From positions 1-32,537 of the forward strand of contig NZ_QTQI01000049.1 of assembly GCF_003853705.1 (NCBI RefSeq): a stretch of 32,537 nt of DNA, given 5' to 3'. Positions within the stretch are counted from its first letter, which is position 1; each line of letters starts with the position of its first letter. The notes below the pieces were generated by a model. It had not been told where the DNA came from. It saw only the letters and a program-made list of their open reading frames with translations, and searched no databases. This stretch comes from Burkholderia sp. Bp8992. Lineage in GTDB: Bacteria > Pseudomonadota > Gammaproteobacteria > Burkholderiales > Burkholderiaceae. Made by a program: the position numbers and the translations under genes. Below are positions 1 to 32,537 of this stretch, piece after piece.

Positions 1-90
1 TGCAAGACCTGCGACATCAAGGACCCGACGCAGAACATCGTGTGGGTCACGCCCGAAGGCGGCGGCGGGCCGAATTACCCGAACATGTAA
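1..90 (+). CDS. Electron transfer flavoprotein-ubiquinone oxidoreductase, C-terminal end (partial)
   Basis: Only the last 29 residues are present; the gene runs in from the left edge and stops at 88-90. The tail begins CKTCDIKDPTQNI and ends in a glycine-rich PEGGGGPNY stretch followed by PNM. This is the conserved C-terminal signature of ETF-QO, where the two cysteines (CxxC) are ligands of the 4Fe-4S cluster. ETF-QO is a membrane-associated flavoprotein that moves electrons from acyl-CoA dehydrogenases, through ETF, to ubiquinone. It lies 48 bp upstream of a beta-ketothiolase on the same strand, which fits a fatty-acid oxidation block. Identification rests on the motif only, since most of the protein is outside the window. 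Confidence 0.85.
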   Translation, partial: CKTCDIKDPTQNIVWVTPEGGGGPNYPNM

Positions 91-138
91 CGCAACGCAT
101 CCTTGCGCCTGCGGGCGCGAACGAACCGGAGTGAGACG

Positions 139-1332
139 ATGAGCAATGCAGCGAAAGAAGTCGTGGTGGTGAGCGGTGTCCGTACCGCGATCGGTGATTT
201 CGGCGGCAGCCTGAAGGATTTCGCGCCGACCGATCTCGGCGCGAAGGTGGTCGCCGAAGTATTGGCGCGCGCGAACGTGTCGGGCGATGCGGTCGGGCAT
301 GTCGTGTTCGGCCACGTCGTGAACACCGAGCCGAAGGACATGTATCTCGCGCGCGTCGCGGCGATCAACGGCGGGGTCGCGCAGCACACGCCGGCGCTGA
401 CCGTGAACCGCCTGTGCGGCTCGGGCCTGCAGGCGATCGTGTCGGCCGCGCAGACGATCATGCTCGGCGATGCCGACGTCGCGATCGGCGGCGGCTCGGA
501 GAGCATGAGCCGCGCACCGTACACGGTGCCGGCCGCGCGTTTCGGCCAGCGCATGGGCGACGGCAAGCTCGTCGACATGATGCTCGGCGCGCTGCACGAC
601 CCGTTCCAGACGATCCACATGGGCGTGACGGCCGAGAACGTCGCACGCAAGTACGACATCTCGCGCGACGCGCAGGATGCGCTGGCGCTCGAATCGCATC
701 GTCGCGCGGCGCGCGCGATCGCGGAAGGGCGTTTCAAGGACCAGATCCTGCCGATCGCGATCCGCACGAAGAAGGGCGAGGTCGCGTTCGACACCGACGA
801 GCACGTGCGTCACGACGCGAGCGCGGACGATTTCACGAAGCTGAAGCCGGTGTTCGCGAAGGAAAACGGCACCGTGACGGCCGGCAACGCATCGGGCATC
901 AACGATGCGGCGGCAGCCGTGCTGATGATGAGCGCGGACGCCGCACGCGCGCAGGGCGTGAAGCCGCTCGCACGCCTCGTCGCCTATGCGCATGCGGGTG
1001 TCGATCCGGCCTACATGGGCATCGGCCCGGTGCCGGCCACGCAGAAGGCGCTCGAACGCGCGGGCCTGAAGATCAGCGATCTCGACGTGATCGAGGCGAA
1101 CGAGGCGTTCGCCGCGCAGGCTTGCGCGGTCACGCAGGAGCTCGGCCTCGATCCCGCGAAGGTCAACCCGAACGGCTCGGGCATCTCGCTCGGTCACCCG
1201 ATCGGTGCGACCGGCGCGCTGATCACGGTCAAGGCGCTGTACGAGCTGAAGCGCATCGGCGGGCGTTACGCGCTCGTGACGATGTGTATCGGCGGCGGCC
1301 AGGGGATTGCTGCGATCTTCGAGAACATCTGA
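139..1332 (+). CDS. bktB: Beta-ketothiolase / acetyl-CoA acyltransferase, BktB type
   Basis: A 397-residue thiolase, the usual family length. It condenses or cleaves 3-ketoacyl-CoA (acetoacetyl-CoA, and in the characterised BktB of Cupriavidus also 3-ketovaleryl-CoA) in the cytoplasm. Visible motifs are the nucleophile in NRLCGSGLQ (Cys93), a NEAFAAQ block, the catalytic GHPIGATG motif (His353) and the C-terminal CIGGGQG with the second Cys (Cys383). The sequence closely resembles what I recall of Cupriavidus BktB rather than PhaA. The start at 139 follows a GGAG ribosome-binding site; the open frame extends further upstream to 103 but that extension overlaps the spacer after ETF-QO and has no family similarity. 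It sits between ETF-QO and a 3-hydroxybutyryl-CoA dehydrogenase, so the three genes probably act in short-chain acyl-CoA metabolism. Confidence 0.93.
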
Positions 1333-1370
1333 TAATCGAACGCTCAGCACCCGAACACACAGGAAATTTC

Positions 1371-2222
1371 ATGGCCATCGAAATCGTCGGCGTCGTTGGC
1401 GCCGGAACCATGGGTAACGGCATTGCGCAAACCGCGGCCGTTGCAGGGCTCAATGTCGTGATGATCGACGTCAGCGACGCCGCGCTCGACAAGGGCCTCG
1501 CGACGCTGAAGGGCAGCCTCGAGCGGCTCGTGTCGAAGGACAAGCTCGACGCGGCCACCCGCGACGCAGCGCTGGCGCGCATCACGACGTCGACCGACTA
1601 CGCGAAGCTCGCCTCGGTCGACATCGTGATCGAGGCCGCGACCGAGAACGTCGAGCTGAAGGGCCGTATCCTGAAGCAGATCGAGGCGGTCGCGCGTCCT
1701 GACGCGATCATCGCGACCAACACGTCGTCGATCTCGATCACCGCGCTCGCGGCGCTGCTCGCCGATCCGTCGCGCTTCCTCGGCATGCACTTCTTCAACC
1801 CGGTGCCGCTGATGCCGCTCGTTGAGATCATCCGCGGGCTGCAGACGAGCGATGCGACCGCGTCGGCCGTGCGTGAGCTGACCGAGCGCTTCGACAAGTC
1901 GCCGATCGGCGTGCGCAATTCGCCGGGCTTCGTCGTGAACCGGATTCTCGTGCCGATGATCAACGAAGCGTTCTTCGTGCTGGCCGAAGGCATCGCGTCG
2001 GCCGAGGAGATCGATGCGGGGATGAAGCTCGGCGCGAACCACCCGATCGGGCCGCTCGCGCTGGCCGACCTCGTCGGCCTCGACGTGTGCCTCGCGGTGA
2101 TGGACGTGTTCCTGAAGGACTTCGGCGATCCCAAGTATCGCGCCTGCCCGCTGCTGCGCGAGATGGTGACGGCAGGGCGGCTCGGGCGCAAGACCGGGCG
2201 CGGGGTGTACGACTACAGCTGA
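1371..2222 (+). CDS. hbd: 3-hydroxybutyryl-CoA dehydrogenase
   Basis: A 283-residue protein of the 3-hydroxyacyl-CoA dehydrogenase family (Hbd/PaaH type), which interconverts 3-hydroxybutyryl-CoA and acetoacetyl-CoA with NAD(P). The N-terminal Rossmann domain has the [11 protein letters not shown] dinucleotide-binding loop near residues 10-20. The catalytic region shows the family motif [17 protein letters not shown] with its conserved His. The C-terminal helical domain carries [11 protein letters not shown] and ends with the [12 protein letters not shown] signature. Length is that of single-domain Hbd, not of a FadB fusion. It starts 38 bp after bktB behind an AGGAAA-like ribosome-binding site and is probably co-transcribed with it. 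A large hairpin follows the stop codon. The symbol could equally be paaH or hbdA. Confidence 0.92.
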
Positions 2223-2247
2223 CACCCGCTGCGGGAACGTAGCGCTT

Positions 2248-2308
2248 CAACGCGGATGACGCGTCGCACCGGAGGAGGTGATCCGGTGTCGGCCCGTCAT
2301 CCGCGTTG
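2248..2308 (+). terminator. Nested hairpin after the thiolase/dehydrogenase pair
   Basis: A perfect 14-bp inverted repeat (2248-2261 against 2295-2308) encloses a second perfect 7-bp stem (2267-2273 against 2282-2288). It starts 25 bp after the dehydrogenase stop codon. Position and stability suggest transcription termination or a 3'-end stabiliser. There is no strong run of T after the outer stem, so the call as an intrinsic terminator is inference. Confidence 0.6.
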
Positions 2309-2620
2309 TCCATTTGGCGCGGGCGAGACGCATCCCGACTTGATGACGAGCAAAGACGGGAACGGCGAGCGACGCGCAAATGAAGGCGGCACGGCAGTTG
2401 CCCGCGATGACAATCCTTGAACCTCTCGCGGTTTCGTCTGTGCAACTATCGGATGGCAGGCCAGGCAACGCCCGCCTTGCAGAATATCGAAAGGCGGCCG
2501 GCTCGACGGGGCATTCTCGATATTGCGGCATCATACGGCAGCGCGGTTCGCGCCGGATTTCCCGTGACTATCCGGCGCATCATCGCGATCGACCGATCAA
2601 CGCAATCGAATATCAACAAG
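2309..2620. other. Non-coding spacer before the exported protein pair
   Basis: About 310 bp without a convincing gene. Open frames starting at 2380 and 2417 run through it. The 2417 frame is in phase with the downstream exported protein, but its first 68 residues are Arg-rich and look like non-coding translation, and the real signal peptide starts at 2621. I see no confident promoter, although the downstream pair needs one because the hairpin before it should end read-through. Confidence 0.5.
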
Positions 2621-4009
2621 ATGAAAATAAAGACGGGCCTTTTCGGGGTGTTGCTGTCCATCGCGACGGCGACGGCATATGGGTTGGGCGTGCAGGGCAC
2701 GCCTGCAGAACCGGCGGCTTCCGCGCCGGCGGCCAGTCCGGCCATCAAGCTGACGCCGGAGCAGATCGCTGAACGGGCGCGCGCCTATATGGTGCAGATC
2801 GGGGTGAATCCCGATTCGGAAAATGGGCAGATTATCGTCGCGTGGTTCATCCGGGTAGCCCAGAACCCGGCCTATCTCGCCCGACTGTCCAGCATGCGCA
2901 GCCCCTCCGGCGACGGCAGCGACATGATCCTGCGGCCGGCCGAAAGGCTGCGGTTCCTGCGGCTGATGCAGGACATCACAGCCGAATCGAAGAGCGGCTG
3001 CGATATGCCGAAAGTGAGTGGCGGCAATCTGGCGTCGATCGCGAAGACGTCGTCACCGAAGGCGTTGCGGAGCACGTTCGAATTGATGGACCTGATTGGT
3101 GCGCCGAAGGCTGCCTCGTCCGGCGACGATGAGCACTACACCGTCGCCGAATTGCTCGAAGTCGACGCGCGCATGGACGAGATCGACATACCGCCATGGC
3201 TGGAGAAGCAGAACAAGCCGAGCACGTGCGCGCTGGTCAGGTTCGCCGTCGATACGATTGACAAGTTTCCGGAGCCTGAGCAGCGGCGGGCGACCTATGA
3301 ACTCTTCAAGCTGATTGCTGGCGGGAAGTCGGCGCCGGAGACCGTTTTGGCCGATCCCGGTGCGTATCTGGACGACGTGTTCGACGACCGGCGCCTGCCG
3401 GATGCCATTCGCAGCCAGTTGCCGCCCGACGGCAGCCGGCCGCTGCCTTATGCCCGCCTCAGCATAGACGGCGAATGGGTGAACAAGACGACACCGCAGG
3501 ATTCGGGGCCGTACGTCGACACTTACGTCAATCGACGCAACAACGGCGTGGTCGTCGAGCTGATGACCACGAAAGACGCGTCGGGGAACACGAAGTGGGC
3601 GTCGTTCGGCATGGGGTACGGGCTCACCGAGCTGTTGGACCAGACCGTGAGCGCACCCCGGTACGCAAGCATGCTCCGGACGCTGAAGGCAGCGTCCGCG
3701 ATCGTGGCGGCGAACGAACCGATGACCGAGGGCAAGCGTATCGAGATCGCGCTGCCGCAGCCGTCGAGCCACGGGCAGTTGACCCGCCGATGCGAAGTCG
3801 GCAAGACGGAGCCCGCGTCGACGATTTTCCGCACGTTGACCGGCAATGCCGTCAATCTGGATTGCATCGAGGTCCGCAAGGACGGCACGAAGACGCGCGT
3901 GCGCTCCGTCTGGCTGGCCGACTACCGGATCGAATTGAGCAGGACGATCGACGATCAGGACGGCAGAACCGACGTCATCATCAAGAACGTCACGATCACG
4001 CAGCCATGA
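2621..4009 (+). CDS. Exported protein of unknown function, partner of the SEL1 protein
   Basis: A 462-residue protein I do not recognise. The chosen start (MKIKTGLFG) gives a classic signal peptide: short basic end, hydrophobic core, then a small-residue region and an Ala/Pro-rich linker of about 25 residues. The open frame extends upstream to 2417, but those residues look non-coding. The mature part has four cysteines (in SGCDMP, STCALV, TRRCEV and NLDCIEV), compatible with two disulfides in the periplasm. No transmembrane segment follows the signal. Its stop codon overlaps the start of the next gene by an ATGA, so the two are probably translated together and may work together. No function is claimed. 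The ribosome-binding site before 2621 is weak, which leaves some doubt about the start. Confidence 0.7.
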   Translation: MKIKTGLFGVLLSIATATAYGLGVQGTPAEPAASAPAASPAIKLTPEQIAERARAYMVQIGVNPDSENGQIIVAWFIRVAQNPAYLARLSSMRSPSGDGSDMILRPAERLRFLRLMQDITAESKSGCDMPKVSGGNLASIAKTSSPKALRSTFELMDLIGAPKAASSGDDEHYTVAELLEVDARMDEIDIPPWLEKQNKPSTCALVRFAVDTIDKFPEPEQRRATYELFKLIAGGKSAPETVLADPGAYLDDVFDDRRLPDAIRSQLPPDGSRPLPYARLSIDGEWVNKTTPQDSGPYVDTYVNRRNNGVVVELMTTKDASGNTKWASFGMGYGLTELLDQTVSAPRYASMLRTLKAASAIVAANEPMTEGKRIEIALPQPSSHGQLTRRCEVGKTEPASTIFRTLTGNAVNLDCIEVRKDGTKTRVRSVWLADYRIELSRTIDDQDGRTDVIIKNVTITQP

Positions 4010-6903
4010 CGCCGACGGACGAATTTGGGCGGGGCGCGGTCGCGGGTGGGCGGGCGGCATTCGGCCATGCGCCGATATGGCCGATGCGGGCCATCGGCAT
4101 GGCTGTGGCGTTGAGCGTCTGGGCCGGTGACGTTTTCGCGTCGCAACCCGAGTGGTTGCCGCTGTCGTCCGGCCGTGCAGCGGCGACGGCCATTCAACGC
4201 AACGTGCCTGTTCCTGTCGCCGATGATACGACGCCATGCGCGCTGGCATTGAGCGTCTGGTTCGGCAGCGTTCCGTCGTCCGATCGGCCGGAGCGGCGGC
4301 GCAGCCTCTGCCGGCGCGAAGCCGAGGCCGGCAACCTGACGGCCCGCGCGCTCTACGGGCAGATGGTGCTGCATGGCTATGCCGGACGGCCGGACCGGGT
4401 GCACGGCATGACGATCCTCGAATCGGCGGCGAGCGACGGTTCGACACTGGCCAAGCGCACGCTCGGCTACCTCTACTACGACGGTGTCGCGCTGCCTCGG
4501 AACGATGCGGTGGCGCGCGCATGGTTCGCGTCGGCGGCACGCGACGGCGATACGGCGTCGACGAACCAGCTTGGCGGGATGAGTGCGGACGGCGCCGGGC
4601 AACCGGCTGACGACGTGGCCGCCTACCGCTACTTCGTGGCGGCAGCCGAGGGTGGATCGGCGGCGGGAGCGACCAACGCGGGGAAATTCGCGCTGGCAGG
4701 TCGCGGGGTGACGCGCGACCCGGCGGCCGCGGCGGCGTGGCTGGCACGCGCCGCAGCCGCCGGCGAGCCGAACGGGCAGTTCGTTCTCGGGCTGATGCTG
4801 GTCCGGGGCGACGGTATTCCGCGCGATGTCGACCAGGGCGCGGCGTGGCTGCGCGCCGCGGCAGACCAGAAACATACTGAAGCACGGGCGATGCTCGGCA
4901 ATCTCTATCTCGAGGGCAGCGGCGTGCCGCGAGACGCGCATCACGGCTTCGGCCTGATGTCGGCCGCGGCGCAGGCCGGGTCGTCTTACGCACAGCGCCG
5001 GCTCGGCGATCTGTACGGTAGCGGGACCGGCGTGGCGCGCGACGATGCACAGGCGCGCGACTGGTACCGGAAAGCCGCGCTTGCCGGAGACGCGCGGGCG
5101 CGTTATGCGTTGGCCAAGCTCTATCTGTTCGGCCGGGGCGGCCCGATCGACAAGGAGGCGGCATGGGGATGGATGCAGGGCGCAGCTGAAGCGGGGCTGG
5201 CCGCCGCCCAGAACGATCTCGGTGCGATGCTGCAGGACGGCATCGGGACGCCGCCGAATCCATCCGCCGCGAAACCGTGGTTCGAAAAGGCCGACGCGCA
5301 AGGCGATGGCGCGGCGGCAACCAACCTTTCCCGTTACGCGGCACGCGGCGCTGGCGAGCCGGTGGATCTGCACAAGGCCTTTCGGCTTGCGGCACGCGGT
5401 GCGCAGCGCGGCGATGTCGCCGGTGCGCTGATTGCCGCCGGCATGGCGTGGCGCGGTGAGGGGACGCGCGTCGACCGGGCGCAGGCGATGCGGTGGTTTC
5501 GGTTGGCCGCGGACCATGGCGATATCGCGGCGGCGCGGTGGGTCGGCTATCAGCTTCTGATGGGGGGCGACGGCGTGCCGCGCGACGAACAGGCGGGTCT
5601 GCGCTATCTGTCGCAAGCTGCCGACGCTGGCGATCAGGCCGCCGGTGTGTTGATCGGTTTCTACCTGAGCGAGCACCGCATGTCGTTCGCGGGCCGTACC
5701 GGGCTCCAGTGGCTGACGGATCTCGCGGACCGCAAGATGCCCGCCGCGTATTCGGCGCTGGGTTTGCTGTATTGGCGCGAACAGCCGGCGACCGCGTTCG
5801 ACTGGTTCGCACGCGGCGCGAAGCTGGGCGACGCCAGCTCGCAAGCGATGTTGTGCAAGATGCATCTGGATGGCAGCGCCACGCCGCGCAGTCCGGTCGA
5901 GGCCGCGCGCTGGTGCCGCGCGGCGGCCGTCGGCAACAATCCCGGCGCGATGCGTATCCTCGCGTCGGTCGACAACGGCCTGGTTGCCGCCGACGAGCGG
6001 GCGTACTGGCGATGGAAGCTGGCGGATAGCGGCGAGCCGGCGTATCAGTCGATGCTCGGCGATGCATACGACCTGGGCGATGGCGTACCGCTGGATTTCG
6101 ATGCCGCGATGTACTGGTTTCGTCGCGCGGCGGATCGGGGCGATGTCTCCGCGCAGGGTTCCCTTGCCTGGCATCTGTCGAACGGGCTCGGCGGTCGGGC
6201 CGACGACTACGAGGCGTTCGCATGGGCACTGCGCGCCGCGCCGTCGAGCGCCGACGCGAAGCGGATGGTGGGCGTCGCCTATCTGTACGGCCGTGGTGTC
6301 GCGAGCGATCCGAAGGAAGCGTCCATCTGGCTCGACCGTGCGGCTTCGGATGGATCGACGTGGGCGGAAAGCGAGCTTGCGCTGATGTATGAAACGGGCA
6401 AGGGCGTCCCTGTGAATGAAACGACCGCGCTGGCTTTGCATCGTCGCGCTTCCCGCGGCGGCTCGGCGGTTTCCGAGATCGCGCTGGCGCTGCGCGGCGT
6501 CACGCCGGGAGCGGAGGCGGGGCTGTCGGCCGGAGAGCGGCGCTGGCTGGTGCCCGCCGATCCGGCCGCAACGATGTGGAGCGATCCGCCGGTCAACGCG
6601 TTGGCGGCCGCCAATCGTCAATGGGAGGGCTTGTCGAGCCTGAACGAGGCGTTGCGCGGCGATCCGTTCATGCAGTATGCGGCCGGTATCCGGTTCCTGA
6701 CCGGCAACGGCTTGCCGAGAGACCGGGCGCTCGGCGCGGCATGGGTCGAGCGCGCGCGAGCGAGCTTCGAGGCGATACCCGGTCTCGGGCAGTACGGCGC
6801 TGCCGCTGCGCTTGTCGAGTCGCGTATTTTCCGGCGGCTGGATGATGGGGAAAAAAGGCGGGCCGCCGACATCGCCGGGAATCTGATGGCGACACTGCCG
6901 TGA
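4006..6903 (+). CDS. Large exported SEL1-repeat protein
   Basis: A 965-residue protein built almost entirely of SEL1-like repeats (TPR-related, about 36 residues). Successive units read as variants of LGxLYxxGxGVxRDxxxAxxWxxxAA, for example near LGNLYLEGSGVPRD, LGDLYGSGTGVARD and VGVAYLYGRGVASD. Roughly 17-20 units span about residues 100-850, followed by a non-repeat C-terminal region. Such solenoids are protein-interaction scaffolds. The start at 4006 overlaps the previous stop (ATGA); an alternative ATG at 4084 would give a more usual signal peptide (hydrophobic stretch about residues 28-46 of the long form, ending DVFAS). Export to the periplasm or outer envelope is therefore likely. Length is unusual for the family, whose members are often 200-500 residues. 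The partner and pathway are unknown. Confidence 0.85.
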   Translation: MTPTDEFGRGAVAGGRAAFGHAPIWPMRAIGMAVALSVWAGDVFASQPEWLPLSSGRAAATAIQRNVPVPVADDTTPCALALSVWFGSVPSSDRPERRRSLCRREAEAGNLTARALYGQMVLHGYAGRPDRVHGMTILESAASDGSTLAKRTLGYLYYDGVALPRNDAVARAWFASAARDGDTASTNQLGGMSADGAGQPADDVAAYRYFVAAAEGGSAAGATNAGKFALAGRGVTRDPAAAAAWLARAAAAGEPNGQFVLGLMLVRGDGIPRDVDQGAAWLRAAADQKHTEARAMLGNLYLEGSGVPRDAHHGFGLMSAAAQAGSSYAQRRLGDLYGSGTGVARDDAQARDWYRKAALAGDARARYALAKLYLFGRGGPIDKEAAWGWMQGAAEAGLAAAQNDLGAMLQDGIGTPPNPSAAKPWFEKADAQGDGAAATNLSRYAARGAGEPVDLHKAFRLAARGAQRGDVAGALIAAGMAWRGEGTRVDRAQAMRWFRLAADHGDIAAARWVGYQLLMGGDGVPRDEQAGLRYLSQAADAGDQAAGVLIGFYLSEHRMSFAGRTGLQWLTDLADRKMPAAYSALGLLYWREQPATAFDWFARGAKLGDASSQAMLCKMHLDGSATPRSPVEAARWCRAAAVGNNPGAMRILASVDNGLVAADERAYWRWKLADSGEPAYQSMLGDAYDLGDGVPLDFDAAMYWFRRAADRGDVSAQGSLAWHLSNGLGGRADDYEAFAWALRAAPSSADAKRMVGVAYLYGRGVASDPKEASIWLDRAASDGSTWAESELALMYETGKGVPVNETTALALHRRASRGGSAVSEIALALRGVTPGAEAGLSAGERRWLVPADPAATMWSDPPVNALAAANRQWEGLSSLNEALRGDPFMQYAAGIRFLTGNGLPRDRALGAAWVERARASFEAIPGLGQYGAAAALVESRIFRRLDDGEKRRAADIAGNLMATLP

Positions 6904-7111
6904 GTAGCATGGGATGCGGAGGACCGGCGGCGACGTGCCAATCTGGACGATCGTCGCACGCGCGATCAACGTCTATCGCGTCGGTTCGCTCGCATTCATC
7001 CGTTTCAATTTGAGTTGATCGCGTGACATCTCCGTGCCGCGCGCTTCGCCGCGGGAAGTGGGGACCGGCGCGATATTGTGCGATGGATGGACCGTGCGGC
7101 GCCCTCCGGGC
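6904..7111. other. Convergent spacer between SEL1 gene and TetR gene
   Basis: About 210 bp between two convergent genes. Nothing in it can be called a gene. A short GC-rich block near 7098-7116 could help terminate the tetR transcript, but no clear stem with a T-run is visible. Confidence 0.4.
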
Positions 7112-7777
7112 CTATGCGTCGAGTACCGACAGATCCCGCGGCAGCGCGCGCTTGAACATCGCCAGAATCTGCCGCGCCGCCTTCGGCGGCAGCGTGATCG
7201 CATGGCGCACGGCCGCCGCGATCTGGATCATCATCAGCTCGGCGAATGCGTTGCGCTGCGCGCGCGTCGTGTCGGGCGCGACTTCCGCCAATGCATCCGC
7301 GAACAGTCCGGCCAGGAATTCGCCGTCTGCGCGATCCAGTGCCTGCAGCGCGCGATCGGCCTGCGTCGCGCGCCAGATGTCGCGCATCAGCGGCTCGTCG
7401 ACGAACATCCGGTAGTAGCTGTCCGTGATGCGCGCGAGCGTGCCGTGCAGGTCGTCGAGCGTTTTCATCTTCGCCAGGTCGCGCCGCACGCAGTCGTGCC
7501 CGACCGCGTTGTAGCGCTCCGCGAGCGTGCCGATCACCGCGGCCTTGTCCGGAAAGTACTGGTACAGCGAACCGAACGAGATGCCCGTGCGTTCGACGAT
7601 GTCGCTCATCCGGAACGCATCGCAGCCTTTCTCGATCATCACTTCCGACGCGCACGCGAGGATGCGCTCGAACCGCTCGCGGCTGCGCTGCTGCGTCGGG
7701 ACGAGCCGTGCGCGCGCCGGCGTGTCCGCTGCCGTCGCTTCGGGCTCGGTAGTCTGCCCCGATTTTTGTCGGCCCAT
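7112..7777 (-). CDS. TetR-family transcriptional repressor
   Basis: A 221-residue TetR/AcrR-type regulator. After a flexible N-terminus of about 30 residues comes the helix-turn-helix domain (about 35-80), with the hallmark TGISFGSLYQYFPDK recognition-helix region. The rest is an all-helical ligand and dimer domain, as usual for the family. It is divergently transcribed from the NmrA-like gene that starts 95 bp away. The spacer carries a good sigma70 promoter for that gene and operator-like palindromes. This layout is typical of a TetR protein controlling its neighbour and itself. The inducer cannot be deduced. The start codon is the ATG just before MGRQKSG; an upstream in-frame extension is not needed. 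Confidence 0.9.
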   Translation of the reverse strand: MGRQKSGQTTEPEATAADTPARARLVPTQQRSRERFERILACASEVMIEKGCDAFRMSDIVERTGISFGSLYQYFPDKAAVIGTLAERYNAVGHDCVRRDLAKMKTLDDLHGTLARITDSYYRMFVDEPLMRDIWRATQADRALQALDRADGEFLAGLFADALAEVAPDTTRAQRNAFAELMMIQIAAAVRHAITLPPKAARQILAMFKRALPRDLSVLDA

Positions 7778-7794
7778 GCCGCCTCCGGAAAAAC

Positions 7795-7823
7795 TTGACG
7801 TTGATAATACGAGAGTCTATCGT
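7795..7823 (+). promoter_or_regulatory. Sigma70-type promoter of the NmrA-like gene
   Basis: A -35 hexamer TTGACG (7795-7800) and a -10-like TATCGT (7818-7823) are 17 bp apart, the best spacing. The segment lies 49 bp before the ATG at 7872. The -10 overlaps an imperfect palindrome (7809-7823), as expected if the divergent TetR protein blocks RNA polymerase here. Confidence 0.6.
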
Positions 7824-7852
7824 GTTTTTGAAAGGCGAGAAATTCTCGTATT
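7806..7852. promoter_or_regulatory. Operator-like palindromes between tetR and the NmrA-like gene
   Basis: Two related dyads are visible. The first, ACGAGA-N3-TATCGT at 7809-7823, overlaps the -10 element and has one mismatch. The second, CGAGAA-A-TTCTCG at 7836-7848, is perfect. Their outer halves also form a perfect 9-bp inverted repeat (7806-7814 against 7844-7852). The shared CGAGA half-site suggests two binding positions of one regulator, most likely the adjacent TetR protein. Binding is inference. Confidence 0.55.
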
Positions 7853-7871
7853 TTGGTCAAAGGAGACACAC

Positions 7872-8696
7872 ATGTCGGCACTTCCCATCCTCATCGTCGG
7901 CGGTTCGGGCAAGACGGGTGCCCGCGTCGATGCACGGCTGCGCGCACGCGGCCTCGCGACGCGCCCCGTGTCGCGCACGTCGGCCGTCCGCTTCGACTGG
8001 ACGGCGCCCGCGACCTGGCCCGCGGCGCTCGACGGCGTATCGGCCGCTTACGTGACCTACCAGCCCGACTTGTCCGTCGAAGGCGCCGTGGAAGCGATCG
8101 CAGCCTTTGCACGGCTCGCGCGGGAACGCGACGTCGAGCGTGTGGTGGTGCTGTCCGGACGCGGCGAGCCCGGCGCACAGGCGGCCGAAGCGGCGCTGCA
8201 GGCGTCGGGTGTCGGCTGGGGTGTCGTGCGCGCCAGCTGGTTCAACCAGAACTTCTCCGAGGGCTACCTGCTCGACGGCGTGCTGGCCGGCGAAGTCGCG
8301 CTGCCTGCTGGCGCCGTGCGCGAGCCGTTCGTCGATGCGGACGACATCGCCGATGTGGCCGTGGCCGCACTCACCGATGTGCGGTTCGCGGATCGTGTGA
8401 TCGAAGTCACGGGCCCGCGCGCGCTGACGTTCGCCGAAGCCGTCGGTGAAATCGCGCGGGCCGCCGGCCGGCCGGTCGCCTATCGCGAGATTTCGCACGA
8501 TGCGTTCGTCGCGGGGCTGCACGAGGTCGGGGTGCCGGAACCGGTCGTTGAACTGCTCGACGATCTGTTCCGCGTGGTGCTCGACGGGCGCAACAGCGCG
8601 GTGGCGCAGGGCATCGAAGAGACGCTCGGGCGGCCGGCGCGCGATTTCGCCGACTATGCGCGTGCGACGGCCGCCACCGGCGTATGGAGCGCCTGA
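7872..8696 (+). CDS. NmrA-like NAD(P)-binding oxidoreductase
   Basis: A 274-residue atypical short-chain dehydrogenase of the NmrA/NAD(P)H-binding family. The N-terminal Rossmann motif reads ILIVGGSGKTGARV. There follow the strand motif VERVVVLSGRG and the ASWFNQNFSEG segment common in NmrA-like redox proteins. Some members are quinone or flavin-type reductases and others are redox sensors; the substrate here is not clear. An AGGAGA ribosome-binding site directly precedes the ATG at 7872; the open frame runs further upstream through the tetR gene and is not real there. The stop codon lies next to the DUF1772 start, so the two form an operon under the TetR repressor. Confidence 0.85.
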   Translation: MSALPILIVGGSGKTGARVDARLRARGLATRPVSRTSAVRFDWTAPATWPAALDGVSAAYVTYQPDLSVEGAVEAIAAFARLARERDVERVVVLSGRGEPGAQAAEAALQASGVGWGVVRASWFNQNFSEGYLLDGVLAGEVALPAGAVREPFVDADDIADVAVAALTDVRFADRVIEVTGPRALTFAEAVGEIARAAGRPVAYREISHDAFVAGLHEVGVPEPVVELLDDLFRVVLDGRNSAVAQGIEETLGRPARDFADYARATAATGVWSA

Positions 8697-8698
8697 CC

Positions 8699-9184
8699 AT
8701 GATCGCGTTCGTGACTTCCGCGTTGCTGTGGGGTTCGGCCGTCGGCTGCGGGCTGATGGCCGGCGTGTACTTCGCGTTCTCGACGTTCGTGATGACGTCG
8801 CTCGGCCGGCTCGCGCCGCCGGCCGGCGCGGCCGCGATGAACGCGATCAACGTCGACATCGTGCGTTCGCCGTTCATGCCGCTGTTCCTCGGCACGACGC
8901 TGATGGCGCTCGCGCTCGTCGTGATCGCATTGTTCGATCGCGACCAGCCGGGCGCGATGGCGGCGGTCGCGGGCGGCGTGCTCTATGTGTTCGGCATGTT
9001 CGCGGTGACGATGGCCGTCAACGTGCCGCTCAACGACGCGCTTGCCGCGGCCGATCCGGCGAGCGTGCAAGGCGCGGCACTGTGGACGCGTTACGTGCAC
9101 GACTGGACGATGTGGAATCACGTGCGCACGGTCGCTTCGGCGGCTGCGTGCGCGTGCTTCATCGCGGGGATCGCGGCACGGTAG
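8699..9184 (+). CDS. DUF1772 family membrane protein
   Basis: A 161-residue inner-membrane protein of the DUF1772 (anthrone-oxygenase-like) family. Four hydrophobic segments are visible, at about residues 1-28, 60-80, 90-112 and 140-160. The family features NVPLNDAL and the WTRYVHDWTMWNHVR block precede the last helix. The start at 8699 is preferred because GGAG sits about 9 bp upstream; an in-frame ATG at 8684 would overlap the previous gene. It is probably translated with the NmrA-like gene. Function in bacteria is not established; fungal relatives are oxygenases acting on polyketides. Confidence 0.8.
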   Translation: MIAFVTSALLWGSAVGCGLMAGVYFAFSTFVMTSLGRLAPPAGAAAMNAINVDIVRSPFMPLFLGTTLMALALVVIALFDRDQPGAMAAVAGGVLYVFGMFAVTMAVNVPLNDALAAADPASVQGAALWTRYVHDWTMWNHVRTVASAAACACFIAGIAAR

Positions 9185-9240
9185 CGTCGTCGCTACGCCG
9201 AAGTGCCGCCCGCGATTTGTGAATACCCGTCGTTCACGGG
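9181..9240. terminator. Two short hairpins between convergent operons
   Basis: A perfect 6-bp stem with a 4-nt loop (9181-9196) overlaps the DUF1772 stop codon. A second 5-bp stem (9226-9230 against 9236-9240) lies just before the stop codon of the efflux channel on the other strand. Together they may end both transcripts. No long T-tract is present. Confidence 0.35.
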
Positions 9241-9250
9241 CGTACGGAGG

Positions 9251-10678
9251 TTACCGCTGCGCCACCGTGCCCGTCTCCCACCAGCCGCCGCCCAGCACCT
9301 TGTACAGCGTGATGAGGTTGGACTGCTTGGCGAGCATGTCCGTGACCAGTTGCTGCTGCGCGGTGTAGAGCGTCCGCTGCGCATCGAGCAGGGTCAGGAA
9401 GCTGTCGGTGCCGCTGCGGTAGCGCGCCTGCGCGAGATCGTAGTACTGCTGCGCCGAGTTCACGTAGTCACGGTCCGCGGCCACCTGGGTGACATACGTG
9501 GTGCGTCCCGCGAGCGCATTCGACACTTCCTTGAACGCCGTCTGGATGGCTTTTTCGTAGTTGGCGATGTCGATGTCCTTTTCGACTTTCGCCACGTCCA
9601 GCGTGGCGCGGTTGTAGCCGAAGTCGAAGAGAGGCACCGAGATGGACGGCGCGAATGTCCATGCGCCCGTGCCCGCCTTGAAGAGGTTCGAGAGGCTGCC
9701 GCTCGTGGTGCCCGCGGAAGCCGTCAGCTCGATCTTCGGAAAGAACGCGGCGCGCGCCGCGCCGATGTTGGCGTTGGCGGCCTTCAGCGTGTGCTCGGCT
9801 TCGACGATGTCGGGCCGGCGCGCGAGCAGATCGGACGGCACGCCTTCGCCGATATCAGTGAACGTGTTCTCGCTTTCCATCAGCGAAGCGCCCTGCGGCA
9901 AATCGTCGGGCAGCGGCGCGCCGATTTCGGCCACCATGTTGTTGCGGTCCTGAGCGACCGCACGCGTGTACGAGGCGAGACTCGACCGCGCGCTCGCCAG
10001 CGAGTTCTCGGCCTGGCGCACGTCCTGCAGCGACGCGCTGCCCATCTTCATCATGTTCACCGTGAGGTCGTAGGTGTGCTGGTCCGCATCCACGGTGTTC
10101 TGCGCGATCTGCAACGAAGCCTCGTCGGAGAGCAGTTGCAGATAGTCGGTGGCGACGGTCGCGATCAGGCTGATCTGCGTGCTGGTGCGCGCGGCGTCCG
10201 TGGCGAGGTACTGCTCGAGCGCCTGGCGCTTCAGGCTGCGCAGGCGGCCGAAGAAGTCGATTTCCCACGACGTGAGGCCCACGCTCGCGCTGCTCGAGCT
10301 GTATGCGCTCGTGGAGCCTGCCACGCGTTCGCGCGTGACCGAGCCGGATGCGTTGATGGTCGGTCCGACGTTGGCGCGCGCAATGCGGTACTGCGCTTCG
10401 TACTGCGCCACGTTGAGCGCGGCTACGCGCATATCGCGGTTGTTCGCGAGCGCGAGTTCGATCAGCTTTTGCAGTCGCGGATCCTTGAAGAAGTCGCGCC
10501 AGCCGAGGTCGGCCCCCAGCGGGGCCGCAGCGGTGCTCTGCGCGGACTTCGGCTGCGCCTGCGCGGGCACGGCGGACCAGGTGTTGTCGACCGGAGCGGC
10601 CGGCCTTTGGTATGTCGGGTCCAGCGTGCAGCCTGCCAGCGCACCCGCGCAAAGAAGGGCGATCAGTGTGCGTTTCAT
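9251..10678 (-). CDS. Outer-membrane efflux channel lipoprotein (OprM/NodT family)
   Basis: A 475-residue TolC-like factor that forms the outer-membrane duct of the tripartite pump. The N-terminus [17 protein letters not shown] is a lipoprotein signal with acylated Cys17. Two outer-membrane-efflux repeats follow, with the typical motifs [12 protein letters not shown], the [21 protein letters not shown] block and [10 protein letters not shown]. The C-terminal region [11 protein letters not shown]-like ([21 protein letters not shown]) is the family hallmark. Its start overlaps the stop of the RND pump by an ATGA, so it is the last gene of the adaptor-pump-channel operon. An open frame extends past 10678 inside the pump gene but is only a shadow. 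Confidence 0.93.
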
Positions 10679-13600
10679 GCGTTGCCCTCGTTGATGTCGG
10701 CGGAGTTCGTGGTGTGACCGTGCTCCTTGAACAGTCTGCGCACCACGACGAAGAAGACCGGTACGAAGAAGATGGCGAGCACCGTGGCCGCGATCATGCC
10801 GCCCGTCACGCCCGTGCCGATGGCGTGGCGTGCGCCGGCGCCGGCACCCGTACTGATGACGAGCGGCAGCACGCCGAACACGAACGCGAGTGAAGTCATG
10901 AGAATGGGGCGCAACCGCATGTGGGCGGCTTCGAGTACGGCGTCCACGACGCTGTGTCCCTGCGCCTGCAGATCCTTCGCGAACTCGACGATCAAAATGG
11001 CGTTCTTCGTGGACAGCCCGATGGTGGCCAGCAGCCCCACCTTGAAGTAGATGTCGTTCGAAAGTCCGCGCCCGTGAGCGGCCAGTAACGCGCCCAGCAC
11101 ACCGAGCGGCACGACGAGCAGCACCGCAAGCGGAATCGACCAGCTTTCGTAGAGGCCCGCAAGGCACAGGAACACGACGACGAGCGAGATCGCATAGAGC
11201 ACCGTGGCTTGCGAGCCGGCCTGCTTCTCCTGATACGACTGGCCTGTCCATTCCACGGCGAAGCCGGGCGGCAGTTTGCGCGCAAGCTGTTCGACTGCCG
11301 TCATCGCCTCGCCGGTGCTCACGCCGGGCGGCGTGGCGGCCGAAATGCCCGTGGCGAGTTGCCGGTTGTAGCGCTCGATCTGTGGCGGCCCGAACGTCCA
11401 GTGGCTCTTTGCGAACGACGAGAAGGGCACCATCGTGGCGTCGTAGCCTGTCGTGCTCGTGGTGGTGCTCGAGGACGACAAGGACGACGAACTCGACGAA
11501 CTGCTGCCTGCCTTCACATACCAGTCGCCAAGGTCGGCAGGCATCATGCGATACGGCGCGTCCGACTGCACATAGACTTTCTGCACGCGCCCCGTGTCGA
11601 TGTAGTTGTTCACGTAGGACGAACCGAACGCGGTCTGCAGCGTGTCGTTGACGTCGGAGACGGAAAGCCCCAGCGCGTTGGCTTTTTCGCGGTCGATGTC
11701 CACCTGCAACTGCGGCGTGTCTTCAAGGCCGGACGGGCGCACCATCGCGAGTGTCGGTTCCTTCGACGCCATGCCGAGAAACTGGTTGCGCACCGCGAGC
11801 AGCTTGTCGTGGCCTGCGCCGCCGCGGTCTTCGATCTCGAAGTCGAGACCGCTTTGCGTACCCAGTTCCTGAATGGCGGGCGGATTCAGCACGAAGATGC
11901 GCGCGTCGCGATTGCCGCCGAAATGCTGGTTGGCGCGCGCGATGATGGCCGGCGCGCTGTCGCGCGAACCGCGCAGGCTCCAGTCCTTGAGCGTCACGAA
12001 CGCGATGGCGTTGTTCTGCCCCTGGCCGTTGAAGCTGAAGCCGTTGATGGCGATGACCTGCTTGACGCCAGGCTCGTCTTTCAGCACGTACTGCTCCACG
12101 GCCTCCACCGTCTTCAGCGTACGCGAGGCCGGCGTGCCCGCGGGCGCGCTGATCGACACGATGAAGTAGCCCTGGTCTTCGTCAGGCAGGAACGAGGAGG
12201 GCAACGTGACGTAGAGCAATGCCACGACGCCGGCGATCACGCTGTAAAGAAGCATGTAACGCGCGGGCCGCGCGACCACGCGTGCGAGCGAGGAACTGTA
12301 GCCCGCATTGCTCTTGGCGAACCACCGGTTGAACCAGCCGAAGAAGCCGCGCTTTTCGTGATGCTCCACGTCGGCGCGCTTGAGCAACGTGGCGCACAGC
12401 GCAGGCGTGAGCGTGAGCGCGAGCATGACCGACAGCAGCATCGCCGAGACGATGGTGATGGAGAACTGCCGGTAGATGGCGCCCGTGGAGCCCGCGAAGA
12501 ACGCCATCGGAATGAAGACGGCGGTGAGCACCGTGGTCACGCCGACCAGGGCGCCGGTAATCTGCCCCATCGCCTTGTGCGTGGCTTCCTTCGGGCCGAG
12601 CTTCTCCTCGCTCATGATGCGCTCGACGTTTTCCACCACCACGATGGCGTCGTCCACGAGCAGGCCGATGGCGAGCACCATCGCGAACATTGAAAGCACG
12701 TTGATCGAAAAGCCGATCATCGACATCACACCGAACGTGCCGAGCAGCGCAACGGGCACCACGATGGTGGGAATCAGCGTGGCGCGCACGTTCTGCAGGA
12801 ACAGGTACATCACGAGGAAGACCAGTACGACCGCTTCGAATAGCGTCTTCACGACCTCTTCGATCGAGATGCGAACGAACGGCGTGGTGTCGTACGGGTA
12901 ACTGATCGCGACGTCCTTCGGCAATTGCAGCTGGATTTCGGCGAGCTTCGCGCGCACCGCGTTGGCTGCATCCAGCGCGTTGGCGCCCGTGGCGAGCTTG
13001 ATGGCGAGCGCGGACGCCGGCTTGCCGTTCAGACGCGACGAGGTGTCGTAGCTGTCGCCGCCCACCTCCACGCGCGCCACGTCCTTCAGCAGCACGCGCG
13101 AGCCGTCGCTGTTCACGCGCAGCAGGATGTCGGCGAACTGGTCTGCGGTCGTCAGCAGGCTCGACGAGCGAATGGTCGCGTTGATGGCCTGCGAATCCGT
13201 TGCCGGCGAGCCGCCTACCTGCCCCGTGGAAAGCTCGACGTTCTGGTTCGTGATGGCCGTGGTCACGTCGGAGGGCGTGAGTCCGAAGCTGTGCAGCTTC
13301 ACCGGATTGAGCCAGATGCGCATGGCGTGCTGCGCGCCGAACAGCGTCACGTCGCCCACGCCGTTCAACTGCGCGAGCGGATCTTCGATCCGGGTCGCGA
13401 TGATGTTGCCGAGATCCACCGAATTCCAGGTGCCGCCCGGCGACGAGAGCGCGATGATCATGAGGAAGTTCGTCGACGCCTTCGCTACCTGCACACCTTG
13501 CTCCTGCACCGTTTGCGGCAGGGTAGGCGTGGCCTGCGTCACCTTGTTCTGCACCTGCACCTGCGCGATGTCGGGATTCGTTCCGGGATTGAACGTCAGC

Positions 13601-13872
13601 GTGATGGTGGCCTGCCCGGCGGAACTGCTCGTGGACGACATGTACAGCACGTTGTCGATGCCGCTCAGCTTCTGCTCGATCACCTGGGTCACGGTTGCAG
13701 CGACGGTGTCGGCGGAGGCGCCGGGGTAAGTGGCCGTCACCTGCACCGAAGGTGGCGCGATGGTGGGGTACTGCGCGACGGGAAGACTCGTGACTGCCGC
13801 CGCGCCCACCAGCATGATGACGATGGCCATGACCCACGCGAGAATGGGACGCTTGATGAAGAACTCTGCCAT
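10675..13872 (-). CDS. RND multidrug efflux pump (HAE-1 family, AcrB-like)
   Basis: A 1065-residue inner-membrane proton-driven transporter, slightly longer than AcrB (1049). It begins [10 protein letters not shown], the standard HAE-1 N-terminus. Twelve transmembrane helices are expected; the proton-relay motif [13 protein letters not shown] (TM4) and the Lys-bearing [15 protein letters not shown] (TM10) are intact. The periplasmic porter and docking parts are present. An oddity is a low-complexity Ser/Thr run at residues 790-808, before TM8, not seen in AcrB or MexB as I know them. It follows the adaptor gene by 12 bp and overlaps the channel gene. A divergent two-component system probably controls it. 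The drug spectrum cannot be told from sequence. Confidence 0.95.
11449..11505 (-). other. Ser/Thr-only insertion within the RND pump
   Basis: These 57 bp encode 19 residues that are all Ser or Thr except one Leu (pump residues 790-808). The serines use AGC, AGT, TCG and TCC in a mix, so this is not a simple trinucleotide slippage tract. It sits in the second periplasmic loop, in a part corresponding to the porter/docking domain of AcrB. Confidence 0.8.
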
Positions 13873-13884
13873 GCCGTTCTCCGC

Positions 13885-15150
13885 CTAGCGCTGTGCCGAC
13901 ACGGTCGAGGCCGTGTCTGTCGCGGGTGCCGCGGGTGCCGCGGATGCCGCGTGCGCCTGCGTCTGCGGCGTATCGGCCGCCACCTTGACCGGCGCGCCCG
14001 CATGCACGCTCTGCAGGCCGCTCACGATCACGCGGTCGCCGGCGTGCAGGCCCGAGGTCACGATCCATTGGTCGCGGAATGCGTTGTCGGCCACCACCTG
14101 CACTTGCTGCGCGTTGCCGGCCGCATCCGCCACGTAGACGCTCGCCTTGCCGTCCGACGCGCGCGTCACGGCCATCTGCGGCACGAGTATCGCGTTGTCG
14201 TTCTCGCCTTCTTCCAGGCGGGCACGCACGAACATGCCCGGCAGCAATTCGCGTTCGGGGTTCGGGAACGTGCTGCGCAGCGTGACCGAACCCGTGGTGG
14301 CGTCCACCGTGACGCCGGAGAACTGCAGCGTGCCGGGATGGGCGTATTCGGTGCCGTCTTCCATCACGAGCGTGACGGCGGCGCTGTCGCTGCCCGTCTT
14401 CCTCAGGCGCCCGGAAGCGAAGGCCTTGCGAAGCCTCAGCCATTCCGTGCTGGAGCGCGTGACGTCGAGGTACATCTGGTCGAACGCCTGGATGGTGGCG
14501 AGCGCGGTGGTCTGGTTCGAGGTGACGAGCGCGCCTTCTGTCACGGTCGATGCGCCGATGCGTCCGGAAATGGGCGCACGCACGCGCGTGTATTCGAGGT
14601 TCACGCGCGCGGATTCGAGCGCCGCCTCGCCGGCCGTGACGCTCGCGGCGTCTTCGCGAACCGCAGCGATGGCATCGTCGTAGTCCTGCTTGCTCACGGC
14701 GTTGATCTTCACGAGTTCGGAGTATCGGTCCGCTTTCGTCCTCGCCGAGGCCAGCGTGGCGCGGGCGTTTTCGAGCGTGCCACGCGCCAGGTCATAGGCA
14801 GCCTGGTAGGTGGCCGGATCGATTTGGTAGAGCACCTGGCCCGCCTTCACGTCGCCGCCTTCCACGAACAAGCGCTTGAGGATGATGCCGCTCACCTGCG
14901 GTCGCACGTCGGAGACCTTCTGCGACGAAAGGCGGCCGGAGAGCTCGGTGGTTTCGACGATGTGCTGCGGCGCGAGCGAGAGCACGCCCACCTGTGCGGT
15001 CTGCGAGGCGGAGCCGCCGGGCGGTGCGCCTGTTTGCCTGTTGCAGCCGGCGGTTCCGACTATCGCAAGTATCGAGAGTGCGGCACACAGCTGGCGCGGC
15101 CTGCACGTCATGTGGTGATGCGCGTGGTTCGGGAGGATTGGCGTCTTCAT
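13885..15150 (-). CDS. RND efflux periplasmic adaptor (AcrA/MexE-like lipoprotein)
   Basis: A 421-residue membrane fusion protein that links pump and channel. A lipobox (ILAIVGTAGC, Cys36) follows a basic N-terminus. The order is typical: beta-barrel start (VTELSGR-like ETTELSGRLSS), lipoyl half with GDVKAGQVLYQIDP, an alpha-helical hairpin rich in Ala/Glu, the second lipoyl half (VRAPISGRIGA), then the barrel with NPERELLPGMFVRARL. It starts at 15150 after a GGAG; an internal ATG at 15111 is possible but has no ribosome-binding site. The stop lies 12 bp before the pump start. The gene is first in the operon, but its upstream region is occupied by a TnpB element, so its present promoter is unclear. 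Confidence 0.93.
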   Translation of the reverse strand: MKTPILPNHAHHHMTCRPRQLCAALSILAIVGTAGCNRQTGAPPGGSASQTAQVGVLSLAPQHIVETTELSGRLSSQKVSDVRPQVSGIILKRLFVEGGDVKAGQVLYQIDPATYQAAYDLARGTLENARATLASARTKADRYSELVKINAVSKQDYDDAIAAVREDAASVTAGEAALESARVNLEYTRVRAPISGRIGASTVTEGALVTSNQTTALATIQAFDQMYLDVTRSSTEWLRLRKAFASGRLRKTGSDSAAVTLVMEDGTEYAHPGTLQFSGVTVDATTGSVTLRSTFPNPERELLPGMFVRARLEEGENDNAILVPQMAVTRASDGKASVYVADAAGNAQQVQVVADNAFRDQWIVTSGLHAGDRVIVSGLQSVHAGAPVKVAADTPQTQAHAASAAPAAPATDTASTVSAQR

Positions 15151-15170
15151 CAGAATTTGCTCCGAGAGAC

Positions 15171-15188
15171 CCCGCCATTGATGGCGGG
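15171..15188. repeat. Perfect hairpin near the left end of the TnpB element
   Basis: CCCGCCAT and ATGGCGGG form a perfect 8-bp inverted repeat around two bases. It lies 21-38 bp upstream of the adaptor start codon and 55-72 bp before tnpB. It may be the left-end recognition hairpin of the element, and when transcribed toward the adaptor gene it could also affect that transcript. Confidence 0.55.
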
Positions 15189-15242
15189 CAGGAAAGGAGT
15201 GCTGTTGACAGGCAACTTCTTCCACGGGTTAGGATCACCTGC

Positions 15243-16295
15243 ATGATCCTTGTCTATCGCTACCGGGTGAAGTCGCTCAACGGACTGCTCAACAAGCAGA
15301 GCCGTGCGGTGAACTACATCTGGAATTTTTGCAATGACACGCAGAAGCACGCGCTCAAGTGGAACAAGAAGTGGCCGACCGGTTTCGACTTGAATGTGCT
15401 CACGACCGGCAGCAGCAAGGCGCTCGGCATCCACTCCGGCACGATCAACGCGACGTGCGAGCAATATGCGAAGTCGCGCAGTCAGCACCGTCGGCCCTAC
15501 CTGCGCTATCGCGGCAGGAAATCGCTCGGCTGGGTGCCGCTGAAGGGACGTGACCTGAAGCGCGAAGGTGACGCGTTCCGTTTTGCCGGCAACACCTTCC
15601 GCGTGTTCAACAGCCGACCGCTTCCCGAAGGCAAGATCAAGGATGGAACCAACTTTGCGCAGGACGCACGCGGCAACTGGTTTCTCAACATCGTGATCGA
15701 GATGCCGGATGTTCAGGCTCGCCCGATCCGTTCCGGCGTTGGCATCGATCTTGGCCTGAAAGACTTCGCCACACTTTCGACAGGCGAGAAGCTGCCCAAT
15801 GACCGGTTCGGTCGACGAGCGGCGGAAAAGCTCGCGAAAACGCAGCGAGCGCGAAAGCACAAGCGACATATCGCGAAGCTGCACGCCAAAGTGGCGAATG
15901 CCCGTGCCGATTTCCAGCACAAGCTCGCGCTCGATCTGGTGCGGCGGTTCGATTACATCGCGGTCGGCAACATGTCGGCCGCAAAACTCGCCAGAACCAG
16001 GATGGCGAAAAGCGTCTACGACGCATCCTGGTCGTCTTTCCGGGACAAGCTCCGTTACAAAGCGATCGCGCACGGAGCCACGTTCGAGGAAGTCGACGAA
16101 AGCGGTTCGACCCAGTCCTGTTCGTCGTGCGGGTCGAAAGATAGTACGACGCGGCCGAAAGGTATCGCGGGACTGCGAGTAAGAGAATGGGCCTGCAGTG
16201 GATGTGGTGTCGTGCATGATCGTGATATCAACGCTGCGCTGAACATTCTCCGATGCGGACGTGCATCGCCAGGTGTGGGAATCCTCCGCCTTTAG
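15243..16295 (+). CDS. tnpB: TnpB-family RNA-guided nuclease homologue with atypical RuvC-II
   Basis: A 350-residue OrfB/TnpB protein, near full length for compact TnpB. The N-terminal helical part contains YIWNFCNDTQ. RuvC-I is intact (GVGIDLGLKDF, Asp169). The zinc ribbon has C293xxC296 and C318xxC321, and RuvC-III is HDRDINAALN. Where canonical TnpB has the RuvC-II Glu (as in VxxEDL/ENL), this protein has IAVGNMSA, with Gly242. A glutamate occurs at VDES (Glu286) just before the ribbon, and could take over the role. The 3' end of the gene runs into the omegaRNA-like right end. TnpB cuts DNA next to a target-adjacent motif, guided by RNA from the element end; whether this one is active is open. 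Confidence 0.88.
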   Translation: MILVYRYRVKSLNGLLNKQSRAVNYIWNFCNDTQKHALKWNKKWPTGFDLNVLTTGSSKALGIHSGTINATCEQYAKSRSQHRRPYLRYRGRKSLGWVPLKGRDLKREGDAFRFAGNTFRVFNSRPLPEGKIKDGTNFAQDARGNWFLNIVIEMPDVQARPIRSGVGIDLGLKDFATLSTGEKLPNDRFGRRAAEKLAKTQRARKHKRHIAKLHAKVANARADFQHKLALDLVRRFDYIAVGNMSAAKLARTRMAKSVYDASWSSFRDKLRYKAIAHGATFEEVDESGSTQSCSSCGSKDSTTRPKGIAGLRVREWACSGCGVVHDRDINAALNILRCGRASPGVGILRL

Positions 16296-16332
16296 GTGGT
16301 GGAGGACGTCAACTTGGACCTGTTTGGGCATC
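16181..16332 (+). ncRNA. Predicted omegaRNA overlapping the tnpB 3' end
   Basis: In TnpB elements the guide RNA is transcribed from the tnpB 3' end through the right end, and the guide is the flanking DNA. Here the terminal part GGAATCCTCCGCC-loop-GGTGGAGGACGTCAA (16279-16312) matches the familiar end of such scaffolds: a GC stem, then GTCAA at the tip. The guide would begin at about 16313 (CTTGGACCTG). The 5' limit is a guess based on typical length. Confidence 0.45.
16283..16305 (+). repeat. Right-end hairpin of the TnpB element
   Basis: CCTCCGCC (16283-16290) pairs with GGTGGAGG (16298-16305) through 8 bp with one G-U in RNA, with a 7-nt loop. It lies 7 bp before the predicted element tip and inside the last codons and stop region of tnpB. 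Confidence 0.7.
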
Positions 16333-16637
16333 GCGATGTCGCGCGATGCGAGAACGGGACGGCACCGGACGCTTCGGTGGTACCTCAGCGGCACCGGTGC
16401 TGGACAAGGCGTAACGCTACCGATGGCACATTTTTTTGTGCTTACGGAAACTTACTGTCCAGTGACGCGCCCGGACAGGGAAAAGAGCATCGGGACTTCG
16501 GCGTACGAAATACCCTCGCGGCCCGGCCCTCGTAGCGGTTCCGTTAGCGATCGCAAATCACAGTAATATTCCGAAAGCCAGTCAGATCGCATCCGGGCTA
16601 CCATCATTCCGTCCTCACGCCGCCCTGAGTTCCCGAA
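16313..16637. promoter_or_regulatory. Upstream region of the two-component genes, probable former divergent promoter region
   Basis: About 325 bp with no gene. It has a perfect 10-bp palindrome GCACCGGTGC (16391-16400), a small hairpin around seven T (16426-16441), and a spaced inverted repeat CTGTCC-N12-GGACAG (16455-16478) that could bind a regulator. A -10-like TAATAT lies at 16564-16569, 68 bp before the regulator gene, without a good -35. If the TnpB element was inserted at 15150/16313, this segment was once the shared intergenic region of the pump operon and the two-component genes. Confidence 0.5.
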
Positions 16638-17387
16638 ATGCACCCACCTTCCATCCCCGACAGCGCCCCGCAAGTCCTGCTCGTCGACGACGATGCGGAA
16701 CTGCGCGACCTGCTGCGCAAGTTCTTCCAGCAGCGCGGCATCGAGTTCTCGGTTCTTCATGACGCAACGAATCTCGCGCGGCGGTTGGAGCGCGAGCGGC
16801 CGGCCATCATCGTGCTGGACCTCATGATGCCGGGCGTGGATGGCATTACCGCGCTCAAGCAACTGCGCGCGAGCGGCGACACGATTCCCGTCATCATGCT
16901 GACCGCGCGCGCCGAAGGCGCGGACCGCGTGCTTGGGCTCGAACTCGGGGCGGACGACTATCTGGGCAAGCCGTTCATGCCGCAGGAACTGCTCGCGCGC
17001 ATCCATGCAGTGCTGCGCCGCCAGGGGCTACCGCGAACCACGGCGGTGCGGGAGAAGCGCGCACCTTGCCGGTTCGGCCGCTTCGAACTGGATTTCTCGA
17101 CGCGCACGCTGCTGTGCGAAGGCACACCCGTGAAGCTTACTGGCGGTGAGTACGCGCTGCTCGAGGTGCTGGCCTCGCACCCCATGGAAACGCTATCGCG
17201 CACGCGGCTCATCGAACTGCTCCACGGTCCGGATGCCGAAGTGACCGAGCGCGGCATCGACGTGCCGGTATGGCGCCTGCGCCGCCTGATCGAGGACGAC
17301 CCATCCAATCCCCGACGGCTGCAAACCGTGCGCGGGATCGGCTACATGTTCATTCCCGACAACCCGGCCGATGAAGAGTCCACTTGA
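16638..17387 (+). CDS. OmpR-family response regulator
   Basis: A 249-residue two-component regulator. The receiver domain (about 12-125) has the acidic pair in VLLVDDD, the phosphorylated Asp61 (IIVLDLMMPG), Thr89 and Lys111 (GKPF). The C-terminal winged helix (about 145-240) shows LTGGEYALLEVL and the recognition part DVPVWRLRRLIEDD followed by VRGIGYMF. All catalytic residues are in place. Its 3' end overlaps the kinase gene by 17 bp. It lies divergent to the RND efflux operon, so control of the pump is the likely job, as in many OmpR-type pump regulators. A TnpB element now lies between the two. Confidence 0.94.
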   Translation: MHPPSIPDSAPQVLLVDDDAELRDLLRKFFQQRGIEFSVLHDATNLARRLERERPAIIVLDLMMPGVDGITALKQLRASGDTIPVIMLTARAEGADRVLGLELGADDYLGKPFMPQELLARIHAVLRRQGLPRTTAVREKRAPCRFGRFELDFSTRTLLCEGTPVKLTGGEYALLEVLASHPMETLSRTRLIELLHGPDAEVTERGIDVPVWRLRRLIEDDPSNPRRLQTVRGIGYMFIPDNPADEEST

Positions 17388-18648
17388 TACGATGTTCGGC
17401 CGGCTCGTCGTCACCACGGTGGGCCTGCTGGTGCTGGTGCATCTTACGTCGCTGCTGTTGATCGAGCGAACGCGCGCGAGCCTCGCCGCCTTCCATATTT
17501 CGCGCGTCGTGGAGGTTGCCGCCAGCATGGGCGGGCAGGACAGCGGCGGCGAGCGGTCCGTGGCGGACATCCTCGGTGTTTCGTTCGTGGACCTGAAGCA
17601 ACTGCCGGCCGCCGACGCGCAGCGCTTTCGCGGCGACACGAACGGGCCCATCGAACGGCAATTGCGGCACGTGCTGCCGCCGGGCACACACGTGGCAATG
17701 GACGAAGACGGCACGCTGCGCGTGCTCCGCGCGGGCAGCACGCGCGGCATCGTGCTGCCGCAAGCCGAGGTGCCGCTCAGCCGTTTCACCGGGGCGCTGG
17801 CGTTGACGCTGATGTTCGCCATCGTGGTTGCCGTCGTGCTTGCCTGGCAACTGAATCGCCCCATTCGCGATCTTGCCGCCGCCGCGCGCGAATATCGCGC
17901 CGGTCGCCATCTGAACATCGTGCGCAAGCGCGGGCCGCGCGAATTACGCGAGCTGATCGGCGACTTCAACGACATGACGGGCGAACTGGCCGTGGCCGAG
18001 CGCGAGCGCGCCGTGATGCTGGCGAGTATCGCGCACGACCTGCGCACACCGCTCACACGCATGCAGGTGCGGGCTGACCTGCTGACCGACCGTGGCGATC
18101 GCGAGGGTTTTTTGCGCGATACCGAGTCGATGTCGCGTGTCATCACGCAGTTTCTCGACTTTGCGCGCGAGATCCCCGAAGGTTCGCCGCAGATCAGCGT
18201 GGACACGTATTGTCGTCGCGATTACGCTGGCGCGCCGAGTCCGAGCGACGAAGCGCACCTGAATGCGCTCGTCACGCTCGATCTTCACGCGGGGCCCGGC
18301 TTCATGCTGCCCACGGTCGATATCGACCGCACGCTCTCGAACCTCGTCGAAAATGCGCTGACCTACGGTGAGCCGCCCGTGGAGATCGCCACGCGGGCGC
18401 ATGGCGAGCACTACGAACTCGTGGTGCGAGACCACGGGCCCGGCGTATCCGAGCTCGATCTCGATCGCGTGCTGCGTCCGTTTGTCCGGCTCGATCCCGC
18501 TCGCGGCGGCACCTCGCACAGCGGCTTGGGCCTGGCCATCGTTCACCGCCTCGTTCGCCATCACGGCGGCACGCTGCAGATCTCCAACGCGGCCGACGGC
18601 GGGCTTGTCGTAGCGATGCGGTTTCCGAAGCACAGCGCCGCGCAATGA
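17371..18648 (+). CDS. EnvZ-type sensor histidine kinase
   Basis: A 425-residue inner-membrane sensor. A first transmembrane helix (about 11-31), a periplasmic sensor of about 110 residues and a second helix (about 141-160) precede a HAMP linker. The H-box ASIAHDLRTPLTRMQ carries His222. The ATPase domain has the N-box TLSNLVENALTYG, a DHGPGV G1 box and SGLGLAIVHRL. The start at 17371 overlaps the regulator gene; an ATG at 17392 is an alternative that keeps the first helix. Kinase and regulator form one operon. The signal is unknown. Confidence 0.93.
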   Translation: MKSPLDTMFGRLVVTTVGLLVLVHLTSLLLIERTRASLAAFHISRVVEVAASMGGQDSGGERSVADILGVSFVDLKQLPAADAQRFRGDTNGPIERQLRHVLPPGTHVAMDEDGTLRVLRAGSTRGIVLPQAEVPLSRFTGALALTLMFAIVVAVVLAWQLNRPIRDLAAAAREYRAGRHLNIVRKRGPRELRELIGDFNDMTGELAVAERERAVMLASIAHDLRTPLTRMQVRADLLTDRGDREGFLRDTESMSRVITQFLDFAREIPEGSPQISVDTYCRRDYAGAPSPSDEAHLNALVTLDLHAGPGFMLPTVDIDRTLSNLVENALTYGEPPVEIATRAHGEHYELVVRDHGPGVSELDLDRVLRPFVRLDPARGGTSHSGLGLAIVHRLVRHHGGTLQISNAADGGLVVAMRFPKHSAAQ

Positions 18649-18892
18649 AGCGCCGCACGCGGTGTCATCACCCGTTTGCGTACGCCGCGAAGGTCGGCAC
18701 GACACAAATTGCCACGTTCGCCAACGTAACGAGCCTGAAAGTATTCCGAAAACAATCCTGCCGCCGCCAAGCTTGCTTTGTCGACGCTCTCATTGGCCCC
18801 CTGCGACCGCAGAACACTGGCCGCGACCAGTCCCTATGGTTGAGACGCCGCCTCCCTCGAGTCGGACGACGAGATACGTTGCCGATGAGTAT
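18649..18892. other. Convergent spacer between kinase and LuxR gene
   Basis: About 245 bp between two convergent genes. Small open frames here have no coding character. I see no clear terminator stem. Confidence 0.4.
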
Positions 18893-19723
18893 TCAATTGA
18901 TATGCGAGTAACTAGGCTCAACGAGCGCGTTGTTAAATGCAAGTGCCAGTAGCTGACGTCGCGAATCAATTTCCAGCTTGACGAACGCCCGCTTCGCAAA
19001 TGTCTCGACAGTCGACGGTTTGACACCCATTGATATCGCGATAGCTTGTGTGGTCATGCCTTGGATGAAAGCTGAACAAACTTGCGCTTCTCGTGGCGTC
19101 AATTTCTCGTTCAGCCAGCGGGTGATGGTATCGCTGGGCGTTCCCGAGCCTTCCTGGCCGGAATGCTTCGCACCGACGAGGCTCTCGTGCATGGCCGCCA
19201 GCGGTAGAACGATCAGGGCCAGATGCTTCAGGATACTCAGTTCCTTGAGCGAAAACGGCGGCAGGCGCCGCGCGCGGCACACCGACATCGAGAATTGCAC
19301 GCCGCGGGTGAGGCAGTAGGTCACGCATTCATCGTGAATATCGGCCACGTCGTAAAAAATTCTGCGCAAGCGAGATTCGACCTGTCGGTCCGATAGCTGC
19401 ATCAACTGAACGTCTCGCTCGCACTCGATCCGATCGAACGTGGAATCGTTCTGGGCATAGCTCTGATAGTAGAGCTGCATGGTCCGTTCGATCAGGTCGG
19501 GATCCTTGCCGAAGCTCCCGATCCAACAGATGTTGCGAGGCGATGAGTACGGCTGTACGTAATCCAAGTGCAACGAATCGCAATCGACAAAATTCGAGAT
19601 GGTTTCGAACAGGACTGGAAGAAATTGACGTGTTCCTGCCGCGTCGGCGATCGCACCTAGCGCGCATGCCGTGGATGAAAGCTGGCCAAGGTGGATATCG
19701 ACGATGGGTGGCGCGGAACTCAT
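18893..19723 (-). CDS. LuxR-type transcriptional regulator
   Basis: A 276-residue regulator with a C-terminal LuxR/FixJ helix-turn-helix (about 208-265), recognised by LTPREAQVCSAFIQGM and the VKPSTVETFAKRAFVKLEI recognition region. The N-terminal 190 residues are a sensory domain that I cannot assign; it lacks the conserved tryptophan/tyrosine/aspartate set of acyl-homoserine-lactone receptors and has no receiver Asp, so it is neither a clear quorum sensor nor a response regulator. It is transcribed divergently from the amine-uptake gene 398 bp away, and probably controls that locus. The ribosome-binding site is weak. Confidence 0.85.
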   Translation of the reverse strand: MSSAPPIVDIHLGQLSSTACALGAIADAAGTRQFLPVLFETISNFVDCDSLHLDYVQPYSSPRNICWIGSFGKDPDLIERTMQLYYQSYAQNDSTFDRIECERDVQLMQLSDRQVESRLRRIFYDVADIHDECVTYCLTRGVQFSMSVCRARRLPPFSLKELSILKHLALIVLPLAAMHESLVGAKHSGQEGSGTPSDTITRWLNEKLTPREAQVCSAFIQGMTTQAIAISMGVKPSTVETFAKRAFVKLEIDSRRQLLALAFNNALVEPSYSHIN

Positions 19724-20121
19724 GACGATGCACGTGTGGAGAACTCGGTTTTCCGCTTATATCACGCCAATAAGCCGAAGCAAGCCTGCGATTCCTCTGA
19801 TTGAATGGCTCATCGATAAACACGCTTGTCCCGGGAACTTAGGACAGATCGGGCAATTGGCGCTTGATAGAGTGGTTGCAACGCATGACTGGACGGCTGC
19901 GCGGCACGGCGCCGGCTGCATTGAGAGGAAGTGCGACAAGCAAGCTCGCACGGCCCGGCGGGTATCGATGCGCTCGCGTGTCGGGCGCGCTGCCTTCCAC
20001 GGGCGCGCCAAAAAGACGAGATACACGAATGGCGGGCGGCGTATACAGGGTATTACATTTAAATTACACGCGGCGACGCATGGCGATGTGTCATCCATAT
20101 TCGTCCGCAGAGGAGCTCACC
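19724..20121. promoter_or_regulatory. Divergent regulatory region of the amine locus
   Basis: About 400 bp between the LuxR gene and the binding-protein gene. An AT-rich patch (about 20041-20070, containing TTACATTTAAATTACA) stands out 50-80 bp before the second start codon and is the likely core promoter. A clean -35/-10 pair is not seen. AGGAG at 20110-20114 is the ribosome-binding site of the binding protein. Short open frames here are not convincing. Confidence 0.45.
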
Positions 20122-21243
20122 ATGGCAGGCAGGCATTTTCACCTTACCCTTGCACGTGCGTCCGCGCCGGTTGCGAGCATTCTGCTGGGTCTCATCGGCA
20201 CGCAGGTACATGCTGAGGACACCGAGTTGAATGTCTACAACTGGTCGAACTATATCGCGAAGGACACGATTGCGAATTTCGAAAAGCAGACCGGCATTCA
20301 CGTCAGATACGATAATTACGACAGCGACGACACGCTGCAGACGAAGTTGCTTGCCGGCGGCTCGGGTTATGACATTGTCGTGCCGACGTCGAACTACATG
20401 GCGAAGCAGATCGAAGCGGGCATCTATCGGAAGCTCGACAAGTCGAAATTGCCGAACCTGGCGAATCTCGATCCCGCTTTGATGCGGAAGATCTCCGATG
20501 CGGACCCGGGCAATCAATACGGCGTGCCTTGGGCATGGGGTACCGACGGCATCGGATACAACGTCCAAGCAGTGAAAAAGGTGCTGGGTGAGAATGCGCC
20601 GGTAGACAGCTGGGCGCTCATCTTTGATCCCGCGAATGCCGCGAAGCTCAAGCGCTGCGGCTTGTCCGTCCCCGATTCGTCGGACGATGTATTCGCCGCG
20701 ACGCTGCAGTACATGGGGAAGGACACCAATAGCAAGAATCCGGGAGACTATCAGGCGGCGTACGAGGTATTGAAGAAAGTTCGCCCGTACATTACGCAAT
20801 TCAGCTCGTCGGGTTACATCGACGATCTCGCCAATAATGATGTTTGCGTCGCACTCGGTTACTCGGGCGATATCGGTGTCGCGAGGCGGCGCGCGCAGGA
20901 CGCCAAGCGTTCATATGAGATCAGATACACGAACCCGAAAGAGGGCGGGATCGTGTGGTTCGACGTGATGGGCATTCCGAAAGACGCGCCGCATCCGGAG
21001 GCCGCCCTCAAATGGATCAACTATATTCAGGATCCGAAAGTCAACGCGGCGATTACAAATGAAGTTTTTTATCCAACGGCAAATAAGGCCGCGGGTCAAT
21101 ATGTGACGCCGGCGATCGCACACGATCCCAATGTTTATCCGCCAGCAGACATTCTGAACAAGATGTCGCTCGCGCGTCCCAAGCCTTCCGACATCGCACG
21201 TCTCGAGAATCGTCTATGGCTGCAGGTCAAATCCGGACGTTGA
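20122..21243 (+). CDS. Periplasmic polyamine-binding protein (PotF/SpuD-like)
   Basis: A 373-residue extracellular solute-binding protein, the length of E. coli PotF (370). A signal peptide ends near QVHAED. The mature start TELNVYNWSNYIAKDTI and the following KQTGIHVRYDNYDSD are typical of the putrescine/spermidine-binding subfamily, as are GSGYDIVVPTSNYM and YGVPWAWGTDGIGYN. It would deliver a polyamine to an ABC transporter, but no ATPase or permease gene is in the window, so these must lie elsewhere or the protein serves another transporter. The start follows AGGAG. Linked oxidase and aldehyde dehydrogenase genes support a putrescine-like substrate. Confidence 0.9.
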   Translation: MAGRHFHLTLARASAPVASILLGLIGTQVHAEDTELNVYNWSNYIAKDTIANFEKQTGIHVRYDNYDSDDTLQTKLLAGGSGYDIVVPTSNYMAKQIEAGIYRKLDKSKLPNLANLDPALMRKISDADPGNQYGVPWAWGTDGIGYNVQAVKKVLGENAPVDSWALIFDPANAAKLKRCGLSVPDSSDDVFAATLQYMGKDTNSKNPGDYQAAYEVLKKVRPYITQFSSSGYIDDLANNDVCVALGYSGDIGVARRRAQDAKRSYEIRYTNPKEGGIVWFDVMGIPKDAPHPEAALKWINYIQDPKVNAAITNEVFYPTANKAAGQYVTPAIAHDPNVYPPADILNKMSLARPKPSDIARLENRLWLQVKSGR

Positions 21244-21484
21244 CGCCGGACGCCGATGCGCGCGTGTTTTCGCTGCGAAGAGGGGCATCGGTTTATTGCT
21301 TGAATTAGCTCGGCGACCCTTCGCATCTCGTTTGAATTTTCGACGTATTGCTTTCTGTCATTTTCGCCTTTTTCGAACTGGCGTTGCGGATTGCTATTTT
21401 CCGCGCGGTGACATGAGCTTCATTTAGAAATGAAACGCTCAATAGAAAAGAGCGAATTTAAATTGATGTGTTTGGAGAATTCGC
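21244..21484. other. Spacer between binding protein and porin genes
   Basis: About 240 bp, richer in A/T toward its right end. No gene. The ribosome-binding site GGAG (21474-21477) of the porin is its only clear signal. A promoter is likely but none fits well. Confidence 0.4.
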
Positions 21485-23044
21485 GTGAAAATGAAAATAA
21501 TTTGCTTGCTGATGATGATCGGGATGCCGGGGATCGCGCTGGCCGGCTCGGGCGCCGCCGATATCGAAGCGCTTCAATCTCAACTGAAAGAGTTGAAGAA
21601 AGAAGTGAATGCGATGAAGGCGGCGCTGGCGGCGAAATCGTCCGGCGCATCTTCAGGCGCCGCCGAGCAGCCGACACCTGTCGTCGATTCGTCGTCGCCC
21701 GACTACGGCAAGGCGCCTGCCCAGCTGACCAACAACGACGTTAGCGAGATCCGGCAGCAGATCGCCAGTTCGCAGCTCAAGGTCGAGACGCTGACCGATG
21801 CGGCCAGCACCGGACCGATTGCGGGTTTGTCCGTGACCGGGTACATCGATCCGTCCTATCTCTACAATCGTGCGGCAGGAACGTCATCGTTCGTGTTCGC
21901 CAATCACGACCGTAGCTACAGCTACTTCAATAGTACGTTTGGCGATGCCTATCTGGATATCAAGAAGACCTTCGGCGTAGGGCCGATGGCACCCTCTGCG
22001 GAAATCTCGCTATTGCCCAACCGAGGCGCTGGCGGGCTTTTCATGGACGAGCACGGCAACAGCGGTGTCAATATCCTGAACACGGCATTCATTACGGTGC
22101 CGGTGACACCGACAACCAGCGTGGTCGCGGGGATGATGCCGAGCTTCGGTGGCTATGAAGTTCAGCAATCGAACCAGATGCTGACGCTGACGCACAACTT
22201 GCTGTACGACTTTTCGGATCCGGGCAGTTACATCGGCGCGGGAATTAACTACCTGAGCGCGGACGGCCACTGGTCGTGGAAGTTCTTGCTCGCAAACGAG
22301 CAGTACCGTACGGCCGGTTCGGTCACACAGATCGGCACGAATGCGCTGGGTGACGCGATTACGTCGAGCAACAGAATGCCGACGTTCACGGCGCGGGTCG
22401 ACTATACGAAAGGCACCGCACTCGATATCGGCGGCTCGTTCAATATCGGTCGCCAGACGCTGTATTCCGGCTTGGACAGTAACGGCAATCCGGTGTACGG
22501 AGTCGGCGGCGTCGCGCACAGCCCCTACGGTACGTATTTCTTTGCCGAAGCGGATGCGACCTATACGCTCGCCGACGTCCAGTACAACGCCGAATTCGAC
22601 TACGGGCAGCAACAGAACGCTGCGTTCAACGGTGGCCAGGCGCAATGGTATGGCTTCTCGTTGCTGGGGCATCGGAAATTCAACGTGCCGCTGCTCGGCC
22701 GTGTCGGCGTGACTGCGCGTTATGACCTGCTCGTCAATACGAAGAACGGCGGCGGCGGTGGCGGCATTGCTCAGAACGCGAACGGCATGGATACGGCCGA
22801 TGGCTTCGGTATTGGTGCGAACTGCCTCGCGAACTCGAAGGCCAACGGCGGTCTGGGCTTCGAATGTAAGGGGGCGGCCCACCAGGACGTGGCGCTGGAT
22901 CTGCTGCTGTATCCGACCCAGCAGACCATTGTGAAGATCGAATATCGCCACGACTGGGCTACGCAGGACGTATTCCTGCACGGCAACGGCTCGTATAGCA
23001 AGTCGAACGACATCGTCGCGACGCAGTTCATCTACACGTTCTGA
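21485..23044 (+). CDS. DUF3138-type outer-membrane porin
   Basis: A 519-residue predicted outer-membrane protein. A signal peptide ends near ALAGS, followed by a short coiled-coil stretch (DIEALQSQLKELKKEVNAMK) and a linker. The rest alternates short polar and hydrophobic segments typical of a beta-barrel, with GYIDPSYLYNRAAGTS, SFGGYEVQQSNQML and DFSDPGSYIGAGINY, and a terminal Phe (IYTF) as in porins. I place it by memory in the DUF3138 family, common in Burkholderia and relatives. GTG at 21485 lies 7 bp after GGAG and is preferred; ATG at 21491 is the alternative. In this locus it may let amine substrates through the outer membrane; that is inference. Confidence 0.82.
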   Translation: MKMKIICLLMMIGMPGIALAGSGAADIEALQSQLKELKKEVNAMKAALAAKSSGASSGAAEQPTPVVDSSSPDYGKAPAQLTNNDVSEIRQQIASSQLKVETLTDAASTGPIAGLSVTGYIDPSYLYNRAAGTSSFVFANHDRSYSYFNSTFGDAYLDIKKTFGVGPMAPSAEISLLPNRGAGGLFMDEHGNSGVNILNTAFITVPVTPTTSVVAGMMPSFGGYEVQQSNQMLTLTHNLLYDFSDPGSYIGAGINYLSADGHWSWKFLLANEQYRTAGSVTQIGTNALGDAITSSNRMPTFTARVDYTKGTALDIGGSFNIGRQTLYSGLDSNGNPVYGVGGVAHSPYGTYFFAEADATYTLADVQYNAEFDYGQQQNAAFNGGQAQWYGFSLLGHRKFNVPLLGRVGVTARYDLLVNTKNGGGGGGIAQNANGMDTADGFGIGANCLANSKANGGLGFECKGAAHQDVALDLLLYPTQQTIVKIEYRHDWATQDVFLHGNGSYSKSNDIVATQFIYTF

Positions 23045-23106
23045 TTGTTTAGACCGCGGTGGTGGTGTTCGGTGATATGTGCCGCCGTCGTTCTCTCTTT
23101 ATTCCT

Positions 23107-24399
23107 ATGCTCCGGCTCTCGAACCAGTCTCATGCCGCATCGTATTACGCGGCGACCGTCAACGACACGACTCGACATCCACCGCTCACCGGAACGCTAC
23201 AAGTGGACGTGTGCGTGATCGGCGCCGGATTGACGGGAATTTCCACGGCGCTGAATCTCTCGGAACGTGGATATCGCGTTGCGGTGCTCGAGGCATCGAA
23301 GGTCGGCTGGGCCGCGAGCGGCCGCAACGGCGGGCAGTTGATCGGTGGCTATGCGTGTGGCATGGATACCTTCGCCAGGCATATGTCCGCCGAGGACGTG
23401 GTGCGCGTCTGGGCAATGGGGCTAGAGGGCGTCGACATCGTCAGGGAGCGCGTCGCGAATCATCGAATCGACTGCGATCTGCGTTTCGGCTATTTGCATG
23501 TTGCCAACAAGCCGCGCGACGTCGTCGCGCTACGACAGTGGTGCTATGAAGTGCAACGATGCTTCGGCTACGACAAGTTGCGCTACATCGAGAGCGGCAT
23601 GATGCGTGACTATGTGCAATCCTCACGATATAGAGGCGGCCTGTTCGATCCGCATAGCGGCCATTTGCATCCGCTCAATTACACGCTCGGCCTTGCGCGC
23701 GCGGCACGCGAGGCCGGGGCGCAAATATTCGAGGACACGTGTGCCACGCGCATACGCGATGAAGGTGGTGCTCACGTGATCGAAACGGCCGGCGGGATGG
23801 TGCGCGCCGGGTTCGTCGTGCTGGCTGGCAATACCTGGCTAGGCAGGTTGGCCCCCGACCTGTCGCGCAAGATCATGCCGGTCGGGACGTACGTGATTGC
23901 GACTGAGCCGCTCGATGCCGTGCGCGCGATCGCGTTGATGCCAGCGCAGGCGGCCATCTGCGATAGCCGCTATGCACTCGATTATTTTCGCCCGACACCC
24001 GACGGTCGCGTGCTTTGGGGAGGGAAGGTGAGCTATTCGACGGGCGAGCCGGCCCATCTCGGGGAAGCGATGCGTCGCGATATGTTGAAAACCTTTCCTC
24101 AGCTCGAGAATGTCAAGGTCGACTATGCATGGGGCGGCCTGGTCGACATCACGATGAACCGGGCACCCCATTTCGGCCGCATCGCACCGACCGTCTATTT
24201 CGCGCAGGGATTTTCGGGGCATGGTTTGAACGTGACCGGCCTGGTAGGCAAGCTGATCGCTGAGGCGATCGGTACGCAGGCAGAGCGGTTCGATTTGTTC
24301 GGCAAGATTCGCCACCGTAATTTCCCGGGCGGGCGCCTATTGCGGACGCCGATGCTTGCGTTGGGGATGACCTGGGCAAAGATCAGGGATCTGGTATGA
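23107..24399 (+). CDS. FAD-dependent amine oxidase, gamma-glutamylputrescine oxidoreductase-like
   Basis: A 430-residue DadA/PuuB-type flavoprotein (E. coli PuuB has 426). The FAD-binding motif is VCVIGAGLTGISTALNLS (about 36-53) followed by VLEAS and SGRNGGQL. The C-terminal YFAQGFSGHGLNVTG motif is typical of the family. PuuB oxidises gamma-glutamylputrescine to the aldehyde. The start at 23107 (MLRLSNQSHA) matches the family's N-terminus, with an aromatic/SYY-like SYYAATVND; in-frame starts at 23059 and 23077 are possible but the extra residues are unlike the family. None has a strong ribosome-binding site. An aldehyde dehydrogenase downstream would use the product. A glutamyl-putrescine ligase is not in the window, so the substrate may differ. 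Confidence 0.85.
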   Translation: MLRLSNQSHAASYYAATVNDTTRHPPLTGTLQVDVCVIGAGLTGISTALNLSERGYRVAVLEASKVGWAASGRNGGQLIGGYACGMDTFARHMSAEDVVRVWAMGLEGVDIVRERVANHRIDCDLRFGYLHVANKPRDVVALRQWCYEVQRCFGYDKLRYIESGMMRDYVQSSRYRGGLFDPHSGHLHPLNYTLGLARAAREAGAQIFEDTCATRIRDEGGAHVIETAGGMVRAGFVVLAGNTWLGRLAPDLSRKIMPVGTYVIATEPLDAVRAIALMPAQAAICDSRYALDYFRPTPDGRVLWGGKVSYSTGEPAHLGEAMRRDMLKTFPQLENVKVDYAWGGLVDITMNRAPHFGRIAPTVYFAQGFSGHGLNVTGLVGKLIAEAIGTQAERFDLFGKIRHRNFPGGRLLRTPMLALGMTWAKIRDLV

Positions 24400-24450
24400 C
24401 GCGCGGCAGGCTCCATGCAAGGACGTAACCTCGGCAATCGAGATCAATCT

Positions 24451-24666
24451 ATGGCTAAACAGCTTCACACACCCATTCCCGACGCGCCCGAGCTTTGCCG
24501 GATTTCAGCGCATGAGTTGGCTCGCCGGTATTCGATCGGCGAGATCTCGCCGGTCGACGTCGCCCGTCAGTGCCTCGAGCGAGCGGAGCAAATCAATCCG
24601 GCGTTGCGCGCCTTTACATCGATCGAGCGGCTCGTGTCGATCGAATGGCCGGCCGCCGAGTTTTAA
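24451..24666 (+). pseudogene. Amidase-signature protein, N-terminal remnant
   Basis: A 71-residue frame that resembles the first part of amidase-signature enzymes: ISAHELARRYSIGEISPVDV followed by ARQCLERAEQINPALRAFTSI is the standard N-terminal helix pair of this family (GatA, AtzF and others). The family is normally 450-500 residues and carries a Ser-Ser-Lys triad, all of it missing here. The frame ends at a TAA after WPAAEF, and the next intact gene starts about 100 bp on. The rest was probably lost by deletion; about 100 bp of unassigned sequence follows. It sits between the FAD oxidase and the aldehyde dehydrogenase, so the locus once probably hydrolysed an amide. Confidence 0.7.
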
Positions 24667-24764
24667 ACCGCGCGCCGTCCGTCCGAAGCACGGCCCTCGG
24701 AAAGTTGACGTTCGTACAAAACGGCGTCGTGGATACCACGGAAGCAAATTGTAGCGAGATCAAG

Positions 24765-26192
24765 ATGCGAACTGCCAATCAGAGCTTCATCGACGGGATC
24801 TGGTTCGATCCCGCAGACGTACAACCGATCGACGTGATCGACCCTTCTACCGAAGCGCCATACGCTCGACTACGGGGCGGCGGGGCGGCGGATGTCGATC
24901 GCGCCGTGGCTGCCGCAAGATGGGCGTTCTCTTTCTTTTCGGAATGGACCGTCAAGCAACGGGTCGAGCTACTCGAGCGCGTGCTGGTGGTGTACACCGC
25001 CCGATACGACGAGGTCGCCGATATCATCAGCCGGGAGATGGGGGCGCCCATTGCCTTTTCCAGATCGATGCAGGCCGCCGTCGGAACCGCGCATCTTCAA
25101 CAAACTATCCGAGCATTGAAGCAGTTCGAGTTCGAGAGGAAGCGCGGAACGTTGTTGGTTTCGCACGAGCCCATCGGCGTATGCGCGCTCATTACGCCAT
25201 GGAACTGGCCGATCAACCAGATCGTGTGCAAAGTGGCGCCGGCTCTGGCTGCCGGATGCACGATGGTGCTCAAGCCGAGCGAGATTGCTCCGTTCAGCGC
25301 GATATTGTTCGCGGAGATCCTCGACGAGGCTGGCGTTCCGCCGGGCGTTTTCAACCTCGTTCACGGGTACGGCCACATCGTGGGCGACGCCCTCGCGCGT
25401 CATCCAGGCGTGGACATGGTTTCGTTTACGGGATCCACCCGAGCGGGAATCGAGGTGGCGAAGGCCGCAGCCGAAACGGTAAAGCGGGTACATCAGGAAC
25501 TCGGCAGCAAAAGCCCCAACATCATCTGTTCCGATGTGGACCTGACGGACGCGGTTACTCGTGGGGTCAAGGCCTGCTTCAGCAACAGCGGGCAATCGTG
25601 CAACGCGCCGACACGGATGCTGGTGCCCGCCGATCTCATGCGCACCGCCGAAGATATCGCCCGGGCTGAAGCGGAAGCGACCTTGGTGGGCCATCCCGGC
25701 GCCGAGAGCTCGGAGCTCGGGCCCGTGGTGAGCCGCGTGCAGTATGAGCGCATCCAGCGGTTCATCGAGCTAGGGATCGACGAGGGCGCGACGCTGATTG
25801 CCGGCGGACTGGGGCGGCCCGCCGGACTGGAAACGGGCTTCTATGTCCGGCCGACCGTCTTTTCGAATGTGCTGCCCACCATGTCGATCGCGCGCGAAGA
25901 AATATTCGGTCCGGTTCTCTCAATCATGAGTTACGAGTCCGAGGAGGAAGCCATCTCCATCGCCAATGACAGCGCGTATGGGCTGGCTGCTTACGTCCAG
26001 TCGCAGAACCTGGAGCGTGCGCATCGGATAGCGAAGCGTTTGCGCGTCGGGAACGTGCATATCAATTACCCGCCGTGGGATCCTGCCGCGCCGTTCGGCG
26101 GTTACAAACAGTCAGGAAACGGCCGGGAGTACGCTGAATTCGGTCTCGAGGAGTTCCTGGAGATCAAAGGCACGACAAGCGCGCCTTATTGA
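24765..26192 (+). CDS. NAD(P)-dependent aldehyde dehydrogenase
   Basis: A 475-residue ALDH superfamily enzyme. Asn147 lies in PWNWP, the cofactor loop is FTGSTRAG (about 221-228), the general base is Glu245 in QELGSKSP, and the nucleophile is Cys279 in SGQSCNAPTR. The QELGSKSP motif has Ser where most members have Gly. The C-terminal EEIFGPVLSI and PFGGYKQSGNGRE motifs are intact. It would oxidise the aldehyde made by the upstream FAD oxidase, as PuuC does. The open frame runs to 24570, but the 65 upstream residues overlap the amidase remnant and are not family-like; ATG at 24765 begins MRTANQSFIDG. Confidence 0.9.
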   Translation: MRTANQSFIDGIWFDPADVQPIDVIDPSTEAPYARLRGGGAADVDRAVAAARWAFSFFSEWTVKQRVELLERVLVVYTARYDEVADIISREMGAPIAFSRSMQAAVGTAHLQQTIRALKQFEFERKRGTLLVSHEPIGVCALITPWNWPINQIVCKVAPALAAGCTMVLKPSEIAPFSAILFAEILDEAGVPPGVFNLVHGYGHIVGDALARHPGVDMVSFTGSTRAGIEVAKAAAETVKRVHQELGSKSPNIICSDVDLTDAVTRGVKACFSNSGQSCNAPTRMLVPADLMRTAEDIARAEAEATLVGHPGAESSELGPVVSRVQYERIQRFIELGIDEGATLIAGGLGRPAGLETGFYVRPTVFSNVLPTMSIAREEIFGPVLSIMSYESEEEAISIANDSAYGLAAYVQSQNLERAHRIAKRLRVGNVHINYPPWDPAAPFGGYKQSGNGREYAEFGLEEFLEIKGTTSAPY

Positions 26193-26227
26193 GTGGTCCG
26201 GCGCTAACGGGAAAGGCGATTGCGACG

Positions 26228-27511
26228 ATGAGCGAATTCGAACTGAATCGGGACTATCTGAAGGCGCTGATGGACGAGACCGTCCCCAGGCAGCGTGCAT
26301 TCACCGATGACGAGTACGCGTTGCGCCTGGCAAAGCTTCGCATGGCGATGGAGCGGCAGCGAGTCGACGTAGTGCTGCTGTCGTCACCGGAGTCGCAGTG
26401 CTGGCTGCACGGTTATCAAGCGCGGTGGTACCGCACCGGTTCGACGACGGCCTGGCCGCCGTGCAGCTTCACGGCCGTTCACCAGGATAAAGGCGGCATG
26501 ATCGTGTTTGACTCGGCCGATCACGCGCAGCTGCTCGGCTTCACCTCGATTGCCACCGATATCCGGCATTTCGACGATCCTGAATGTCCGGAAACCGCCG
26601 ACCCGAGCTTGAACGGTGTGCATGGGTCCGTGGTGAAGGCGCTTACCGCCGAAGGCTGGATGTCTGGTACGTGCGGCATCGAGATGTGGACGCCTCGACA
26701 GAACGCGGCAACTACTGGGCACTTGATGGCAATGCTGAAGAATTGTGATCTCGACGTGCAGGACGTGTCCGTCATGTTGCGCGATCTTCAGCGCATCAAG
26801 TCGCCGGCCGAGATCGAGGTAATTCGGGAGGCCTCGCGGATTCTGGACGCCGGCTACGCGCACCTGCTGTGCAAGGTGCATCCGGAGATGACCGAGATCC
26901 AGGTATGGGCGGAAATGGAGTGGGCCATGGCCCAGGCGGGTGGCGAAACCAGCGGGTTGCACAACACCGTCTCGCGCACGCGTAGCTACTGCCATGCGCT
27001 GTCCAGTGCCCGCGTCATCGGCGCAGGCCCGCTCCTCGTCGACCCGTGCGGCGTCAAGCATCGCTACCATGCGAACACCGCACGCCAGTTCTATCTGGGG
27101 GGCCCGTCGAAGGATCTCGAGGGCGCCAGTACGATCGCCGCCGGTGCGGTCGAACTTCTGATAAGCGTAGCAACGGTAGGAACTTCGTTCGCGACGATCA
27201 GTGCCGAACTGCGAAAATACTATCAGTCGTTCGGCGTGTGGGATCTGCGCGACTGGATCGGCGGCTACCAGCTCGGCATCGCCTTTCCCCCCGACTGGGT
27301 GGGTGAGTTCAATTGGAACGTCGAGCTTGACGAGCATGAGAAGTATGTCGAGCACGGGCTCGTCACCAATTTCGAGAGTTTCGTCGGGGGCGCTGGGCTC
27401 ATCGAAACAATCGTCTTCCTCGACGAGGGTGCCGAGGTTCTGTCCAACGTGCGCAACACGCTCCTGGTCATCGACGGCAAGTCCGGGTCGACGATCAATC
27501 CTCATGGGTAG
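26228..27511 (+). CDS. Creatinase/M24-fold protein without the usual metal ligands
   Basis: A 427-residue protein with a creatinase N-terminal domain (about 30-185) and a pita-bread M24 C-terminal domain (about 190-420). Relatives include Xaa-Pro peptidases, creatinase and ectoine hydrolase. Of the five metal ligands of the peptidases, Asp272 (LLVDPCG) and Glu393 (LIETIVFLDEG) are recognisable, but the second Asp is Asn283 (YHANTAR) and the His of the GHGIG loop is Tyr347 (GGYQLGIAFPPDW). This resembles non-metal members, and the AFPPDW element recalls ectoine hydrolase-like proteins. It starts 36 bp after the aldehyde dehydrogenase, behind an AAAGG site; the frame from 26189 is longer but less likely. 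Its substrate is probably a small C-N compound; this is inference. Confidence 0.8.
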   Translation: MSEFELNRDYLKALMDETVPRQRAFTDDEYALRLAKLRMAMERQRVDVVLLSSPESQCWLHGYQARWYRTGSTTAWPPCSFTAVHQDKGGMIVFDSADHAQLLGFTSIATDIRHFDDPECPETADPSLNGVHGSVVKALTAEGWMSGTCGIEMWTPRQNAATTGHLMAMLKNCDLDVQDVSVMLRDLQRIKSPAEIEVIREASRILDAGYAHLLCKVHPEMTEIQVWAEMEWAMAQAGGETSGLHNTVSRTRSYCHALSSARVIGAGPLLVDPCGVKHRYHANTARQFYLGGPSKDLEGASTIAAGAVELLISVATVGTSFATISAELRKYYQSFGVWDLRDWIGGYQLGIAFPPDWVGEFNWNVELDEHEKYVEHGLVTNFESFVGGAGLIETIVFLDEGAEVLSNVRNTLLVIDGKSGSTINPHG

Positions 27512-27568
27512 GTCGAGCCTGTCCAGCTTCCGATTCATCGAGTAGTAGCGCGTACATCTGGAGACGTA

Positions 27569-28138
27569 ATGAAGATCGGATATGCACGTGTATCAACAGA
27601 AGAACAATTTCTCGATCTACAGCTTTCGGCATTGAAGCATGTCGGGTGCGATCCAATTTTCTCCGACCACGGCGTATCCGGAACTCGAAAGGATCGGCAG
27701 GGGCTCAATCGCGCGCTGTCCAGTCTTGCGCGCGGCGATACGCTTGTCGTCTGGCGGCTCGATCGGCTCGGGCGTTCGTTGAGTCAACTCGTTATTTTGA
27801 TGAGCAGCCTTCGCGACCGCGGCGTCCATTTCGCCTCGTTGAATGAATCGATCGACACCGACTCGCCGACGGGCATGTTCATGTTCCATATGATCGCGGC
27901 GCTGGCTGAATTCGAACGCGCTCTTATAAGCGAACGGACCAAAGCCGGCATGGCAGCGGCCCGCCATCGCGGCAGCAAGCCGGGACGACCGCGCGCGTTG
28001 AGTGTGCAGGCGGTTGCCGAGGCGAAGGATCTGGTTAAGACCTGCCCAGAGGCATTCGTCGCCAAGCATTTCGGCGTGCATGTCAAGACACTTCGCTCCG
28101 CACTGTATCCGCAGCAGACGGAACAGCCTGCCTCCTGA
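27569..28138 (+). CDS. Small serine recombinase (resolvase/invertase), copy 1
   Basis: A 189-residue resolvase/invertase-family recombinase. The N-terminal catalytic domain has IGYARVSTEEQ (nucleophile Ser9) and the arginine-rich VVWRLDRLGRS; the E-helix region AALAEFERALISERTKAGMAAAR is intact. A C-terminal Hin-like helix-turn-helix (about 145-180) ends in FGVHVKTLRSAL. All key residues are present, so it may be active. GGAGA precedes the ATG. It faces a second recombinase on the other strand with only 14 bp between the stops, and lies just after the amine locus. No crossover site is obvious beside it. Confidence 0.92.
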   Translation: MKIGYARVSTEEQFLDLQLSALKHVGCDPIFSDHGVSGTRKDRQGLNRALSSLARGDTLVVWRLDRLGRSLSQLVILMSSLRDRGVHFASLNESIDTDSPTGMFMFHMIAALAEFERALISERTKAGMAAARHRGSKPGRPRALSVQAVAEAKDLVKTCPEAFVAKHFGVHVKTLRSALYPQQTEQPAS

Positions 28139-28152
28139 GTTTTGGCGCTGAT

Positions 28153-28731
28153 TCACCTCCGGCCGACGTTCTGTGAGTCATTTTTGCCGACCTGCTTGAG
28201 CCGACGCAATGTTCGTGGATGCACGTGGAACTGCTTCGCGACTTCGGTTGTGGAGTGCGTTTCGAGAAGTTTGAGCGCCTGCGTCCGCTGTGGCGCCGTC
28301 AGCGCGTGCTTGCGTCCGAGGATGGTGCCTCTCTGTTTGGCCGCGGCCATGCCCGCCTTGGTCCGTTCACTGATCAGCGAACGTTCGAACTGAGCGAGCG
28401 CCGCCATCATGTGAAAGATCAGTGTGCCGCCAGGCGATTCCGTGGAAATGGCCTCGGTAACTGATTCGAAGCGTATCCCCCGTTTTCCCAGCGATGTGAC
28501 GAGATCCACCAGCTTGGGCAGCGAGCGCCCGAGGCGATCGAGCCGCCAGACGACAAACGTATCGCCCGGTTTCAGACGTCGCAACGCCTTGTCGAGACCC
28601 GGCCGGTTGAAGTCCGCGCCGGAAATGCCCTTGTCTGTTTCGACGAACCGGCATCCTGCCAGCGCCAGAGCATCCTCTTGCAGGCCCAGGTTTTGTTCTT
28701 CCGTCGATACGCGCGCGTAACCGATTTTCAT
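28153..28731 (-). CDS. Small serine recombinase (resolvase/invertase), copy 2
   Basis: A 192-residue recombinase of the same family, clearly diverged from copy 1 but alike in every motif: IGYARVSTEEQ with Ser9, TFVVWRLDRLGRS, ALAQFERSLISERTKAGMAAAK, and a C-terminal helix-turn-helix ending FHVHPRTLRRLKQ. GGAGA lies before its start as well. The two genes converge, forming a long imperfect inverted repeat of about 1.1 kb. Such enzymes invert or resolve DNA between specific sites. It lies about 800 bp from an adhesin gene, reading away from it. Confidence 0.92.
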   Translation of the reverse strand: MKIGYARVSTEEQNLGLQEDALALAGCRFVETDKGISGADFNRPGLDKALRRLKPGDTFVVWRLDRLGRSLPKLVDLVTSLGKRGIRFESVTEAISTESPGGTLIFHMMAALAQFERSLISERTKAGMAAAKQRGTILGRKHALTAPQRTQALKLLETHSTTEVAKQFHVHPRTLRRLKQVGKNDSQNVGRR

Positions 28732-29529
28732 TGAGATCTCCGATCGGAATGGATGGGTGGCGACTCGCCTCCGAGAGCGTGCGGTCGCATGCGAAAGATG
28801 GAGAGTCGGCTGTCTAAAAGCGGGGGTGCCAGTGTCCGGAGACAGCGGGGTAGGCGGAAATTTTCTGCGGATAAACGTTCGCGCCCGAACATGACGAATA
28901 CCGCCGCGATTCGCTTCGTCACGAAGAAGTCAACCGGCTTGAATGGGGCGGAAACCTTGCGCAGGCTTTGTGCAAAGAATTGTCAAATGGCGCGTCATTG
29001 TAGTGGACAAAAAGGTTCCTTTTTGTCCATCCAGCAGCATGCAGCTGTGCCCCTTCTCCATCAAGGCCTTGAGCCAATACCCCTACGGTCAGACACAGCT
29101 TTACTCAAAGGAACGTTTTTTTCCGTTGTGACGGTTGCGTGCGGCGTCTCTCTCGGGGCGAGAAGGGTGATGTCGGCGCATGGCTCGGCCTTGGTTCTGA
29201 AGTGGCGAAACGGCGGGTGATCCGTTTCTCGATTTTGGGGGCTATCGATCGCCGGACGTGGTTGTCGGCTGGTTTGCGTTTCGGGGTCGTACGCATCTTT
29301 CCGGAACAAGGCGATGCGTCGTTCCTGCGTTGCTTTTTTAGCGCCGTAATAAATCGCCTTTGTCCATTCACGGACGCTGCCCGTTTGCCTGCGTGAATTC
29401 TTGTGAGAGAGGCGCGCTGGATAGTGTGTGTGTCGGATTTATTTCTTGTTGATTGAAGTTTTATTTGTCTGAATTTGTCGGCATCGCTTGAGCCGAGACA
29501 TGGATATTTAATAATCCAGGGGTCATATA
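28732..29529. other. Non-coding interval before the adhesin
   Basis: About 800 bp with no convincing gene. The longest frames (28753-29220 and others) have no recognisable domains, and several short frames overlap in different phases. It holds a perfect 11-bp palindrome with T-tracts (29005-29028), a T-run near 29117-29123, and from about 29400 on it is markedly AT-rich, as expected for the adhesin promoter. A GTGTCCGGAGACAGCGGG stretch near 28830 looks like an insertion-sequence end, but no element can be traced. Confidence 0.5.
29005..29028. terminator. Perfect palindrome resembling an intrinsic terminator
   Basis: GGACAAAAAGG and CCTTTTTGTCC are perfectly complementary over 11 bp with a 2-nt spacer. 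The A/T runs are inside the stem, so it could act as a terminator in either direction. No annotated gene ends here; the nearest start or end is more than 250 bp away. It may end a small RNA or be a protein-binding or recombination site. Confidence 0.45.
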
Positions 29530-32500
29530 ATGAATCGTATTTACCGGACCATATGGAATGAGGCGCTGGGTGCATGGGTGGCGGCCTCGGAACTGGACTC
29601 GGCGCATGGCAAGGGCGGGCGCTCGGCGACAACAACGGTAGTCGCGCTGGCAGTCGGTCTGCTGTTGGCGGGCGGAATGAATGCGGCCAATGCGGTGACT
29701 TATCCGCCTGACGGTTTAGGTGCCAACGGCTGCACCACGGGTGCCAGCACTTTTCTGGGGCGGTCGTTTGCTGCCGAAGTGAATCCGGTAGACGGGTCCG
29801 GGACTTACTCCAACGTGATTGGATGTAATGCGAACGGGGGAGGTTATCAAGGTCCCAATACCGGGGTGACGTTGTTCGGTTCATATACCACGGCGACAGG
29901 CAACGGGGCCGTGGCGATCGGCATGGCCGGATTGGCGGGCAACCTCGGTACGACTGTCGGCATTTTTTCGACTGCATCGGGTACGTCGAGCTCGGCGTAC
30001 GGCGCGAACGCAACGGCCTCCGGCAATTACGCGTCGGCGTTCGGTTCTGCTGCATCCGCGACGAATACGGGTTCGGTCGCGATTGGAGATAACGCCACTG
30101 CCGGAGCGGTCTCGGCGGCGACGAACGGTATCGCGATCGGCGGGCAAGCGTCGGTGGCCACTGCAGCGACGTCGGGTATTGCTATTGGCCGTGGCGCTAC
30201 AGCGAGCGGCGCCTATGGCATCGCGCAAGGCGACGGGACGATCGCGGGGGCGACCGGGCAGAACGTGGCGATCGGTTCCGCGGGAACGACCGCCAACAGT
30301 TCCACGGCGGCTGGCGGCGCCGTGGCGATCGGGCGAGGACAAACGGCAAGCGGCAACGGCGCGGTGGCAATCGGGGATCCGAATGTCGCAATCGGGACGG
30401 GGGCGGTTGCAGCCGGCGCAAACGACAATGCAACCGGCCAGGGCGCGGTCGCGCTCGGCAACGCGAGTACGGCAACCGGCCAGGGCTCCGTTGCGCTGGG
30501 CAACAGCGGAACGGCTTCCGCGGCAGGCGGCGTGGCACTCGGCGACACCGCGGTGGCCAGTGCAACCAATGCCCAGGCATTCGGTTCGGGATCGATCGCG
30601 AATGTGGCGGGATCAGTTGCGCTGGGATCGGGGGCTGTCACGGCAGGGGCAGCCACGTCGGCCACGGGCGGCACGGGGGCGGTCAGCAGCACGACCATCG
30701 GTGGTCAGACCTTCGGTGCCTATGCAGGCACCAATGCGTCGGCCGGGGTTGTCAGCGTTGGGTCGCCCGGTGCGGAACGACGGATTCAGAACGTCGCAGC
30801 GGGTTTGGTCGGTGCGGCAAGTACGGATGCGATCAATGGCAGCCAACTCTACGCAGTGGCGAGCACGACCACATCGAGCATCTCGTCGTTGTCGACTTCC
30901 ACGTCGACGGGTATCAGTTCGCTTTCTACGGGGCTGTCGAGCACGAATAGCACGGTGACGTCACTGTCCTCGACACTTTCGTCGTCCACTAGCGCGATCA
31001 ATTCACTGTCGACGGGCTTGTCGTCGACCGACAGTTCGGTCACGTCGTTGTCGACCTCCACGTCGACCGGTCTGTCGTCGGCGAATAGCTCGATCACTTC
31101 GCTGTCCACGTCGACGTCGACCGGCCTGTCGTCGGCCAATAGCTCAATCACTTCGCTGTCGACTTCGACATCGACCGGTCTGTCGTCGGCGAATAGCTCG
31201 ATCACTTCGCTGTCCACCTCCACGTCGACCGGTCTGTCGTCGGCGAATAGCTCGATCACTTCGCTGTCCACGTCGACGTCGACCGGCCTGTCGTCGGCCA
31301 ATAGCTCAATCACTTCGCTGTCGACTTCGACATCGACCGGTCTGTCGTCGGCGAATAGCTCGATCACTTCGCTGTCCACCTCGACGTCGACCGGTCTGTC
31401 GTCGGCGAATAGCTCGATCACTTCGCTGTCCACGTCGACGTCGACCGGCCTGTCGTCGGCCAATAGCTCAATCACTTCGCTGTCGACTTCGACATCGACC
31501 GGTCTGTCGTCGGCGAATAGCTCGATCACTTCGCTGTCCACCTCCACGTCGACCGGTCTGTCGTCGGCGAATAGCTCGATCACTTCGCTGTCCACGTCGA
31601 CGTCGACCGGCCTGTCGTCGGCCAATAGCTCAATCACTTCGCTGTCCACGTCGACGTCGACCGGCATCAGCTCACTGTCGACCGGCCTGAGTTCGACCAA
31701 CAGCTCGGTGACATCGCTGTCGACGTCGACCTCGACCGCGATCAACGCTGCGAAGACGCACTATTACAGCGTCAACGACAACGGTACGCAGCAAGGCAAT
31801 TACAACAACGACGGTGCCACGGGCATCAATGCACTCGCCGCTGGCACGAATGCAAGTGCATCGGGTACGAGCAGCGTTGCCGTCGGCGATGGCTCGCGCG
31901 CGTCGTCGGACGGCGCGGTCGCGATTGGCAAGAGCGCATCGGCAACGGGTGGCAAGGCCGTGTCGATCGGCGTCGCGAACACGGCGAGCGGCGACGGCGC
32001 GGTTGCAATCGGCGATCCGAGCGTCGCGACGGGCACGGGCGCGGTCGCAATGGGCGCGAACAACACGGCGACCGGTAACGGCGCAGTGGCGCTCGGCAGC
32101 GCGAATACGGCCGTCGGCGACGGCTCGCTTGCGTTGGGCAACGCGTCGACGGCGGGCGCCGCTGGCTCGCTGGCATTCGGTGCGAACGCGATTGCGAAGG
32201 GTGCCAACGATGTCGCACTTGGTTCGGGCTCGGTCACCGCGGCGCCGAATCCGACCAGTAGCGTCACAATCGGCACGACGACGTTTGGCAACTTTGCCGG
32301 AACTACGCCAGCGAGTGTGGTGAGTGTCGGTGCGCCAGGCGCGGAGCGTCAGGTTACCAATGTCGCAGCTGGTCAAGTCACGTCGTCCAGTACGGACGCG
32401 ATCAACGGCAGTCAGCTATATTCGGTCGCGAGCACGACCACATCGAGCATCTCGTCGCTTTCGACTTCCACGTCGACGGGTATCAGTTCGCTTTCTACGG

Positions 32501-32537
32501 GGCTGTCGAGCACGAATAGCACGGTGACGTCACTGTC
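29530..32537 (+). CDS. Trimeric autotransporter adhesin (YadA/BpaC-like), N-terminal part
   Basis: An open frame of over 1000 codons running off the right edge without stop. It starts with an extended signal peptide (MNRIYRTIWNEALGAWVAAS), then a hydrophobic core ending near NAANA (residue 55). The first YadA-like head (about residues 110-410) repeats AVAIGxxATAxGxGS-type units. A neck follows at 415-442 (ERRIQNVAAG ... INGSQLYAV), then a Ser/Thr-rich stalk (443-738), the KTHYYSVNDNG boundary at about 742, a second head (about 760-930) and a second neck near 938. The last 110 bp repeat the start of the stalk. The translocator barrel lies outside the window. AGGGG precedes the ATG. These proteins bind host matrix or cells and mediate autoaggregation. 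No upstream operon partner is seen. Confidence 0.93.
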   Translation, partial: MNRIYRTIWNEALGAWVAASELDSAHGKGGRSATTTVVALAVGLLLAGGMNAANAVTYPPDGLGANGCTTGASTFLGRSFAAEVNPVDGSGTYSNVIGCNANGGGYQGPNTGVTLFGSYTTATGNGAVAIGMAGLAGNLGTTVGIFSTASGTSSSAYGANATASGNYASAFGSAASATNTGSVAIGDNATAGAVSAATNGIAIGGQASVATAATSGIAIGRGATASGAYGIAQGDGTIAGATGQNVAIGSAGTTANSSTAAGGAVAIGRGQTASGNGAVAIGDPNVAIGTGAVAAGANDNATGQGAVALGNASTATGQGSVALGNSGTASAAGGVALGDTAVASATNAQAFGSGSIANVAGSVALGSGAVTAGAATSATGGTGAVSSTTIGGQTFGAYAGTNASAGVVSVGSPGAERRIQNVAAGLVGAASTDAINGSQLYAVASTTTSSISSLSTSTSTGISSLSTGLSSTNSTVTSLSSTLSSSTSAINSLSTGLSSTDSSVTSLSTSTSTGLSSANSSITSLSTSTSTGLSSANSSITSLSTSTSTGLSSANSSITSLSTSTSTGLSSANSSITSLSTSTSTGLSSANSSITSLSTSTSTGLSSANSSITSLSTSTSTGLSSANSSITSLSTSTSTGLSSANSSITSLSTSTSTGLSSANSSITSLSTSTSTGLSSANSSITSLSTSTSTGLSSANSSITSLSTSTSTGISSLSTGLSSTNSSVTSLSTSTSTAINAAKTHYYSVNDNGTQQGNYNNDGATGINALAAGTNASASGTSSVAVGDGSRASSDGAVAIGKSASATGGKAVSIGVANTASGDGAVAIGDPSVATGTGAVAMGANNTATGNGAVALGSANTAVGDGSLALGNASTAGAAGSLAFGANAIAKGANDVALGSGSVTAAPNPTSSVTIGTTTFGNFAGTTPASVVSVGAPGAERQVTNVAAGQVTSSSTDAINGSQLYSVASTTTSSISSLSTSTSTGISSLSTGLSSTNSTVTSL
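30859..30968 (+). repeat. 110-bp near-identical duplication in the adhesin stalk, first copy
   Basis: This stretch, from GCGAGCACGACC onward, recurs at 32428-32537 with only a few mismatches (the difference is around TCGTTGTCG versus TCGCTTTCG). The second copy follows the second neck, so the whole head-neck-stalk module appears to have been duplicated. The second copy touches the window edge, so the full length is unknown. Confidence 0.85.
31048..31641 (+). repeat. Eleven tandem 54-bp repeats in the adhesin stalk, 162-bp higher-order period
   Basis: Each unit encodes LSTSTSTGLSSANSSITS (18 residues). The eleven units fall into three nucleotide types. After one leading A-type unit, the order B-C-A is repeated three times, and a final B closes the array. 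B uses GGCC and CAATAGCTCAATC, C uses CTGTCGACTTCGACATCG, and A uses CACCTCCACG or CACCTCGACG. Protein sequence is unchanged between types. This shows past amplification in units of three (162 bp). Copy number may vary by slippage or recombination. Confidence 0.9.

What the first reader, a model, noticed from the sequence alone, without database searches (positions are those of the whole stretch)
15151..16312. TnpB element inserted between a divergent two-component system and its efflux operon
The RND operon starts at 15150 on the minus strand and the OmpR/EnvZ pair at 16638 on the plus strand, the classic layout of a pump and its regulator sharing one intergenic region. A 1.16-kb TnpB element now separates them. 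The pump may have lost contact with its own regulator, or be driven by a new promoter from the element. Either outcome changes drug resistance.
Basis: partly seen in the sequence, partly recalled or inferred. Interest (0 to 1): 0.75.

Follow-up and report, generated by a model that had tools for sequence, protein, structure and literature searches.

The report
Jumping gene landed at start codon
A small mobile DNA element sits directly in front of the start codon of a drug-pump gene; its relatives in other Burkholderia often sit at gene starts too, usually carry a ribosome-binding signal, and keep their opposite strand nearly free of stop codons, as if built to leave the neighbouring gene readable.

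Summary
A tnpB-only IS200/IS605-type element fills 15151-16312 (1162 bp) between a minus-strand RND operon and a plus-strand OmpR/EnvZ-like pair. Eight relatives have the same divergent layout without it. It lies after TTCAT, the complement of the pump's likely start (ATGAA), so the shared intergenic DNA stays in one piece; the leader grew by 1162 nt and the ribosome-binding site was swapped. 'Lost contact with its regulator' is weakly supported; whether the element brings a promoter is open. The larger result is family-wide. At 54 of 85 distinct sites the element abuts a called gene start on the opposite strand (control NTCAT sites 186 of 1942). Its left end usually brings GGAG 6 or 9 nt before that ATG. 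The strand complementary to tnpB is kept nearly stop-free: third-position changes to A are 1 of 198 at CTN/TCN codons against 373 of 1340 at other four-fold codons. This frame usually ends in TGATG over the host start. I read it as a translation-tolerant insertion, with ribosomes crossing the element antisense and restarting at the host ATG. Ribosome entry and all expression effects are inferred.

The parts
15151..16312 (+). tnpB-only IS200/IS605-type element, 1162 bp, no target-site duplication
   Evidence: clean extra block against four empty relatives; same ends in family copies
15146..15150 (+). target/TAM TTCAT; its complement is ATGAA, the likely start of the pump adaptor gene (ATG 15150-15148, minus)
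   Evidence: NTCAT left of the element in 93 of 94 anchored copies, CAT being required by the anchor; codon 1 is ATG in 8 of 9 aligned sequences, window included, and TTG in 1
15151..15242 (+). left end (LE) with hairpin 15171-15188
   Evidence: fold of the minus strand; LE lengths 86/89/92/116/119 in 81 of 85 intact copies
15160..15163 (-). element-borne Shine-Dalgarno-like GGAG, 9 nt before the pump ATG
   Evidence: sequence; GCTCC near the left end in 90 of 114 loci examined, 4 of which are fragments without a left end; spacing 9 or 6 nt in 88 of 94 anchored copies
15148..15152 (-). TGATG: stop of the antisense frame overlapping the pump start codon
   Evidence: sequence; antisense ORF from its ATG to a stop overlapping the host ATG intact in 69 of 85 copies
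15243..16295 (+). tnpB, 350 aa; RuvC-I D (GIDLG), Ealt glutamate (E-SGSTQS-CSSC), zinc ribbon, RuvC-III D (HDRD)
   Evidence: Ealt definition read in passages of PMC10711439
15150..16217 (-). antisense open frame, 355 codons plus TGA, in phase with tnpB codons; kept nearly free of stops in the family
16283..16312 (+). right end: hairpin and terminal GTCAA; complement begins TTGACGTCC
   Evidence: TTGACG at this end in 84 of 88 copies; alignment of right ends
16313..16332 (+). presumed guide (flank right of the element); 1-2 differences in 21 nt from empty pump alleles L238/L239 and L236
   Evidence: guide position inferred from known TnpB elements
16441..16455 (.). candidate response-regulator box CTTAC-N5-CTTAC in the shared intergenic region
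   Evidence: identical in 8 of 9 aligned sequences, window included; role inferred
13885..15150 (-). RND periplasmic adaptor gene
10675..13872 (-). RND permease gene
9251..10711 (-). outer-membrane efflux protein gene
16638..17387 (+). OmpR-family response regulator
17371..18648 (+). EnvZ-like histidine kinase

Best explanation
This is one copy of a Burkholderiaceae family of tnpB-only IS200/IS605-type elements that persist mainly where they cost the host least: directly in front of a start codon on the opposite strand. SHOWN: the target (T)TCAT is the complement of ATGA(A); the left end usually places GGAG 6 or 9 nt before that ATG; 54 of 85 distinct sites are called gene starts; the strand complementary to tnpB is kept nearly free of stops although its amino-acid sequence drifts; that frame usually ends in TGATG over the host ATG. 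INFERRED: host mRNA reads through the element antisense, ribosomes move along the open frame so the long leader is not cut off by Rho, stop at UGA, and restart at the host AUG with the element's Shine-Dalgarno site. At this locus the shared intergenic region is untouched, and the pump is probably still transcribed from its own promoter and translated from the element-borne site. TnpB carries a complete rearranged (Ealt) catalytic set and, with the flank as guide, would be expected to cut empty pump alleles.
For: Exact insertion and empty sites. Start at codon 1 kept as ATG or TTG in 9 of 9 aligned sequences, window included. Gene start at 54 of 85 distinct sites against 186 of 1942 control NTCAT sites, p 2e-31; displaced host Shine-Dalgarno word in 38 of 85 against 223 of 1942, p 1e-13; a whole-gene caller with the same codon table gives 40 of 88 against 137 of 1919. 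Antisense stop triplets per CDS: 0.07 in phase against 8.8 and 9.4 in the other phases. Parsimony: 0 of 56 (TCN) and 1 of 142 (CTN) third-position changes reach A, against 373 of 1340 at six other four-fold families, p 1.3e-24. 17 diverged TnpBs use TCA in 43 of 243 TCN codons. LE length is 2 mod 3 in 81 of 85 copies. Of four copies with a broken tnpB that were looked at, three have no antisense stop.
Against: No start with a Shine-Dalgarno word was found for the antisense frame in the window, so where ribosomes enter is unknown. 16 of 85 copies lack the exact ORF-to-host-ATG overlap, and whole-element length leaves the common remainder by three in 13 of 85. 31 of 85 sites are not called as starts, the window's own among them because the caller misses that gene. 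Codon 1 as the adaptor start rests on conservation; in-frame ATGs at codon 14 (window), 15 (L240) or 3 and 10 (L241) are possible. In the window's RNA fold GGAG and AUG are partly paired. The start-site excess is partly what loss of insertions inside genes would give: leaving interiors out, 40 of 72 copies against 137 of 606 controls. A diverged subfamily (L131, L145-L149) also has few antisense stops, so the trait may not be tied to start-codon landing. No transcript or protein data.
Confidence: 0.55

Rival explanations
1. Target motif plus purging only: the transposase needs TCAT, insertions inside genes are lost, and many surviving TCAT sites happen to be start codons. The GGAG and TGATG are by-products of the ends.
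For: ATGA is the commonest start tetramer among the control genes (142; the eight commonest sum to 324); starts are already 137 of 606 non-interior control sites.
Against: Copies exceed that baseline (40 of 72), and purging does not explain a stop-free antisense frame or frame-keeping LE lengths.
Confidence: 0.22
2. One reading: the pump has lost its regulator or gained a promoter from the element, changing drug resistance.
For: 1162 bp now lie between promoter region and pump gene; the promoter scan is too insensitive here to exclude an element promoter.
Against: Shared intergenic region and candidate regulator box are intact and in one piece.
Confidence: 0.15
3. The antisense frame encodes a functional protein of the element.
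For: 355-codon frame with an ATG at a His codon that is CAT in 85 of 85 copies; a stop well inside in 1 of 85.
Against: Antisense identity averages 0.765 against 0.933 for TnpB, four-fold sense sites change freely outside the last 50 or so codons, no NCBIfam match, no Shine-Dalgarno word; the conserved CAT lies in the 3' part presumed to be guide-RNA scaffold.
Confidence: 0.05
4. A TldR-like nuclease-dead TnpB that represses the pump with its guide RNA.
For: The canonical RuvC-II glutamate is glycine (VGNM; alignment).
Against: The alternative glutamate six residues before CxxC is present, with both aspartates; many copies with different flanks, hence different presumed guides.
Confidence: 0.03

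Closest known systems
IS200/IS605-type elements carrying tnpB without tnpA (the IS1341-like group, name recalled)
   Same: TnpB with RuvC/zinc-ribbon, hairpin ends, terminal GTCAA, fixed short target on the left, no duplication, no tnpA inside.
   Different: Target is the complement of a start codon, left end carries a ribosome-binding word, antisense strand kept nearly stop-free; no title or abstract start listed dealt with these.
Ealt TnpBs (PMC10711439, passages read)
   Same: Glutamate six residues before the first CxxC; canonical position lost.
   Different: RuvC-I motif is DLG, not the DPG of the pro-Fanzor group.
TldR, nuclease-dead TnpB repressors (PMC13418256, listing and abstract start; loss of catalytic residues recalled)
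   Same: TnpB-derived, next to a host gene start.
   Different: Catalytic set complete here; multi-copy mobile element.
IStrons (PMC4227781, abstract start)
   Same: A mobile element with a device that reduces damage to the host gene.
   Different: There an intron splices the element out of RNA; here the proposed device acts at translation.

Membership tests
IS200/IS605-type TnpB element | TnpB protein with RuvC and zinc-ribbon domains | tested here: met
   PF07282 1e-21, PF01385 9e-15; NF040570 227 bits over cut-off 100
IS200/IS605-type TnpB element | insertion 3' of a fixed short target, no duplication, hairpin ends | tested here: met
IS200/IS605-type TnpB element | Y1 transposase TnpA in the element | tested here: not met
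   only tnpB between the ends. Elsewhere in 12 genomes with the element, PF01797 reaches 149 and 122 bits in two (the second with stops), each about 1 kb from a different TnpB; nine others pass the cut-off only with weak or partial matches and one does not. Filed as tnpB-only type
IS200/IS605-type TnpB element | guide RNA from the right end and flank | not testable with these tools
   no RNA data; no Rfam match in 15000-16800
Ealt TnpB | E six residues before the first CxxC, canonical E absent | tested here: met
   ESGSTQSCSSC; VGNM at the canonical place
TldR | loss of RuvC catalytic residues (definition recalled) | tested here: not met
   D, Ealt and D present
TldR | guide kept fixed against one promoter (definition recalled) | tested here: not met
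   flanks, the presumed guides, differ among copies

The most novel reading that the evidence does not exclude
The family is translation-transparent by design: it lands on start codons, replaces the host's ribosome-binding site with its own, gives a TTGA stop/start to the upstream reading, and has evolved a stop-free antisense strand ending in UGAUG so that ribosomes cross the element and restart the host gene. A transposon gene would thus be constrained on both strands, one for its protein and the other only for being readable.
Probability: 0.4. Interest if true: 0.88.

Novelty: new variant of a known kind. Interest (0 to 1): 0.72.

Why it matters
Elements that carry only tnpB are very common, and how they persist is discussed mostly in terms of guide-directed cutting (recalled). 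Here is a testable second reason: low cost to the host, built into the ends and into the codons of tnpB itself. The selection signal on the antisense strand is strong and can be looked for in other element families. For the pump, it replaces a guess about lost regulation with a specific prediction: same promoter, longer leader, new ribosome-binding site.

Tried and rejected
One search's coding test was discarded: its codon table was trained on longest ORFs and picked shadow frames; it was rebuilt from seed genes and that one table serves. TldR was rejected on the Ealt glutamate. A codon-14 start for the adaptor was considered: that ATG is missing in L240 and L241, but those have other in-frame ATGs (codon 15; codons 3 and 10), so codon 1 is preferred, not proven. 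Avoidance of TCAT or TCAA as the cause of TCA avoidance was rejected: TCA is common out of phase (7.33 per CDS in phase 1) and CTA is avoided too. Host codon bias was rejected for TCA: 2.2% of TCN in the control genes, like CCA and ACA, while CTA is rare there too, 0.55%; diverged TnpBs have TCA 43 of 243 and CTA 17 of 388 (five near-identical loci, L146-L150, were left out). The promoter scan found nothing at any gene and is uninformative. An SD-led start for the antisense frame was not found in the window. Rfam gave nothing. Two papers were searched for relevant words and had none of use: PMC8303175 and PMC9956272, passages only.

Selection of rows: the copies studied are the near-complete ones's list plus the loci given; partial copies and some others (for instance two of the broken ones) were not fetched. 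In one search only the best 14 candidates per genome were scored. The anchor required CAT and a GCTCC-like word, so 'CAT at the left' is by construction; the loose count is 88 of 114 loci with CAT 5-13 nt before GCTCC. Twenty of 114 were dropped by the anchor: 4 fragments, several eroded left ends, one with TTCGT. Sites were clustered by flanks (94 to 85); tree counts depend on one FastTree tree and treat changes as independent.

Full report
WHAT IS THERE. The window comes from a Burkholderia-like genome (closest pump permeases 97% identical, Burkholderia sp. BCC0506 and B. cenocepacia NCTC13227); no whole genome is held for it. An RND adaptor-permease-outer membrane operon runs on the minus strand and an OmpR-type regulator plus EnvZ-like kinase on the plus strand. 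Between them is a 1162-bp element, 15151-16312, with one gene, tnpB (15243-16295). Against four relatives the element is a single extra block without duplication. The pump and regulator lie divergent and adjacent, without the element, in eight distinct genomes; four more distant loci (L007, L008, L010, L014) have the same divergent order with no tnpB hit above 100 bits. In Trinickia (L019) the regulator genes instead run in the same direction as the pump.

WHERE EXACTLY. The left flank is TTCAT (15146-15150). Its complement ATGAA is the likely start of the adaptor gene: of nine aligned sequences, window included, eight have ATG there and one TTG, and the frame runs without gaps through the first codons. 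Later in-frame ATGs exist (codon 14 in the window and most relatives, codon 15 in L240, codons 3 and 10 in L241), so this is by conservation, not proof. On this reading the insertion lies between the pump's own leader and its start codon. All of the shared intergenic region, including a CTTAC-N5-CTTAC word identical in 8 of 9 sequences, stays together to the right of the element. On the minus strand the left end reads GGAG, nine bases, then ATG; the last two bases of the element and the A of the start codon form TGA, giving TGATG.

A FAMILY HABIT. TnpB matches at E 1e-60 or better occur in 34 of 65 genomes of the genus of L001 (up to 12 matches in one, partial ones included) and 16 of 144 of the genus of L002, the latter including relatives at 40-50% identity and scoring at most 14 candidates per genome. 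Of 114 loci with a DNA match, window included, 94 passed an anchor for the left end and 85 are distinct sites after clustering by flanks. A gene start on the opposite strand is called at 54 of 85, against 186 of 1942 NTCAT sites in 400 kb taken from four of these genomes. A Shine-Dalgarno word is found just beyond the right end, where a displaced host one should be, at 38 of 85 against 223 of 1942. A whole-gene caller that uses the same codon table gives 40 of 88 against 137 of 1919. Part of this excess must come from loss of insertions inside genes: leaving interiors out, it is 40 of 72 against 137 of 606. The window's own site is scored as a miss by both methods. GGAG lies 9 or 6 nt before the ATG in 88 of the 94 anchored copies; without the anchor, GCTCC is near the left end in 90 of 114 loci, 4 of them fragments without that end.

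THE OTHER STRAND. Read on the complementary strand in phase with tnpB codons, the whole element is open in 70 of 88 copies, while the other two antisense frames hold 11.3 and 10.5 stops on average. In 85 intact CDSs the codons TTA, CTA and TCA, whose complements are stops, sum to 0.07 per CDS in phase against 8.8 and 9.4 in the other phases. On a tree of the copies, third-position changes to A number 0 of 56 at TCN and 1 of 142 at CTN columns, against 373 of 1340 at Thr, Pro, Arg, Ala, Gly and Val columns (p 1.3e-24). Control genes use TCA like CCA and ACA, though CTA is rare in them too, and 17 diverged TnpBs use TCA in 43 of 243 TCN codons; but one diverged subfamily (L131, L145-L149) also has almost none. 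Left-end length, outside tnpB, keeps the same remainder by three in 81 of 85 copies, total length in 72 of 85. The antisense peptide itself shows no conservation beyond what TnpB may impose (mean identity 0.765 against 0.933). From an antisense ATG at window 16217 (a His codon that is CAT in 85 of 85) to a stop overlapping the host ATG, the frame is intact in 69 of 85 copies; of the 16 others, 9 have only the last codon changed, 4 are shifted, 2 stop one codon early and 1 has a stop well inside. Of six antisense-stop codons seen in the 85 CDSs, five lie upstream of that ATG (columns 338 and 348) and one downstream (column 237). Of four copies with a broken tnpB that were looked at, three have no antisense stop and one has one.

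HOW IT MAY WORK. The pattern is what one expects if host mRNA crosses the element and ribosomes must be able to follow, end at UGA, and restart at the host AUG. The start of the right end on that strand, TTGACG in 84 of 88 copies, would also end an upstream gene that overlapped the start as ATGA. These are inferences: no start with a Shine-Dalgarno word was found for the antisense frame in the window, the last 50 or so codons of tnpB are conserved at synonymous sites anyway, presumably as guide-RNA scaffold, and no expression data exist here. The promoter scan found nothing at any gene of the region and decides nothing.

THE NUCLEASE. The canonical RuvC-II glutamate is replaced (VGNM) but a glutamate six residues before the first CxxC is present, the Ealt arrangement described in PMC10711439 (passages read; alignment to a solved relative). 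Both aspartates and the zinc ribbon are present. So it is not TldR-like on sequence. The flank right of the element would serve as guide and differs at one or two of 21 positions from empty pump alleles.

LITERATURE. Eight full-text searches of the held library showed no title or abstract start about a start-codon target, a left-end ribosome site or an antisense open frame in TnpB elements; one search listed 20 of 161 papers. Three papers were opened for passages only. Most subscription papers are not held.

Noticed in passing
L131, L132, L145-L149: A second TnpB subfamily (41-43% identical) also has 0-1 antisense-stop codons among 44-49 Leu/Ser codons; left ends of L145, L146 and L148 read TTCAC|CAATG, whose complement would be a GTG start.
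   Followed up: no
L266 (G049 C36:21443-21808) and L267 (G011 C8:95889-96254): The only two strong Y1 transposase matches among 12 genomes rich in the element each lie about 1 kb from a different TnpB, so neither is clearly this family's own transposase.
   Followed up: partly
LE of 20 of 85 copies (lengths 116 and 119): A 27-base insertion sits inside the left-end hairpin and keeps the frame.
   Followed up: partly
L174, L111, L121; L094, L107, L198; others: Seven groups of copies share an insertion site: inherited, or re-inserted by guide-directed homing.
   Followed up: no
window 29530-32535: YadA-like trimeric autotransporter gene running off the window.
   Followed up: no
window 3475-6903: Open frame with eight Sel1 repeat matches.
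   Followed up: no
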